DNA from: Acidobacteriaceae bacterium
Lineage (GTDB): Bacteria; Acidobacteriota; Terriglobia; Terriglobales; Acidobacteriaceae
Assembly: GCA_035944135.1 (NCBI GenBank)
Contig: DASZBM010000003.1
Span: 1-64,000, forward strand
DNA length: 64,000 nucleotides
Direction: 5' to 3'
A program made the position numbers and the translations under genes. Shown here one piece after another: positions 1-64,000 of this stretch; the first letter of the stretch is position 1, and every line of letters starts with the position of its first letter. The notes beneath the pieces were generated by a model. It saw only the letters and a program-made list of their open reading frames with translations. It had not been told where the DNA came from and did no database searches.

Positions 1-636
1 AGCTTCCTGCCCAAGCCCGTCACCGGCGTGAATGGCTCGGGCATGCACACCAACGTGTCGGTCACCAAGGACGGCAAGAACATCTTCTGGGATCCCAACG
101 GTCTCGAGAAGGTCTCCGGCTTCGCTTGGGACTTCGTCGACCGCATCCTCTCGGCCGGCAACGACATCTGCCTGCTGCTGAACGCTTCGGTCAACGCCTA
201 TCGCCGTCTCGACCCGCACTTCGAGGCACCGAACCAGATCATGGCTTCGCCGGTCGACCGTGGCTCCATGGTTCGCATCCCCATCGGCAACGAGAAGTCG
301 GCGCGCGTCGAGGTTCGTTCCGTCGGCCCGGACGCCAATCCATACCTGGTGATGCTCTCGGTCTTCAAGACGGGCCTCACCGGCAAGATCGCGCAGATCC
401 CCAACCTGCGCCAGGCCAAGCGCTATCTGCCGGACAACATCTACACCGCGCTCGACGACTTCCGCAACTCCGAGTGGACGACCGCTCTGCTCGGCGCCGA
501 CGTGAAGGCGCGTTACGCCGACCTCAAGCAGGGCTCAGCGGACCGCTGCCCGCGCCTGCTTGGAACCATCGTCAAGGGCTGCGAAGTCCAGTTCCATCAC
601 GACGTCTACAACCAGCTCCTCTGGGGCCAGTTCTAA
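1..636 (+). CDS. glnA: Glutamine synthetase, C-terminal part (truncated by window start)
   Basis: This is the C-terminal 211 residues of a glutamine synthetase, which makes glutamine from glutamate, ammonia and ATP in the cytoplasm. The frame is open from the first base. The GS signature NGSGMHTN is near the start, followed by the R-R-L-D-P-H-F-E-A-P-N segment, the S-M-V-R-I-P substrate/nucleotide loop and the E-V-R-S-V-G-P-D-A-N-P-Y stretch. No tyrosine adenylylation loop of the NLYDLPP type is visible, so control by adenylylation looks unlikely from this part. The C-terminus (from about residue 135 of the visible part) is less like the E. coli enzyme. A strong hairpin terminator follows directly, so this is probably the last gene of its transcript. 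The N-terminal half is outside the window. Confidence 0.93.
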   Translation, partial: SFLPKPVTGVNGSGMHTNVSVTKDGKNIFWDPNGLEKVSGFAWDFVDRILSAGNDICLLLNASVNAYRRLDPHFEAPNQIMASPVDRGSMVRIPIGNEKSARVEVRSVGPDANPYLVMLSVFKTGLTGKIAQIPNLRQAKRYLPDNIYTALDDFRNSEWTTALLGADVKARYADLKQGSADRCPRLLGTIVKGCEVQFHHDVYNQLLWGQF

Positions 637-658
637 ACCCCTGAAAACCGCATCTCAA

Positions 659-692
659 CGGAGAGACCGGATCGTTCGGTCTCTCCGTTTTT
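659..692 (+). terminator. Rho-independent terminator after glnA
   Basis: An 11-bp perfect stem (659-669 with 677-687, arm CGGAGAGACCG) encloses a 7-base loop and is followed by five T residues (688-692). It lies 22 bases after the glnA stop codon. Confidence 0.9.
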
Positions 693-783
693 ATGCCCGG
701 ATTTCGGTGATTTATGCCGAAAATTCTTGGTTTTCACGGTTCAGGACGTTACCATAGAGTTACCCAAACCCACTGGAGGCAGC

Positions 784-1053
784 ATGGCTATACCCAAGTC
801 CCCCACCTCGACAGAGAAGAAGCCCAGCACCCGCAAGGCTCCGGCACGCAAAACGACCGCAAAGGTCGAGGCGGCCCCTGTCGTCGAAAAGCACATCGAA
901 AACCATCACATCGAAAATCATATAGACAAGCACATCCCAAGCTATGAGGAGATCGCCCGTCTCGCCGAGCAGTACTGGGTCGAGCGCGGCCGTCCGTTCG
1001 GTTCGCCGGAAGTCGATTGGCTCCGCGCCGTGGAAACTCTGCAGGCAGCTTAA
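784..1053 (+). CDS. DUF2934 domain protein with His/Asn-rich linker
   Basis: An 89-residue protein. The C-terminal 40 residues (I-A-R-L-A-E-Q-Y-W-V-E-R-G-R-P-F-G-S-P-E-V-D-W-L-R-A-V) match the DUF2934 pattern of a helix followed by E-x-G-R-P-x-G-S-x-x-x-D-W. The N-terminal 35 residues are Lys/Ala/Thr/Pro-rich and probably disordered. Between the two is a short repeat of HIENH type (KHIENHHIENHIDKHI). I chose the ATG at 784 because GGAGG sits 4 bases upstream (775-779); a GTG at 727 lacks such a site. The function of DUF2934 is unknown. The basic N-terminus could bind nucleic acid, but that is inference. Confidence 0.75.
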   Translation: MAIPKSPTSTEKKPSTRKAPARKTTAKVEAAPVVEKHIENHHIENHIDKHIPSYEEIARLAEQYWVERGRPFGSPEVDWLRAVETLQAA

Positions 1054-1061
1054 AGATTTCG

Positions 1062-1086
1062 CGCGGCGCAGCCCCATCGCGCCGCG
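1062..1086 (+). terminator. Possible terminator hairpin after DUF2934 gene
   Basis: An 8-bp G+C-only inverted repeat (1062-1069, 1079-1086) lies 9 bases after the DUF2934 stop. There is no T tract, so it could equally be a pause or mRNA-stability hairpin. Confidence 0.35.
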
Positions 1087-1215
1087 TATCAACTTCTTCC
1101 GTGCCGGATTCCTGGTTACCAGAAGTCTATTGACGCCAAAACGACTCTGCCTCATGCTCCACATCACAGGTCTCCCTCCTGCTTGATGGAGCGGTAAGAC
1201 TGAGGTCGTCCTTCT

Positions 1216-2001
1216 GTGGCGCAGTACGAAAGCTCTCCCCTCCTCATTCCCTTTACAGCTCTTGGCGTTCTTCTAGCGATCGGCCTTGTTGTCGGCGGTC
1301 TTCTGCTTGGCACTCGCATTCGCGACTTCAAGCGTGCCGACCGCTACGTCGAAGTCAAAGGCCTCGTCGAGCGCACGGTCAAGTCCGACAGCGCCACTTG
1401 GCCTATCAGTTTCAGCGAGGCCGGAGACAGCCTGCCAACGGTCTTCGCTGCCAGCGAGAAGGACAAGGCAGCCGTTATCGCGTTCCTGCAGGCGCAGGGC
1501 TTCTCGCCCGCCGACGTGACCCTCGGCAGCATCTCGGTCACGGACCGCTCCACCCAGCAGTTCAATAACAACAACCATGGTCCGCGTTTTGTGGTCGACC
1601 AAACCATCACGGTCCAGAGCAACGATGTCGATAAAGTCGCCGCCGCAAACAGCCATACCGCGGATCTCATTCGAGCTGGAATCGTCATCCAGTCCGGCGG
1701 TAACGGCATCGGCGGCGGCGGTGGCGGCGTCATTTACAAATTCAACGGCCTGAACGCCCTCAAGCCGGACATGATCACGGAGGCGACGCGCAACGCCCGC
1801 GCCTCAGCCGACCGCTTCGCTGCCGACTCGGGCTCGCAGGTCGGAGCCATCCGCAGCGCGGAACAGGGGGTCTTCTCAATCTCAGCCGCCAATGCCGGCT
1901 CGAGCACGGGAGATGACGGCGGCTTCGATCAGCAGGCAGACTCCAGCATCATGAAAAAGGTTCGTGTCGTTTCGACGATCGATTACTACCTCGTGAACTG
2001 A
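1216..2001 (+). CDS. SIMPL domain (DUF541) membrane-anchored protein
   Basis: A 261-residue protein starting with GTG. Residues 10-32 form one hydrophobic N-terminal segment (signal anchor). The rest reads as a SIMPL/DUF541 domain: V-E-V-K-G-L-V-E-R-T-V-K-S-D near the start, a central beta-rich part with V-D-Q-T-I-T-V-Q-S-N-D-V-D-K-V, and an A-R-A-S-A-D-R-F-A helix near residue 195. A Gly-rich loop (GIGGGGGG) lies around residue 165. SIMPL proteins are periplasmic and some form oligomers, but their role is mostly undefined. It appears monocistronic, with about 110 bases before icd. Confidence 0.8.
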   Translation: MAQYESSPLLIPFTALGVLLAIGLVVGGLLLGTRIRDFKRADRYVEVKGLVERTVKSDSATWPISFSEAGDSLPTVFAASEKDKAAVIAFLQAQGFSPADVTLGSISVTDRSTQQFNNNNHGPRFVVDQTITVQSNDVDKVAAANSHTADLIRAGIVIQSGGNGIGGGGGGVIYKFNGLNALKPDMITEATRNARASADRFAADSGSQVGAIRSAEQGVFSISAANAGSSTGDDGGFDQQADSSIMKKVRVVSTIDYYLVN

Positions 2002-2113
2002 CGCCGTCCGCCGACTTATCAAGCCCGCACGGTTATCGCGCACCCGCGTTGCCATTCGTTCCGCCGCTTTGTTAGCTTGACCAAATCCCCGAAATTCCCC
2101 GAGGAGCCAGCTC

Positions 2114-3517
<1,404 letters not shown>

Positions 3518-3554
3518 CGCTATCGGACCATGCGAGGAAGAAAGCGAGGCAGCG

Positions 3555-3920
3555 ATGATTACTGGCGGCAACGCAACTCTCTATGTCTCGAGCGTGAGCG
3601 CCTCGGTGAAGTTCTACACCGAGGTGCTTGCGCTCAAACTTATTGCGCACTACGACGAACACTGGGCGACTGTCCGTGCCGGTGAAACCCTGACCCTTGG
3701 CCTGGACCCTCGCGGCAACAATGGCCCGCCAGGCGCAAAGGGCACCATCGAGATTGGCCTCGAAATCGACGAGCCAATCGGCAACGCCGTCCAGCGCCTC
3801 ACCGCCGCTGGCGTCCGCTTCGACGGCGAAGTGAAGCGCACACCCAACGGCAACTTCGTCTCCTTCCACGACCCGGATGGCAACCCGTTGTACCTCTGGG
3901 AAACCGTGAAGTGGGATTGA
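3555..3920 (+). CDS. VOC (glyoxalase/bleomycin resistance) family protein
   Basis: A 121-residue single-module VOC protein. The N-terminal unit reads T-L-Y-V-S-S-V-S-A-S-V-K-F-Y-T-E-V-L, and the C-terminal unit ends S-F-H-D-P-D-G-N-P-L-Y-L-W-E, the usual family signature with the last Glu as a potential metal ligand. The substrate cannot be told from sequence; members include glyoxalases, dioxygenases and antibiotic-binding proteins. It lies 37 bases after icd on the same strand and may be co-transcribed with it. Confidence 0.85.
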   Translation: MITGGNATLYVSSVSASVKFYTEVLALKLIAHYDEHWATVRAGETLTLGLDPRGNNGPPGAKGTIEIGLEIDEPIGNAVQRLTAAGVRFDGEVKRTPNGNFVSFHDPDGNPLYLWETVKWD

Positions 3921-4014
3921 GCGAGGATAGGGAACGCACCTTTGTGGAATAGATCGTCAGTTGGGTGTCAGTTAGGATTCGCTTGATTTCCTAAAGCGGG
4001 TGACCCTGTCGCGC

Positions 4015-4396
4015 ATGGATCGTAACGAATTAGCGCACCGACATTTGCTTTCCCTCATTTCTAGGAAGAGATCCCAAGACTGGGGTTCCCGTATCTCCGC
4101 AAAACTTTCTCGCAGATCGAGAGGTCATTCGCTCACTGGTTCTCGCGAAGGAAGCTATCGGTGGAGTTCGAAGGCGTCCGGCTCAAGCCGTCGAGGAGCT
4201 TCCAAGGGCTGGCAAGCCGTGGACACAGAGCGAAGACCAACAGCTTCAGTCGGCTTTTGCCGCTGGGGCCTCGCTCATGGATCTTCAGAGCGCCCACGGC
4301 CGATCCGACGGTGGCATTTTGTCTCGACTGGTGCGATTAGGCTTAGTGAACTCTAGAGATGAAGCGATAGCTATGTTCAATAAAGATTCGGCTTGA
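4015..4396 (+). pseudogene. Frameshifted small gene with C-terminal GR-x-x-G-I-x-SRL-x-x-LGL domain
   Basis: No intact gene spans this stretch, but two frames join into one plausible protein of about 126 residues. From ATG 4015, frame 1 reads MDRNELAHRHLLSLIS. From about 4064, frame 2 continues GRDPKTGVPVSP-Q-N-F-L-A-D-R-E-V-I-R-S-L-V-L-A-K-E-A-I and then G-K-P-W-T-Q-S-E-D, ending G-R-S-D-G-G-I-L-S-R-L-V-R-L-G-L-V and a TGA at 4394-4396. The W-T-x-x-E-D ... GR-x-x-G-A-I-x-S-R-L-x-x-L-G-L pattern is a familiar C-terminal helix-turn-helix-like motif in small bacterial hypothetical proteins and some helicases. Frame 2 alone has no start codon after its upstream stop (4031-4033). Skipping one base near 4060-4064 restores the frame. 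It could be a recent pseudogene, a sequence error, or less likely a programmed shift. Confidence 0.6.
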
Positions 4397-4408
4397 CGAG
4401 GTCGCAAG

Positions 4409-6180
<1,772 letters not shown>

Positions 6181-6185
6181 CCCAC

Positions 6186-6214
6186 GAAGCACTCGATGGC
6201 GGCCGGAGTGCTTC
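6186..6214 (+). terminator. Hairpin after mdh
   Basis: A perfect 9-bp inverted repeat (GAAGCACTC at 6186-6194, its complement at 6206-6214) begins 6 bases after the mdh stop. It has no T tract. The ATG at 6196 that would lengthen the next gene lies inside its loop, which argues against that start. Confidence 0.45.
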
Positions 6215-6252
6215 ACAATCGCGCTCCGGCCCGCATCGACTATGGGGACGGC

Positions 6253-7368
6253 TTGAACACGAGAGACAAGGCGCAGGGAAAGCAGGAGTTCTTTGGTGTG
6301 CAGTCGTTGCGAGCCGTCGCCGCGCTTCTGGTTGTGGCGGGCCATTCCACTGATTTCCTGCTAAGTCAGAATGGCTGGGTGCCAGGCTCGCTCTCGTGGC
6401 TTCACGGCCCGGCTGGTGTTGACATCTTCTTCGTGATTAGCGGTTTTGTGATGATGATTTCTTCACAGCGCCTTATCACACGCGCTCATCCCAGCCGTCT
6501 CTTTCTATGGCGAAGGATCATCCGCATCGTTCCGCTCTATTGGCTGCTGACCCTCGCCCGCGTGGTCATTGTCTCCATTAAGCCAAGCCTAAGTCTGCAC
6601 GCGCACTCCGGACCATGGAACATTGTGTCCTCGTTCCTCTTCATTCCCTCGCGCGCCAGCTACGGAGAAATCCGCCCAGTCATCTCCGTCGGCTGGACAC
6701 TAAACTTCGAGATGTTTTTCTATCTCGTATTCGCCGTCAGTTTGGCCTATGGACGTCGCATGATGCGCGTACTTGTTCCCGCCATGCTGGTGGTGTCCAT
6801 CGTCGGCGTCTTCCGCATGGAAGCGTGGCCTGCGTGGACTGCGCTTGCCGATCCAATCGTCTTGGAATTTCTTGCCGGTGTTGGTCTCGCAGTCCTGACG
6901 ATGCGTTCCCTGAAGCACTCCAAAATGCCGCTCTCCAAAGTGGCGGCCGTTGCAGGTCTCGTAGCAGGGTTCGCGGGTCTCTTCCTTCTCGTACCTGGCG
7001 CAGGTCCAATTTTTCGCCCGGCAACGTGGGGCATCTCAGCCTTGCTCATAGTGTCCGCTGTCGTGTCTCTTGAGCCGGTGCTTGCGAAAAAACTTCCGCC
7101 GTGGCTGCTCCTGCTTGGTGACGCCTCGTATTCTATCTACCTCGTTCAAACGTTCATCTTTCCTGTAATTCACATCATTATCGGGCGAGTACGCCCCGCA
7201 TTTGTACAGCAGCAACCTGTTGAAGCTGGCGTGCTCATGATGATCCTTTCCATCATCGCCACCTCCATCGCCGGAGTCCTGATCTATCGGTTGATTGAAA
7301 GGCCGATCACCACGGCTCTTCGCCAGCGCGTCGGTGTCCAACAGCCCGTCCCTGTAGCGCCAGCATGA
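6253..7368 (+). CDS. Acyltransferase 3 family membrane protein
   Basis: An integral membrane O-acyltransferase of the OafA/acyltransferase-3 type (371 residues from the TTG at 6253), with about ten hydrophobic segments. Family motifs are F-F-G-V-Q-S-L-R-A-V-A-A-L-L-V-V-A-G-H, containing the essential His, then G-V-D-I-F-F-V-I-S-G-F. An R-L-I-E-R-P-I motif lies at the C-terminus. Such enzymes acetylate or succinylate cell-surface polysaccharides or lipids; the substrate is unknown here. The TTG start has GGGGACG 3-9 bases upstream. The alternative ATG at 6196 sits in the mdh hairpin loop. Its TGA overlaps the ATG of the next membrane protein by four bases, suggesting translational coupling. 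Confidence 0.88.
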   Translation: MNTRDKAQGKQEFFGVQSLRAVAALLVVAGHSTDFLLSQNGWVPGSLSWLHGPAGVDIFFVISGFVMMISSQRLITRAHPSRLFLWRRIIRIVPLYWLLTLARVVIVSIKPSLSLHAHSGPWNIVSSFLFIPSRASYGEIRPVISVGWTLNFEMFFYLVFAVSLAYGRRMMRVLVPAMLVVSIVGVFRMEAWPAWTALADPIVLEFLAGVGLAVLTMRSLKHSKMPLSKVAAVAGLVAGFAGLFLLVPGAGPIFRPATWGISALLIVSAVVSLEPVLAKKLPPWLLLLGDASYSIYLVQTFIFPVIHIIIGRVRPAFVQQQPVEAGVLMMILSIIATSIAGVLIYRLIERPITTALRQRVGVQQPVPVAPA

Positions 7369-8654
7369 AGACACGGTTCGCCGCCACTCTCGGACTCTCG
7401 CTGACAGTCATTGCGCCGCTGTTGTCTCTCTTCTTTATCTTCCACGCCCGTCCGCTGCCGTCCTTCGGAGACTATGTCGAATGGACTTATCACGGCGTTC
7501 TCCTGCGCGATCTGCTGAGCGGACATCCCCAGCCCGCCTACTTACTCAAGCACTATCCCGTGCCCAACAGCCTGACCACCGTTGGGCTTGGGATTCTCAT
7601 GCTCGTATTGCCCTGGAAGCTCGCCGCCAAAGTGTGGCTCGTCTGCGAGATTGTTCTCGGCATCCTCAGCGCGTTTGCCCTGCAGAGAGCAGCCCGGAGT
7701 GAAGCCAGTTGGCACCTTCCTGTCTTTATCTCCGCCGTGGTTCTCGGTCTCAACTTCTGGGCAGGCTTCACAAACTTCATGTTCGGTTTGTACTTCGCCA
7801 TGCTCCTTTGCTCTCTGCTCCTCAAGGAATCAGAGAGTCGCTGGAAATACGGGTTGCTGCTGACATTGGCTTTCTTCAGTCATCTCATCCCGTGCGCCTT
7901 TGCCACCCTCGCCTTGTTCCTCTATGCGGTCGATCGCCGGCGCTTGCGGCTGCTTTGGCAGATTTGGCCGGTCTTGCTACTCACTGCAGGCTACTTCGTT
8001 GGGAAGCTCCTGCACGGCAATGTCGACGCGCACGCTGGAATGGTTGCGTCCGTCTCGGCGAGGTCGCCGGCGTTTGTTGCATTCAAGATCAACACGTTCC
8101 TCAAGGGTTGGGGCTTTATCAATCCTGCGCTGGGGCCGAGCGACTCCGTCCTTCTGAAGCTCGCGGGCAGCAAGATCTTTATATTGTTGTTTGCTGCCAA
8201 TGCAGTCGTTGCGTTAGCGATGTTTCTTCTGCTCTCAAATCGCGGTACGAATTCTCTCAAGACACACGATCAGCAGCGCTTCCTCTGGCACGCCATCATT
8301 ATTTTCTTCGGCTGCGCACTGTTGATGCCCGGCGCGGCGGCCGGCATATCCGATCCAGGAGCGCGCATGATGCAGATCGCCGTGTGGCCAGGCATCCTGC
8401 TCCTCACCACGCGCAGCCGATGGGCGTCCTCTGCGATCCTCTTTTGCGCCGCCCTCCTTCTCGCCGCAAACGTTTCGCTGATCGCGCTGGTCGCAAACCA
8501 TCCGCCCCAAGGCGGTTTACAAAGCGGTTTGCAGCCGCATATCCGGGAATTCGCTCACGTCTACTATGCCGATCGCTGGGGCTTCTGCGACGTCGTAGAC
8601 CGCGGCGTCATGAACCGCAACATCTATCCCACGGCAATATTCCTGAAAAGGTAG
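7365..8654 (+). CDS. Polytopic membrane protein of unknown function
   Basis: A 429-residue protein with about nine to eleven hydrophobic helices and an extracytoplasmic-looking loop after TM1 (R-P-L-P-S-F-G-D-Y-V-E-W). The layout, with an acidic residue after TM1, resembles GT-C type glycosyltransferases, but no diagnostic motif is seen, so that is only a suggestion. It overlaps the acyltransferase gene by ATGA and so probably works on the same surface glycan. Confidence 0.7.
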   Translation: MKTRFAATLGLSLTVIAPLLSLFFIFHARPLPSFGDYVEWTYHGVLLRDLLSGHPQPAYLLKHYPVPNSLTTVGLGILMLVLPWKLAAKVWLVCEIVLGILSAFALQRAARSEASWHLPVFISAVVLGLNFWAGFTNFMFGLYFAMLLCSLLLKESESRWKYGLLLTLAFFSHLIPCAFATLALFLYAVDRRRLRLLWQIWPVLLLTAGYFVGKLLHGNVDAHAGMVASVSARSPAFVAFKINTFLKGWGFINPALGPSDSVLLKLAGSKIFILLFAANAVVALAMFLLLSNRGTNSLKTHDQQRFLWHAIIIFFGCALLMPGAAAGISDPGARMMQIAVWPGILLLTTRSRWASSAILFCAALLLAANVSLIALVANHPPQGGLQSGLQPHIREFAHVYYADRWGFCDVVDRGVMNRNIYPTAIFLKR

Positions 8655-8719
8655 GCGCCGCATAGCCTACAGCTATCGCTTACTCAGGCATCATCCTGGA
8701 ACCGTCCGTCGGTGCTCCT

Positions 8720-9481
8720 CTAGTGACGGAATTCCACGCCGCGCCCCAGCACCACCACAAACAGCGCCACGATCACCATCGCTGTTACCCACAGCACGCG
8801 CGAGGGCTTCACAATCAGCGGCTGCTCTACATTGAACTTCGGCAGAAACACGTCCGCCCACAGCAGTCCCGAGAAGCCCCCAAACACAGCCGGAATTGTC
8901 GAGATCAGCAGCAGCTTCACTCCCATCGGGTCGAGCGCTCCTGCGATGCAGTCCGTCGCACACGCGGCGCAATATGCCAGCCGCGCCAGCGTGTTGTAAT
9001 CGCGGCGCCTCGTCAGGAATGGGTGTATCTCCATCGCAATCAGCCGCAGAAAGCTGACGTACAGCAAGACTCCGAAGATTGCCATGAGGATCCGAAATCC
9101 GACATAGTGCGGCAAGCCCGCAATCACTTGCTCCCAATCGCCCACTCCCAGCGCGCCTGAAAACAGGAAGTACCCCGCGCCCGAGAGCAGATTCAGCGCC
9201 CCGAAGATCCAGAAAAAGTACCTCTGGTTGGCGCGCCTTCCCGATGCGATCGAGATCATCATCGAAACAACTCCGACAACCAGATTCGCAATCGTTCCGC
9301 CAGCATCCACCAGCCTATCGGGCCTCACACTCGAGAGATGATTGCTCGTCAACTCCGTCACTACGTCGCCACGCAACCACGCCGTCACGCCATGCCCGAC
9401 GCCCTCGTGCAGCGTGGTCGCGAGGCACACGGCAATCGCCGCCATACTCACAACGGATGCCCTGCTATGCTGCGCTTCCAT
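8720..9481 (-). CDS. M50-like membrane protein with H-E-x-x-x-H motif
   Basis: A 253-residue integral membrane protein with six or so hydrophobic segments. The first helix contains L-H-E-G-V-G-H-G (H25, E26, H30 from the ATG at 9481). This looks like the zinc site of M50 intramembrane proteases but has one extra residue: H-E-x-x-x-H, not H-E-x-x-H. A later D-A-G-G-T-I-A-N-L-V-V-G segment recalls the A-G-P-x-x-N segment of M50 enzymes. Protease activity is uncertain. It is divergent from the next gene with only about 70 bases between starts. Confidence 0.65.
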   Translation of the reverse strand: MEAQHSRASVVSMAAIAVCLATTLHEGVGHGVTAWLRGDVVTELTSNHLSSVRPDRLVDAGGTIANLVVGVVSMMISIASGRRANQRYFFWIFGALNLLSGAGYFLFSGALGVGDWEQVIAGLPHYVGFRILMAIFGVLLYVSFLRLIAMEIHPFLTRRRDYNTLARLAYCAACATDCIAGALDPMGVKLLLISTIPAVFGGFSGLLWADVFLPKFNVEQPLIVKPSRVLWVTAMVIVALFVVVLGRGVEFRH

Positions 9482-9550
9482 GCTGACCAATGTACTTGGT
9501 GTCGCGGTTCTATGAACCGCTGTTCATCGCTCTGTGGCACCATAGTGAGC

Positions 9551-10435
9551 ATGAATTCGCCTGTGGCGCGCATGGGCCGCTGGATGTGCTTTTTCCTGAC
9601 AGCCCTGATTGTTCTCGCGCTGGCGCCGACTCGTCTGCAGGCACAGGGGCCGCCGTATCAAACCGATGATCCGGTTCCCGTCGACTTTCAGCACTATGAG
9701 TTCTATATTTTCGGTGCGGCCGACGGCACGCCGGTGGAGATGGACTCGACCGGTCCGGCGTTCGAGTTCAATTGGGGTGCGCTCCCTCGACTTCAGATCC
9801 ACGGAATACTCTCTTGGGGTTCTATTAATCCGTCCAACAAGACTGTCTACGCACCGGCAGGCACGGGCCCTAGCGCATTTGGCCTGATCGATACGGAGCT
9901 GGGAACGAAGGTAGCCTTCATCAAAGAGTCTCCTCATGTCCCGCAGATTGGAACCTTTCCGATGTATGAGCTTCCGACCGGCAGCTATGACCGTGGCCTT
10001 GGTGTAGGCAAGGCGTGGTTCAAGATTCCCATCTGGCTGCAAAAGAACAAAGGCGACTGGCTGTTCGACGGCGGAGTCGGATACGTAGTCGTTCCCCAGA
10101 CCGATTACAGAAACTACTGGTATACAGGCTGGCTTATTAAACGCAAACTCAGCGAACGATTGGAACTCGGTGCTGAAGTCTTCGGGCATCAGAAGGAGGG
10201 ATTTGCAACGGCGCAGACGGAGGGTTCCACCCTGATCGATGTCGGCGGTTACTACCACTTCAAGAAACACCCGGGAGAACAATTCCTGTTTTGTTATGGG
10301 CATTCCATTGCCGGGCAGACGGAGAACTATGCGTACCTTGGTATGTACTGGACCTGGGGCAAAGGCCCCGAAGACAAAGACAAAGACACGAAGTCCGACA
10401 CTAACCAACAACTCTTCCGCAGCATGATGCCTTAG
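9551..10435 (+). CDS. Secreted outer-membrane-like protein
   Basis: A 294-residue protein with an N-terminal signal peptide (about residues 1-30, ending L-Q-A-Q-G). The mature part is rich in aromatic, alternating-hydrophobicity strands (for example F-E-F-N-W-G, W-L-F-D-G-G-V-G-Y-V-V-V, Y-A-Y-L-G-M-Y-W-T-W), as expected of a beta-barrel or transporter-type outer-membrane protein. The C-terminus ends in a charged D-K-D-K-D-T tail. I chose ATG 9551; ATG 9512 is in frame and possible. It is the first gene of a probable three-gene operon with two small membrane proteins. Confidence 0.7.
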   Translation: MNSPVARMGRWMCFFLTALIVLALAPTRLQAQGPPYQTDDPVPVDFQHYEFYIFGAADGTPVEMDSTGPAFEFNWGALPRLQIHGILSWGSINPSNKTVYAPAGTGPSAFGLIDTELGTKVAFIKESPHVPQIGTFPMYELPTGSYDRGLGVGKAWFKIPIWLQKNKGDWLFDGGVGYVVVPQTDYRNYWYTGWLIKRKLSERLELGAEVFGHQKEGFATAQTEGSTLIDVGGYYHFKKHPGEQFLFCYGHSIAGQTENYAYLGMYWTWGKGPEDKDKDTKSDTNQQLFRSMMP

Positions 10436-10446
10436 CCACTCAAAAC

Positions 10447-10998
10447 ATGGAAATCACTCTCCGCAGCGTACTCACGATTATTCACGGCATGGGATTCGGC
10501 GCGCTCTTTCTGCTCGCCTTCTCCGGCGCCTTTTTTGAGCTCGTGCGCATCGGGCAGGGAAGCGGGTCCCCGGCGAACGAACGAGCCGTGCGCCTCTACC
10601 TGCTGGCGATGACCATCCTTGCCTGGCTGACCGTGCTCACTGGCGCGTACATCATCTATCCCTGGTATCGCGCCGTTGCTCCTCCCGGTGCCGATCTCGC
10701 GAGTTATCCGCAGGCTTTTCTCAAGTCCCAGCCCACCACCATCGGCTGGCACTCGCTCGGCATGGAGTGGAAGGAACACGTTGCCTGGATCGCCCCCATC
10801 GCGATCACCATGGTCACGGCCGTTTTCTTTCACTATGGACGTCAGCTTCGCAACCATCTCCCTCTCCGGCGTGCCGTCCTTGTCTTCGTGGCCGTTGCAT
10901 TTTTCGCGGCGGCCATCGCCGGCTTCTCCGGCGCCATGATCAACAAATACGCGCCCGTCCAGGGCGGACACCTCTTCCATCTCCTCCGCGGAGCATGA
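10447..10998 (+). CDS. Hypothetical membrane protein (about five TM)
   Basis: A 183-residue protein with about five hydrophobic helices. His residues occur in I-I-H-G-M-G-F-G (TM1) and in loops (G-W-H-S-L-G-M-E-W-K-E-H). Such a pattern occurs in heme or metal-binding membrane proteins but is not diagnostic. It starts 11 bases after the outer-membrane-like gene, and its TGA overlaps the next ATG (ATGA). I do not recognise the family. Confidence 0.7.
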   Translation: MEITLRSVLTIIHGMGFGALFLLAFSGAFFELVRIGQGSGSPANERAVRLYLLAMTILAWLTVLTGAYIIYPWYRAVAPPGADLASYPQAFLKSQPTTIGWHSLGMEWKEHVAWIAPIAITMVTAVFFHYGRQLRNHLPLRRAVLVFVAVAFFAAAIAGFSGAMINKYAPVQGGHLFHLLRGA

Positions 10999-11345
10999 CC
11001 TTGCACCATCCCTCGTCCACGAACGAACTCGACCCCACGCTTCCCAACGGCTTCGGCGCCGCCGCAATTCTCGCTGCGGGCATTGGCTGCTTTTCGCTCG
11101 GTGTGCTCACCGTTGCCGGCGACGCATCAAAGTCCTTCGCACGCCATCTGATCCTCTACACGCGCACCGGCCCGCTCTCCGGAGTCACCACAGCCGCGAT
11201 CGCAATCTGGCTTCTTGCGTGGATTCTGCTCTGGTCCCGCTGGCGCACTCGCGAGGTCGCGCTCCGTCCCATCCTCGTAGGCGCATTCGTCCTGCTCGCG
11301 CTGTCTCTGCTTCTCACCTTTCCACCCATCATCGAGCTCTTTTGA
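10995..11345 (+). CDS. Hypothetical membrane protein (three TM)
   Basis: A 116-residue protein with three hydrophobic segments (about residues 20-42, 60-80, 92-112). ATG 10995 overlaps the stop of the preceding gene by four bases, so the two are probably translated together and may form one complex. No recognised domain. A strong terminator follows at once. Confidence 0.68.
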   Translation: MTLHHPSSTNELDPTLPNGFGAAAILAAGIGCFSLGVLTVAGDASKSFARHLILYTRTGPLSGVTTAAIAIWLLAWILLWSRWRTREVALRPILVGAFVLLALSLLLTFPPIIELF

Positions 11346-11351
11346 AGACAA

Positions 11352-11380
11352 AAAGACCCGCTCAGCCGAGCGGGTCTTTC
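11352..11380 (+). terminator. Rho-independent terminator
   Basis: A perfect 12-bp stem (11352-11363 with 11368-11379; core GACCCGCTC) with tetraloop AGCC. The arms begin with A residues and end with T residues, so it can serve both converging transcripts: the 9551-11345 operon and the cyclophilin gene on the other strand. Confidence 0.85.
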
Positions 11381-11397
11381 GTGCAGATCATCTGGAA

Positions 11398-11904
11398 CTA
11401 AGAGCGTTCGATCGTCACGCTCTCCAATACCACCGGCTTCTTCGGCCGGTCCATCGAGTCGCGCGGCACCTTGCTGATCTTCTCCACCACGTCATAGCCT
11501 TCCGTCACTTCGCCGAAGATCGTGTGCTTGCCGGTCAACCAGCTCGTATCGGTCACGGTGATGAAGAACTGCGAGCCATTTGTATTCGGTCCCGCATTCG
11601 CCATCGCCAGCTTGCCGGGCTGCTTGAAGTTGTGCGGCGAGCGCTTTGTCTCATCGGCGAACTTATAGCCCGGCCCGCCCATTCCATTGCCTTCCGGGTC
11701 GCCGCCCTGGATCATGAACTCAGGAATCACACGATGAAAGATCGTGCCATCGTACAGCTTCGGGCCCTTCTTCGAGCGCGAGTTCCATTCTTTCGTTCCC
11801 TCTGCGAGTTCGGTGAAATTCTTCACCGTCTCCGGCGCCTCCTGCTCAAACAGCTTGCACTTGATCGTTCCCTCTGAGGTCTTGAACACAGCAGTTGTAG
11901 CCAT
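11398..11904 (-). CDS. ppi: Cytoplasmic cyclophilin-type peptidyl-prolyl isomerase
   Basis: A 168-residue PPIase without a signal peptide. Motifs are F-H-R-V-I-P-E-F-M-I-Q-G-G-D with the catalytic Arg, the M-A-N-A-G-P-N-T-N-G-S-Q-F-F-I core and H-T-I-F-G-E-V. I use ATG 11904, which has GGAG upstream; a GTG immediately before it is also possible. It accelerates prolyl cis-trans isomerisation in protein folding. A second cyclophilin with a signal peptide lies just upstream, about 100 bases away across an intergenic repeat. Confidence 0.94.
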   Translation of the reverse strand: MATTAVFKTSEGTIKCKLFEQEAPETVKNFTELAEGTKEWNSRSKKGPKLYDGTIFHRVIPEFMIQGGDPEGNGMGGPGYKFADETKRSPHNFKQPGKLAMANAGPNTNGSQFFITVTDTSWLTGKHTIFGEVTEGYDVVEKISKVPRDSMDRPKKPVVLESVTIERS

Positions 11905-11945
11905 CACGTCTCCTTATCGAACTTTGTTGTTTTGTTTTTCTTGTT

Positions 11946-11990
11946 GTCATTCCGACCCTGAGCGGAGTCGAGGGGGAGGAACCTGCTTTC
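11946..11990 (+). repeat. Dispersed intergenic repeat (copy 1 of 3 seen)
   Basis: A stretch with core GTCATTCCGACCCTGAGC and end GGAACCTGCTTT. Related copies occur at 34417-34460 (opposite orientation) and, shorter, at 21059-21091. It fills the gap between the two cyclophilin genes. Confidence 0.6.
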
Positions 11991-12008
11991 ATGAGATGCC
12001 CGCATGCC

Positions 12009-12746
12009 CTAATGCTGTGTCGCGCCCGCTGGTGGCGCAGCCTGCGCTGCCGCAGGATCCGGCGGAATCGGTTGCCCGTCCGGCACAATCGTCACCTTGT
12101 TGACCACCACTGGCGTCACCGGCTTGTCCTCCGAGTCTCGCTCCACACGTGCAATCGTTGCCACGATCAGCACCGAGTGCGTGTCGCACTGCCCGAAGAT
12201 CGTGTGTTTCCCATTCAACTCCGGTACCGCCTTTTCTGTGATGAAAAACTGCGAGCCATTCGTGTTCGGTCCTGCATTCGCCATCGCCAACCTTCCCGGC
12301 ACATCAAACCGCAGCGACGGCGAAAACTCATCCTCGAAGAAATAGCCAGCGTCGCCGGCCCCGGTTCCCAGCCTGTCGCCGCCTTGAATCATGAACTCCG
12401 GAATCACGCGATGAAACGTCGTGCCGTCGTAGAACGGTTTGCCCGTCACCTTTTGCTGCGTCACCGGGTCCGTCCACGCCTTCGTTCCCGTCGCCAGCCC
12501 GACAAAGTTATCTACCGTCTTCGGCGCTTCCTTCGCAAACAGCTTGCACGTCAGCCGTCCCATCGTCGTATCGAAGATCACAGTCGGCCCCGTGGGAACC
12601 GCCGGCGGAGCCTCCTGGGCTACCGTCGATGGAGCATCCGGCAACTGTGTCGGTGTGCTCGATTGTGTCTGCGCCAGTCCTCCGATGCTGCACATCGTCA
12701 GACCGGCAACTCCCAGCGTCCGTAACGAAAATCCAGTCAAACTCAT
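12009..12746 (-). CDS. Secreted cyclophilin-type peptidyl-prolyl isomerase
   Basis: A 245-residue PPIase with an N-terminal signal peptide (about residues 1-25, ending G-G-L-A-Q) and a Ser/Thr/Pro-rich linker to residue 52. It then has a cyclophilin domain with F-H-R-V-I-P-E-F-M-I-Q-G-G-D, M-A-N-A-G-P-N-T-N-G-S-Q-F-F-I and H-T-I-F-G-Q. The C-terminal tail is Pro/Ala-rich. It is probably a periplasmic foldase. It is clearly paralogous to the cytoplasmic cyclophilin downstream, so a tandem duplication followed by gain of a signal peptide is likely. Confidence 0.92.
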   Translation of the reverse strand: MSLTGFSLRTLGVAGLTMCSIGGLAQTQSSTPTQLPDAPSTVAQEAPPAVPTGPTVIFDTTMGRLTCKLFAKEAPKTVDNFVGLATGTKAWTDPVTQQKVTGKPFYDGTTFHRVIPEFMIQGGDRLGTGAGDAGYFFEDEFSPSLRFDVPGRLAMANAGPNTNGSQFFITEKAVPELNGKHTIFGQCDTHSVLIVATIARVERDSEDKPVTPVVVNKVTIVPDGQPIPPDPAAAQAAPPAGATQH

Positions 12747-12789
12747 TCAGTTACAGGCTACTCCGTCTTCACTCGGGTGCGCAAAACGC

Positions 12790-13956
12790 TTACTCCGCCG
12801 CGTCCTGCACCGCATCCATCACACGCAGCAGATTCTCTCCGAGAATCTTCCGCATCTGCGCGCTCGTATACCCGCGCTGCATCAGCGACTCATAAATCTT
12901 CGGCAAATCCGCCGCGCTCTCCAGCCCTTCCGGCAAAATTCCAAATCCATCAAAGTCCGTCCCGATCCCTACATGGTCGATGCCCGCAACCTTCGCCACA
13001 TGATCGATGTGGTCCACCACCCGCTCAAACGACGGGCGCTTCAGCGTCCCCGCACGCGCTGCAAAAAACTCGCGATCCGCCTTCAGCGCAACAGAGTAGG
13101 GAACTGGCTCACCGCGCTCGCGATACTTAGCCGCAGCCTTCTCCGTCAGCGCTTCACGTTCCGGCGACGTCGCACTCCACGCCTCGCGCCACGCATCATC
13201 CACAAACGACGCGTAGAAGTTCACCATCACGATCCCATCGCTCGTTGCCACGGCCCGCAACTGCTCATCCGTCAGATTCCGTGGTGCGCTCGCCAGCGCC
13301 CGCGCACTCGAGTGCGACGCAATCACCGGCGCATGTGTCGTCTCCAACACATCCCAGAACGTCTTGTCCGAAACGTGGCTCACATCCACCATCATCCCCA
13401 GCCGATTCATCTCGCGTACTACAACGCGCCCAAACTGGGTCAGCCCGTTGTGATGCGCCACACTCGCATTGTCGATATCGCCCGAACTATCCGCCCACTC
13501 ATTCGAGTTCGCCCACGTCAGCGTCATGTACCGCACGCCGAGCCGGTGATAGATCCGCAGCAGCGCCAGGCTGTTTTCAATCGAGTGCCCTCCTTCGATC
13601 CCCAGCAGCACGCAAAACTTCCCGTCCGCATGCGCCCGCCGCACATCCTCCGCGCACAATCCCAGCGCCAGTTCCTGCGGATGCCTCCGCAACTGCTCGT
13701 ACACGCCGTCGATCAACTCGAGTGTGCGACGCGCATATCTTCCGCGCCACTCATCCGGCTGCACCCAGATCGCAAAAAACTCCGCCGACAGCCCTCCCGC
13801 CCGCGCAGTCTCAAGGTTCAGGTGCCCGTCGCTCAGCGGCCCATCAAACTCCCATCTTTCATCGACGAACCGTTGCGGCGTGTCCGCATGTCCATCGATC
13901 ACGATCGCGTCCTTCAACTCTTCAGGCAGCAGCAACGTTCTCCTCTCGCACTTCAC
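12790..13956 (-). CDS. Membrane (renal-type) dipeptidase, family M19
   Basis: A 388-residue zinc dipeptidase of the amidohydrolase fold. Metal ligands are visible as I-D-G-H-A-D-T (His and Asp), G-I-E-G-G-H (bridging Glu) and two later His in V-D-V-S-H-V-S and I-A-S-H-S-S-A-R. G-I-G-T-D-F-D-G-F-G lies near the C-terminus. No signal peptide is evident. Its start overlaps the end of the upstream membrane protein gene by 35 bases, so the two are coupled. Confidence 0.93.
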   Translation of the reverse strand: MKCERRTLLLPEELKDAIVIDGHADTPQRFVDERWEFDGPLSDGHLNLETARAGGLSAEFFAIWVQPDEWRGRYARRTLELIDGVYEQLRRHPQELALGLCAEDVRRAHADGKFCVLLGIEGGHSIENSLALLRIYHRLGVRYMTLTWANSNEWADSSGDIDNASVAHHNGLTQFGRVVVREMNRLGMMVDVSHVSDKTFWDVLETTHAPVIASHSSARALASAPRNLTDEQLRAVATSDGIVMVNFYASFVDDAWREAWSATSPEREALTEKAAAKYRERGEPVPYSVALKADREFFAARAGTLKRPSFERVVDHIDHVAKVAGIDHVGIGTDFDGFGILPEGLESAADLPKIYESLMQRGYTSAQMRKILGENLLRVMDAVQDAAE

Positions 13957-14944
13957 CGTCCGCGCTACCGCTCAACTCCGCGCGCAGAATCGCAGCAGCA
14001 CACACCGCTATGAACACCGCGATGTCGCCATAAATTCTCACCTCTAGTATCTGCCCTACGCACAGCAGCATCAGCACCCAAATCGGCAGCAGGAGCACAC
14101 ACGCCCTCAGCCGCGGCGCCGAGATCAAATCCCTCCGCCAATAAATCCACGGCATCAGAAACGCCGACCCGCTCAAAATCCCCGGCCACAGCACCGGCTT
14201 CGCAAGCTTATGCAGATTGCCGATGATGCGTGCTCCCGCCTCCGTCGGATTCCCGGCGTACTTGTGGTGCAGCGCCGCCGTAATCGCGACCCACACAACA
14301 CAAAGCGCAGCAACCTGCGCCACATCGCGCATCTTCACGGCACGCATCCGCCAGCGTCCCTCGCTCCACACTGCCACCGCCGCGCGCGCCAGGATCAGGA
14401 ACACCGTCGTCTCGCGGTTCCACGTCGCCACCGCAAACAACAGCAGCAGCCACCAGAATTTGTCCGCCAGCACCAGGTACAGTCCCCAGCCCAGGAACAT
14501 CATCGACACTGGATCGTACGGAAACGTAAACGGAACGCCCAGGTAGAAGTCGAAGATGAACACAACAATCAACACCGCGAAAGACAGAAGCGGCACCCGC
14601 GCCTTCGGCCAGTACATGCGCTCAATCTTGCGCGCCGCCCATACGCTCAGCAGGATCGAACAAAACGTAACCAGCAGAATTACCAGCCGCTCCGGCGAGT
14701 TGATTCCAGCGCGCCCGATCGTATGCCTCTGCACAAAGCCGGAATTTCCCGCCCACAGCAGGGGATAGCGCATCAGCTCACGCGCTTGGAAGGGCATCCG
14801 CTCCTGCCCCAGCGCATACTTCCGCAGGTCCAAATATGGTGACGGCTCAATGGTATAAAGCTGTGCAACAAAGCCAGCCACAAAAAATACGATGATGCAC
14901 GAGTACCAACCAGCCAACCGGCTGCGTAGCCGCTCTGTGGTCAT
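13922..14944 (-). CDS. Polytopic membrane protein, unknown function
   Basis: A 340-residue protein with about eight hydrophobic helices. It has a positively charged N-terminus (M-T-T-E-R-L-R-S-R) and a conserved-looking W-N-R-E-T-T-V-F-L segment inside the membrane region. That W-N-R-E-T motif recurs in bacterial membrane proteins annotated as putative glycosyltransferases, but I cannot assign activity. The 3' end overlaps the dipeptidase start. Confidence 0.72.
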   Translation of the reverse strand: MTTERLRSRLAGWYSCIIVFFVAGFVAQLYTIEPSPYLDLRKYALGQERMPFQARELMRYPLLWAGNSGFVQRHTIGRAGINSPERLVILLVTFCSILLSVWAARKIERMYWPKARVPLLSFAVLIVVFIFDFYLGVPFTFPYDPVSMMFLGWGLYLVLADKFWWLLLLFAVATWNRETTVFLILARAAVAVWSEGRWRMRAVKMRDVAQVAALCVVWVAITAALHHKYAGNPTEAGARIIGNLHKLAKPVLWPGILSGSAFLMPWIYWRRDLISAPRLRACVLLLPIWVLMLLCVGQILEVRIYGDIAVFIAVCAAAILRAELSGSADGEVREENVAAA

Positions 14945-15078
14945 CGTCTCTGGCCACTCCGCCGCATAAATGCAGTTATCGCGTTACATAGCGCCTTCAT
15001 CCTCCTCACCGTACCATAGCGACCGCCGCGGCAACCCCGTCCCGCGGCCCTCCATCTTAACCGGTGAGAGGTGAACAC

Positions 15079-15282
15079 ATGGCAAGTGGCTTAGATTCCA
15101 CCAAAACCGGAGCAAGACCCTCGCATGAAGCGATTGAGTCCAGCGGCGGCCAGGCGACCGACGTAGACACTTCAAAACGCAAGCACATGGACCACGAGGC
15201 GATGGAATCCGCAAAGCGCTCCCAGAACCGCATCCACGACAACGAAACCAAGAATCCCGGCAGCTCAGAATTTACGAAGTAG
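15079..15282 (+). CDS. Small hydrophilic protein
   Basis: A 67-residue highly charged protein rich in Ser, Lys, His, Asp and Glu, with no hydrophobic core, so probably intrinsically disordered. It contains H-E-A-I-E-S and H-E-A-M-E-S-A, an imperfect duplication. I chose ATG 15079, preceded by GAGAGGTG; GTG 15064 is an alternative. Its composition recalls small stress-linked hydrophilic proteins, but no family is recognised. A clear terminator follows the stop. Confidence 0.65.
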   Translation: MASGLDSTKTGARPSHEAIESSGGQATDVDTSKRKHMDHEAMESAKRSQNRIHDNETKNPGSSEFTK

Positions 15283-15299
15283 ATAGATCCGAACGCAGA

Positions 15300-15328
15300 A
15301 GAAACCCCGCCCGCGCGGGGTTTCTTTT
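15300..15328 (+). terminator. Rho-independent terminator
   Basis: A perfect 11-bp stem (15300-15310, 15315-15325, core AAACCCCGC) with a CCGC loop, followed by a T-rich run, 18 bases after the stop of the small hydrophilic protein gene. Confidence 0.85.
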
Positions 15329-15399
15329 CCTCAGCCTTTCAACCGCGGCCGCCTCTTTACGAGCTCGTCCGCCCGGGAGTACTATTCCGCCAGCAGTAC

Positions 15400-15427
15400 A
15401 AAGCCCCGCTTGGCGCGGGGCTTTTTT
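15400..15427 (+). terminator. Second hairpin terminator, towards hicA 3' end
   Basis: A 10-bp stem (AAAGCCCCGC at 15400-15409 and 15415-15424) followed by a run of T. It resembles the terminator about 90 bases earlier and separates the + strand transcript from the converging hicBA genes. Confidence 0.75.
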
Positions 15428-15443
15428 CTTTGTTCCTCCAGAA

Positions 15444-15683
15444 TCAGATGCCGCGAAGAATCTCTTCACGCGAGACGTTCTTGTGTTCGGCGACCATGCG
15501 AATGATCGCACTCAGCGTGCCTGCGCGGAGAGGTTTATGCGCTGGAATCGGCAGCGTTTGCCCCAAGGGAGTCTCTGTTCGCAAAATGATGTGACTTCCC
15601 GTTTGCCGCTCTTCCGCATAACTCCACCGACGGATCAAGTGGTCGGCCAAATCGCGACCGTACAAATCACGAGGAACCTTCAC
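15444..15683 (-). CDS. hicA: HicA family mRNA interferase toxin
   Basis: A 79-residue dsRBD-like toxin of the HicA/YcfA family, which cleaves mRNA. The family catalytic His lies in the G-S-H-I-I-L-R segment (H31), followed by L-P-I-P-A-H-K-P-L-R-A-G-T-L, the typical second half. Its ATG overlaps the HicB stop by four bases, so toxin translation is coupled to antitoxin translation. The antitoxin-first order is common for this family. Confidence 0.88.
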   Translation of the reverse strand: MKVPRDLYGRDLADHLIRRWSYAEERQTGSHIILRTETPLGQTLPIPAHKPLRAGTLSAIIRMVAEHKNVSREEILRGI

Positions 15684-15889
15684 GCGACTGCCAGCACCTG
15701 CTCAACGTGGAGAAAAAGCCGTATACGCGCCGGCGGCTCAGAGTCATGAAAGTAACCCTTCACCGCATCCAGCACCATGTAGCAGAGCTCATCCCACGAA
15801 TCGCCTTGGGTCACAATGCTTTCACCGACCGCGACCGCCACGTAGCCGCCGTCCGATTCCTGCGTCACGTTGAAGAGGAGCTCACTCAT
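15680..15889 (-). CDS. hicB: HicB-like antitoxin (single domain)
   Basis: A 69-residue partial-RNase-H-fold antitoxin: V-T-Q-E-S-D-G-G-Y-V-A-V-A-V near the N-terminus and a G-D-S-W-D-E-L-C-Y-M-V-L-D-A-V helix. It lacks the C-terminal DNA-binding domain (HTH or ribbon-helix-helix) that many HicB proteins have, so autoregulation of the operon, if any, must come from elsewhere. It forms a two-gene module with hicA. Confidence 0.82.
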   Translation of the reverse strand: MSELLFNVTQESDGGYVAVAVGESIVTQGDSWDELCYMVLDAVKGYFHDSEPPARIRLFLHVEQVLAVA

Positions 15890-15944
15890 GCGAACAGACT
15901 ACTGATCCGGCAACCTCGATTCAAGCCTGATTCGTGAGCTAGTC

Positions 15945-16754
15945 TTACCGCCGGAACAGATCCTTTACCTGCTGCACGAACGCATCTCTTCCGATATCGC
16001 TGATCGCCTCGGTCAGCGGCAACTGCTTTGGACACGCCTGCACGCAGTTTTGCGCAAATCCGCACTCCTGCACGCCGCCGTCACCGGCCAGCGCCCGCAG
16101 CCGCTCTTCCTTCAACACCGCGCCTGCCGGATCCATGTTGAACAGCTTCGCCTGCGCAATCGTTGCCGCGCCCACAAAGTTCGTCACGTCGTTGAACTGC
16201 GGACAAACCTCCATGCAGATCGTGCACGAGATGCAGTTCGACAGCGGATACCGTTGCTCCTGGATCTGCGGGAACTGCCGCGGCGCCGGGCCCAGGTCAT
16301 ACGTGCCATCGATCGGCACCCAAGCCTTTACGGCCTTCAAATTCTCGAACAGCACACTGCGATCGACCGCAAGATCCCGCACCACTGGAAACTTCGACAG
16401 CGGCTCCAGCGTGATCGTGCCGCGGCCATCGGCGCCCAGCAGCTTGTCCACCAGCGCCGAGCACGCCATCATCGCCTTGCCATTGATCCGCATCGCACAA
16501 CTTCCGCAGATCTCCTCGAGGCAGTTCGAGTCATAGCTCACCGGCGTCGTTGGCTTGCCATCCGCCGTCGTGGGATTCAGCGCAATCTCACCCAGCACCG
16601 ACGTGATATTCATCCCCGGCCGATAGGGAATCGCGAACGTCTCATCTTTCGCGGGCGCGTCGGGCGTCGCCTGCCGCTTCACCTTCACCGTGAACGTGCG
16701 TCCCGTAGCCGTTGGAGTCGCCGTCGTTACTTCAGCCGTCGCGCCTGCTGCCAT
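15945..16754 (-). CDS. sdhB: Succinate dehydrogenase/fumarate reductase iron-sulfur subunit
   Basis: A 269-residue membrane-associated iron-sulfur protein that passes electrons from SdhA to the quinone site. The [2Fe-2S] ligands are C78, C83, C86 and C98 (E-E-I-C-G-S-C-A-M-R-I-N-G). The [4Fe-4S]/[3Fe-4S] ligands fall in C-I-S-C-T-I-C-M-E-V-C-P (C174, C177, C180, C184) and C-G-F-A-Q-N-C-V-Q-A-C-P (C231, C237, C241). I chose ATG 16754, which has GAGAGGA about 8 bases upstream; ATG 16784 is in frame too. The N-terminus is Ala/Thr-rich. It is the last gene of the sdh cluster, separated from sdhA by three microproteins. Confidence 0.95.
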   Translation of the reverse strand: MAAGATAEVTTATPTATGRTFTVKVKRQATPDAPAKDETFAIPYRPGMNITSVLGEIALNPTTADGKPTTPVSYDSNCLEEICGSCAMRINGKAMMACSALVDKLLGADGRGTITLEPLSKFPVVRDLAVDRSVLFENLKAVKAWVPIDGTYDLGPAPRQFPQIQEQRYPLSNCISCTICMEVCPQFNDVTNFVGAATIAQAKLFNMDPAGAVLKEERLRALAGDGGVQECGFAQNCVQACPKQLPLTEAISDIGRDAFVQQVKDLFRR

Positions 16755-16941
16755 TTCTGTGATCCTCTCTTGCATGAACCTCACCCGACCCTTCGGTCAC
16801 CGGGTGCTTGCCCTTATCCCGAACCTTCTGGCGCTTTCCGTCAATCCACGCGCCGTACAGCACAATCAACCCATAAAACCCTACCGCCACAACCGCCAGC
16901 ACGATCCCCACGACCGTCGTGCTCAAGTGTGGATGCGCCAT
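16732..16941 (-). CDS. Single-TM microprotein in sdh operon (69 aa)
   Basis: A 69-residue protein with one hydrophobic helix (T-T-V-V-G-I-V-L-A-V-V-A-V-G-F-Y-G-L-I-V-L-Y) followed by a basic, His-rich tail. ATG 16941 has GGAGG 7-11 bases upstream, inside the end of the preceding 35-codon ORF. Its 3' end overlaps the sdhB start by 23 bases. Position and layout suggest a small accessory subunit or assembly factor of the membrane complex, but no family is recognised. Confidence 0.7.
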   Translation of the reverse strand: MAHPHLSTTVVGIVLAVVAVGFYGLIVLYGAWIDGKRQKVRDKGKHPVTEGSGEVHAREDHRNGSRRDG

Positions 16942-16945
16942 CGCT

Positions 16946-17053
16946 TCATTTCCTCCACCGCTGCCGCCTGCCTCCACGCGCCTGATAAAACAACCGTCCC
17001 ACCGTAGCCGCAACAACCAACACCACCACGACGACCTCTTCGGTGTGTGTCAT
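16946..17053 (-). CDS. 35-residue membrane microprotein in sdh operon
   Basis: A very small ORF (35 aa) running MTHTEEVVVVVLVVAATVGR and then L-F-Y-Q-A-R-G-G-R-R-Q-R-W-R-K. It has one hydrophobic helix and a strongly basic C-terminus (positive-inside, so probably N-out). A strong Shine-Dalgarno (GAAGGAGGG) lies 4 bases before its ATG at 17053. It ends 4 bases before the next ATG, whose own SD lies within this ORF. The tight spacing and good SD make it likely to be real despite its size. Confidence 0.62.
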   Translation of the reverse strand: MTHTEEVVVVVLVVAATVGRLFYQARGGRRQRWRK

Positions 17054-17080
17054 GCGCCCTCCTTCGCGGCTCCGGCTACA

Positions 17081-17293
17081 TCAATGCCGGTGGTGCAGAC
17101 GAGCCTGATGCTCCGCCTCTGTCCCTGCCGCAATCCCTTCCTCGGTCCCGTAGTGCTGATGCGTGCTGCCCTCAAGCTCCTGTGTCCGGTGCTTGATGCG
17201 CAGGTTGTACCAGATCATGTAGCTGACCACCGCAACAAAAACGATGACCAAAAGGACGTAAACCACTCGAGTAAGCGCTTCAGGTCCGAACAT
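17081..17293 (-). CDS. Single-TM microprotein downstream of sdhA (70 aa)
   Basis: A 70-residue protein with one hydrophobic helix (V-V-Y-V-L-L-V-I-V-F-V-A-V-V-S-Y-M-I-W-Y) and a hydrophilic tail ending in a His-rich A-R-L-H-H-R-H. AAGG lies upstream of ATG 17293. It is followed after 27 bases by the 35-residue ORF. The His-rich end could bind metal or heme, but this is inference. No family recognised. Confidence 0.7.
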   Translation of the reverse strand: MFGPEALTRVVYVLLVIVFVAVVSYMIWYNLRIKHRTQELEGSTHQHYGTEEGIAAGTEAEHQARLHHRH

Positions 17294-17360
17294 GATTGCC
17301 TTAGATGGCGGTCTCCACCGCCAGGGCTGGGTCGAATCCTCAGAGGTCTACGCGCCGCAC

Positions 17361-19139
17361 CTAAGCTGTAGCGTCGTACCTCCGCGGTCTCGGCGGAATA
17401 AACTGCGTGTCGACCTCCTCCCACTCAAACGCCGGTGCGCCATTGCGGAAGAAAGCCTTGGTCGTCTTCAAAAACCTCTCATCATTGCGTTCCGGGAAGT
17501 CCGGCTTATAGTGCGCGCCGCGGCTCTCATCGCGCAGCTTCGCTCCCTGCACCACCACGCGGCTCAGCTCGAGCATATTCCACAGCTGCCGCGCGAACGC
17601 AAAGCTCGTATTCGCCCACTGGCTCTTGTCCGCCAGGTTCACATTGCGGAACCGGTCCATCAGCTCCACAATCTTTGCGTCCGCTTCCTCGAGCCCCTTG
17701 TTGTACCGGATGATCGTCGCGTGCCGCGTCATCGTATCGCCCAGCTCGCGCCATATCCTGAACGGATTCTCATTCCCGGAGTTATTCAGCAGCCGCGAGT
17801 TCATCTCAATCTGCCGCTGCTTCTCCGCCGCATGGCCCCCATCGCCGGTCTGCGGAGCCAGCCCCTTGGCATACGCCATCGCATTCGGCCCGGCCACAAA
17901 CCCGCCGTAGATGCAGCTCAGCAGGGAATTCGCGCCCAGCCGGTTCGCTCCATGAATCGAATAATCCGCCTCGCCCGCCGCATAAATCCCCGGCACATTC
18001 GTCATCTGGTTGAAGTCCACCCACAGGCCGCCCATCGTGTAGTGCATGCCCGGGAAGATCTTCATCGGCACCTCGCGCGGGTCGTCGCCGACAAACTTCT
18101 CGTAGATCTCCAGAATCCCTTCCAGCTTCCTGTCCAGCGTCGCGCGATCGATGTGCGTCAGGTCCAGGTACACCATCGGCTGCCCATCGATCCCCATCCC
18201 AAACTCGTACACCACGCGATGAATCGCTCGCGTCGCCACATCACGAGGCACCAGATTCCCGTACTTCGGATACCACTCCTCCAGGAAGTACCAGCGCTCG
18301 CCCTCAGGAATCGACTTCGCCTCACGCTTGTCGTTCTTATCCTTCGGCACCCACACGCGCCCGCCCTCACCGCGCGCGCTCTCGCTCATCAGCCGCAGCT
18401 TGTCCTCACCGGGGATGGCGGTAGGATGCACCTGGATGAACTCGCCATTCGCATACGCCGCGCCCTGCTGATACAGCGCCGCCTGCGCACTCCCCGTGCA
18501 CACGACGGAGTTGGTGCTCTTCCCAAAAATCGCCCCAATGCCACCCGTGCACACGATGATCGCGTCCGCCGGGAACGTCCGCACCTCCATCGTGCGCAGG
18601 TCCATCGCACAAATTCCGCGGCACGCACCCTTCTCATCCAGCACGGCGGAGAGGAACTCCCACCCCTCGTACTTCTGCACCTTGCCTTCGCTCTCGTAGC
18701 GACGCACCTGCTCATCCAGCGCATACAGCAGCTGCTGCCCCGTCGTCGCTCCCGCAAACGCCGTCCGGTGATACAGCGTCCCGCCGAACCGCCGAAAATC
18801 CAGCAAGCCCTCGGGCGTCCGGTTGAACGGCACGCCCATGCGGTCCAGCAGGTCGATAATCGCCGGTCCCATCTCGCACATCTGCTTCACCGGCGTCTGG
18901 TTGGCAAGGAAGTCGCCGCCATACACCGTGTCGTCAAAGTGCTTCCACGTGCTGTCGCCCTCGCCCTTCAGGTTCTTGGCCGAGTTGATGCCGCCCTGCG
19001 CGCACACCGAGTGCGACCGCTTCACCGGCACAATCGAAAACAAATCGACCTTACCACCCGCCTCGGCGATCTTGATGACGGCCGCCAGCCCCGCCAGCCC
19101 GCCTCCAACAACGATGATCCTTGGTGTTGCTGCTGCCAT
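17361..19139 (-). CDS. sdhA: Succinate dehydrogenase/fumarate reductase flavoprotein subunit
   Basis: A 592-residue flavoprotein that oxidises succinate to fumarate. FAD-binding G-G-G-L-A-G is at residues 12-17. The His that links FAD covalently lies in R-S-H-S-V-C-A-Q-G-G (H43). The active-site Q-V-H-P-T-A-I-P segment and H-Y-T-M-G-G-L follow. Sequence and length fit the type-B (menaquinone, Bacillus/Wolinella-like) enzymes, in line with a single large SdhC anchor. It starts MAAATPRI, sharing its first codons with a 20-residue ORF at 19400-19462. GAGGT precedes the ATG. Confidence 0.96.
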   Translation of the reverse strand: MAAATPRIIVVGGGLAGLAAVIKIAEAGGKVDLFSIVPVKRSHSVCAQGGINSAKNLKGEGDSTWKHFDDTVYGGDFLANQTPVKQMCEMGPAIIDLLDRMGVPFNRTPEGLLDFRRFGGTLYHRTAFAGATTGQQLLYALDEQVRRYESEGKVQKYEGWEFLSAVLDEKGACRGICAMDLRTMEVRTFPADAIIVCTGGIGAIFGKSTNSVVCTGSAQAALYQQGAAYANGEFIQVHPTAIPGEDKLRLMSESARGEGGRVWVPKDKNDKREAKSIPEGERWYFLEEWYPKYGNLVPRDVATRAIHRVVYEFGMGIDGQPMVYLDLTHIDRATLDRKLEGILEIYEKFVGDDPREVPMKIFPGMHYTMGGLWVDFNQMTNVPGIYAAGEADYSIHGANRLGANSLLSCIYGGFVAGPNAMAYAKGLAPQTGDGGHAAEKQRQIEMNSRLLNNSGNENPFRIWRELGDTMTRHATIIRYNKGLEEADAKIVELMDRFRNVNLADKSQWANTSFAFARQLWNMLELSRVVVQGAKLRDESRGAHYKPDFPERNDERFLKTTKAFFRNGAPAFEWEEVDTQFIPPRPRRYDATA

Positions 19140-19152
19140 TCAGTACCTCGAT

Positions 19153-19398
19153 CTAATCGGAGAAGCGTGCAAAGAGTTCGCCTAGCGCGCCTTCATCTCG
19201 CATAAAGCCATCAACCTTGAAGATCTCCACTTCTACATGTCCGTCAACGAAGAATTCGACCTCCCATCGCTCGCCCGGTGCTGCAATTTCCACCATCACC
19301 GTCTCCGGCCGGTGGTCCGATAGCCGATAGTGAATCTTCGCGTCTCTAAGCCGCTCAAGAAATGAAGTGAGCTTGTGCAGGGACGCTGCGTCGGCCAT
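19153..19398 (-). CDS. Small conserved-looking protein inserted between sdhC and sdhA (81 aa)
   Basis: An 81-residue acidic protein: an N-terminal helix (L-H-K-L-T-S-F-L-E-R-L-R-D-A-K-I-H-Y) followed by beta-rich M-V-E-I-A-A-P-G-E-R-W-E-V-E-F-F-V-D-G-H-V-E-V-E. The P-G-E-R-W-E-V-E-F pattern recurs in small stand-alone bacterial hypotheticals, sometimes near toxins, but function is unknown. The ATG (19398) lies one base after the TGA of a repeated PGGVQ-stop sequence. The gene ends 13 bases before sdhA. It has no visible relation to respiration. Confidence 0.68.
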   Translation of the reverse strand: MADAASLHKLTSFLERLRDAKIHYRLSDHRPETVMVEIAAPGERWEVEFFVDGHVEVEIFKVDGFMRDEGALGELFARFSD

Positions 19399-19399
19399 C

Positions 19400-19433
19400 T
19401 CACTGCACCCCGCCCGGCTGCTGCGGATTCACA
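19400..19433 (-). repeat. Copy 2 of the sdhC stop-region repeat (34 bp)
   Basis: 34 bases identical to 20063-20096 (the sdhC 3' end). It encodes the same N-P-Q-Q-P-G-G-V-Q-stop and ends one base before the ATG of the 81-residue protein at 19398. Confidence 0.9.
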
Positions 19434-19462
19434 ACCTCGATCCTTGGTGTTTCTGCTGCCAT
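19400..19462 (-). CDS. 20-codon chimeric ORF: SdhA start fused to SdhC end
   Basis: This small ORF encodes MAAETPRIEVVNPQQPGGVQ. The first eight codons match the start of sdhA (one base different over 24), and the last ones match the end of sdhC (V-N-P-Q-Q-P-G-G-V-Q-stop) exactly over 34 bases including the stop. It is what remains at the junction when a segment running from the sdhC end to the sdhA start is tandemly duplicated. It may be translated (a GGA lies upstream of ATG), and its stop is one base from the next ATG, so it could act as a coupling leader. Confidence 0.6.
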   Translation of the reverse strand: MAAETPRIEVVNPQQPGGVQ

Positions 19463-19508
19463 TCTTCAGTTCCTCATTGAAGCAAATTCGTGCCGCTCTC
19501 GTTCGCAG

Positions 19509-19754
19509 TTACAGCGGTATATCTTTCCAGCTTTCAGGTTTGATATCCGGGTGCCCCTCATAGAGCGGCCCCATCACATCCAATACCAAAGCGCCTAGTA
19601 CCGTCCCGACAGCGTTTCGATACCTCTTCAAATCTTCTGCGGGACCTTCTGCTTCAACAACTCCGACCGTATTCTCTAATTCCTTGAAGACTTTGAGACA
19701 GACGTCGCTAACCTTCTTTGCGACGGTATCGTTAGCAAGTCGCAGTGGCGCCAT
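19509..19754 (-). CDS. Small protein inserted between sdhC and sdhA (second 81-aa gene)
   Basis: An 81-residue mostly helical soluble protein (V-A-K-K-V-S-D-V-C-L-K-V-F-K-E-L-E-N-T-V; A-V-G-T-V-L-G-A-L-V-L-D-V-M-G-P-L-Y), ending P-D-I-K-P-E-S-W. Not recognised beyond a general likeness to short hypothetical proteins found as isolated cargo genes. Its ATG directly follows the TGA of the PGGVQ-stop repeat (TGAATG, no spacer), so translation would depend on re-initiation. Confidence 0.65.
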   Translation of the reverse strand: MAPLRLANDTVAKKVSDVCLKVFKELENTVGVVEAEGPAEDLKRYRNAVGTVLGALVLDVMGPLYEGHPDIKPESWKDIPL

Positions 19755-19773
19755 TCACTGCACCCCGCCCGGC
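19755..19773 (-). repeat. Copy 3 of the sdhC stop-region repeat (19 bp)
   Basis: 19 bases identical to the end of sdhC, in the same reading frame (A-P-G-G-V-Q-stop). They form the end of the 100-residue membrane protein gene and abut the next ATG. Confidence 0.85.
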
Positions 19774-20060
19774 GCATGCGCCGAAACCAACACCGCCGCC
19801 ACAATAAGCAGGCATGCCGTCATAAGCGATCCCGGATACACCCACCGCAAACTGCTATACGGCTGAAGCAACCTGTATGCGCTCCATATCCGCCGATCCT
19901 TATAGTTCGGCCACCACCACAGCGACATACTGGGCATCAGGCGTTCTCCACCCGGCAGAGCCAGCCGATTGATCTCCCGCACCATCTTGACGACCGACCA
20001 TTTGCCGACGCACACGCAAACAAGCGCGATCGCCAGCGCGGAATAGATCAGCGCATGCAT
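19755..20060 (-). CDS. Two-TM membrane protein directly after sdhC (101 aa)
   Basis: A 101-residue protein with a hydrophobic N-terminal helix (L-I-Y-S-A-L-A-I-A-L-V-C-V-C-V) and a second near the C-terminus (S-L-M-T-A-C-L-L-I-V-A-A-V-L-V-S-A). Between them is a Trp-rich segment (S-L-W-W-W-P-N-Y-K-D-R-R-I-W-S-A-Y). ATG 20060 lies two bases after the sdhC stop. Its last residues P-G-G-V-Q copy the SdhC end. No family is recognised. It may have nothing to do with the SDH complex and be cargo carried at this junction. Confidence 0.66.
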   Translation of the reverse strand: MHALIYSALAIALVCVCVGKWSVVKMVREINRLALPGGERLMPSMSLWWWPNYKDRRIWSAYRLLQPYSSLRWVYPGSLMTACLLIVAAVLVSAHAPGGVQ

Positions 20061-20062
20061 GA

Positions 20063-20096
20063 TCACTGCACCCCGCCCGGCTGCTGCGGATTCACA
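20063..20096 (-). repeat. Original sdhC stop-region sequence (copy 1, 34 bp)
   Basis: The last 34 bases of sdhC, encoding N-P-Q-Q-P-G-G-V-Q-stop. It is repeated exactly at 19400-19433 and over 19 bases at 19755-19773, always just before a start codon. Confidence 0.9.
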
Positions 20097-20878
20097 CTCC
20101 CCGGCGGCGGCGCCGTCGGAGTCGGCATCACCACACCCGCAGGCTGCTCCGGCATCACATCCTCCGGCGCATTCGGATACTTCCAAACAACAGCGTAGAT
20201 CGCGATCAACCCCATAAAGCAGAGTGCAGCCCCGCCCGCGGCGCACACATACCCGAACTTCTTCCGCGCGCTATTGCCCGGCGTAATGCCCCACTTCGCC
20301 GCGAACAGCCACACGCCATACGCAAAGTGCCAGCACGTCGCCACCATCGCGATCACATAGAACGCCAGGATCCAGGGGTTCGACAGCTCATGCTGCACCT
20401 TCGCAAATGCCGCGCCCGGATGCGTCGGCAGATGCACCCCCGCAAACCGCTGCGTCCACACGTGGTAGCCGATGTACACCAGCGCAATCAGCCCCGTGAT
20501 CCGCTGCGTAAAGTACCCCCAGTTACCCGCCCACGGATACACATTCACATTGCTGCGCCCGCGCAGCCAGATATAGACGCCATACAGCGCGTGATACAGC
20601 AGCGGAATGAAGATGAACGTCCACTCCAGCACCCGCACCAGCGGCAGCCCATTCAGAAACTTCACCTGCTGCGCGTAGGCCAGCGGCCCGTTCCAAGTCT
20701 CGAAGTTCGAAACGATGTGCTCGACGAGAAACGCGCCAATCGGCACAATCCCGGTCAGCGAGTGCAGCCGCCTCCAGAAGAAGCTATGGCCCTCGCCCGC
20801 GCGCAACGGCTGGACGCCACGCCGCTTTCCACTCTTCTCACTCAGGTCGGGCGGTGCTGTCGGAGCAGCTGCGGCCAT
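20063..20878 (-). CDS. sdhC: Succinate dehydrogenase cytochrome b558-type anchor subunit
   Basis: A 271-residue membrane anchor with five hydrophobic helices, matching type-B SdhC (cytochrome b558), which holds two hemes and reacts with menaquinone. Histidines well placed for heme binding occur in W-R-R-L-H-S-L-T-G, F-L-V-E-H-I-V-S-N-F, P-L-L-Y-H-A-L-Y-G, Y-I-G-Y-H-V-W and T-C-W-H-F-A-Y-G-V-W. The C-terminal tail is Pro-rich (M-P-T-P-T-A-P-P-P-G-S), ending P-G-G-V-Q. I chose ATG 20878 with GAGGAG upstream, giving an N-terminus MAAAAP, similar to that of SdhA. It is the first gene of the sdh cluster. Confidence 0.93.
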   Translation of the reverse strand: MAAAAPTAPPDLSEKSGKRRGVQPLRAGEGHSFFWRRLHSLTGIVPIGAFLVEHIVSNFETWNGPLAYAQQVKFLNGLPLVRVLEWTFIFIPLLYHALYGVYIWLRGRSNVNVYPWAGNWGYFTQRITGLIALVYIGYHVWTQRFAGVHLPTHPGAAFAKVQHELSNPWILAFYVIAMVATCWHFAYGVWLFAAKWGITPGNSARKKFGYVCAAGGAALCFMGLIAIYAVVWKYPNAPEDVMPEQPAGVVMPTPTAPPPGSVNPQQPGGVQ

Positions 20879-21190
20879 TCTTTTCTCCTCGGCAATCTCA
20901 GCGAAGACTAAACCTCGCCTATCGAAGCAAATCGATTCTTCCACCCCCAAAAACACAGGGTCAAGCAATCCAACACTCCATCAACCGATTACCGCCCACT
21001 TTGTGCGAAATTGTGCAGTTCCTCTCCAGGGTGTTCGCACCTGCGATTCTTCATCAGCCGTCATCCTGAGCCGTAGGCGAAGGACCTCTGTATTTTGCTC
21101 TTGGCTTCGCAGGGTGCCGGGTGCCCCATTCATGACGACGGGCCGGGGTCCCCGGCGAGCTTGCTCGCTGGGGTGGCAGCCTCTTCGTCG
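20879..21190. other. Intergenic region upstream of sdhC
   Basis: A 312-base gap between sdhC and rdgB, both on the minus strand. The sdhC-proximal half must hold the sdh promoter, but no clear -35/-10 pair was recognised. The rdgB-proximal half holds repeat sequences (21059-21091 and 21125-21201). No tRNA or coding sequence was seen. Confidence 0.5.
21059..21091 (+). repeat. Dispersed intergenic repeat (copy 3, degenerate)
   Basis: Starts CGTCATCCTGAGC and ends GGACCTCTG. Shorter relative of the elements at 11946-11990 and 34417-34460. Confidence 0.45.
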
Positions 21191-21201
21191 TCATGAGTGG
21201 G
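21125..21201 (+). repeat. Nested palindromic element overlapping the rdgB stop
   Basis: Outer arms 21125-21140 and 21186-21201 are complementary over 15 of 16 bases. Inside lies a 10-bp stem with a 4-base loop (CCCCGGCGAG at 21150-21159, loop 21160-21163, CTCGCTGGGG at 21164-21173). The inner palindrome has the same geometry and nearly the same right arm as the one inside copA (29381-29404). The outer right arm supplies the last codons and stop of rdgB. Confidence 0.7.
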
Positions 21202-21844
21202 CTCGAACACTCTTCAACTGACTCAACAACTCCCTGAACGCATTCCCCCGATGACTCACCCGCCACTTCTCCTCTTTCGACAACTCCGCCAGCGTCTTCC
21301 CCATCTCCGGCACCAGAAACAGCGGATCATACCCAAACCCATCCGTTCCCCTGGGCTCCTCCAACACCACGCCCTCGACCTCACCCCGCGCCCGCAGCAC
21401 CGCCGCGCCATCCCGCGCCAGCACCAGCGCACACACAAACCGCGCCCCGCGCTCGCTCGCGATCACTCCACCGTCAGGCTCCAACTCCCGCTCCAAATCG
21501 CGCAATAACGACAACAACGCGCGATTGTTCCGCTCATCCTTCGATCCCTGCCCCATCTCAAACCCCAGATCATCCGCAAACCGCGCCGACCTCACCCCCG
21601 GCTGCCCACCCAGCGCATCCACCTCCAGCCCCGAGTCATCCGCGAACACCATTAACCCCGGCGCCAGCTTTGAATAAGCCACCGCCTTCAACTCCGCATT
21701 CCCCTCGAACGTCGCCGCATCCTCCACCGGTTCCGGCTTGCCTTCAATCCCCGGCAGCACCAGCACCTCCACACCCTGCTCCCCCGCACACTCCCGGAAC
21801 TCCCTCAGCTTCCCCTCATTGGTCGTCGCCGCATAGATCGTCAT
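21191..21844 (-). CDS. rdgB: XTP/dITP pyrophosphatase (HAM1/RdgB)
   Basis: A 217-residue house-cleaning NTPase that hydrolyses dITP/XTP to monophosphates and keeps deaminated purines out of DNA. Motifs are A-T-T-N-E-G-K-L-R-E-F near residue 6, F-A-D-D-S-G-L-E-V-D-A-L-G-G with the catalytic acidic residues, G-T-D-G-F-G-Y-D-P-L-F, and the nucleotide-specificity motif V-S-H-R-G-N-A-F. Its final residues and stop lie inside a palindromic repeat, so the original C-terminus may have been replaced. Confidence 0.95.
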   Translation of the reverse strand: MTIYAATTNEGKLREFRECAGEQGVEVLVLPGIEGKPEPVEDAATFEGNAELKAVAYSKLAPGLMVFADDSGLEVDALGGQPGVRSARFADDLGFEMGQGSKDERNNRALLSLLRDLERELEPDGGVIASERGARFVCALVLARDGAAVLRARGEVEGVVLEEPRGTDGFGYDPLFLVPEMGKTLAELSKEEKWRVSHRGNAFRELLSQLKSVRAHS

Positions 21845-22043
21845 CCCTCCACCCTAAACCTGCTGCGCGACCACTGAACCGGGTGCCCCACCCTCGACGC
21901 GGTTTCACCGCGGCAGGGTGGTGGTGTCGTTTGCGGTAGCAAACGAGGAGCAACTAGTCGCTCCTCCCATTCCTCCGGCCTCTTCCGGAGCATCTCTTTG
22001 CATCGAACTCCTCGGGCCCTCGACGAAACGAAAGGCCTCACGC

Positions 22044-22787
22044 ATGCCTCGAATCATCGCCCTCTTTACACTCCTAGCCCTCACTGCCTGCACGCGCTCC
22101 TCGCAACCCTCGGCTCCGCAGACATCACAGCAGCCAACACCCACCGTCAAACCCACGCCACCGACTCCCATTCAAGAGAAAAAAGAAGAACTCGGCAGCT
22201 CCAAAACCTGGGATCCCGCCTGGACCGCCTTCATCGAAAAGTCGCTCCCGGCCGATCTCCTCTCCGCGCAGGCCGCCCACGCTGTCCGCCCCTACTGCCC
22301 GCGTTTCGCCGAGCTTTCTGACACTGACAAGCGCGCCTTCTGGGCCTATACCTTCCAGGCCATCGCTGCCGCCGAAGCCGGCCTCAACCCCACCGCCGAC
22401 GTCCACCACACCGCCGCGCCCGTCAACAAAGTCGACCCCGAAACCCATCGGCTCTCGCGTCAGGAAGGCCTCCTCCAGGTCAAGTACGACGACGCCAAGC
22501 GCTACAACTGCCCCTTCGACTACGAAGCGGACCGCCGCTTGCCCGAAAAAGACCCCAACCGCACCATCCTCCAGCCCGACCGCAACCTATCCTGCGGCTT
22601 CCTCATCATGCAGGACCAAATCATTGCCCACGACCATCCACTCGTCACCCGCGACAGCTACTGGGCCACCCTCCAGCCCGGCACCGCCGGCTACCGCGTC
22701 TTTCGCAAACAGATGGTCAACGTCCCAGCCGATTGCGGCGTTCATGAGCGTACTCACGCACCCTCCCATGTCCGCCGAAAAAAGTGA
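22044..22787 (+). CDS. Lipoprotein, possibly lysozyme-like
   Basis: A 247-residue lipoprotein. The signal sequence ends in a lipobox (L-T-A-C at about residues 14-17), followed by a Pro/Thr-rich linker. The folded part has F-W-A-Y-T-F-Q-A-I-A-A-A-E-A-G-L-N-P-T-A-D and then S-R-Q-E-G-L-L-Q-V-K-Y-D-D-A. This helix-Glu...S-x-x-G-L-L-Q order is reminiscent of soluble lytic transglycosylases (E near S-x-G-x-x-Q), but the match is weak and the full SLT motifs are missing. ATG 22044 was chosen because it starts the signal peptide; upstream in-frame codons run through intergenic repeat sequence. Confidence 0.7.
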   Translation: MPRIIALFTLLALTACTRSSQPSAPQTSQQPTPTVKPTPPTPIQEKKEELGSSKTWDPAWTAFIEKSLPADLLSAQAAHAVRPYCPRFAELSDTDKRAFWAYTFQAIAAAEAGLNPTADVHHTAAPVNKVDPETHRLSRQEGLLQVKYDDAKRYNCPFDYEADRRLPEKDPNRTILQPDRNLSCGFLIMQDQIIAHDHPLVTRDSYWATLQPGTAGYRVFRKQMVNVPADCGVHERTHAPSHVRRKK

Positions 22788-22867
22788 CCCCCCACCCGTT
22801 AACTACCCTACTTTGAAGACTTTACCGGTAAACTACACATTCCAGAGACTTTACCGAGATGTTCGCC

Positions 22868-22934
22868 TTAAAGTCCAAGCCTAACTGCCTTGCTTTGAAG
22901 ACTTTGCGCAAATATCAGGGGGAGGCGGTACCCC
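22868..22934 (+). repeat. Dispersed intergenic element with TTTGCGCAAA core (copy A)
   Basis: About 67 bases containing AAGTCCAAGCCTAA, CTTTGAAGACTTTGCGCAAA and AGGGGGAGG...GGTACC in that order. The same blocks in the same order occur on the opposite strand at 31615-31680. Shorter pieces (CTTTGAAGACTTTACC and GAGACTTTACCG) occur at 22812-22856. Confidence 0.75.
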
Positions 22935-22949
22935 GCGTAGCATGAAAAC

Positions 22950-23375
22950 ATGAAGGTCCACACCGAGTACCTGACGTTCAACACCCGCGAGCGATACGAG
23001 ATGGTTCACATTACTCCGCAGGTCGACGCGATCGTCCGCAAATCCGGCGTCGACGACGGCCTCTGCTTCGTCTCGCCCATGCACATTACCGCCGCCATCT
23101 ACGTCAACGACAACGAGTCCGGCCTCATCGAGGACATCGGCAAGTGGCTCGAGAAGCTGGCTCCCCGCAAGCCCGATTACAAGCACCACCAGACCGGCGA
23201 AGACAACGCCGACGCCCACCTCAAAGCCCTTCTGCTCCACCACGAGACAACGCTGCCAGTCACCAACGGCCGGCTCGACCTGGGCACCTGGCAGCGCATT
23301 TTTTACGCGGAGTTCGACGGTCAGCGCTCAAAGCGCGTGATCGTCAAAGTTCTCGGCAAAGGCAGAGACGAGTAA
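22950..23375 (+). CDS. yjbQ: YjbQ/UPF0047 family protein (secondary thiamine-phosphate synthase)
   Basis: A 141-residue YjbQ family protein. Typical motifs are [19 protein letters not shown], and [18 protein letters not shown] near the C-terminus. The family has been linked to weak thiamine-phosphate synthase activity, but its main role is not settled. The stop abuts the stop of the converging secreted-protein gene with no spacer. A repeated element fills the upstream gap. Confidence 0.9.
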
Positions 23376-23810
23376 CTACTTCAGGTGAATCTCGCGGACG
23401 AGCTCCGCCGAGACTACCTCAGAGCTCTCCGAGCCCAGCTTCGACCACTCGGCACGTTTTTCCGGACTCCCATACACCTTGTCCGTCACCGCCGCCGCTC
23501 CCTGCGCCGCAGCATCGACGGCCGCCAGGTCCTTATAGCTGATCACGAGAACCACGTCGTACTTGTCCGGCCCGATGTATTCGGTCGAGTGCAGGAAGTA
23601 GAAGTCCTGGATGAGTCCCGCATCTTTCTCCGCTCCAAGAACCTTTGGCGCGAAACTCAGCCACTTATAGAAATCTGCCGTTTTTCCCGGAAGAATCCGA
23701 TATTTTATGACCCGCCTGACCCCGCCATTGCTGAAGTACTGCTGAGAGAACGTTGCGCTGCCAGTTCCGATCAACGCAAGGACACACAAAACGCGCAAAA
23801 GTGCACGCAT
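23376..23810 (-). CDS. Secreted protein, unknown function
   Basis: A 144-residue protein with a signal peptide (about residues 1-22). The mature part, R-R-V-I-K-Y-R-I-L-P-G-K-T-A-D-F-Y-K-W-L and D-K-Y-D-V-V-L-V-I-S-Y-K-D-L-A-A-V-D, looks like a ferredoxin-like alpha/beta fold of the dimeric alpha-beta-barrel kind, by pattern only. It converges on yjbQ with no gap. Confidence 0.65.
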   Translation of the reverse strand: MRALLRVLCVLALIGTGSATFSQQYFSNGGVRRVIKYRILPGKTADFYKWLSFAPKVLGAEKDAGLIQDFYFLHSTEYIGPDKYDVVLVISYKDLAAVDAAAQGAAAVTDKVYGSPEKRAEWSKLGSESSEVVSAELVREIHLK

Positions 23811-23924
23811 AGGAATTCCTCCTGATGCTTGATTGGCAAACTCTGATTTGATGGCCTAACGCGCGAGTATAGTCCGAAACATCAACTGCGCAAGGTAAAT
23901 CGTTGCCGCTCCACCAGAAACCCT

Positions 23925-25673
23925 CTAGGCGTTGACGATCTCTTCTTCGAGGCTCTGCTTCTCCGCGAGTTCGGCATAGTATCCGCCACGCGCGATGAGT
24001 TCATCGTGCGTCCCCATCTCGGCGATGCGGCCATCGACAATCACCGCGATCCGATCCGCGTTGCGTGCGGTGGAGACGCGATGCGCGATGAGGATTGTTG
24101 TTCGTCCCTGCATCGCTTCGCGTAGGCCGGACAGAATCTGATCCTCGGTGTGCGTGTCGACGGACGCGAGCGCATCATCGAGGATCAGGATGCGCGGATC
24201 GCGCAGCAGCGCGCGTGCAATTGCAGTACGCTGCTTCTGTCCGCCGGAAAGCGTCATTCCGCGCTCGCCGACAACGGTCTGGAAGCCGCGCGGGAACTCC
24301 TCAATCTCCGCAGCGATGTGCGCTGTCGTCGCAGCTTGCACAACCTGCTCATCGGTCGAGTGATCAACTCCGAACGCCACATTCTCGCGGATCGTCTCCG
24401 AGAACAGGAATGTCTCCTGCGGCACGAAGCCGATCGCACGCCGAAGCGTCTCCAGCGGATACTCGCGAATCGGTCGCCCATCGATGAGCACCGTTCCCGG
24501 GGAGGCATCCTGCAGCCGCGGAATCAGCGCCACCAGCGTCGACTTGCCCGAGCCTGTAGGTCCTGTAATCGCAAGGCTCGAGCCCGCAGGAATGTCGAGG
24601 GAGAGATCGTGGAGAACTTCGGGTCCAGTTGGATACGAGAAGCTCAGATTGCGGAACTCGATGCTCCCGGCAATCGGCGCATCCACAAGCTCCGGCAATG
24701 CGGCGGCGTCATCGATTGCAGGCTTCTCTGTCATAAGCTCGTGAATGCGCACAACTGACGCTGCGCCGCGCTGCACAAGATTTGTTACCCAGCCAATCGC
24801 AATCATTGGCCAGGTCAGTTGCACCATGTATACGAAGTACGTGGTGAAATTGCCGACCGAAATGCGATGCTGGATGGCTTCGCGGCCGCCGACCAGCAGC
24901 GTGATCATCAGCGAGAGGCCCAGTACGAGTTCGAGCGTCGGCCACAACATCGCCATCAGGCGGACGAGCAGAAGGCTGCGGCGAATGTACTCCCGATTCG
25001 CCTCTTCAAAGCTCTCGATCTGCGCCTGCTCCTGCGCGAAGGCGCGAATGAGCCGCGCCCCGGAAAAGTTCTCCTCGGCCATCGCCGAGATGTCCGAGAA
25101 CATAGCCTGGATGCGTTCAAAGCGCGTATGGATCCGCGCGCCGAAGTACTGAACCAGGATGGACACGAACGGCAGCGGAAGAAACGCCAGCAGCGTCAGC
25201 TGCGGGCTAATGCGGATCATGAACGGCAGCGCGAACGCGATGAACACGACCGTGTTGGCCGAGTACATGATCGCCGGACCGAGCAATTGGCGAACCGCGT
25301 TCAGATCATTGGTTGAACGCGCCATGATGTCGCCGGTGCGATGGCGCTGAAAGAAGCTGGGCGGCTGCGCTTCGAGGCGCTGGAACAGATCGTTGCGGAT
25401 GTCAAACTCAATCTCTCTCGACGCGCCGATGAGAATCTGGCGCATAAGGTAGAGAAAGACCGCAGACACCGCAGCGATGCCGAGCAGAAGAAAACCATAG
25501 TGCTCGATCTTGGCGGCGCTCAGGCCGAGCCGCATATCGTCGATCGATCGCCCGATCACAAGAGCAATAACCGATTTGGCCGCGTTGTAAATCAGCAGCG
25601 ACAGTCCGCCCCACACATAGCTCCGCCAGTATCGGCGCAGGTACGGGAAGAGCGGACTGAGTCGCTGAAGCAT
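23925..25673 (-). CDS. ABC exporter, fused permease/ATPase
   Basis: A 582-residue half-transporter: six TM helices in residues 1-320 and an ATPase domain from about 335. Walker A is G-P-T-G-S-G-K-S-T (371-379), the ABC signature L-S-G-G-Q-K-Q-R (475-482) and Walker B I-L-I-L-D-D (495-500). The position of the catalytic Glu after Walker B is Asp (D500), as in the degenerate half of heterodimeric exporters such as YheI/MdlA types, but no partner gene lies next to it. The substrate is unknown (lipid or drug). It is followed by the FKBP gene upstream after 46 bases on the same strand. Confidence 0.9.
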   Translation of the reverse strand: MLQRLSPLFPYLRRYWRSYVWGGLSLLIYNAAKSVIALVIGRSIDDMRLGLSAAKIEHYGFLLLGIAAVSAVFLYLMRQILIGASREIEFDIRNDLFQRLEAQPPSFFQRHRTGDIMARSTNDLNAVRQLLGPAIMYSANTVVFIAFALPFMIRISPQLTLLAFLPLPFVSILVQYFGARIHTRFERIQAMFSDISAMAEENFSGARLIRAFAQEQAQIESFEEANREYIRRSLLLVRLMAMLWPTLELVLGLSLMITLLVGGREAIQHRISVGNFTTYFVYMVQLTWPMIAIGWVTNLVQRGAASVVRIHELMTEKPAIDDAAALPELVDAPIAGSIEFRNLSFSYPTGPEVLHDLSLDIPAGSSLAITGPTGSGKSTLVALIPRLQDASPGTVLIDGRPIREYPLETLRRAIGFVPQETFLFSETIRENVAFGVDHSTDEQVVQAATTAHIAAEIEEFPRGFQTVVGERGMTLSGGQKQRTAIARALLRDPRILILDDALASVDTHTEDQILSGLREAMQGRTTILIAHRVSTARNADRIAVIVDGRIAEMGTHDELIARGGYYAELAEKQSLEEEIVNA

Positions 25674-25719
25674 GCGGATGTTGGATGAGGCTGCGGAGCC
25701 GATCGACTCCGCAACCTGG

Positions 25720-26490
25720 TTAGTTCTTTGGCTCGCTCGTGCTGGATGGCTGCGTGGAGGTTGACGGCGTCGTCGAGTTCACCGGCGGAGGCGCAGCCGC
25801 AGCCCCGGGAGTGGGTGCAGCCGCGCCGTTCGGGCTGGCCGGCGGTGTGGGCGGCTTCGGGGGTGCCGGCTGCGCATCGCTCTGCGCGATCAGTTCGAGG
25901 TCGAAGACGAGCCAGGAGCGCGGCGGAATCGGACCGTGCGCCGTTTCGCCATAGCCGAGCTGGTACGGCACGAACAGGCGGCGCTTGCCGCCAACGCGCA
26001 TGCCGTCAAAGCCAGTATCCCAGCCTTCGATCACGCGATGCGCGCCATAGGGGAAGCTGATCGGTTCGCCGCGATCGACGGAGGAGTCAAATTTCGTGCC
26101 GTTCAGCAGATAGCCGGTGTAGTGGACGGTGTACCACTTGTGCGGCTCGGCGAGCGGGCCTGTGCCGACCTTTGTATCGATGAAGTCCAGCGAGAAGGTC
26201 TCAGACTTTTGATCGAGCATGTCGTGAAGGGCCGGGCTAAGCATCGGTGACGCGTAGTCGAGCGTGATCTGCGGGTGATGCGTGATGGTGTAGAGCGGCT
26301 TTGCGCAGGAAGTGCCGGCGGGGAGCGCCGGAATTTTCGGCGAAAGCTCGGGAAGTCTCGCACAGCCTCCGGACTCCGTTGCTGCGTGGTGTGCCGCGGT
26401 TGCCGGGTGTGCTGTGGTGGTCCGGGTCGGTGTCGTCTGGGCGAGCAGCGGCGCGGCGGTGATGGCGATCAGGATGGGTAAAATTCGCAT
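25720..26490 (-). CDS. Secreted FKBP-type peptidyl-prolyl isomerase
   Basis: A 256-residue periplasmic PPIase. It has a signal peptide at residues 1-18 (start ATG 26490), a His/Ala/Thr-rich linker, an N-terminal region with a possible disulfide pair (G-C-A-R-L-P and S-C-A-K-P), then an FKBP domain. FKBP motifs are Y-T-V-H-Y-T-G-Y-L-L-N-G-T-K-F-D-S-S, V-I-E-G-W-D-T-G-F-D-G-M-R-V-G-G-K-R and L-V-F-D-L-E-L-I. The C-terminal 45 residues are Pro/Ala/Ser/Thr-rich and likely disordered. The open frame continues far upstream, but that part is antisense to the LptF/G gene. Confidence 0.92.
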   Translation of the reverse strand: MRILPILIAITAAPLLAQTTPTRTTTAHPATAAHHAATESGGCARLPELSPKIPALPAGTSCAKPLYTITHHPQITLDYASPMLSPALHDMLDQKSETFSLDFIDTKVGTGPLAEPHKWYTVHYTGYLLNGTKFDSSVDRGEPISFPYGAHRVIEGWDTGFDGMRVGGKRRLFVPYQLGYGETAHGPIPPRSWLVFDLELIAQSDAQPAPPKPPTPPASPNGAAAPTPGAAAAPPPVNSTTPSTSTQPSSTSEPKN

Positions 26491-26597
26491 ACTCTCAACA
26501 GTGTACGGGGTACGAGGTTCCAGGTACCAGGTACTAGCGCGGGGGTTCCAGTAGCGAGCCCATAGAGAGACCCGCAACTGAATCTGGACCCTGGAAG

Positions 26598-28991
26598 CTA
26601 GGTGGGTGTCCGCAGGAGCAGGTAAGAACCGGCCATCGCGAAGAGCAGGTCGGGCGACCACGCCGCGAGCACCGCCGGCAGCGAATTGACATTGCCGAGG
26701 TTCTCCGAGATCCCGGCCAGCACGTAGTACACGATAACCAGTGCAACCGCTGCGCCGATGCCGGAGAGACTTCCGCGTTTTCCGGCCGAAAGCGAAAACG
26801 GGACGGCGAGGATGGCCATGACCAGTGTCAACAGCGGATAAGACAGTTTGCCATTCAGTTGTACGCGTAACGGCGTCGTATCGAAGCCGCTCTGCTGCAG
26901 GTCGCGAATGTACCGCGAGAGCTCGCTGTAGGACATCTCCTGCGAAGGTCGCTCTTCCTTCTTGAAGTAACTCGGCGTCTCGTAGATCTCGCCGAAGCTC
27001 GACTCTTTGAACGACTGGTAGTTGGTGACGCTGTCGCCGTTGGCAGAGAAGACGCGCTCCCATCCGTTCTCGAACTCCCAGTGGCTTGCGGCCGCATCCC
27101 AGTGCGCGCTCTCGGCGTAGATGCGGCGCGAGAGGGTAAAGGTACCGGGCTGAAACTCGAAGACCGTGATGTTGGCGAACATGTCGCGGGCGGGGTCGAA
27201 GGCCTGGTAATAGAAGATGCGTGTGGGCTCGCCGGAGCCTGAGGCTTCTCCGGACATCCACTTGCGATCGGGGCGAAGGAAGGTTTGCGCGGGTTTGCCC
27301 TTGATGCTGGAGAGCAGAGATTCCTGGCGCCGGTTCGCCGCGGGCAAATAACTTTCATCGAAGGCGAAGAGCAGCGCGGAGAGAATTGCGGCGACCAGCA
27401 GAACCGGCGTGACGATGCGATACAGGCTGACGCCTGTGGCCTTCATCGCGGTGATCTCGCTGGAGCGGCTGAGCGCGCCAAAGGTGACGAGCACGGCGAC
27501 CAGCGAGCATACCGGTGTGACGTGGTACAGGATGAACGGAATGAGATTGATGAGATAGTCGCCGACGGTGACCAGCGGCGTGCGGTACTTGATGATGTCG
27601 CCGATGAGCTCGAAGAACGTGAAGATGAGGAAGAGCACGGTGAGCGCGGAGAGCACGAGGACGAAGTTGCGCAGGAAACTGCCCATCGCATACTCGTCAA
27701 GGATGAGCGGGAAGCGCGCACGCACCACACGCCTCAGCCGGCGAAGACGGTCCCCGGCGCCGACGCCTCCGGGCTCAGAAGGGCGCGCGCGAGAGAGCCG
27801 TTGAAACCTCTTTGAAATCGCGTTGCCAAAACTGGAGAGCAGGTTGAGCGCAAGTCCGCCGCGCCTCAATTGCTGGATGAGTAGAACTCCGGCGATCGTG
27901 AAGAGTACGTTTGCGCCCCACACACCTGCAAAGGCTGGCAACTTCTGTTGCCGCGCGAGCGCAACTCCGATCTCTGAGAGGAAGTAGTAGACGAAGACGA
28001 GCAGAAGCGTAACTGCGAAGCCGGTTCCTTTGCCGCCGCGCTTGGAGGAGAGCCCAACCGGAACGCCGACGAGCATGAGCACGAGGCAGGCGGTGGGGAA
28101 CGACAAGCGGCGATGGAACTCGATCGAGTAGGGCCGCGTGTCGGTGGTTTTGTCAGCACCATGCGCGCGACGCCAGACTTCGCTTGTGTCGAGCGCCTGC
28201 ATGGGTGTATCGCGGCGGCTGAGGTGCGTGTCCTCCTGCGAGGTGGTTTCGATAGGCAGGACCGTGGAGTTGAATGTGGCGATGTCGTACTGGTTGGGAT
28301 CGTTGGCGGCGATGTCGTGACGGCTGCCGTTGAGGAGGTCGAGCCGAAGGGTCTGGCGCTCATTGCCGGCCTGCACAATGGCGTCCTGCGCGGAGATGAT
28401 GTGGGGCGTCGCGGGCTGCGTGAGGTCGGCGAGGAAGACGTGCTTCCAGATGGCTGTGCCGTTGGCGCCGGGCACGACTTCCTGCGTGTAGAGGACGTAA
28501 TTCTTGAAGTCTTCGTAGAAGACGCGCGGCTGGACTTCGACCGTCGCCTGCGAGGTCTTGCTCTGCTCTTCGTAGTTGAGCAGGGCTCGCGCCGCACGTG
28601 GAGCGACGTAGAGCGAAATGGCCAGGCCAGCTAACCAGGAGAATACGGCGACGATGCTGACGATGCGAATGAAGGAGACGACGCCGAGTCCGCTGGCGCG
28701 CATGGCGGTGACTTCGCTGTCTGACGCCAGGCGGCTGAGGCCGAGCAGAATGCCGATGAGGACTGCCATCGGGATAGTGAGGGTGAGAAAGTTCGGTAGC
28801 AGATAGCCAATCAGCTTGAGGAGATCGAGGGGAGTGGCGATGCCGCGGACTGCGAGCTCGAGCAGCGGCAGCAGGTAGCGCATGAACAGCATGAAGGTGA
28901 AGAGCACGCCGCCAAGGAGGGCGTAGCCGACGACCTCACGAAGAATGTAGCGGGTGAAGATGCGCACGTACGATTTGCCTGCTGGATTCAA
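26598..28991 (-). CDS. lptFG: LptF-LptG fused LPS-export permease
   Basis: A 797-residue protein made of two YjgP/YjgQ permease units. Residues 1 to about 390 have three N-terminal TM helices (R-Y-I-L-R-E-V-V-G-Y-A...), a periplasmic beta domain and three C-terminal TM helices. Residues about 430-797 repeat the same layout, starting I-L-D-E-Y-A-M-G-S-F-L-R-N-F. Both halves hold the S-R-x-x-x-E-x-T-A-M-x-A-x-G loop (S-D-S-E-V-T-A-M-R-A-S-G and S-S-E-I-T-A-M-K-A-T-G), the family hallmark. It would supply both membrane halves of the LptB2FG complex that extracts LPS from the inner membrane. A basic linker of about 40 residues joins the units. lptB is not in the window. Confidence 0.9.
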   Translation of the reverse strand: MNPAGKSYVRIFTRYILREVVGYALLGGVLFTFMLFMRYLLPLLELAVRGIATPLDLLKLIGYLLPNFLTLTIPMAVLIGILLGLSRLASDSEVTAMRASGLGVVSFIRIVSIVAVFSWLAGLAISLYVAPRAARALLNYEEQSKTSQATVEVQPRVFYEDFKNYVLYTQEVVPGANGTAIWKHVFLADLTQPATPHIISAQDAIVQAGNERQTLRLDLLNGSRHDIAANDPNQYDIATFNSTVLPIETTSQEDTHLSRRDTPMQALDTSEVWRRAHGADKTTDTRPYSIEFHRRLSFPTACLVLMLVGVPVGLSSKRGGKGTGFAVTLLLVFVYYFLSEIGVALARQQKLPAFAGVWGANVLFTIAGVLLIQQLRRGGLALNLLSSFGNAISKRFQRLSRARPSEPGGVGAGDRLRRLRRVVRARFPLILDEYAMGSFLRNFVLVLSALTVLFLIFTFFELIGDIIKYRTPLVTVGDYLINLIPFILYHVTPVCSLVAVLVTFGALSRSSEITAMKATGVSLYRIVTPVLLVAAILSALLFAFDESYLPAANRRQESLLSSIKGKPAQTFLRPDRKWMSGEASGSGEPTRIFYYQAFDPARDMFANITVFEFQPGTFTLSRRIYAESAHWDAAASHWEFENGWERVFSANGDSVTNYQSFKESSFGEIYETPSYFKKEERPSQEMSYSELSRYIRDLQQSGFDTTPLRVQLNGKLSYPLLTLVMAILAVPFSLSAGKRGSLSGIGAAVALVIVYYVLAGISENLGNVNSLPAVLAAWSPDLLFAMAGSYLLLRTPT

Positions 28992-29017
28992 GTGTATCGC
29001 GGCGATTCTGTGACGTT

Positions 29018-31360
29018 TCAGCGGCGCAGGCGGAGGGAGTTGGCGAGAACGCTGACAGAGCTGAGCGCCATCGCAATGCTGGCGAGAACCGGGCTGAGCA
29101 GGATGTGCAAGTGCGGGTAGAGGACGCCGGCGGCAATGGGGATTCCGATGACGTTATAGATGAGTGCCCAGCCGAGGTTTTGGCGCATGATGCGCACGGC
29201 CCGTCGGCTGAGGCGGATCGCGGCGGGGATCAGCGCGAGATCGGAGTGGAGAAGGAGCACGTCGCCGGCTTCGCGGGCGAGGTCGGTGCCGGCGGCCATG
29301 GCGAAGCCGGCGTCGGATTGAGCGAGGGAGGCGGCGTCGTTGATGCCGTCGCCGGCCATGCCGACGCGGCGGTGCTTCCACCCCAGCGAACGAGTTCGCT
29401 GGGGGCCCCGGTGCTGCGATTGGAGCTCCCGGATGGTATCGAGCTTGCCGCTGGGGAGGAGTGAAGCGCGAACGTCGGCGATGCCGACTTCGCGGGCGAT
29501 GGCTTCGGCGGAGAGCTGCGTGTCGCCGGTGAGCATCAGGGTTTCGATCTTTAGCTGAGTAAGACTTCTGATGGCGGCTGCGGCTTCGGGGCGGAGCTGG
29601 TCGGTGGCGAAGAAGACGGCTTGTGGCTGGCTGTCAATCAGCAGATAGATCGGCGTGGCGTGGGTGAGTTCGGCGGGTGAGGCAAGCGCGGGATCGAGGA
29701 TGCGCGTGGGTAGGAGCGAGGCGTTACCGAGGAGGATCTCGCGGCCGACGGCAATTGCGCGGATGCCGATGCCGGGGAGGATTTCGACATCCGTGATCGC
29801 AGGGAGCAGTTGTGAGTGTGAGGAAGCGAAGGTGACGACGGCTTCGGCGACCGGGTGCGTGGAGGAGCGCTCAACCGCGGCTGCCAGGGCGAGAAGATCT
29901 TTGCGCGGCAGCAGCGGATTCGGAACCGTTGCGAAGTGCGCGATGTGCGGCTTGCCTTCGGTGAGGGTTCCCGTCTTGTCGAGCGCGAGTGTGTCGATGA
30001 CGGCGATTCGCTCGATGGCTTCGCCGCCTTTAATGAGGAGGCCGGTGCGGGCGGCGCGGCCGATGGCGACGGTGATTGCGGCAGGGACGGCGAGGCCCAT
30101 CGCGCAAGGGCAGGCAATGATGAGCACGGCGATGGCTATGGCGGAAGGTTGTGCGAGGCCGTCGTGACGGCCGGCAGTGTTGAGCGCGATGGCCCAGGCA
30201 GTGAACGAGAGCGCGCCGAGCGCGAGGATCGCCGGGACGAAGATGGCGCTGACGCGGTCGGCGAGGCGCTGCATGGGGGCGCGGGAGGACTGCGCCTGCG
30301 CAAGCATCCGCTGCATCTGCGCGAGTGTGGACGCGCTGCCCACCGCGGTGGCGCGGAGGACGAGAACGCCGTCGAGGTTGAGTGTGCCGCTGATGAGGCG
30401 ATCGCCGGGGGAGCGTGTGGCGGGCAGCGGTTCGCCGGTGAGCATGGATTCGTCGACGGAGCTGCGGCCGAGGAGGATGACGCCGTCGACGGGGATTCGG
30501 TCGCCGGGAAGGATGCGGAGGATGTCGCCGGTCGCGAGGGCGTCGGTGGGGAGGATCGTTTCGGGTGCGGAGGCGAAGTCGGGGTGCTCGGCTGCGGGAT
30601 CGATGTCGAGCAGGCGTGCAGTTGCAGCGGTGAGTTGGGCAAAGCCGCGGATGGAGCGAGTGGCCTGGCGGCGGGCGCGAGCTTCGAGCCAGCGACCGGC
30701 GAGGAGGAACCCGAGGATCAGGATGACGGACTCGAAGTAGACGTCGGCGGTGGATGTGCGGGCGCGGATTGTCGCGAGGAGTGAGGCGGCAAAGGCGCTG
30801 AGGGTGCCGATCGCGACGAGGGTGTTCATGTTGGTCGCGCGATGGCGGGCGGCACGCCAGGCCGCGAGATATATCTCCGGGGCGGCGAAGAGCATCACCG
30901 CGACGGACAGCAGGCAGAGGAACCAGCGCAGCGGTTGTGCGGGGAGGGACATCAGAGCTGCGGGCGTAAGGGGCGCGAGCAGGCGCGCGAGGAAGTTCAG
31001 CAGCGGATCGGCGCTGGGATTCGCCATCATCAACGGCATCGAGAGGATCATCGCGACGGCGCCGGCGATGAGGCTCACGGTAACGCGTAGGCCAAGCGCT
31101 CGCTCGCGTGGCTCTGCGGATGCCTGGGAGGCATCGATTGTTTGGTTTTCAGAGGGGAGGGAGGCGTCGTAGCCGGCGTGGCGTACGGCTTCGATGAGGG
31201 GTTGCGGCTGGAGGGGGTGGGTGGAGGTGATCTGGGCGGAGTTGGCGAGGAGGTTGACGGTGGCGGACTCGACACCGGGGACGGAGCACAGGGCGCGCTC
31301 GACGTGATGCTGGCAGGCGGCGCAGCTCATCCCGGCGATCTGGAGGGTCTGCTGAGTCAT
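29018..31360 (-). CDS. copA: Copper-translocating P-type ATPase
   Basis: A 780-residue P1B-type ATPase that exports Cu+. It has an N-terminal HMA domain with G-M-S-C-A-A-C (C13, C16), the intramembrane metal motif C-P-C, the phosphorylation motif D-K-T-G-T-L-T-E-G-K, the S-S-T-H-P-V-A nucleotide motif, and the hinge G-D-G-I-N-D-A-A (A in place of the usual P). About 13 residues (near 651-663, G-P-Q-R-T-R-S-L-G-W-K-H-R) are inserted just before the hinge. They are encoded by an in-frame palindromic repeat. It is preceded after 10 bases by a CopZ-like gene. Confidence 0.95.
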   Translation of the reverse strand: MTQQTLQIAGMSCAACQHHVERALCSVPGVESATVNLLANSAQITSTHPLQPQPLIEAVRHAGYDASLPSENQTIDASQASAEPRERALGLRVTVSLIAGAVAMILSMPLMMANPSADPLLNFLARLLAPLTPAALMSLPAQPLRWFLCLLSVAVMLFAAPEIYLAAWRAARHRATNMNTLVAIGTLSAFAASLLATIRARTSTADVYFESVILILGFLLAGRWLEARARRQATRSIRGFAQLTAATARLLDIDPAAEHPDFASAPETILPTDALATGDILRILPGDRIPVDGVILLGRSSVDESMLTGEPLPATRSPGDRLISGTLNLDGVLVLRATAVGSASTLAQMQRMLAQAQSSRAPMQRLADRVSAIFVPAILALGALSFTAWAIALNTAGRHDGLAQPSAIAIAVLIIACPCAMGLAVPAAITVAIGRAARTGLLIKGGEAIERIAVIDTLALDKTGTLTEGKPHIAHFATVPNPLLPRKDLLALAAAVERSSTHPVAEAVVTFASSHSQLLPAITDVEILPGIGIRAIAVGREILLGNASLLPTRILDPALASPAELTHATPIYLLIDSQPQAVFFATDQLRPEAAAAIRSLTQLKIETLMLTGDTQLSAEAIAREVGIADVRASLLPSGKLDTIRELQSQHRGPQRTRSLGWKHRRVGMAGDGINDAASLAQSDAGFAMAAGTDLAREAGDVLLLHSDLALIPAAIRLSRRAVRIMRQNLGWALIYNVIGIPIAAGVLYPHLHILLSPVLASIAMALSSVSVLANSLRLRR
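29370..29415 (-). repeat. 39-bp palindromic element inserted in frame in copA
   Basis: A 10-bp perfect stem with a 4-base loop (CCCCAGCGAA at 29381-29390, loop 29391-29394, TTCGCTGGGG at 29395-29404). It sits in a 39-bp unit bounded by a direct repeat CGGTGCT (29370-29376 and 29409-29415). 39 is a multiple of three, so the copA frame is kept. The inner palindrome resembles the one at 21150-21173. Confidence 0.8.
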
Positions 31361-31370
31361 CTCTGGGACG

Positions 31371-31571
31371 TCAGTTCTGGATGTGTGCAGGATAGCCTGC
31401 GACGCGGAGGGCCTCCTGGAGCTGCTCTGGGTCGGACTCTGTCTGGACGCGGGCGGCGCCGATGCGGACCTCTTCGGCGTGCGTGTTGGGCAGCGCGTTG
31501 AGCGTCTGGGTCACGCGGCGGACGCAGGATCCGCAGTGCATGTTTTCGATGGTCAGATTCAGAGTTGGCAT
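31371..31571 (-). CDS. copZ: Heavy-metal-associated (CopZ-like) protein
   Basis: A 66-residue single HMA domain with the metal motif M-H-C-G-S-C near residue 11. It is probably a soluble copper chaperone handing Cu+ to CopA. It is 10 bases upstream of copA on the same strand, forming a two-gene copper-efflux operon. The A-L-R-V-A-G-Y-P-A end is typical of the domain. Confidence 0.9.
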   Translation of the reverse strand: MPTLNLTIENMHCGSCVRRVTQTLNALPNTHAEEVRIGAARVQTESDPEQLQEALRVAGYPAHIQN

Positions 31572-31614
31572 GCGGATTCGATGCGAGAGGCGACTGAAAG
31601 TAGCGGCGGAGGTG

Positions 31615-31680
31615 GGTACCCCCCCTCCCCCCTGTTTTTGCGCAAAATCTTCAAACGAGAGAATTTAGGCTTGGACCTAA
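31615..31680 (-). repeat. Dispersed intergenic element with TTTGCGCAAA core (copy B)
   Basis: Read on the minus strand, it has GGTCCAAGCCTAA, GTTTGAAGATTTTGCGCAAA and AGGGGGGAGG...GGTACC. These are the same blocks and order as copy A at 22868-22934, with small differences and a longer G run. Confidence 0.75.
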
Positions 31681-31843
31681 TGGTGCGCGGCTACGGCACG
31701 GTTATTAGGCGGGGGGTGGCCGGGGCCCGGGGTTTGTCAAGTGGAGTGGGCGAGGGCAAAGGCAAGAGCGGGTCGGGTTCAGTTTTCAGTTGCCAGTTTT
31801 CAGTTCTCAGTTAAAGCAGATCCCCTGTGTGGATGACAGAAAG

Positions 31844-31879
31844 AAAGGCAAAGGCAAAGGCAAAGGCAAGAGCAAAGGC
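31844..31879 (+). repeat. GGCAAA hexanucleotide tandem repeat
   Basis: About four perfect GGCAAA units followed by degenerate GGCAAGAGCAAAGGC. A related single stretch occurs at 31755-31770. Confidence 0.65.
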
Positions 31880-31897
31880 GGGGTAGCTTCGCTTCGG

Positions 31898-32644
31898 TCA
31901 GGGTTCGGGGACGAAGCGGTAGCCGACGCCGCGGACCGTGAGGAAGTGGCTGGGGTGGGCGGGGTCGGGCTCGAGGTAGCGACGGAGGCGGACGAGGAAG
32001 TTGTCGATGGCGCGGGTATCTGTGTCTTCGTGGACGCGCCAGACGTTTTCGAGCAGCTCTTTGCGGGCGATGATCTTGTTGGGGCGCTCGAGAAGGTAGC
32101 GGAGGAGATCGGCTTCCATGACGGTGAGGTGGATCGTTTCGGCAGGGCCGCGGATTTCGAGGGTGTCGAGGTCGATGGTGCGGTCGCCGAGGGTGAAGAC
32201 GGGCTGCTGCGGTTCGGCGGGTTGAGCGGCGGAGGGTTGGGCTGGTGTGGCGTTGGGGGTCGACGCCCAGTGGACGCGGCGGAGCAGGCTGGAGAGGCGT
32301 GCGAGGAGGATGGTGAGGTCGAAGGGCTTGGGGAGGTAATCGTCGGCGCCGGCGGAGAAGCCTTCGACGATGTCCTCGGTGCGGCCACGCGCGGTGAGCA
32401 TGAGGACGGGGATGAAGCGGCCTGACTCGCGGAGCGCGCGGAGGATGGAGAAGCCGTCCTGGCCGGGGAGCATGACGTCGAGAAGGACGGCGGCAGGCGG
32501 CTCGGGAGTGTTCAGGAGCCAATGCAGTGCGGAGTTGCCATCAGCCTCGTGGTGGGTGCGGTAGCCCTCGGCCTGGAGGTTGAAGAGGAGTCCCTGAGCG
32601 AGGTGCTCCTCGTCCTCGACGATGGCGATGAGAGGGGATGGCAT
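31898..32644 (-). CDS. OmpR/PhoB-type response regulator
   Basis: A 248-residue two-component regulator. The receiver domain (1-120) has the acidic pair E10-D11, the phospho-acceptor D56 in L-L-D-V-M-L-P-G and the Lys in L-P-K-P-F-D. A Pro/Ala/Gln linker (about 125-148) leads to a winged-helix DNA-binding domain ending V-R-G-V-G-Y-R-F-V. No histidine kinase is adjacent: the upstream gene is a secreted protein and the downstream genes are copZA. It may be an orphan, or pair with a distant kinase. A role in copper control is only a guess from position. Confidence 0.93.
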   Translation of the reverse strand: MPSPLIAIVEDEEHLAQGLLFNLQAEGYRTHHEADGNSALHWLLNTPEPPAAVLLDVMLPGQDGFSILRALRESGRFIPVLMLTARGRTEDIVEGFSAGADDYLPKPFDLTILLARLSSLLRRVHWASTPNATPAQPSAAQPAEPQQPVFTLGDRTIDLDTLEIRGPAETIHLTVMEADLLRYLLERPNKIIARKELLENVWRVHEDTDTRAIDNFLVRLRRYLEPDPAHPSHFLTVRGVGYRFVPEP

Positions 32645-32763
32645 GGGGGTGATTGTAAGGGGAGTTAGGCGTAGGGAGTGAGGAGTTAGGGATGAGTGAA
32701 TAGTGAGTAGTGAATATTGAATAAGGCAAAAGCGGCTACCGTCGCTGCGGGCGGCCAGAAGGA

Positions 32764-34143
32764 CTATTTGGCGAAGACTTCGGTTTCAGGCGGAGGTTGA
32801 GTCGAGGCGCAGGCGGATTTGAGCGGTTCCGGCGCGACACGCAGCGAAGGATCGCACAGCTCTTTCCAGCGCATTCGTAGCAGCGTACTCTGCAAGCCTG
32901 GACTCATCGCAGCGAACTGCTCCGCTATGACCGCACGGACGCTTGCTGCGTCCATCGGGTTTAGGCTGTGACCGCTCATTATTAGGTAGTAGGCCGTCTG
33001 CTCACGATTCGAGCCGGTTCGCTGCGGAAGCGTAGCAACGATCTCTCCAAGTTCGCGGTCATATTCCTCAACCACTTCTTTGTGCGGAAGCATTCTTCCG
33101 GGTACTCCGTGACTGTAGTACAGCTCGAAGGTCTCGTTCTGAAGGAACGCTTTGGTCTGTTGCAGCGCGGACTGAAGCACGCCCGTTGGGATCCGTTGCG
33201 TATCGAGCCAAGCCGCCTGGAGAAGCTCCAATTGCAACTGAAGATTTCGCGAGTGGGCCAGACCGTTGAGCATTACCAGACCGGTATCGTCGTCACTGCC
33301 GTCTTCCTTATCCGCGAGAATCCAGCGGACTTTTGCGCGGACTGCATCATCTCCCTGAAGGTAAGAGAGCCGAATCGCCGCCTCGCGACGTGCCTCCGTC
33401 TGTTTGTCGAAGCGCGCTTCGTCGGCGGCAAGGGCGGCGCCGAACTCGCGCATTAATTCCATGATGCGTTGCGGATCGGCGGGTGGGTTCTTCTGCATCT
33501 GCTCAAGTTCAGTCGCGAGAGGCTGCTGCTGTTTCTTGAGGTCATCGGAGGGCGGGGCCTGCGGTTTTTTCTCAATCTGACTCGAAAGCTGAGCGACCAG
33601 TAGGCTCTCCTCATGCTCGTCGCGCGGCAAGATGTCTATTCCGACAGGATTTGTCGTCTCGCTCCATCTTGGGACGCAACACTGAGTTCCGGGCGGAATG
33701 CCTGTTCTGGATGGAATCACGCGGCTGGTTTGTATCGTTATCTCGTAATGGCCGGGCTGCTGGAAGACGACGCTCCGGTTCAACATGACCGGAATCCGAA
33801 CCGGGTCCCGACCAAGATCCTGTGGCGAGCCGCCCGGCTGGGCCCCCACAGAATAAAACCAACCGTCAGACGGTGTGACATTCACGAGGTCCTGGGGTGC
33901 ATTGAACCTGTTGGTGTCCGTGGCGACGGCGTATCCGGGGGACTGGGCGGTGAACACAAGGTCGAGCGTGATTGGATCGCCAAGCTTGAACTGGGTCTGA
34001 TTCTCGTGTGGCTCCAGGCGAACAGTGATACCGGAGTTATCTGTTGGCAGGATGGCCGTCGGCTGCTGCGCCAACCCCGGACGGCATGAGAGCCCCACCG
34101 CAGAGACGGTGATGAACGAGACGAGAGGGCGCACGCATGCCAC
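32764..34143 (-). CDS. Secreted protein of unknown function
   Basis: A 459-residue exported protein with a signal peptide (about 1-25, ending G-L-A-Q-Q). The N-terminal half looks like a beta-sandwich (I-T-V-R-L-E-P-H-E-N-Q-T-Q-F-K-L-G-D-P-I-T-L-D-L-V-F), followed from about residue 180 by a Gln/Glu-rich helical region and HEAT-like helical pairs to the C-terminus. It starts with GTG (34143), and a second GTG at 34134 is possible. No family is recognised. Two helical segments repeat an L-Q-x-x-L-L-Q-A-A pattern. Confidence 0.6.
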   Translation of the reverse strand: MACVRPLVSFITVSAVGLSCRPGLAQQPTAILPTDNSGITVRLEPHENQTQFKLGDPITLDLVFTAQSPGYAVATDTNRFNAPQDLVNVTPSDGWFYSVGAQPGGSPQDLGRDPVRIPVMLNRSVVFQQPGHYEITIQTSRVIPSRTGIPPGTQCCVPRWSETTNPVGIDILPRDEHEESLLVAQLSSQIEKKPQAPPSDDLKKQQQPLATELEQMQKNPPADPQRIMELMREFGAALAADEARFDKQTEARREAAIRLSYLQGDDAVRAKVRWILADKEDGSDDDTGLVMLNGLAHSRNLQLQLELLQAAWLDTQRIPTGVLQSALQQTKAFLQNETFELYYSHGVPGRMLPHKEVVEEYDRELGEIVATLPQRTGSNREQTAYYLIMSGHSLNPMDAASVRAVIAEQFAAMSPGLQSTLLRMRWKELCDPSLRVAPEPLKSACASTQPPPETEVFAK

Positions 34144-34584
34144 GGTCTGAACCTCTGGACAGTTATGCGAGAAATGGTGAACGAAACTGCTTTAAGTTGA
34201 TCCGCGCACCAGCATACAGCACTGGTCGGATCTGGACGGGACCGGCAAACGGGCAAAAACAACGCAGATCCCCTTCGGGGGATGACAGAAAGAAGGGCAA
34301 AAGCACTCGCGCGCTACCATGCGCGATAACCCACCCTTTCACGATGAAACCGTGAAAGGGTAGGCCACCCGGTTCCTTTCCTCACGATGGAGCGATGAAA
34401 AGATGGGCCACCCGGCAAAAGCAGGTCCTTCCGCTTCGGCAAGCTCAGGGTCAGGATGACAGAAAGAAGGGCAAAAGCAAAGCAAGAGCAAAACACTCGC
34501 GCGTCTTAACGCGCGATGCCCACCTTAGCGACGATGAAGCCGTCGCGAAGATGGGGCACCCGATTGTTCGCTGATTGGTTCGGG
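34144..34584. other. Mosaic repeat region between secreted protein gene and carboxy-terminal protease gene
   Basis: No gene was seen in 441 bases. From about 34256 it is built of repeat pieces: GCAGATCCCC...GGATGACAGAAAGAAGG; two copies of CACTCGCGCG followed by a variable stem and a GCACCCGG-like end (34307-34372, 34493-34562); a palindrome CCCTTTCAC/GTGAAAGGG at 34333-34363 approximately; a degenerate copy around 34380-34415; and the CCTGAGC element at 34417-34460 on the minus strand. Confidence 0.6.
34417..34460 (-). repeat. Dispersed intergenic repeat (copy 2, inverted)
   Basis: Read on the minus strand: GTCATCCTGACCCTGAGC ... GGACCTGCTTTT. Closely matches 11946-11990. Confidence 0.65.
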
Positions 34585-36222
34585 CTATTGGTGGGCGGTG
34601 GTGGTGTCGGGGGCGGTGCTGGCGGTTTCGGTGGTCTTCTGCTCGGAGGGAAGCTTGTGCTCTTCGAGAGCAAGGGCCTCGGGCATGAAGGTGAGGGCCT
34701 GCTTGATCTGCGGATCCCACTCGGCGCGGACCTTCAGGCCTTCGGCCTGGCCGAACTGGGAGGTGAAGAGCTCGGCTTTGATCATGGCCTTGGTCCAGTC
34801 GAGATTGTCGGCGAAGTCCTTCTCGGTGTAGTCGATCTTCTGCGAGTGCAGGAAGTTCTGGAACTCGCTGAGCACGGCATCATCGACGGTGAAGTCGCGC
34901 GAGATGGTGTGGTTGGCCAGATAGTGCGTCGAGAAGTCGAAGAAGGCGCGGTGCGGAGGGGTGAGAAGCAGCTCCTGGAAGTGAGTGGTCTTGATCTCCG
35001 GAATCTTCTCGTCGGGGGTGATGCCGCCGCCGCCGTAGACCGGACGGCCGGCGTCGGTCAGTTTGACTTCGCGATTGGTTTTGTCGGCGGGCAGCGCGTC
35101 ATTGCGAACATAGTAGTAGTCATACAGCGAAACGTTGTTGTAGTTGCGCTGGATGAGGCGGCCGGACGGCGTGTAGTAATGGAAGGTCGTCAGGGCGAGA
35201 CCGGTGTTCTCGGAGATCGGGAAGACGGTCTGGACGAGCCCTTTGCCGAAGGTGGTTTCGCCGACGATGAGGGCACGGTCGTGATCCTGCAGAGCGCCGG
35301 AGACGATCTCGGCGGCGGAGGCGGTGTCGCGGTTCACGAGAACGACGACGGGGTACTTGAGGTTAGAGCCGGTCGGCGCGCGGTAGACCTGATCCGGGAA
35401 GGCGCGGCCGCGCTGGGAGACGACGATCTGACCCTTCTGGAGGAACTTGTCGGCGGTATTGACGGCCTCGTTGAGCAGGCCGCCGGGGTTTTCGCGGAGG
35501 TCGATGACCAGACCCTGGCAATTGGGGCCGAACTTGTCCAGCGCTTCCTGGACCTCGTGGGAGGTGGTCTCCATGAACTGGGTGACGTGGATATAGCCGA
35601 CGTTCGGCTTGATCATGAAGGCGATGTCGACGGAGTAGCGGGGAATCTCGTCGCGAACCAGGTCGAAGACGAGGGGCTTGGCCGAGCCCTCACGCGCCAT
35701 GGTGACGCTGACGTGAGTGCCGCGGGGCCCTTTGAGCATGGAGGCGACGGCGGCGGAGTCCATGTTCTCCGTGGACTTGCCGTCGACGGCGAGGATGACG
35801 TCGCCGGGGCGGATTCCGGCCTTGTAGGCGGGGGTGCCCTCAAACGGGGCGAGCACGACGATCTTGTTTTCCTGCGGCTGGATCTGCATGCCGACGCCGT
35901 AGTACTTGCCGTGCTGGTCTTCGCGCATCTGGGCGAAGGCTTTGGGATCGTAGAAGTTCGAGTGGGGGTCGAGCACGTGGAGCATGCCCGGGATGGCGCC
36001 GTCGTAGATGGATTTGTCGACCTGGTCGGTGTTGAGCTTGTCCGCGTAGTTCTGCTCGACGAGGGCGTAGACGTCGGTGAACTGCTTCATGGAGTCGCGG
36101 AGGGTGGACTCGTCGGAGGCGGATTGAGCGGCGACGCGACCGCCGATGATGGAGCCGGTGACGCCGCAGGCAGTAAGGAAGATGGCTGCGGAAAAGAGGG
36201 CGCGGCGGGTACGCGAAGTCAT
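34585..36222 (-). CDS. ctpA: Carboxy-terminal processing protease (S41) with PDZ domain
   Basis: A 545-residue periplasmic serine protease. The N-terminus (M-T-S-R-T-R-R-A-L-F-S-A-A-I-F-L-T-A) acts as a signal or anchor. A helical region holds D-P-H-S-N-F-Y-D, and a PDZ domain follows (G-T-P-A-Y-K-A-G-I-R-P-G-D-V-I-L-A-V-D-G). The S41 catalytic Ser lies in N-R-D-T-A-S-A-A-E-I and the Lys in F-G-K-G-L-V-Q. ATG 36222 was chosen by signal position; the open frame extends much further upstream, but that part is antisense to the parvulin gene. C-terminal residues 500-545 are Glu/Thr-rich. It is divergent from the SurA-like gene, which fits a periplasmic quality-control pair. Confidence 0.92.
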   Translation of the reverse strand: MTSRTRRALFSAAIFLTACGVTGSIIGGRVAAQSASDESTLRDSMKQFTDVYALVEQNYADKLNTDQVDKSIYDGAIPGMLHVLDPHSNFYDPKAFAQMREDQHGKYYGVGMQIQPQENKIVVLAPFEGTPAYKAGIRPGDVILAVDGKSTENMDSAAVASMLKGPRGTHVSVTMAREGSAKPLVFDLVRDEIPRYSVDIAFMIKPNVGYIHVTQFMETTSHEVQEALDKFGPNCQGLVIDLRENPGGLLNEAVNTADKFLQKGQIVVSQRGRAFPDQVYRAPTGSNLKYPVVVLVNRDTASAAEIVSGALQDHDRALIVGETTFGKGLVQTVFPISENTGLALTTFHYYTPSGRLIQRNYNNVSLYDYYYVRNDALPADKTNREVKLTDAGRPVYGGGGITPDEKIPEIKTTHFQELLLTPPHRAFFDFSTHYLANHTISRDFTVDDAVLSEFQNFLHSQKIDYTEKDFADNLDWTKAMIKAELFTSQFGQAEGLKVRAEWDPQIKQALTFMPEALALEEHKLPSEQKTTETASTAPDTTTAHQ

Positions 36223-36516
36223 GGCGGGGAAGGAACCTCGAACGAGAGCAGACAAGGCCCGGAAAGTGCGGAAATCGGGCCGCTGCACGTTGGACGAGTA
36301 TAGCATTCGGGCGGTGAGCATCGGGCGGTGACGATAGGGCGAGTCGATGGCAAGCAGAGGGGCTTGCGCGCAGGTAGAATGGTCGCACTGGATGACCTCA
36401 GGCAGGCGATGCGGTCGAACTAACAGCGCTGCAGAGCGGCTGGCAGCCCGGGTCGGGATGACCTGGGTCGGGCGGGCCGGAGAGTCTGCTGCGAGGAGAG
36501 GTCCCCGAAGGAACGG

Positions 36517-38457
36517 ATGATCAGGAAGCGCAATTATTCCCAGGCTTTTAGCCGGTTTCAGTTTCAGCGTATGAGCCGGTTTGCCGGCGTGGTTCTGGCA
36601 GCGTCGCTGGCTGCCACCCCGAGTTTGCTGGCGCAGGTAAGCGCTCAGCAGCCGAACTACCCGGTTCCGGGCGGCGGCGTGACGCCTGCTCCGCAGCCCC
36701 AGCTTCAGCTTCCTCCACTGCCGGCAGCGACGCCCATCACGCCGAACGGAACGGTCGTGGAGGATGTGGTCGCGCGCGTGAATGATCAGATCATCACGCG
36801 GAGCGAATACGCGCGGGCCGAGCAGCAGTTGATGGAGCAGGCGCGGCAGGAGAATGTGCCGGAAGCCGATGTTCAGGCAAAGCTGCATGACCTGCTGCGC
36901 GACATGATCGACCAGCAGTTGTTGCTGTCGAAGGGCAAGGAACTGGGCGTTACGGGCGATGCGGAGACGATGCGGCGGCTGGACGACATCCGCAAGCAGA
37001 ATCATCTGGACTCGATGGAAGCGCTGCAGAAGGCGGCGGAGCAGCAGGGTGTGTCGTTTGAGGATTTCAAGCAGCAGATCCGCAACCAGGTAATCAGCAA
37101 TGACGTGGTGCAGCAGGAGGTGGGACGCCATCTGAACCTGACGCGAGCGGAGGAAGAGAAGTACTACAAGGAGCATGGGAAGGATTTTGAGGTGCCGGAG
37201 CAGGTGCACCTGAGCGAGATCCTGATTCCCACTCCGGACAATGCGACCGATGCGCAGGTGGCGGCAGCGCAGCAGAAGGCGGATGCGGTAGAGGCGAAGC
37301 TGAAGGGCGGCGCGAACTTCGCGGATACGGCGAAGGCTGACTCGGGCGGACCGACGGCCGCGGCGGGTGGCGACCTGGGCGACTTCAAGCGCGGAATGCT
37401 GGGCGATGTGCTGGAGAAGGCGACGTTCTCGCTGCCGGCAGGGAGCTATACGCAGCCCATCCGGACGCGACAGGGATTCGTGATTTTGAAGGTGGACAGC
37501 CATCAGCAGGCGGGGATTCCGCCGCTGGAGACTGTGGAGCGGCAGGTGGAGGAGGCGATTTACTTCCAGCAGCTGCAGCCGGCGCTGCGCGCTTACCTGA
37601 CGAAGGCGCGCGAGGATGCGTACATCGACATCAAGCCGGGGTTTGTGGATTCGGGCGCGGCCAAGCAGCAGACCAAGCCTGAGTTCACCGCGTATGCTCC
37701 TCCTCCGCCGAAGAAGAAGACGGTGAAGAAGCAGCGCGTGGAGCAGGAGAAGGCTGCGAGGGCGCAGGCGGATCTGGCGGCAGCGCGTGAGAAGGAAGCT
37801 CAGAAGCAGGCAGCCAAAGCTGCGGTTGCTTCGGGTGGAAAAGCGCCGAAGAAACAGAAGATCCATCGCGAGAAGATTCGCTACGGGCAGGCGCCGGAGA
37901 AGGCGCTGCCGGGCGGCACGACGCAGACGGCGGAGGCGGGGAATGACGCTCAGCCGCTGGGGCAGACGGCGGGAGCGGCGATGGCGCCTTCCGAGTCGGT
38001 GACGACGCTGACGACGGGTACGGGTGCCGACGAGAACAGCACCGACGCGTTGGCGCCGAAGCCGGTGGCGGAGCGCAAGACGCGCTTCACGGATCGGGAA
38101 AAAGAGACGGAAGCGGCACGTGCGGAGCAGAAGGTCAGCAAGGCAGAGGTGAAAGCGTCGAAGCGGCCAGTTGCGGCGACGTCCCAGCAGACAGCTGACG
38201 AGAAGACGCGCGCGGCTCCGCTGGGCCTGAACGGGAATACAGGAAAGAAGAAAAAGGCGAAGGTAAAGCGGGTGAAGGGCGAGCCGAAGGAGCGGATGCA
38301 GGAGAAGCCGAAGCCGGTGGATACAACCCCGACCGTCGCTCCGACGGTGAACCCGGCGCTGGGCGGCACGGCGCCGGCGGCACAGGATGCGCCGGCAAAC
38401 CAGGCTCCGGCGGCAGGAACGCAGGCTCCGGCTCCGGGAACGGCTACGCCCCAGTAG
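36517..38457 (+). CDS. SurA-like parvulin peptidyl-prolyl isomerase with long basic tail
   Basis: A 646-residue exported folding factor. The signal peptide (to about residue 45) is followed by a Pro-rich segment and a SurA N-terminal chaperone domain (V-V-A-R-V-N-D-Q-I-I-T-R-S-E-Y). A rotamase domain runs from about 225 to 330 (V-H-L-S-E-I-L-I and Q-P-I-R-T-R-Q-G-F-V-I-L-K-V). From about 390 to the end it is a low-complexity Lys/Ala/Pro/Gln-rich tail. SurA carries outer-membrane proteins; the tail is unusual and may bind peptidoglycan or act as a disordered tether. RBS GAAGGA is upstream of ATG 36517. A hairpin follows the stop. Confidence 0.85.
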   Translation: MIRKRNYSQAFSRFQFQRMSRFAGVVLAASLAATPSLLAQVSAQQPNYPVPGGGVTPAPQPQLQLPPLPAATPITPNGTVVEDVVARVNDQIITRSEYARAEQQLMEQARQENVPEADVQAKLHDLLRDMIDQQLLLSKGKELGVTGDAETMRRLDDIRKQNHLDSMEALQKAAEQQGVSFEDFKQQIRNQVISNDVVQQEVGRHLNLTRAEEEKYYKEHGKDFEVPEQVHLSEILIPTPDNATDAQVAAAQQKADAVEAKLKGGANFADTAKADSGGPTAAAGGDLGDFKRGMLGDVLEKATFSLPAGSYTQPIRTRQGFVILKVDSHQQAGIPPLETVERQVEEAIYFQQLQPALRAYLTKAREDAYIDIKPGFVDSGAAKQQTKPEFTAYAPPPPKKKTVKKQRVEQEKAARAQADLAAAREKEAQKQAAKAAVASGGKAPKKQKIHREKIRYGQAPEKALPGGTTQTAEAGNDAQPLGQTAGAAMAPSESVTTLTTGTGADENSTDALAPKPVAERKTRFTDREKETEAARAEQKVSKAEVKASKRPVAATSQQTADEKTRAAPLGLNGNTGKKKKAKVKRVKGEPKERMQEKPKPVDTTPTVAPTVNPALGGTAPAAQDAPANQAPAAGTQAPAPGTATPQ

Positions 38458-38484
38458 AGCGGTTGTGAACCTGCTTTCTCACGG

Positions 38485-38509
38485 AAGAGCCCCGGTATTC
38501 GGGGCTCTT
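38485..38509 (+). terminator. Hairpin between parvulin and YhaM-like genes
   Basis: A perfect 10-bp stem (AAGAGCCCCG at 38485-38494, complement at 38500-38509) with a 5-base loop. It has no long T tract, so it may be a weak terminator. Confidence 0.6.
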
Positions 38510-38530
38510 GCCATATTCTGAGACGAACCG

Positions 38531-39673
38531 ATGAAAGACTTCTTTGTTGCCGATGCGGCGCGCTTTGAGAACCAGGTGGTCACGACCTTCTTCTGTTTGG
38601 CGTCGATTAGTTTGAGGGACCGCAAGGGCGGTGGCGGGCAGTATCTTGCGCTGACGCTGTCGGATAAGACCGGGCAGTTCGAGGCAAGGATGTGGGAGGA
38701 GTTCGCGAACGTTGTGGAGACGTGCGCGGAGGGCTGCTACGTCAAAGTGCAGGGACAGATTTCGAAGTACAACGGCAAGTTTCAGATCACGCTGACGCGG
38801 ATGCGTCCGGCGGCCGAGGGCGAGATCGAATCGGCGGACTTCGTGCCGACCACGCAGTACGAGGTTCCCGCGATGATGGCGGAGCTGCGCGGGTATGTGG
38901 AGAGGTTTGCGAATCCGCATCTGCGCGCGCTGGTGCTGAGGTTCTTCGATGATCCGGGGATTGGCGCGGCGTTTCAGGAGGCGCCGGCGGCGAAGCGGCT
39001 GCATCATGCGTGGCTGGGCGGGTTGCTGGAGCATGTGCTGGCGCTGGTGCGGGTGTGTCGGGCGACTGCGCCGTTTTATCCGGAGGTCGATCCGGACCTG
39101 CTGGTGACCGGAGCGATTCTGCACGACATCGGCAAGGTGCGGGAGCTGAGCTGGCGGTCAAATTTCAACTACACGCTGGAAGGGCAGCTCGTCGGGCACA
39201 TCACGATCGCGCAGCGGATGCTGGCAGAGGCAATCTCTGCGATGGATGCGGAGGCGCGTGAGCGCGCGCAGGTGAATGGCGAAGAGCCTGTGGTGTTTCC
39301 GGAGCCGCTGCGTGTGCTGGTGGAGCACATGATCCTGGCGCATCATGGCAAGCTGGAGTTCGGTTCGCCGAAGCTGCCTATGACGCCGGAGGCGATGCTG
39401 CTGAGTGCGCTGGACGATCTCGAGGCTAAGTTCCAGACGATGCGCGCGGAGTTTGCGGCGGCTCGGGACGCGGGTCGGCGGCCTGATGAGCCGACGGAGT
39501 GGGTGCGGTCGATGGACCGGAACCTGTTCGATTCGCGCAGATTTCTGGAGTCGCAGGCGCCATCGAAGGATGTGATCAGCCCGCCGGTGCAGGAGGAAGA
39601 ACCGCAACAAGCAGAGCACGCCTCCACTCCGAAATCCATTGAGGATCAGCCCTTCGAGTTTCGAGAGATCTGA
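38531..39673 (+). CDS. yhaM: YhaM-like 3'-5' exoribonuclease (OB fold + HD domain)
   Basis: A 380-residue protein. The N-terminal OB-fold part (about 15-100, Y-L-A-L-T-L-S-D-K-T-G-Q-F-E-A-R-M-W) is followed by an HD phosphohydrolase domain from about 150. HD metal ligands are in A-K-R-L-H-H-A-W-L-G-G-L-L-E-H, I-L-H-D-I-G-K, H-I-T-I-A and H-M-I-L-A-H-H-G. This is the architecture of B. subtilis YhaM, which degrades RNA or ssDNA 3' to 5'. The C-terminus is an acidic Glu/Gln tail. Its stop overlaps the next ATG by one base. Confidence 0.88.
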   Translation: MKDFFVADAARFENQVVTTFFCLASISLRDRKGGGGQYLALTLSDKTGQFEARMWEEFANVVETCAEGCYVKVQGQISKYNGKFQITLTRMRPAAEGEIESADFVPTTQYEVPAMMAELRGYVERFANPHLRALVLRFFDDPGIGAAFQEAPAAKRLHHAWLGGLLEHVLALVRVCRATAPFYPEVDPDLLVTGAILHDIGKVRELSWRSNFNYTLEGQLVGHITIAQRMLAEAISAMDAEARERAQVNGEEPVVFPEPLRVLVEHMILAHHGKLEFGSPKLPMTPEAMLLSALDDLEAKFQTMRAEFAAARDAGRRPDEPTEWVRSMDRNLFDSRRFLESQAPSKDVISPPVQEEEPQQAEHASTPKSIEDQPFEFREI

Positions 39674-41145
39674 TGAAGTGGGCGCAGGGGCGGCGGGCGC
39701 GGATTCTTTTCTCGATATCCGCCGTGTTTTTGTGGGTTGCCGCAGCTTCTGCGCAGGTCTTTGACATCACTCACTTCGGAGCGAAGCCGAACTCAAGCGA
39801 GCCGGCAACGGGTGCGTTTGCGAGCGCTATTGCTGCGGCGAAAGCGGCGGGCGGAGGGACGGTCTTTGTGCCGGCAGGGCACTACATCTCCGGGCCGATC
39901 GAGTTGATCTCGCATTTGAAACTGGAGTTTGGACCGGGATCAGTGGTGGAGTTTCCGGCGCAGAAACTGCCGCTGACGTGGGGGCGGCAGCAGGGCGTGG
40001 AGACGTTGACGCCGGTGCCGCTGATTGGCGGACATGATCTCGAGGACGTGACGATCACGGGCACGGGAACGCTGGTGAGCTCGAATGCGGATTGGATGAA
40101 GCTGCATCCGCGCAAGCTGGGCGAAGCGAATCATGCGGTGAGTAATGAGTACGCGACAGGCAAGCAGATGGATGACGTCGGCTCGGCGAACGGGCCGAAC
40201 TGGGAGCGGCTGCTGAGCGATCTGGAGGCGCACAAGACGATTCCTCGCGCGGAGTATGAGGCTGCGGGTGAGGAGCTGCGGCCATCGTTTGTGCGGCTGA
40301 TGAACTCGAAACGTGTGCTGATCGAAGATGTGCACTTTGAGGGCTCGCCGATGTGGACGGTGCACCTGCTGTACACCGAGTGGGCGACGGTGAGGAATGT
40401 GGTGATCGAGACCTATCCGGGCGTGCACACGGACGGAATCGTTGTGGACAGCTCGCGGTTTGTGCATTTGACGGACGACTACATCGATACAGGTGATGAC
40501 GGGATTGTGATCAAGTCCGGCAAGGACGCGGACGGCTTGCGCGTGAACCGACCGGCGGAGGATGTCACGATCACGGGATGCACGGTGCATCATGCGCATG
40601 GAGCGGTGACGATTGGCTCGGAGACCTCTGGATCTGTGCGGAATATTGTCGCGGCGAATATCACGGCGGTGGAGACAGAGGCCGGCATACGCATCAAGAG
40701 CCGGCGCGGGCGCGGAGGCGAGGTGTCGGATGTGCGGTTCAGTAACTGGACGATGCGGAATGTGGGGCGCGCGATAGAGGTGACGAACTTCTATCGTATG
40801 GAAGGCGAGAAGCCGAATCTGGATGAGGCCGAGCCGGTGAATGCAGGCACGCCGCGCTTTCGCGATATCGCGATCAATGGCGTGACGGTGGATGGAGCGA
40901 AGGAACTGGTGGTGATCGATGGGCTGCCGGAGAGCCCGATCGATGGACTGCGGCTGATAGATGTTGTGGGTTCGGGGCAGAGCGGACTGGTTGCGTCCTA
41001 TGCGACGGACCTGCAGTTGAGCGGCGTTGAGCTGAATGTGGAGAACGGCGTGCCATTTCGCTTCAGTAATACTCGGGACCTCGTGCTGGATCGCGTGACG
41101 TCGCGGAGGCATCCGGCGGACGTGCAGGTCATTGAGCGACGCTGA
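39673..41145 (+). CDS. Glycoside hydrolase family 28 (polygalacturonase-like)
   Basis: A 490-residue secreted beta-helix enzyme. Signal peptide about 1-27. GH28 active-site pattern: I-D-T-G-D-D-G-I-V-I-K-S-G (catalytic Asps), H-A-H-G-A-V-T-I-G-S-E-T (the family G-H-G-x-S-x-G-S region, here A-H-G-A-V-T-I-G-S) and G-I-R-I-K-S-R-R-G-R-G-G (R-I-K). It probably cleaves pectin or a related galacturonan outside the cytoplasm. It overlaps the YhaM-like stop by one base (TGATG), so they may be co-translated although unrelated in function. Confidence 0.9.
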   Translation: MKWAQGRRARILFSISAVFLWVAAASAQVFDITHFGAKPNSSEPATGAFASAIAAAKAAGGGTVFVPAGHYISGPIELISHLKLEFGPGSVVEFPAQKLPLTWGRQQGVETLTPVPLIGGHDLEDVTITGTGTLVSSNADWMKLHPRKLGEANHAVSNEYATGKQMDDVGSANGPNWERLLSDLEAHKTIPRAEYEAAGEELRPSFVRLMNSKRVLIEDVHFEGSPMWTVHLLYTEWATVRNVVIETYPGVHTDGIVVDSSRFVHLTDDYIDTGDDGIVIKSGKDADGLRVNRPAEDVTITGCTVHHAHGAVTIGSETSGSVRNIVAANITAVETEAGIRIKSRRGRGGEVSDVRFSNWTMRNVGRAIEVTNFYRMEGEKPNLDEAEPVNAGTPRFRDIAINGVTVDGAKELVVIDGLPESPIDGLRLIDVVGSGQSGLVASYATDLQLSGVELNVENGVPFRFSNTRDLVLDRVTSRRHPADVQVIERR

Positions 41146-41223
41146 GCGCAACGAGCGAAGCGGCTCGCTATAATCGCTTAATCAGCGCATATTGATTTGG
41201 TTTCGGCGCGTCTTTTTTCTTTT

Positions 41224-42411
41224 ATGCTTCGATTTTCTACAGCGGGTGAGAGCCATGGTGAGGCTCTGGTTGCACTGATCAGCGGATTGCCCGCGGGTAT
41301 TCCGGTTGACCAGGAGTTCGTGAACCGCGAGTTGTGGCGGCGTCAGCAGGGATATGGGCGCGGCGGCCGCATGCGGATCGAGAAGGACGAAGCGCACATT
41401 CTCTCCGGCGTGCGGCATGGCAAGACGATTGGCTCACCGATTGCGATGACGCTGGCGAATCGCGACTGGAAGAACTGGGAACAGATTCTGCCGGTTGAGG
41501 GTGGCGATGCGTCGCAGCATAAGGCTGTGGCGAGCCCGCGGCCGGGGCATGCGGATCTTGCGGGTGCGCTGAAGTACGACTTTAAGGATGCGCGTTACGT
41601 GCTGGAGCGGGCGAGCGCGCGCGAGTCGGCGGCGCGAGTGGCGTGTGGCGCGCTGGCGAAGCTGCTGCTGCGGGAGCTTGGAGTGCAGGTCGTGAGCCAC
41701 GTTGTTCGCGTGGGAACAGCGCAGCTTGCGCGCGAGGTTTCGTTTGATGAGGTCGCAGCGATTGCTGGCCGCGACGAGGTGATGCTCGCGTGTGCGGATG
41801 CGGAGTCCGAGGCCGCGATGAAGGGCGAGGTCGACAAGGCGCTGCGCACGGGTGATACGGTCGGCGGAGTGTTTGAGGTGATTGTGCACGGGCTGCCGCC
41901 GGGCATCGGCACGCACGTGAATTGGGATGAGCGGCTGGATGGCTTGCTGGCGCAGGCGCTGATGAGTCTGCAGGCGGTGAAGGCGGTTGAGCTTGGACGC
42001 GGAGTCACGGCAGCCGAATCGCCAGGGTCCGCGGTGCACGATGCGATTGCGTATGCGAGCGAGGGAGAGGGCTCGGGCGAGGGCTTCACGCGATTCCGCC
42101 GCGAGAGAAATAATGCTGGTGGGGTTGAGGGCGGCATGTCGAACGGCGAGGATGTCGTGGTGCGCGGCTATCTGAAGCCGATCTCGACGCTGCGTCGGCC
42201 GCTTGGCTCGGTGTCGTTTGAGACGCGCGAGGCGACGAAGGCATCGTATGAGCGGTCGGATGTTTGCGTCGTGCCGGCGGCGGGAGTTGCGGGCGAGGCC
42301 ATGGTTGCGCTGACGATTGCGCGGTTGGTGCTGGAGAAGTTCGGCGGCGACAGCCTGAATGAATTGAAGCGCAACTTCCACGGATATTGCGAACAGATTC
42401 GAGCGTTTTGA
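41224..42411 (+). CDS. aroC: Chorismate synthase
   Basis: A 395-residue last enzyme of the shikimate pathway, turning EPSP into chorismate with reduced FMN. Motifs are F-S-T-A-G-E-S-H-G at the N-terminus, G-Y-G-R-G-G-R-M, S-G-V-R-H-G-K-T-I-G-S-P-I, R-P-G-H-A-D-L and R-E-S-A-A-R-V-A near residue 140. I use ATG 41224, which starts at the conserved M-L-R-F-S-T. No strong SD is visible (the upstream run is T-rich). aroB, an earlier enzyme of the same pathway, lies at 48444-49589 in a separate transcript. Confidence 0.95.
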   Translation: MLRFSTAGESHGEALVALISGLPAGIPVDQEFVNRELWRRQQGYGRGGRMRIEKDEAHILSGVRHGKTIGSPIAMTLANRDWKNWEQILPVEGGDASQHKAVASPRPGHADLAGALKYDFKDARYVLERASARESAARVACGALAKLLLRELGVQVVSHVVRVGTAQLAREVSFDEVAAIAGRDEVMLACADAESEAAMKGEVDKALRTGDTVGGVFEVIVHGLPPGIGTHVNWDERLDGLLAQALMSLQAVKAVELGRGVTAAESPGSAVHDAIAYASEGEGSGEGFTRFRRERNNAGGVEGGMSNGEDVVVRGYLKPISTLRRPLGSVSFETREATKASYERSDVCVVPAAGVAGEAMVALTIARLVLEKFGGDSLNELKRNFHGYCEQIRAF

Positions 42412-42413
42412 AT

Positions 42414-42986
42414 ATGAGCGAAAAGAAGGAAAACGAGAGCGCAACTGCCGTTGCCGCGACTGAGCAGGAAGGTGCGAAGATCCATCCGATCGTGAAGTAT
42501 CCAGACCCTGTGCTGGCGACAAAGGGCGCGGCGGTGACGGAGTTCGGGCGGGAGCTCGCGCAGTTTGTGGAAGAGATGTTTGCGAGTATGTATGCCGCAC
42601 ACGGGATCGGCCTTGCGGCTCCGCAGATCGGCGTGTCGAAGCGCATCACGGTGATCGATGTGAGCTTCAAGGAACAGCCGGAAGACAAGCTGGTGCTGAT
42701 TAATCCGGAGATCGTGGAGCGCGAGGGAAAGCAGTTCGAGGAAGAGGGCTGCCTGAGTCTGCCGGAGATCCGCGAGAAGGTGCAGCGCGCGGCGCGTGTG
42801 AAGGTGCGGGCGCAGGATGTGAACGGCGAGTTCTTTGAGGTTGAAGGCGAGGAGCTTCTTGCGAGAGCGATGCAGCACGAGATCGACCACCTGGATGGCG
42901 TGCTGTTCATCGACCGGCTGAGCACGCTGAAGCGCGACCTGGTAAAGCGACGGATCCGCAAGCTGCAGAAGAACGGGCAGTGGTGA
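42414..42986 (+). CDS. def: Peptide deformylase
   Basis: A 190-residue metalloenzyme removing the formyl group from new proteins. The three family motifs are present: G-I-G-L-A-A-P-Q-I, E-G-C-L-S-L-P and Q-H-E-I-D-H-L-D-G (Cys and two His bind the metal). The N-terminal 25 residues are a Glu/Ala-rich extension. ATG 42414 lies 2 bases after the aroC stop. fmt follows in 6 bases, giving the classic def-fmt pair that couples formylation and deformylation. Confidence 0.96.
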   Translation: MSEKKENESATAVAATEQEGAKIHPIVKYPDPVLATKGAAVTEFGRELAQFVEEMFASMYAAHGIGLAAPQIGVSKRITVIDVSFKEQPEDKLVLINPEIVEREGKQFEEEGCLSLPEIREKVQRAARVKVRAQDVNGEFFEVEGEELLARAMQHEIDHLDGVLFIDRLSTLKRDLVKRRIRKLQKNGQW

Positions 42987-42992
42987 CGGCCG

Positions 42993-43931
42993 ATGCGGCT
43001 GGTTTTTTGCGGAACACCAGAGTTTGCTGTGCCGTCGCTTGAGGCGCTGCTTGAGCATGGGCACGATGTTTCGCTTGTGCTGACGCAGCCAGATCGGCCG
43101 GCGGGACGCAGGATGGAACTGCAGCAGTCGGCGGTGAAGCGCGCGGCGCTCGGACGGGGTCTTCGCGTGCTGCAGCCGGAGAAGATCAAAAACAATGAAG
43201 AGCTGCGCGGGGAGCTGGAAGCGATTCGGCCGGATGCGATCATCGTTGTTGCGTACGGGCGGATTGTTCCGGAGTGGATGCTGAAGTTGCCACGCTTCGG
43301 CAATATCAATCTGCATGGGTCGTTGCTGCCGAAGTATCGCGGAGCGGCGCCGATTCAGTGGGCGGTGGCAAATGGCGAGACCGAGACGGGCGTGACTACG
43401 ATGCAGCTCGATGCAGGACTGGATACAGGCGATGTTCTGTTGGAGCGGCGGGTGCCGGTTGGGCCGGATGCGACCGCGGCTGAGTTGTATCCGCAGCTTG
43501 CTGCGATTGGTGCCGAGCTAATGATTGAGACGCTCGACGGGCTCGAGCGCGGGACGTTGAGGCCGCGCAAACAGGATGATTCGCAGGCGACGCTGGCGCC
43601 GATTCTGACGCGCGAAGATGGTCGCATGGAGCTCGAGCGCAGGACAGCGCGCGAGGCTTACAACCGGTGGCGCGGGTTCTCTCCGTGGCCAGGTGCGCAT
43701 GCGGAGTTTCGCGGCAAGAGGTTCCTGGTGCATCGGATGCATCCGCTGACGATGAGCGATGCCGAGCTTGCGCCGGGCGAGCTTGCGTTCGTCGATGGTG
43801 CTCTAATCGTGGGCGCCGCGGATCGAGCGCAGCTTGTGCTCGATGAAGTGCAGATGGAAGGCAAGGCGCGAATGCCTGGAGCACAGTTTGCGAAAGACTT
43901 TCAGCTTCGGCAGGGAGAGCGTCTTGCCTAA
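42993..43931 (+). CDS. fmt: Methionyl-tRNA formyltransferase
   Basis: A 312-residue enzyme formylating initiator Met-tRNA from 10-formyl-THF. Motifs are M-R-L-V-F-C-G-T-P-E-F-A, then N-I-N-L-H-G-S-L-L-P-K-Y-R-G-A-A-P-I-Q-W with the catalytic Asn/His, and D-A-G-L-D-T-G-D-V-L. The C-terminal tRNA-binding domain includes Y-N-R-W-R-G-F-S-P-W-P-G-A. The rsmB start overlaps its end by 8 bases. Confidence 0.96.
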   Translation: MRLVFCGTPEFAVPSLEALLEHGHDVSLVLTQPDRPAGRRMELQQSAVKRAALGRGLRVLQPEKIKNNEELRGELEAIRPDAIIVVAYGRIVPEWMLKLPRFGNINLHGSLLPKYRGAAPIQWAVANGETETGVTTMQLDAGLDTGDVLLERRVPVGPDATAAELYPQLAAIGAELMIETLDGLERGTLRPRKQDDSQATLAPILTREDGRMELERRTAREAYNRWRGFSPWPGAHAEFRGKRFLVHRMHPLTMSDAELAPGELAFVDGALIVGAADRAQLVLDEVQMEGKARMPGAQFAKDFQLRQGERLA

Positions 43932-45246
43932 GCCGAGGCAGGGCGGCAGCAGGAACGCGGCGCCGGCACAGACAAACAGCGTGAGTCCGGCGCGGTGGGC
44001 GGCGTTTCGGGTGCTGATGCAGGTGGGCACGACCTACGCCCACAGCGATGATTTGCTGCATGGTGTGGAGCTGCGCGAGCTATCGCAGGCTGATCGCAAT
44101 CTTGCGACGGCGCTGGTGATGGGAGTGCTGCGCTGGCAGATTGCGCTGGATGCAGAGCTAGCGAAAGTGCTGATGCGTCCCGATCAGCCGCTGCCTGATG
44201 AGCTGCGAATTGCGTTGCGGATGGGCGCGTTTCAACTGAGGCATATGGATCGTGTGCCTGCGCATGCTGCGCTGAGCGAGAGCGTAGAGCTTGCGCGCGC
44301 GGCCGGACATCCAAACGCGGCAGGGCTGGTGAACGCGGTTTTGCGGAAGCTCTCTGTGGCAAAGGCGCCGGGCAAGCCGATTGTCGAATCGGTCGATGCG
44401 CTTGCGACGCGTCTTGGACATCCGGCGTGGATGGTGAGGCGATGGGACGCGTTCTATGGTCGAGAGGCGGCGACGGCCATCTGCGACTACGACCAGCGCG
44501 AGCCCGCCCGCGGCAATCTGTTCCTGCCGGACGAGGCGGCGGAAGATGTGGATACGAATCTGATGGATGATGGGTCGCGGCTGGTCGCTGAGCTTGTGGC
44601 GGCGAGTCATCCATCACCGGAGCGGATATGGGATGCGTGCGCCGCTCCAGGAGGGAAGACTGCGGTGCTTGCGCGCCTTCATCAGGCTGCGGAGGTACTG
44701 GCGACGGATATCAGCGCGCGGCGATTGCAATCGATGGAACGGCGGCTCGAGAAGGAGATGCCGGGGCGGAAGATTCGCACGCTGGAAGCCGATGCTGCTG
44801 AACTTCCTGCGGCGGAGGGAAACTTCGATTTGATTTTGTGCGACGTGCCCTGCAGCGGGACCGGAACGCTTGCACGGAACCCCGAGATTCGACATCGGCT
44901 GCAGGCTGCTGAATTCGAACGCCAGGCAGCGCGGCAGCAGAAGATTCTCAGCGGCGCTCTAAGGCGGCTAAGGCCGGGCGGACGTCTGCTGTACTCGACC
45001 TGCTCGCTTGAGCCGGAGGAGAACGAAGCCGTTGTGAGAGCAGTTCTCGCGGAGGGAAACGCTCGGCAAAAGGTACGTATGTTTTCAATTGCGGAGTTGC
45101 TGGAGAAGCTGCGATCTAACGGTGTAGTTCGCGAGGACGCAGGACAGCTGACGCAGCTCGCACGCGGAGACACAATGCGCACGCTGCCCGGAGCCAATTT
45201 TCAGGGTGATGGATTTTTTGCCGCCGCGTTTGCGCGCGAAGAGTAA
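43924..45246 (+). CDS. rsmB: 16S rRNA m5C967 methyltransferase
   Basis: A 440-residue RNA methyltransferase with an N-terminal NusB-like RNA-binding domain (about 20-160, L-A-T-A-L-V-M-G-V-L-R-W) and a SAM domain (W-D-A-C-A-A-P-G-G-K-T, C-D-V-P-C-S-G-T-G-T-L with the catalytic Cys, Y-S-T-C-S-L-E-P-E-E-N-E). I chose TTG 43924, inside the end of fmt, because AGGGAGAG is 5 bases upstream. A GTG at 43834 would place start codons deep in fmt. It completes aroC-def-fmt-rsmB. Confidence 0.92.
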   Translation: MPKPRQGGSRNAAPAQTNSVSPARWAAFRVLMQVGTTYAHSDDLLHGVELRELSQADRNLATALVMGVLRWQIALDAELAKVLMRPDQPLPDELRIALRMGAFQLRHMDRVPAHAALSESVELARAAGHPNAAGLVNAVLRKLSVAKAPGKPIVESVDALATRLGHPAWMVRRWDAFYGREAATAICDYDQREPARGNLFLPDEAAEDVDTNLMDDGSRLVAELVAASHPSPERIWDACAAPGGKTAVLARLHQAAEVLATDISARRLQSMERRLEKEMPGRKIRTLEADAAELPAAEGNFDLILCDVPCSGTGTLARNPEIRHRLQAAEFERQAARQQKILSGALRRLRPGGRLLYSTCSLEPEENEAVVRAVLAEGNARQKVRMFSIAELLEKLRSNGVVREDAGQLTQLARGDTMRTLPGANFQGDGFFAAAFAREE

Positions 45247-45250
45247 GAAG

Positions 45251-46150
45251 CTACTGCGGAGTGGCTGCAGGCGAAGGCGGCTGCGGTGAAGGAGCCGAGC
45301 TGTCGGTCGATGAATGCCCGAAGGTCAGCTTCACTGTTGAACCTTTGCTGGCGCGATGTCCGGGCTCCGGCGATTGAGCCGTGACAGGACCAACCGGGAC
45401 CATCTGGACTGGAGCGGGCGCGGGTATCTGTGGTGGCGTTCCACTGCCGTTGATGCCCGCGTTGGGCGATTGCGGCTGCTGGGGCGCAGCGGCGGGCGTT
45501 GAGGCCGTTGCAGGCGCGGATGCGGGTTGCGCGAGGGGCGCCATTTCGCCAAGCGCGGCGACACGCAAGCCAAGCGCAATCGCGGCACGGTTTGCTGCGG
45601 TCCAGCTCATCCCGACGAAGGACGGCATGACGAATGCATCGGAGGCACCGGCGCCCTGCTGGCTAAGCAATAGATTCACGCGCGGCTGATCCACGCCGGC
45701 GTCGGGAGGCGGCGTCTGCGCGAGAACCATGTCCGTGTCGCCGGGCGCATCCATATGGGCCAGTGTGCCAAGGTCGAGCGACGACTTGCGCAGGTCCAGT
45801 GATGCCTCGCGGACGGGCTCGCCGACAACATCGGGGATCGTCACCTGCTGCGGACCAAGGCTCTCGGTGACGCGCAACTGCCAGCCGCGGCGGACTCGGG
45901 AGCCAGCGGCGGGTGACTGGGAGAGGATGCGTCCCGCAGGGACAGTGCGTGAGTAGAACTTGTTCTCAATGTTCAGATCAAGGCCGCTGTGCAGCGCGGC
46001 CTCGCTGGCCTGCGCGACGGTGAGGCCGGAAAGATCAGGAATGGCCACCTCGCGGCCGTGCAGCGCGAGCCGCAACGCCAGCCCCGCGAATAGCACGAAG
46101 ACTATGAGCACCACCAGCGCGCCGAGGAAGATTCGGAAGAATCGTCGCAT
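45251..46150 (-). CDS. PASTA domain membrane protein
   Basis: A 299-residue protein with a short basic N-terminus and one TM helix (F-L-G-A-L-V-V-L-I-V-F-V-L-F-A-G-L-A-L), then two to three extracytoplasmic PASTA repeats (V-A-I-P-D-L-S-G-L-T-V-A-Q-A; V-T-I-P-D-V-V-G-E-P-V-R-E-A; and V-M-P-S-F-V-G-M-S). The C-terminal half is Pro/Ala/Gln/Ser-rich. PASTA domains bind peptidoglycan or beta-lactams. There is no attached kinase domain, unlike PknB/PBP2x. It converges on rsmB with a 4-base gap. Confidence 0.86.
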   Translation of the reverse strand: MRRFFRIFLGALVVLIVFVLFAGLALRLALHGREVAIPDLSGLTVAQASEAALHSGLDLNIENKFYSRTVPAGRILSQSPAAGSRVRRGWQLRVTESLGPQQVTIPDVVGEPVREASLDLRKSSLDLGTLAHMDAPGDTDMVLAQTPPPDAGVDQPRVNLLLSQQGAGASDAFVMPSFVGMSWTAANRAAIALGLRVAALGEMAPLAQPASAPATASTPAAAPQQPQSPNAGINGSGTPPQIPAPAPVQMVPVGPVTAQSPEPGHRASKGSTVKLTFGHSSTDSSAPSPQPPSPAATPQ

Positions 46151-46186
46151 TCGTGTCCAGCATACAGGCTTCGACGCGGCGCCGTG

Positions 46187-47668
46187 TTATCTGCGATTGT
46201 CGGAGGCGGGTTCCGGGTGGATAAGCACGCGCGTGACCTGCGGATGCTGGACCCGGAACTCGTTTTCAAAATCGGTGATGATCGCATGCACGCGGCTCAT
46301 CGGCAGATCGTCCGGCAGAGTGCAGTGGCAGTTGACCTGGATCGCATTGGCGGCGCCGCCGTGACCGCGTGTAACGGTGATCTCGTGCACATCGAGGATC
46401 TCAGGGAAGTTTGCAGCGGTCTTGCGAAGCTGCTTCTCGAGATTGGCGGCCGTCTCGAGCGGCACAGCATGCGCAATTGTTGCGGGCTCACCTTCGATGT
46501 GAGTGAGCAACGTCGCGATGCCGGGGACCTCGCGACGAATGTCAGCCTCGAGCTGCGTGGCGATCTCGTGGGCATTGCGCAGCGGCATCGACTCGGGTAC
46601 TTCGAGGTGCTGTTCGAGATGCAGCGTGCCATCGTATTGCTGCAAACTCACGTCATGAACGTTCAGGTTGAGACGCGCGGCCACGGCACGGACGCGATCG
46701 AAGGGACTCTCGTCGATCGTTGCGGTGGGCACGGTTTTTACAACGACATCTGCGCCGGTGAGCCGCTTCTGGACGGTTTCTGTTGCCGCCATCGTAACCT
46801 GCTCAGAACGCTGAAAGCTGAGGGCGCGCGGAAGGCCAAGGGTGAGATCCACGAAGTAATCCGAGCCCGAGCGCCGGACACGCAGCCGCTGCACGGAAAC
46901 GATGTCAGGGATCGTTTTCAGGTCCCGGAGAATTTGTCCTTGAATTTTGTCGCGGACCTCGGGGGGTGTGGCGTCGAGCAAGGAGTCGAGTGTCTTGTGC
47001 GCGAGATTCCAGGTGACGTGCAGGATAATTCCGGCGACGACGAGCGCGGCGATCGGATCGGCGTAAAGCAGTACAGGCCGATTCCATCGTTGGCCCGCAA
47101 ACGAGAACAGAAGGCCAGCGATGACTGCAGCCGAAGACCAAATATCGGTGCCGAAGTGTACTGCGTCTGCCTCCAGCGCGATACTGCGGTGTTCCTTTGC
47201 GACACGATGCAACGCTGCGGAACGGGCGGAGTCTACGACGATGGAGAGGAGAAGAACAACGATCGGCCAGATCGAAAAGCGCAACGCTAGCCGCTCGGGA
47301 TGCAGAATGCGCAGGATGGCCTCTGTCGCAATCCATATGCAGGAGGCAACCATCAATGCGATTTCCACTACTGCCGAGAGGGCCTCAACTCTGCCGTGAC
47401 CGAAGGCATGTTCGGCGTCTGCGGGCCGATCCGATACGCGCACAGAAGAAAAAGTCAGCAGTGACGCGATCAGATCGATGCCAGAGTGCGCAGCCTCGCT
47501 CAGCATCCCCAATGAACCGGTCAGCAGCCCTGTGAGGAGCTTCAGGAGAGTGATTCCGGAGGCGGCAAGGAATGACGTCAGCGCAGCCGTGCGCTTTGCA
47601 TAAGCGCGCGCGTGGTGATCGGTGCTGGCGACGTTCTGCGTGCTTCCGGCCATGCCGTGAGGATACAT
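46187..47668 (-). CDS. Cation diffusion facilitator with repeated C-terminal domains
   Basis: A 493-residue CDF transporter (Zn, Fe or Mn efflux). Six TM helices occupy residues 20-230, with H-S-G-I-D-L and H-F-G-T-D-I-W-S metal-site segments and F-G-H-G-R-V-E. Typical CDF proteins are about 300 residues and end with one ZT-dimer domain. Here further copies seem to follow: V-S-V-Q-R-L-R-V-R-R-S-G, V-H-D-V-S-L-Q-Q-Y-D-G and V-H-E-I-T-V-T-R-G-H-G each start the same beta-alpha-beta pattern. ATG 47668, 8 bases after the UbiE stop, fits coupling; ATG 47653 is an alternative. Confidence 0.88.
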   Translation of the reverse strand: MYPHGMAGSTQNVASTDHHARAYAKRTAALTSFLAASGITLLKLLTGLLTGSLGMLSEAAHSGIDLIASLLTFSSVRVSDRPADAEHAFGHGRVEALSAVVEIALMVASCIWIATEAILRILHPERLALRFSIWPIVVLLLSIVVDSARSAALHRVAKEHRSIALEADAVHFGTDIWSSAAVIAGLLFSFAGQRWNRPVLLYADPIAALVVAGIILHVTWNLAHKTLDSLLDATPPEVRDKIQGQILRDLKTIPDIVSVQRLRVRRSGSDYFVDLTLGLPRALSFQRSEQVTMAATETVQKRLTGADVVVKTVPTATIDESPFDRVRAVAARLNLNVHDVSLQQYDGTLHLEQHLEVPESMPLRNAHEIATQLEADIRREVPGIATLLTHIEGEPATIAHAVPLETAANLEKQLRKTAANFPEILDVHEITVTRGHGGAANAIQVNCHCTLPDDLPMSRVHAIITDFENEFRVQHPQVTRVLIHPEPASDNRR

Positions 47669-47676
47669 GCGCTCGC

Positions 47677-48447
47677 TTAGGCTTTGATGCCTCGGTACAA
47701 ACCGGCAGCGCGCAGAAGATAGCCTTCCCAAGTGCAGTGCCTAAATCCGGCATCCTGCATCAGTTGGAGCATTCGCGGTGGGCGAGGAAAGCGCCGAACG
47801 GAGGCGGGAAGGTATTCGTAGGCGGCGCGCTCGCCGGAGATCCAGCCGCCGACTACGGGCAGAATGCGATGGAAGTAGAGGTTGTAAAACGCGCCGCTCA
47901 GGCCGCCCGGCTGGTTGCACTCGAGGATGCCGATGCTGCCGCCGGGTCGCAGCACGCGATGAATCTCCGCGAGGGCGGCGGCGTAGTTCGTCAGGTTGCG
48001 GAAGCCGAACGCGGAGGTTACGAGGTCGAAGGAGTTGTCCGGGAAGGGAAGCGCCATGGCGTCGCCCTCTGTCCAGCGGGCATTCTGGCGCGCATATTTG
48101 CTCTCGGCTTGACGCAACATCTCTGGAGAGAAATCGAGGCCGATGACAGGTTCTGCTTCTATATTTGTGGGGCGCCGGGCGAGCAGCGCGCCGGTTAAGT
48201 CGCCGGTGCCGCAGCAGATGTCGAGCACGCATGCATCGGGCCGGGCGAGGATATCGCTGAATGTGCTCGCGGTGCGGCGCCACCAGCGGCGATCCAAACC
48301 GAAGGAAAGCAGATGGTTGAGTCGATCGTAGGTTGGCGCAATGGAGCCGAAGAGCTCGCGTACGTGCGCTGCGGCTTCCGGCTCAGAGCTCTCTGCTGCG
48401 GGCCGTGCGCCTTCCGTGGTTTCGTTGCCGTGAATCGTCGTGTTCAC
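47677..48447 (-). CDS. ubiE: Demethylmenaquinone/ubiquinone methyltransferase (MenG/UbiE)
   Basis: A 256-residue SAM-dependent C-methyltransferase, the last step of menaquinone synthesis. Motifs are F-G-S-I-A-P-T-Y-D-R-L-N-H, V-L-D-I-C-C-G-T-G-D-L-T, D-A-M-A-L-P-F-P-D-N-S-F-D and S-A-F-G-F-R-N-L. Since the SDH is type B, the product is probably menaquinone. Its ATG overlaps the aroB stop by four bases. Confidence 0.93.
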   Translation of the reverse strand: MNTTIHGNETTEGARPAAESSEPEAAAHVRELFGSIAPTYDRLNHLLSFGLDRRWWRRTASTFSDILARPDACVLDICCGTGDLTGALLARRPTNIEAEPVIGLDFSPEMLRQAESKYARQNARWTEGDAMALPFPDNSFDLVTSAFGFRNLTNYAAALAEIHRVLRPGGSIGILECNQPGGLSGAFYNLYFHRILPVVGGWISGERAAYEYLPASVRRFPRPPRMLQLMQDAGFRHCTWEGYLLRAAGLYRGIKA

Positions 48448-49589
48448 CGCAGGGCTCCGTCGAGGTGCGGCTGCTCGGTGCGGGCCTCTTCGACGATTTC
48501 TCGTGCGGCAGCAAGCAGCTCGTGTTCGGTCACGTCGCGCACTATCGTGACGCTACCGATACTCGTCGGCAGAATGAAAGAACGTGCGCCGCTGCGGTTC
48601 TTCTTGTCCTTGGCGGTGAGCGCGACGAGATGATCTGGCTCGGCGCGGAATGGCTTGAGCGGACCGTATGCGCGGATGAGGGCTTGCATGCGGTCGGCTT
48701 CGGGTGTCGTGATTGTTCCACGCGATGCTGCAATGCGAATCGCAGCGAGCATGCCCCACGCCACGGCTTCACCATGCAGCAGTTGCTTGTAACCCGTGGC
48801 CGCTTCGATTGCGTGCCCGAGCGTGTGCCCGAGATTGAGGATCATGCGCAGGCCCGATTCGCGCTCGTCGGCGTTTACGACATCCGCCTTTACGCGCACG
48901 CTGGCCGCGACGACGTCTGTGAGGACTCCGGCGTCTCCGGAAAGCACTGTGTCGTGTTTGCGTTCGAGCAGCGCGAACAGATCGGGATCGCGAATGATGC
49001 CGGCTTTGATGGACTCCTGCAGACCCGCGCGGAGCTGGTCGGCTGGCAGGGTGCTCAGCGTGGAAACATCTGCGTAGACGGCGAGCGGATGATGAAAGGA
49101 TCCGGCCAGGTTTTTTCCAGCGGCGAGATTCACGCCTGTCTTGCCGCCGATTGAACTGTCGACCTGCGCGAGAAGCGTTGACGGCACCTGCACGTAGCGG
49201 ATGCCGCGCATATAGATTGCAGCGAGGAAGCCGGTCATGTCGCCGATCACACCGCCGCCAAACGCGATCAGCACGGAATCGCGATCAGCGCCGGCCTCGG
49301 CGAGTTCTTCGAGCAGGCGCTCGACTGTGGCCAGTCGCTTGTGTGACTCGCCGCTAGGAACGGTGAGTGTTGACGGTGTTGCGGGGAATCCGCCGAGCAG
49401 TTCATCGCCCCACAGCTTCAGAATCTCTGGCGAGCTGACTACGAACACCCGCTGCTTGCCGGCGCGGAGGCCGCCCTGCAGAAGCGCGTCTACACGCGCA
49501 CCGATAGAGGCGAGCAGATTCGTGCCGATCTCGACGTCGTACGAAAGATTCGGCGTGCGTACTGTAACGATTCTGGAGTCGGAGGACAC
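48444..49589 (-). CDS. aroB: 3-dehydroquinate synthase
   Basis: A 381-residue second enzyme of the shikimate pathway. NAD and Zn motifs are F-G-G-G-V-I-G-D-M-T-G-F, V-P-S-T-L-L-A-Q-V-D-S-S-I-G-G-K-T and N-L-G-H-T-L-G-H-A-I-E. It is co-directional with ubiE/menG with overlapping ends, linking chorismate supply to quinone synthesis. Confidence 0.96.
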   Translation of the reverse strand: MSSDSRIVTVRTPNLSYDVEIGTNLLASIGARVDALLQGGLRAGKQRVFVVSSPEILKLWGDELLGGFPATPSTLTVPSGESHKRLATVERLLEELAEAGADRDSVLIAFGGGVIGDMTGFLAAIYMRGIRYVQVPSTLLAQVDSSIGGKTGVNLAAGKNLAGSFHHPLAVYADVSTLSTLPADQLRAGLQESIKAGIIRDPDLFALLERKHDTVLSGDAGVLTDVVAASVRVKADVVNADERESGLRMILNLGHTLGHAIEAATGYKQLLHGEAVAWGMLAAIRIAASRGTITTPEADRMQALIRAYGPLKPFRAEPDHLVALTAKDKKNRSGARSFILPTSIGSVTIVRDVTEHELLAAAREIVEEARTEQPHLDGALR

Positions 49590-49625
49590 CTCATCAGGAT
49601 AGCGCGTCGCGGCTGCAAGGTTTCC

Positions 49626-50552
49626 CTAGGCCTCTGATTCAGGGGCCTCAAGCTGGGGCTGCGGTTTAGCGAACACCAGCGATGCCGCGATCGTAATCGC
49701 GAGCAGGACAGCGATGACCACCAGCGAGAGCATCGGGCCAATTTCGATGCGCGGAGAGATAAGCATCTTGATAGCCGCGAAGGCGAGGACCGCCGCGAGT
49801 CCGAAGTGCAGGAAGCGGAGCCGCGCGAGCATCGCAGCCAGGAGTACGTACAGCGATCTGAGCCCCATGACGGCCATGATGTTCGACGTGTACGCGAGGA
49901 ACGGCTCGCGCGTAATACTCAGCACCGCGGGAATGGAATCGGTTGCAAAGACAATGTCGCTGAGTTCAATCGCGAGCAGGGCGAGCATCAGAACGGTGAT
50001 CATTCGCCGGCCGTTTTCGTACGCGAAGAACGTGTCCTGCCGTTCGCTGACTGGGTGAATGCGGCGGATCCACGTGATCCACGCGGGAGTCTTTTCCTTT
50101 TCATGGCTGGGCAGTACGAGACGAACGGAGCTGATGAGCAGCAGCGCGCCGAAGACATAGCTGATCCAATGGAAGCGATTCAGCAGGCCGACGCCGGCTG
50201 CGATGAACGCGCCGCGCATGACAATGGCGCCCGCGACTCCCCAGAAGAGCACCCTTGGCTGGCGCTGCTCTGGAATCCGGAAGATGCGAAACAGAAGAAG
50301 GAAGACGAACAGGTTATCGACCGAGAGAGACTCTTCGATCGCGTAGGCCGCGAGATACTGCACGGTTCCACGGGAGCCGAAATGTGGGAGCAGTAAGCCG
50401 GCGAGAGCCAGCGCGGCGGCAACCCAGATGAAGGTTGCGTAGAGTGCTTTGCGGCGCGTCTCGCGCACACGGTGCGCCATCAAGTACTCGGCTGCGAGCA
50501 GGAGAATCAGCGCGGCGTGGAATGCAATCCAGTAGGAGATTGGCGTCACCAC
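49626..50552 (-). CDS. TerC/Alx family membrane protein
   Basis: A 308-residue protein with about eight TM helices. Family motifs are E-E-S-L-S-V-D-N-L-F-V-F-L-L-L-F near residue 75 and I-E-L-S-D-I-V-F-A-T-D-S-I-P-A near residue 195, whose acidic residues lie in helices and probably move metal (manganese in Alx/TerC homologues). A charged C-terminal tail follows the last helix. Gap to aroB 36 bases, to the M28 gene 39 bases. Confidence 0.92.
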   Translation of the reverse strand: MVTPISYWIAFHAALILLLAAEYLMAHRVRETRRKALYATFIWVAAALALAGLLLPHFGSRGTVQYLAAYAIEESLSVDNLFVFLLLFRIFRIPEQRQPRVLFWGVAGAIVMRGAFIAAGVGLLNRFHWISYVFGALLLISSVRLVLPSHEKEKTPAWITWIRRIHPVSERQDTFFAYENGRRMITVLMLALLAIELSDIVFATDSIPAVLSITREPFLAYTSNIMAVMGLRSLYVLLAAMLARLRFLHFGLAAVLAFAAIKMLISPRIEIGPMLSLVVIAVLLAITIAASLVFAKPQPQLEAPESEA

Positions 50553-50591
50553 CCGCGGAACTCCTTCCGGCGCTTGAAGCGCTGCTCCAGC

Positions 50592-51563
50592 TTAGTGCTC
50601 GTTGATCAGCCGAATCAGATCCAGGAAGAGATCGGCCGAGACCTGCAGGCTCTGTGCGCTCAGCTTGTCCATTGTGTCCTGTGCAGTGTGATGGTACGCG
50701 TAGTCGCCTCGCTGTTGATCGAAAGGCCCATACTCATACGCGATGACATCCAGCACCGGAACTCCGCGCTGCTTGAACGGAATGTGATCGTCGTCGATCG
50801 GGCCGGAGTTCCGGAACATCATGTTCGAATGGCCTGTGTCCTTGCCGGCCTTAGCGAGCAGATCGAGCAGCCATGGCGTGGAGTTTGCCTCCCGATCGAT
50901 GTTCATGTTCTTCGCACCAATCATGTCCGCGACGATGAAGGCTTTGATTTTGCCGAGAGTGCCGTCGGCGCTCCATTTGGCGGCGATGTGCCGTACGCCA
51001 TAGAGCGAGTCGGCGTCGGTCCACTGCTGATTGATCGACTCTTCGCCGTCGTCGAGCAGCAGCCACACGGAGTAGCCTTGCGGCGGATGCTCGCGCAGGT
51101 ATTGACCGATTGCGATCAGCAGCGCGGTCGTGCAGGCGCCGTCATCCGCCCCGATGAAGTTCACGTCCTTGAGCCAGTAGTTCGTCTCGTAATGCGAGGC
51201 GAGGACGATGATGCCGTCCTTCTTGCCCGGGTACTTCACAATGAAGTTCCGCATCGGCACTGTGCCGATCGGCGTGCGTGCGTAGAATTCGTCGGTGACG
51301 AAGTCGCCCTTGGCCGCCTCGGGCTGAAAGTGCTGGCGGATGAAGTTCTCCGCTGCCGCGTGGCCGGGTGAGCCGACGTAGCGTTTCGGCGCGACATCGA
51401 CGTATTGCTGCGTCAACCGCAGGACTTCAGCTCCGGAAATAGCATGGGACGCGGCTGGCGTGGCAGCGTGCGTTTTCGGCGAAGCGAAGAGTGTCTGGGT
51501 CCACGCCAAGGCGAACAGCAGCATTGAGTGCATCGCTGCACGGGTGAGCAAACGGCGCTTCAT
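50592..51563 (-). CDS. Secreted M28 peptidase / glutaminyl-cyclase-like
   Basis: A 323-residue protein with a signal peptide (about 1-30, M-K-R-R-L-L-T-R-A-A). Zinc-site elements are in L-A-S-H-Y-E-T, G-A-D-D-G-A-C-T-T-A, L-L-D-D-G-E-E-S and D-D-D-H-I-P-F. The D-D-H-I-P-F followed by G-V-P-V-L-D-V-I resembles glutaminyl-peptide cyclotransferases more than aminopeptidases, but the two share a fold. ATG 51563 overlaps the tatC stop by one base, so export and the Tat genes are co-expressed; its own signal looks Sec-type. Confidence 0.88.
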   Translation of the reverse strand: MKRRLLTRAAMHSMLLFALAWTQTLFASPKTHAATPAASHAISGAEVLRLTQQYVDVAPKRYVGSPGHAAAENFIRQHFQPEAAKGDFVTDEFYARTPIGTVPMRNFIVKYPGKKDGIIVLASHYETNYWLKDVNFIGADDGACTTALLIAIGQYLREHPPQGYSVWLLLDDGEESINQQWTDADSLYGVRHIAAKWSADGTLGKIKAFIVADMIGAKNMNIDREANSTPWLLDLLAKAGKDTGHSNMMFRNSGPIDDDHIPFKQRGVPVLDVIAYEYGPFDQQRGDYAYHHTAQDTMDKLSAQSLQVSADLFLDLIRLINEH

Positions 51564-52357
51564 CAGGCTGCTCCTTTTAGTTCTGCCTGCTTCTTTCGCC
51601 GGCTTGGGTGAACGAAGTACGCCACGGCCACTCCTATGAAGTACAACGCCAGCATTGGCGCAGCGAAGAGGCACATGGCGGTAGGCTCGGGCGATGGGCA
51701 GATGATTGCTGCAACCAGGAAGATCGCGAGGATCGCGTAACGGAAATGCTTCAGCAGAAACTTTGCATCCACCAGGCCGAATAGCGAGAGGAAAAAGATC
51801 AGCACGGGCATTTCAAAGCAGATGCCCAGTCCGAGGATGACGGCGAGGAAGAATCCCGTGTAGTCCTCGATCGTGATCATGTGGGTGAAGTTCTTTCCGA
51901 AGTCCTGGATCAGAATCACCATCGCGCCGGGCAGCACGTAACGGTAGCCGAACCACGCTCCTGCAAGGAACAGAACGACGGTGATGAAGAGAAACGGAAA
52001 GACGTACTTCTTCTCGTGCGCGTACATTCCCGGAGAAATGAACAGCCACACCTGATAAAGGATGAACGGGCTGGCGAAGATTGCGCCAAAGACAAGCGCC
52101 GTCTTGATGAACAGATTGATCGCATCCGTCGGGTGGGTCATCGTCATCGAGAGGTGAATGTCGAGCAACGGCCTCTGGATGAAGTTGACGAGACGCACGT
52201 GGAAGATCCAGGCAACCACCATGCCAAGCCCGAGGTACATCAGGGAGCGGAGGAGGCGCGTGCGCAGCTCCTCCAGGTGCTCCATGAGGCTCATCCCGGG
52301 CAGTTCAGCGCGTTCCTGCGCGGCATTGCGCGCGCGATCGAGAAGGTCAGCGGCCAC
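51563..52357 (-). CDS. tatC: Twin-arginine translocase subunit TatC
   Basis: A 264-residue six-TM receptor subunit of the Tat pathway, which exports folded proteins. Motifs are M-S-L-M-E-H-L-E-E-L-R-T-R-L at the N-terminus, the F-I-L-Y-Q-V-W-L-F-I-S-P-G loop and F-E-M-P-V-L in the middle. It overlaps the TatB-like gene by 11 bases. Confidence 0.96.
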   Translation of the reverse strand: MAADLLDRARNAAQERAELPGMSLMEHLEELRTRLLRSLMYLGLGMVVAWIFHVRLVNFIQRPLLDIHLSMTMTHPTDAINLFIKTALVFGAIFASPFILYQVWLFISPGMYAHEKKYVFPFLFITVVLFLAGAWFGYRYVLPGAMVILIQDFGKNFTHMITIEDYTGFFLAVILGLGICFEMPVLIFFLSLFGLVDAKFLLKHFRYAILAIFLVAAIICPSPEPTAMCLFAAPMLALYFIGVAVAYFVHPSRRKKQAELKGAA

Positions 52358-52859
52358 TGGACTCGCCTTCTGACACGGCTACGGCCGCGTGCTCTTGTTC
52401 GGCCGAGGAAGGGATGGCTTCCAGTAAGCCGCCTCCGAAAGGATCTTCGGACCCATTGGTTCCTCGCGCCGCCGGCAGGCCGGTCGATGGCGGCATCATC
52501 TTCAACTCGCCTGAGGTGGCAATCGGCAAGGGCTCGGTCGGTGGCTCAGTCACTGGCTCCGGGGCGGTCACGGCTGGTTCAATGCTCTCTGCTACCGGCT
52601 CCGGCAGGTGGGGGTGCGACGACTCCTCAACCGGTAGTGCCACAGGAGCGGCGGCTTCCATGGCGGCAATCTGCTTCTGCCGTTCTTCCTGCTCGGACTG
52701 GCGGAGCTCCTCTTCCATCTGCATCTTGAACTCGTTGGAAGCGCGGCGGAACTCGCCCACCCATTTGCCCAGCTCGCGCGCCAGTGCAGGCAGCTTCTTG
52801 GGCCCGAAGAGCAGGAGTGCCAGCACGAACAAAAAGATGCTGTCGGAAAAGCTAGGCAT
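52347..52859 (-). CDS. tatB: TatA/TatB-like translocase subunit
   Basis: A 170-residue protein with one N-terminal TM helix (S-I-F-L-F-V-L-A-L-L-L-F-G-P-K-K-L-P), the F-G-P-K-K-L-P hinge, then an amphipathic helix (L-A-R-E-L-G-K-W-V-G-E-F-R-R-A-S-N-E-F-K) and a long acidic Pro-rich tail (to residue 170). The length and tail fit TatB better than TatA. Only one such gene is seen; a separate tatA may be elsewhere, or this subunit may do both jobs. ATG 52859. Confidence 0.86.
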   Translation of the reverse strand: MPSFSDSIFLFVLALLLFGPKKLPALARELGKWVGEFRRASNEFKMQMEEELRQSEQEERQKQIAAMEAAAPVALPVEESSHPHLPEPVAESIEPAVTAPEPVTEPPTEPLPIATSGELKMMPPSTGLPAARGTNGSEDPFGGGLLEAIPSSAEQEHAAVAVSEGESSGR

Positions 52860-53044
52860 GTCGATAACGATGATACCGGGCAGCGATGCGGATAGCCAAA
52901 GCCTCGCCCATAACTGAAGGGGGCAGAAAAATTTGCGGGTTCGATCCGCAGACAGTTCCGGGCCTGATACGTCCCACTGGCATGACAGCAAGAAGGATGG
53001 GGAGCTGCGGGCCGACCTGCGACAATGGTGTTGAGGAGACAACG

Positions 53045-54244
53045 GTGTATCCATCGCGGAAAGCCGCCGGGCGGATTGTGGCTCGTGGCGGCGCGGCTCT
53101 CGCGCTTGCGGCGACGGTTCTGTTGGCCGGCTGCCACAACTTCTTCGTCTGCCAGAAGGCGAGCTGTCCTTCGAGCGGGAGCGGCGGCGGGTCGACCAGC
53201 ACCGACTACGTCTATGTTTCAAACGCGACGGCGGGCTCGACGTATGTGTCCGGCTATAACATCGGCAACGGCTCGCTCGCGGCGATCACGGGCTCGCCGT
53301 TCAATCTGACCTACATCCCGGTGGCGATGACCGTTTCACCGAATGACGCCATCCTTTATGTGGCCAGCTTGCCGGGTGCAGCGAATCCCGGCATTTACGT
53401 CTATTCGATCAATTCAAGCACCGGCCAGCTGTCCGGTCCCAACGGCGGACAGGTGCAGATCAGTGGCGCTATCTCGTCTATGGACATCTCGCCTGACGGC
53501 AAGTTTCTGTTCTCCGTCGACACGACAGGAACCCTTCTGACCGAGTACACAATCGACAGCAGCGGAAACCTTGCGCGGGCGGGAACCTTCGGTCTGCCGG
53601 GTACCGACTGCACTCTGGGCGGCGCGGTGATCAGCCAGACGTGCACGGTCAAGGTCGCTCCGAGCGGAGAGTTTGTACTTGCTTCGCTTGGCAGTGCCGG
53701 GACGGCCATCTACCCGTATTCGAGCAGCTCCGGCATCACGACTACCAGTCCACTGGTCATTCCTTCAGGGTCGACGCAGGCATCGCCAAGCGGGGATTAC
53801 TCCGTTACGCTCGACAGTAACAACTACGTCTATATCGCCCGGACGAGCGCGCTCGCCGTTTATCAGATTACGGATTCGGCCGGAGATGCGAGCCTCAAGT
53901 CGACGGCAAGCTATGCTACCGGCGTTATTCCGCGCTCCATCGTGCTCAGCGCGAATCAGGGATACGTCTACACCGCGAACGAAGGCGCGGGGACCATCTC
54001 GAGCTACTCGATTAACAGCTCCGCCGCGCTCACGCAGGTGTCTGGCTCGCCGTTCACCGGGCCCACAAACGTCTCTGCCCTCGGCGTCGACAAATCCGGC
54101 ACCTACATGGTGGCTGCCGGCTATAACGGCAGTTCCGGGGTTCAACTCTTTACGATTGGGAGCACCGGGGGCCTGACGCTTGTTACCAGCGCGGGCACCG
54201 GAACGTCTACTGCCTATCCCGCCATACTTGCCATGACTCACTAG
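53045..54244 (+). CDS. Lipoprotein with lactonase-like beta-propeller
   Basis: A 399-residue lipoprotein. The basic N-terminus and hydrophobic segment end in lipobox L-L-A-G-C (about residues 25-29). The mature part has repeated blades of the form Y-V-Y-V-S-N, A-I-L-Y-V-A-S, K-F-L-F-S-V-D, Y-V-Y-T-A-N-E-G-A-G-T-I-S-S-Y-S-I-N, typical of a lactonase/YVTN family seven-blade propeller. Such exported proteins are common in Acidobacteriota; an enzymatic role is not established. GTG 53045 is chosen with GGAGA a few bases upstream. Confidence 0.83.
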   Translation: MYPSRKAAGRIVARGGAALALAATVLLAGCHNFFVCQKASCPSSGSGGGSTSTDYVYVSNATAGSTYVSGYNIGNGSLAAITGSPFNLTYIPVAMTVSPNDAILYVASLPGAANPGIYVYSINSSTGQLSGPNGGQVQISGAISSMDISPDGKFLFSVDTTGTLLTEYTIDSSGNLARAGTFGLPGTDCTLGGAVISQTCTVKVAPSGEFVLASLGSAGTAIYPYSSSSGITTTSPLVIPSGSTQASPSGDYSVTLDSNNYVYIARTSALAVYQITDSAGDASLKSTASYATGVIPRSIVLSANQGYVYTANEGAGTISSYSINSSAALTQVSGSPFTGPTNVSALGVDKSGTYMVAAGYNGSSGVQLFTIGSTGGLTLVTSAGTGTSTAYPAILAMTH

Positions 54245-54300
54245 CATCTTTCATATCCGCCAGCCCACCCGACTTCAACCGCCGAGGAATTTGCACATAC

Positions 54301-55503
54301 ATGTCTCCTGATTCGCACTCGACCTCCGTCCGCCGCAGGCAATTTCGGCAGGCACGCTGGCTGCTGGCCATCGCCGCGATCTGCGGGCTCATCGTCCCGT
54401 CGGGCTGCAGCCGCTTTCGTGCGCACAGTGAGACTCAGTATGTTTACGTCATCGCCAAAAACAGCATTCTGCGTGACCGCGTTGCTGCCGTCTCCAACCG
54501 CACCGGCGAGGTTACGAACGGCGAGAAGCTCGAGGTGCTCGAACGCGATCGGCGGTTCGTCAAGGTGAAGACGCCGGAGGGCAACGTTGGATGGCTCGAG
54601 ACCCGCCTGACGGCGGACCAGGCTCTTGCGGATCAGTTCGATGCTCTACGGCGGCAGCATCAGAAAGATCCCGTAATTGCCTCCGCCACCGCACGCGACG
54701 ACGTTTACCTGCACATCAGCCCGGGACGCGAGACTGACCGTTTCTTCCGTCTCTCCGAGAACGATCCTGTAAGCCTGCTCGAGCGCGCCACCGTAGCCAA
54801 GCCGCTGCCTCCCGGCGGCCTCGTCGCGGACGCGCAGAAACCGGCGACTACGACGAAAGGGAAGCCCGCGCCAACCACGCCACCTCCTCCTGCCATGGAA
54901 GACTGGTGGCTCGTCCGCGGAGCCAACGGCCAGACCGGCTGGGTCTACTCGCACCTGATCGACGTGAGCGTGCCGGACACGCTCGCGCGGTATGCCGAAG
55001 GTCAGCGTGTGGTCGGCTCCTATCTCCTGACCACGGTCAACGACCCCGAGTCGGGCATGCTCGACAACGGCCAGACTGTCACCAGCGTTCCTGAGTACGT
55101 TGCGGTGCTCAACTCGTGGCAGGCCGGGCTGCCGTACGACTTCGACCAGGTCCGCGTCTTCATATGGAACATCAAGAAGCACCGCTACGAGACCAGCTTC
55201 CGCGAGCACAACATCGAGGGCTATCTGCCAGTGAAGCTCTTCAAGTCGAAGGATCCCTACGGCAAAGCCCCGGACGCTATGCAGCAACTGCCGACGTTCA
55301 GCTATAACGTGCTTTCGGCCGATGCGCCGCAGCCCGTGCCAGATCCGAAGACTGGCGAGATCAAGCCTGCGAAGGTAATCACCAAGACCTATCGGCTCGA
55401 GGGCAATATCTGCCGGCGCATCCTGCCGCCGAACACGCCGCCTCCTGCGGAAGCGCATCCGGCACCGGAACCCAAGAAGGAGAAGAAGGGACGGAAGCGC
55501 TAA
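54301..55503 (+). CDS. SH3-domain lipoprotein
   Basis: A 400-residue lipoprotein (lipobox V-P-S-G-C at about residue 35) with bacterial SH3 modules: L-R-D-R-V-A-A-V-S-N-R-T-G-E-V-T-N-G-E-K-L-E-V-L-E-R with V-K-T-P-E-G-N-V-G-W-L near residue 75-100, and a second with W-W-L-V-R-G-A-N-G-Q-T-G-W-V-Y near residue 205. The C-terminal part is unrecognised, ending in a Lys-rich tail. It likely binds cell wall or other proteins in the envelope. It converges on the DegT gene with a 4-base overlap of stops. Confidence 0.8.
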   Translation: MSPDSHSTSVRRRQFRQARWLLAIAAICGLIVPSGCSRFRAHSETQYVYVIAKNSILRDRVAAVSNRTGEVTNGEKLEVLERDRRFVKVKTPEGNVGWLETRLTADQALADQFDALRRQHQKDPVIASATARDDVYLHISPGRETDRFFRLSENDPVSLLERATVAKPLPPGGLVADAQKPATTTKGKPAPTTPPPPAMEDWWLVRGANGQTGWVYSHLIDVSVPDTLARYAEGQRVVGSYLLTTVNDPESGMLDNGQTVTSVPEYVAVLNSWQAGLPYDFDQVRVFIWNIKKHRYETSFREHNIEGYLPVKLFKSKDPYGKAPDAMQQLPTFSYNVLSADAPQPVPDPKTGEIKPAKVITKTYRLEGNICRRILPPNTPPPAEAHPAPEPKKEKKGRKR

Positions 55504-56678
55504 GCGTAGAACCGCCGAATCGCATCCACTACGGTCTCAACTTCATCCTCGCGCAGCTCCGGATAGATCGGCAGCGCGAGCACCTCGTCTGCCGCGCGCT
55601 CGCTCTCGGGGAAGTCGCCTTTGCGGTAGCCGAGAAATGCCAAACTCTCCTGCAGGTGCAGCGGTAGCGGATAGTAGATTTCCGACCCGATGCCCTCGCT
55701 GGTGAGAAAGGCTCGCAGCGCGTCCCGTCGCGGCGCGCGAATCACGTACTGGTGGAACACGTGCTCGGCCCGTGGATCGGTCCACGGCAGCACGACACCG
55801 TCGGCAACGCTCGAACCCACCAGCCCCGCGTCGCGGAATTCTGCGTCGTATAGCGAAGCCAACTCCCGCCGCCGAGCGTTTCCGGCGTCCAGCCGCGTCA
55901 ACTTCACTTCCAGAACCGCCGCCTGGATGGTATCCATGCGCGCGTTCCAGCCAATCTCGTCATGGAAGTACCGCCTCCGCATGCCATGTGTCCGCAGCAT
56001 GCGCACGCGCTCGTCCGTGTCGGCGGACCGCGTCGTGACCATGCCGGCGTCGCCCATCGCACTCAGGTTCTTGGTCGGGTAGAAGCTGAACGCGGCCGCA
56101 TCCCCCAGTCCGCCCGCGCGGACCCCGTTCCACGATGCCCCAAATGCCTGCGCGGCGTCTTCCGCGATCCTCAGGTCGTACCTCTTCGCCAGCTCCGCTA
56201 GGCCGTCCATCTCGGCACACTGGCCGTATAAATGTACGGGCATGATGGCCGAGATCCGTGTTGCTCCCACCGGAGCGGCCCTCTTCAGCCCCTCCTCGAC
56301 GGCCGCAGGGGACAGGTTGAACGTCGCGGGGTCGATATCTGCCAGCACCGGGACCGCCCCGGCCCGGAGGATCGAGCTGACCGTCGCGAAGAAGCTGAAG
56401 GGGGTCGTAACTACGGCATCACCGGGGCCCAGTTTCAGGGCCGCCAACGCCAGCCAGAGGGCATCGGTGCCGCTGGCGCACCCTGCCGCATACCCCACAC
56501 CGCACGCCTCCGCGGCCGCCCGTTCGAACCGCTCGACCTGGGGGCCTAGGATGAATCGCTGCGAATCGCAGACGTCTTCGATGGCCGAAAGCACTTCATT
56601 CCGGATCGCGGAGAACTCGCGCCGGAAATCAAGCATCTGAACGGTTTGGCGGGTGCCTTTCGAGGTCGTCTCTGACAT
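55500..56678 (-). CDS. DegT/DnrJ/EryC1 family sugar aminotransferase
   Basis: A 392-residue PLP-dependent enzyme that adds an amino group to a nucleotide-linked keto-sugar. The PLP lysine is in F-S-F-Y-P-T-K-N-L-S-A-M-G-D-A-G. Also seen are A-S-G-T-D-A-L near residue 72, the E-D-A-A-Q-A-F-G-A pocket and the H-Q-Y-V-I-R C-terminal region. ATG 56678 starts M-S-E-T-T; a longer reading (to 56858) is probably not coding. No other sugar-biosynthesis gene is adjacent. Confidence 0.92.
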   Translation of the reverse strand: MSETTSKGTRQTVQMLDFRREFSAIRNEVLSAIEDVCDSQRFILGPQVERFERAAAEACGVGYAAGCASGTDALWLALAALKLGPGDAVVTTPFSFFATVSSILRAGAVPVLADIDPATFNLSPAAVEEGLKRAAPVGATRISAIMPVHLYGQCAEMDGLAELAKRYDLRIAEDAAQAFGASWNGVRAGGLGDAAAFSFYPTKNLSAMGDAGMVTTRSADTDERVRMLRTHGMRRRYFHDEIGWNARMDTIQAAVLEVKLTRLDAGNARRRELASLYDAEFRDAGLVGSSVADGVVLPWTDPRAEHVFHQYVIRAPRRDALRAFLTSEGIGSEIYYPLPLHLQESLAFLGYRKGDFPESERAADEVLALPIYPELREDEVETVVDAIRRFYA

Positions 56679-56859
56679 TGCTTTAATCCTACGCTGCCGC
56701 CTGTGGTTCTCCCGGCGCAGGGCAGCGGGACGGCTTGTTGCGGGAGGTCGCCGAAGACTGTAGGGTAGTGGTTGCACTTTGGGCAGTGCGGGGTTTGGCA
56801 GCAGAGGCCCATCGGCAGCAAATTGTTTGACAGACGTATCACCCAGGAGATCGGCCATT

Positions 56860-57183
56860 ATGGACTCGAAGCCGGCGCAGAATATTCAGGACACCTTTCT
56901 CAACACTGTTCGGAAGGACAAGAGCCCCATCACCATTTATCTGGTCAGCGGCGTCAAGCTGACAGGGCGGATCCGTTCCTTCGACAAGTACTCGGTACTG
57001 CTGGAGAACAACGCGCAGGAGCAGCTTATTTTCAAGCACGCGATCTCCACCGTGGTCAGCGGCCGACCGGCGCTGCACACCGAGCCGAGACCGGCGGGCG
57101 CGCCCGGCGCAGAACATCGACCTGGGCCGGCCTCCGCGACCGCTGAGGGCACTCCGGCCACGCCAACTGCCGTCGCTCGCTGA
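56860..57183 (+). CDS. hfq: RNA chaperone Hfq
   Basis: A 107-residue Hfq. The Sm core reads [14 protein letters not shown] and [19 protein letters not shown], then the Sm2 motif F-K-H-A-I-S-T-V-V. The C-terminal 40 residues are Pro/Ala/Gly-rich and likely disordered. It binds sRNA and mRNA as a hexamer. AGGAGA lies 9 bases before ATG 56860. hflX follows, as in many bacteria. Confidence 0.95.
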
Positions 57184-57230
57184 ACGCGAACGCCGGGCCG
57201 GGTATCAGCCGGAAGAAACTAGAGAGTCGT

Positions 57231-58661
<1,431 letters not shown>

Positions 58662-58964
58662 ATCCCCTTTCACGCGGCCTGCACGACCCGGAACGGGTCT
58701 CGGGTGGTAGCCTTAGTGTACGCCTCCCGACGCAAGATGCACCAAAAAATCTCGCGAAGGGAGCACAAATTGAACGTCGCTGGCGGACATCCTGGCGGTT
58801 GATTATCGCCATTATCCACCGATTACCGGTCTCGCAGTTTTGACGTTCAAAGCGCGCGTTTGCTACAACTAGAAGGAACGTAGGTATGGAATCTGCGCCG
58901 CCTGAAGTGTGCGCACTCAGCGGGCAGCGAAAAGCCCCGCCGCCCGTCCTACCCGTAGAATTAC
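58662..58964. other. Intergenic region before the ATP synthase genes
   Basis: 303 bases with no convincing gene. A short in-frame ATG (58886) reads through into atpF in another frame and was not accepted. Likely the leader and promoter region of the atp operon; a good sigma70-like pair is at 58840-58869. An imperfect GACCCG/CGGGTC inverted repeat lies near 58686-58700. Confidence 0.5.
58840..58869 (+). promoter_or_regulatory. Putative sigma70-type promoter of atp genes
   Basis: TTGACG (58840-58845), 18-base spacer, TACAAC (58864-58869), about 95 bases before the first atp start. Based on consensus match only. Confidence 0.5.
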
Positions 58965-59429
58965 ATGGAAATTCTCAACCAACTTGGTGGTCTGCTGCTC
59001 GGCGCTGTGCCGACTGCGATCTTTTTCATCCTGCTCGTGGTCGCCTACGGCATTTTGGTCCGCCGGCCGCTGGAGCATACCCTCGCCGAACGGCGCGCCC
59101 GTACCTCCGGGGCTGTCGAGCAGGCCCGCGGCGCCATCGCCGCTGCCGAAGCCGAGACCTCTGCCTACGAAGAGAAGCTCCGCGCCGCCCGCGCGCAGAT
59201 TCTAGCCCTGCGTGAGCAGCAACTGCAGCGTCTGCAGGCCGAGCGCGAAGCCGCTCTCAAGGACGCGCGTGAGCAGGCCCAGAAGAAGATTCAATCGGCC
59301 AAGGCTGACATCGAGAGCTCGACCGTCATCGCTCGCGAGCAGATTGAGCGCGCTGCCGCGATGCTCGGAGAGCAGATCATCAAGGCCATTCTGCCGGTCG
59401 GCGAGGCCGTTGCGGAGGCCCGTCAGTGA
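58965..59429 (+). CDS. atpF': ATP synthase subunit b-prime
   Basis: A 154-residue F-type ATPase peripheral-stalk subunit: one N-terminal TM helix (L-L-L-G-A-V-P-T-A-I-F-F-I-L-L-V-V-A-Y-G-I-L), then a long charged coiled coil (A-R-A-Q-I-L-A-L-R-E-Q-Q-L-Q-R). It has no signal-like leader, unlike the next b gene. ATG 58965; its TGA overlaps the next ATG (ATGA). Here it is the first gene of the F1 cluster, without atpB/atpE (a and c) upstream, so Fo genes must lie elsewhere. Confidence 0.9.
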   Translation: MEILNQLGGLLLGAVPTAIFFILLVVAYGILVRRPLEHTLAERRARTSGAVEQARGAIAAAEAETSAYEEKLRAARAQILALREQQLQRLQAEREAALKDAREQAQKKIQSAKADIESSTVIAREQIERAAAMLGEQIIKAILPVGEAVAEARQ

Positions 59430-60184
59430 CATTCTTTTGCATGATCTCCCGCCGTCTTCGGCGCTGCTCGTTTGTCGCTCTGCTTGCGCTTGCGCTGATG
59501 CCCGTTCCCGCGTTGCAGCTGCACGCACAGGCTCACGCGCATCATGAACAGCCGCGTCAGCAGGCTCCTGCTAACGCCGGTGAGGCCTCCGAGCCGGATA
59601 ACGCCGTTCCCGAGAAAAAGGAAGAGGTCCGGGACGAGAACGATGAATATCGTCACTCGGCCGCGGTGCGGAAACTCGGCTCCTGGATTGGCCTCGACGC
59701 CGAACAAGCGGCGACGGCATTCACGCTTGTCAATTTCCTTATCCTTGCGATCGCCGTCGGGTACGGGCTGCTGAAGCTGCTGCCGAAGACCTTCGCTGCG
59801 CGCAACACCAGGATCCAGAAGCAGCTCGTTGATGCGCGCACTGCTACTGAAGAGGCCAGCGCCCGCCTGAACTCCGTAGAAGCTCGCCTCTCCAAGCTCG
59901 ACGACCAGATTGCCGCGATGCGCCATCAGGCTGAATCCGACGCCGAAAAGGAAGCGCGTCGCATCCGCGCCAGTGTCGAAGATGAGAAGACGAAGATCCT
60001 CGCTGCCGCCGAAGCTGAGATTCAGGCCGCGACATCGGCTGCACGCCGCGACATTCAGCAGTTCGCCGCCGGCCTGGCGATCGAGCAGGCTGCACGCAAG
60101 CTCGTGGTCACTGCCGAAACCGACCGCCTCCTTGTTGAAAGTTTCGCCCGCCACCTGACGGGCGATAACGGAGGAAAGAACTGA
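59426..60184 (+). CDS. atpF: ATP synthase subunit b with extra N-terminal leader
   Basis: A 252-residue second b subunit, about 90 residues longer than usual. Residues 1-35 look like a cleavable signal peptide (R-R-L-R-R-C then hydrophobic, ending L-H-A-Q-A-H-A), followed by a hydrophilic His/Pro/Glu-rich stretch. The TM helix is at about 95-115 (F-T-L-V-N-F-L-I-L-A-I-A-V-G-Y-G-L-L) and the rest is the coiled-coil stalk. This puts an extra periplasmic domain on the stalk. Its stop overlaps atpH by one base. Confidence 0.88.
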   Translation: MTFFCMISRRLRRCSFVALLALALMPVPALQLHAQAHAHHEQPRQQAPANAGEASEPDNAVPEKKEEVRDENDEYRHSAAVRKLGSWIGLDAEQAATAFTLVNFLILAIAVGYGLLKLLPKTFAARNTRIQKQLVDARTATEEASARLNSVEARLSKLDDQIAAMRHQAESDAEKEARRIRASVEDEKTKILAAAEAEIQAATSAARRDIQQFAAGLAIEQAARKLVVTAETDRLLVESFARHLTGDNGGKN

Positions 60185-60732
60185 TGGCTGTCGTCGACCT
60201 CCGTTACGCGCGTGCTCTCGCCGCCGTCGTCACCAATCAGCAGCTCGACCTCATCGCTTCACAGGGCCAGCTCGAGAACTTTGCGAATCTGCTCGAGGAA
60301 AGCGCTGAGCTTCGCGAGGTGCTGCAGAATCCTTCGATCCCCGAAGCGCAAAAGTTGAAAGTGCTCGACGCGCTCGCGCCACGGCTTGGCCTCTCGCGGC
60401 CCATTCGCAACTTCATCGCCGTGATTACGCATCACCAGCGCCTGCATGAACTCCGCGACATGATCGCGGCGTACGCAAAGATTGCAGACGCAAACTCCGG
60501 CATCGCCGAGGTGGAGATCACTACAGCCCGTCCGCTCGATGCTGACAACCGCCGTCTGCTCGAGCTGCAGGTCGCCAGGCTTGCTGGCGAGCCGCGCATC
60601 CAGGCTACATACCGCGAGGACGCCTCGCTACTTGGCGGCGCGGTTGTGAAGCTTGGCTCGACGGTCTACGACGGTTCGGTCCGCGGACAGCTTGAGCAGA
60701 TGCGACAGCGGTTGGCCGCAGCGGGCGCCTGA
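60184..60732 (+). CDS. atpH: ATP synthase subunit delta
   Basis: A 182-residue stalk protein linking F1 to b. N-terminal helical bundle (Y-A-R-A-L-A-A-V-V) and C-terminal domain with the typical V-E-I-T-T-A-R-P-L and L-L-G-G-A-V-V-K-L-G-S-T-V-Y-D-G-S-V. Length normal. atpA follows after 57 bases. Confidence 0.94.
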   Translation: MAVVDLRYARALAAVVTNQQLDLIASQGQLENFANLLEESAELREVLQNPSIPEAQKLKVLDALAPRLGLSRPIRNFIAVITHHQRLHELRDMIAAYAKIADANSGIAEVEITTARPLDADNRRLLELQVARLAGEPRIQATYREDASLLGGAVVKLGSTVYDGSVRGQLEQMRQRLAAAGA

Positions 60733-62361
<1,629 letters not shown>

Positions 62362-62364
62362 CCC

Positions 62365-63456
62365 ATGCCCAACGTACTCGATCTACGTCGCCGTATCCGC
62401 AGCGTGAAGAATACGCGGCAGATTACGCGTGCCATGAAGATGGTCTCCGCAGCCAAGCTGCGGCGCGCGCAGGAGCGTGCTCTGCAGGCGCGTCCGTACG
62501 CGCAGATGCTCACGAATGTCCTTGAGTCTTTAGTGCGCCGGACAGATCTTTTCGACGAACAGACCGGCGACATTATGCACCCGCTGCTGGTTGAACGCGA
62601 GGAGAAGAACGTCCTCGTCGTCGTCATCGCTGGTGACAAGGGCTTCGCCGGCGGCTTCAACTCGAACATCGGCAAGGCAGCGCAGAAGTTTATCGATGAG
62701 CGCCGTGGGATGGGTCAGAACGTCGACCTCGAGCCGATCGGCAAGAAGGCGATTGGCCTGTACAAGCGGAAGTATCCGGCGGCCGTCTACGAGCACAAGG
62801 AAGAGCTATACGACAACGAGCTCGCGAGGCACATCGAAGACATCCGTCATCGCGCGCAACCCATCGAGGTCGCGGCGGAGCACGCCGACCTGCTCATCAA
62901 GGCTGACATCGGGCACATCTCGGAGATGGCCTACTCCATCATCGACCGCTACGAGCGCGCCGAGATCGACGCTGTCTATCTTGTCTACAACGAGTTCAAG
63001 TCCGTAATCTCGCAGCGCGTCGTGGTTGAGAAGCTGCTACCGATTCGCAAGCTCGGCACGCATGAGATCACAGCGTCGGAAGAGATGACCGAGGAGCAGA
63101 GGGAAGCCGCAGCACGCGCCGCTGAGACCTCCGGTGTGTCGATCTACGAGCCCGAGGAGTCTGTGATCGAGCAGGAGGCGAAGCGCTTCGGCACCGCTGA
63201 TGTCGACTACATCTTCGACCAGGCACCGGACCGTCTCTTTCGTCACCTGATGCCGAAGTACGTGACGACCCAGATATTCCACGCGCTGCTTGAGTCGATT
63301 GCCGCCGAACATGCCGCGCGCATGACCGCAACCGATGCGGCAACGAAGAATGCCGGCGAGCTGATCGACAAGCTGTCGCTGACGATGAACCGCGTTCGTC
63401 AGGCTGCCATCACGAAGGAGATTATCGAGATCGTTTCGGGTGCGGCGGCGCTGTAA
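62365..63456 (+). CDS. atpG: ATP synthase subunit gamma (long form)
   Basis: A 363-residue rotor subunit, about 70 longer than E. coli gamma (287). Conserved ends are L-R-R-R-I-R-S-V-K-N-T-R-Q-I-T-R-A-M-K-M-V at the N-terminus and A-R-M-T-A-T-D-A-A-T-K-N-A-G-E-L at the C-terminus. The extra residues are mostly at about 230-278, a charged Glu/Ala-rich stretch between the central alpha/beta domain and the C-terminal helix, with a smaller addition near 150-165. It starts 3 bases after the atpA stop. Confidence 0.95.
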   Translation: MPNVLDLRRRIRSVKNTRQITRAMKMVSAAKLRRAQERALQARPYAQMLTNVLESLVRRTDLFDEQTGDIMHPLLVEREEKNVLVVVIAGDKGFAGGFNSNIGKAAQKFIDERRGMGQNVDLEPIGKKAIGLYKRKYPAAVYEHKEELYDNELARHIEDIRHRAQPIEVAAEHADLLIKADIGHISEMAYSIIDRYERAEIDAVYLVYNEFKSVISQRVVVEKLLPIRKLGTHEITASEEMTEEQREAAARAAETSGVSIYEPEESVIEQEAKRFGTADVDYIFDQAPDRLFRHLMPKYVTTQIFHALLESIAAEHAARMTATDAATKNAGELIDKLSLTMNRVRQAAITKEIIEIVSGAAAL

Positions 63457-63489
63457 AGATTTTGGTTGAGAGTTTTGGTTAGAGGATTT

Positions 63490-64000
63490 ATGGCAGAAGA
63501 GAACATTGGCAAAGTCATCAGCGTTAGCGGCCCGGCCGTTGACGTGCAATTCGGCGAGGCGAAGATGCCTCCGATCTACCAGGCAATCCGCGTCACAAGT
63601 GACGGGTTCGATGTCCCGCAACCGATCGACGTCATCTTGGAGGTGCAGCAGCATCTGGGCGAAGGCCGCGTGCGCTGCATCGCGATGACGGCGACCGAAG
63701 GTATGGTTCGCGGCATGAAAGCCACCGACACGGGCTCTGGGATCATGGTTCCGGTGGGTCGCCCAACGCTGGGACGCGTGCTGAACGTGCTCGGTCAGCC
63801 CGTCGACGAGCTCGGCCCCGTCAACGCTGAGGTCCACATGCCGATTCACCGGCAGGCTCCCGCGTTCGACGAGCAGTCGACCTCGGAAGAGATGTTCGAG
63901 ACCGGCGTGAAGGTCATTGACCTCATCCAGCCATTCTTGAAGGGCGGCAAGATCGGCCTCTTCGGTGGCGCGGGCGTCGGCAAAACCGTCATCATCCAGG
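63490..64000 (+). CDS. atpD: ATP synthase subunit beta (truncated by window end)
   Basis: The first 170 residues of the catalytic subunit, open to the end of the window. Starts ATG 63490 ([21 protein letters not shown]) and reaches the P-loop G-G-A-G-V-G-K-T near the last bases. GTTAGAGG upstream acts as RBS. It follows atpG by 33 bases in the usual F1 order. Confidence 0.96.

Follow-up and report, generated by a model that had tools for sequence, protein, structure and literature searches.

A small palindromic repeat, very probably mobile, inserted in frame in copA of an Acidobacteriaceae bacterium

The copA gene of an Acidobacteriaceae bacterium carries a short palindrome within its reading frame, which raises the question of whether the corresponding residues belong to the protein or are the translation of an inserted DNA element. 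This study analyzed a window of 64,000 nt containing the gene, together with the genome from which it came (4.43 Mb, 10 contigs) and collected loci of other genomes. The sequence, frame, and flanks at 29370..29415 agreed with the original prediction of a palindrome in frame in copA with repeats at both flanks. The features at this site are as follows:

29018..31360, minus strand: copA, ORF of a 780-residue P-type Cu ATPase, with the insert in frame
29378..29411, plus strand (consensus orientation): palindromic repeat unit inside copA, 34 nt
29381..29391, plus strand: left stem arm CCCCAGCGAAC of the copA unit
29394..29404, plus strand: right stem arm GTTCGCTGGGG of the copA unit
29373..29376, plus strand: left direct repeat TGCT of the copA unit, probable target-site duplication
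29412..29415, plus strand: right direct repeat TGCT of the copA unit, probable target-site duplication

The plus strand around 29370-29415 reads ..GCGGCGG-TGCT-T-[CCACCCCAGCGAACGAGTTCGCTGGGGGCCCCGG]-TGCT-GCG.., in which the bracket encloses the 34-nt unit. Its two 11-nt arms are perfectly complementary with 2 nt between them; folding as single-stranded DNA yielded a 10-bp stem with a 4-nt loop, as had been claimed, and the fold of the coding strand had a z score of -3.7. CGGTGCT occurs at 29370-29376 and again at 29409-29415, a spacing of 39 nt. These repeats are real, but the target-site duplication proper is probably TGCT, approximately 4 nt rather than the proposed 7, because the right-hand CGG is the usual 3' end of the unit in other copies. 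Likewise, the proposed 39 bp and 13 added residues describe the net gain, whereas the unit itself is approximately 34 nt long. In the minus-strand translation, the unit forms part of HRGPQRTRSLGWK, flanked by IRELQSQ and HRRVGMAGDGIND; the insert does not directly precede G-D-G-I-N-D, as had been thought, but lies a few residues earlier, separated from it by RRVGMA. Also inside copA, near the insert, is an inverted repeat of 15 nt (93%) at 29260-29315, its arms 26 nt apart.

CopA was then compared with its relatives. The search covered 61 genomes including the own genome, and the best 30 loci were taken, namely the own locus and 29 others. The results revealed that 27 of the 29 relatives aligned across the insert site (L039 and L042 did not and were set aside) and that all 27 lacked the insert, the gap being a net 13 residues in 26 of them and 12 in L036. 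The original prediction had held that residues carried by all CopA orthologues would indicate an old loop; the opposite was found, 0/27 carrying them. The best relatives were approximately 60-65% identical to the own CopA, and joining the copA flanks across the 39 nt by script gave ..IRELQSQHRRVGMAGDGIND.., which resembles the relatives. The CopA insert is a real insertion of a small palindromic element that is, judged from sequence comparison, very probably mobile.

A similar palindrome had been reported at 21150-21173. It is real, is another copy of the same family, and sits in the loop of a larger hairpin:

21143..21176, minus strand: second copy of the unit, with the consensus match at 21144-21174, between supported genes as far as tested
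21125..21140, plus strand: left arm of a larger host hairpin with the second copy in its loop
21186..21201, plus strand: right arm of the larger host hairpin

A pattern derived from the two palindromes of the window matched twice in the window against 0.03 matches expected from shuffles. In the own genome, the 24-nt hairpin with at most 3 mismatches was found at 8 places (reversed pattern, 0), and the search for the stem consensus that had been suggested located the 31-nt consensus at 17 places (reversed control, 0). A chance palindrome was rejected on these window and genome counts. Among 101 genomes, the strict consensus was present in 7, own included, and a pattern with a free inner stem in 13, with one match to the control; the stems vary between genomes yet stay complementary. 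The exact 34-nt pattern was found in 82 stretches among 84,980 GTDB species genomes. Of the 80 stretches listed, 55 bore acidobacterial titles, among which we counted those of Pyrinomonadaceae on the assumption that they are acidobacterial; 16 came from one deltaproteobacterial MAG (SKS1.bin11), 3 from Desulfarculus MAGs, and 6 from others. One of these six, L234, is titled Verrucomicrobia, and its flank is the same as that of L060 from G018, which belongs to the genus of the window. With regard to phages as a possible vector, the phage collection gave no family match at E 0.01, and IMG/VR contained one matching stretch, L321, which was left out of the flank statistics.

The unit carries CCA and ACCCCGG outside its arms. 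Of 85 distinct units that passed a filter of 9 or more paired stem positions out of 11, 44 had an A.C mismatch at pair 5. With no stem filter, 48 of 51 distinct units retained three or all of the 4 free stem pairs; in shuffles the mean was 20 such units and the maximum 30. Paired changes in the variable stem preserve the hairpin, which is under constraint.

We further analyzed whether direct repeats flank the copies of the family in general. A copy was dropped if fewer than 9 of its 11 stem positions paired, if it had over 4 substitutions, or if its flank was shorter than 30 nt; this removed L021 and L024 of the own genome, of which 15 of 17 loci were kept; 121 copies were reduced to 69 nonredundant ones for a wide spacing profile, or to 63 when tandem neighbours were also removed. 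At a net spacing of 39, 13 of 63 copies matched at 4-5 of 5 flank positions (shuffled mean 1.1, maximum 6 in 2000 shuffles), and 42 of 63 matched at 2 or fewer. Over spacings 35-49 (69 copies), 39 alone stood out (z 6.0), the next being 36 (z 2.6, from two positions). The 36 copies with a coding candidate gave z 6.1 at 39 and z 2.1 at 36, and the 27 copies without one gave z 1.5 at 39 and weak signals over 36-40 (37: z 2.4). Because of these weak signals in the copies without a coding candidate, the duplication probably varies in length between copies, from approximately 2 to 6 nt. The sharp peak at 39 among the copies with a coding candidate partly reflects the sorting of copies by open ORFs, and selection on frame also picks 39; the coding/noncoding split weakened the notion of 39 nt as an inherent length of the element. 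Target-site duplication is therefore a property of the family as a whole, variable in length and absent from many copies.

The NadB copy L280 has a perfect GTGCT duplication, and L221 represents the same site by its flanks. Tandem copies occur 36-39 nt apart, which is consistent with varying short duplications. In five SKS1.bin11 loci (L217, L255, L257, L261, and L283), tandem copies 38-39 nt apart lie within one hairpin repeat, with GGGAT-like spacers between them, an arrangement expected if the unit inserted several times at a single site.

Part of the copies lie inside other hairpins. By eye, 7 of the 17 own copies were assigned to the loop of a CCCACTCATG..CATGAATGGGGC repeat, close variants included, and 2 of the 17 to a repeat ATTCCC..GGGAAT. 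The former repeat is present in its empty form 13 times in the own genome and also in 10 others of 28 genomes searched, a search that also recovered empty relatives of the host hairpin of the second window copy; further host hairpin repeats were found, for example in SKS1.bin11, some with empty forms among the collected loci. Left-right flank pairing exceeded that of shuffles (z -4.9; 8 of 63 ranked in the best 5%, where 3.2 were expected), so the loop nesting is real for part of the copies. Copies in such loops may multiply along with their hosts.

Taken together, it is highly likely that the 13 CopA residues arise from translation of a non-autonomous mobile palindromic element, approximately 34 nt long and inserted with a short target duplication for a net gain of 39 nt. 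An inserted palindrome resembling the Rickettsia palindromic elements (RPEs) is supported because of the empty orthologues, the 17 copies against 0 in the control, and the enrichment of repeats at spacing 39. We infer that the family is mobile. A trans-acting enzyme would recognize the hairpin and cut with a stagger of a few nucleotides, the staggered cutting being suggested by the shortness of the duplications, and genic insertions would survive at tolerant sites when they add a multiple of three nucleotides. As a tentative first guess, to which we give somewhat less than an even chance, the mobiliser may be a transposase of the DDE type that acts on two fused terminal repeats as a minimal pair. 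Paired lone arms, which would mark an autonomous full transposon with the same ends, were not found in 1.47 Mb of collected loci.

Alternatively, the unit could be a REP-type repeat moved by a RAYT (REP-associated tyrosine transposase, Y1_Tnp) through a single-stranded intermediate, which we consider unlikely. Y1_Tnp genes number 2 in the own genome and are present in 33 of 41 genomes searched. Nevertheless, none of the 29 fetched relative Y1_Tnp loci and neither of the two own ones contained a copy of the unit (flank-set filter), and the own two genes are flanked by other repeats. In a comparison of 25 genomes, the own one and 24 others of the genus, copy number did not rise with Y1 number (rho -0.32, p 0.12), and the unit carries no unpaired GTAG or CGTC tag. 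To our knowledge, short target duplications are not a mark of IS200/IS605-type insertion, which also counts against a RAYT. The size, the hairpin, and the nesting in palindromes are, by contrast, REP-like (PMC3733652), and tyrosine transposases flanked by terminal inverted repeats are reported there from Acidobacteria, one set of these repeats being a repeated family. One own Y1_Tnp gene, L063 (G000:C10:482572-482874), contains one in-frame TGA and adjoins GGCACGGCTTCAGCCGTGCC repeats. At 34330-34364 of the window, an inverted repeat CCCACCCTTTCACG..CGTGAAAGGGTAGG resembles the repeats flanking the own Y1_Tnp (RAYT-like) gene L064.

It is very improbable that the family consists of functional transcription or RNA-stability hairpins under selection, of which the copA copy would be an accidental spread. 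Intergenic copies exist and the stem pairs covary, both in agreement with this idea, and two alphaproteobacterial plasmids (L322, Bosea; L323, Ancylobacter) carry similar units at distances of 87 and 93 bp upstream of annotated genes. The in-frame copies in unrelated genes and the flanking duplications speak against it, as does the result that the window gave no Rfam match at gathering scores. The plasmid units and the alphaproteobacterial copies, among which L241 and L270 have flanks in common, may be unrelated look-alikes, perhaps a convergent regulatory hairpin.

The copies within genes also bear on how such an insert is tolerated. Six of the 17 own copies, copA included, lie in frame in supported ORFs. 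A metallo-beta-lactamase-fold protein, present in 9 of 28 genomes including the own, has exactly 13 extra residues relative to 4/4 aligned orthologues, weak partial matches having been left out of the alignment. The other own in-frame copies are in dnaX, where the copy lies in a linker as part of a larger repeat, in an RDD-domain protein, in an ORF without a Pfam match that we take to be UvrC-like, and at the C-terminal end of a histidine kinase (L011). When DnaX, the RDD protein, and the UvrC-like ORF were aligned for the exact insert length, the linkers proved too variable; the insert length is unreadable in the variable linkers of L017, L019, and L020 and at the C terminus of L011. Two further own copies, L010 and L012, lie toward the N terminus of ORFs with a Pfam match and may precede the start.

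Across genomes, there were 54 coding candidates; 30 ORFs were scanned with Pfam and 26 matched. The frame tally comprised 21 copies (L286 counted once), namely 20 of these 26 and L019; L010, L012, L082, L209, and L216 were omitted, the copy being N-terminal and outside the matched domain, as was L222, an alphaproteobacterial copy within its matched domain. Together, the 21 copies occupy all six frames, the third reverse frame being represented by copA alone. This use of every frame favours insertions that are tolerated over ones that supply a useful peptide, and we think that the inserted peptide has no function of its own. Copies were found on named contigs in ORFs identified by Pfam and best PDB matches as NadB, MnmA, GltX, MurE, Nnr, and ClpB, and in further Pfam-matched ORFs that are presumably CarB, EtfA, Gfo/Idh, ABC-F, RsmH, and a phage portal protein. 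The copy lies inside the matched domain in NadB, MnmA, MurE, and ClpB and at the break between two matched stretches in GltX. Against PDB structures, all of them distant, the gap at the copy was 14 residues in NadB, 12 in MurE, and 7 in MnmA, whereas GltX, Nnr, and ClpB each had over 20 additional residues unaligned at the copy; an exact 13-residue gap was seen in 0/6 genic copies compared with solved structures.

In some yeast mitochondria, mobile hairpins are removed from the RNA or bypassed by the ribosome. That the copA insert is likewise removed or skipped during expression, through RNA excision or ribosome bypassing, appears very unlikely. The strong hairpin of the coding strand and the location of some copies within conserved domains are in its favour; the genic copies examined, however, keep the frame open throughout, and stops are scarce in the units (12 of 510 frames, compared with 9.9% in shuffles), although the read-through test is one-sided because only open ORFs had been selected. 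The reading as an old loop specific to the lineage and palindromic by accident was rejected and has next to no chance of being correct: the protein frame is intact and the nearest relatives are distant, but the aligned orthologues uniformly lack the residues and the 31-nt core recurs across the genome.

The small dispersed repeats of cyanobacteria are reportedly also very small mobile repeats (an account we attribute to Elhai, 2008). Several further systems can be set beside the preferred reading, a mobile palindromic element. RPEs are likewise short palindromes in frame in unrelated protein genes (PMC10969869, PMC3733652), and in-frame insertion is equally found here; the habit of the Rickettsia elements, which the original prediction had invoked for an acidobacterial-type genome, is thus supported, and descent from RPEs is not claimed. 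Set side by side by description, RPEs are approximately 150 bp long and belong to Rickettsia (PMC10969869), whereas the copA unit, at approximately 34 nt, is acidobacterial and falls below the length of approximately 100-150 bp typical of RPEs; RPE-4/6 are also shorter than this and are counted with the CGTC REPs (PMC3733652). The target duplication of RPEs is given as '?' (PMC2229807, Table 1), whereas the copA-unit family has short direct repeats.

The GTAG/CGTC REPs, including RPE-4 and RPE-6 of R. conorii, are also hairpins of 20-40 bp, some wholly within ORFs and some within other palindromes, as in the copA-unit family (PMC3733652). The family differs from them in having no tag, no RAYT neighbour in the loci examined, and direct repeats; the words 'target site' and 'duplication' are absent from the main text of PMC3733652. 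Miniature inverted-repeat elements (MITEs), namely Correia/NEMIS, ERIC, and RUP, are likewise non-autonomous, with inverted repeats, target duplications, and in-frame fusions (PMC2229807). The unit has terminal inverted repeats in its 11-bp arms, with asymmetric ends beyond them. MITEs are, however, approximately 100-200 bp long and mostly A+T-rich with TA ends (PMC2229807), whereas the unit is G+C-rich, approximately 34 nt, and hardly extends beyond two fused terminal repeats. The GC clusters of yeast mitochondrial DNA (GC42) are tiny G+C-rich mobile palindromes with a putative target duplication that merge and shuffle; likened to the copA unit by description, they differ in being mitochondrial and in having an AG target (PMC4478555). 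Among the titles and abstracts listed on acidobacterial palindromes or REPs, none concerned the copA-unit family. Such units may already be in the RepRanger list, unnamed, because Granulicella aggregans is included in the table of REP counts (PMC12306157).

In-frame genic palindromes are best known from Rickettsia, and REPs inside ORFs have been reported for several other bacteria (PMC3733652). In the present case, the genome is acidobacterial and of 4.43 Mb, the unit is approximately 34 nt, the duplications can be detected statistically, and one host hairpin has both filled and empty forms within a single genome. It is possible, though we regard it as doubtful, that the unit represents a family of mobile hairpins not described before and close to the smallest size of any mobile DNA. 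Such a family would move independently of a RAYT, prefer to enter the loops of other hairpins, have spread over Acidobacteria and one or more deltaproteobacterial lineages, and repeatedly introduce segments of approximately 13 residues into conserved, probably essential proteins. The system offers a way to test which machinery moves elements below the size of an ordinary transposon and how proteins accommodate inserts in any frame.

A second kind of repeat was also observed. At 21060-21086, the window contains a GTCATCCTGAGC..GAAGGACC repeat, a pattern with 20 matches in the DNA collected, window included and overlapping loci counted. In the linker encoded by the own dnaX (L020:889-3000, G000:C2:208582-210693), a second stretch, VILSEA..PKDPE, stands beside the palindrome insert and looks like a translated repeat of this kind, so that dnaX appears to hold two kinds of repeat in frame.
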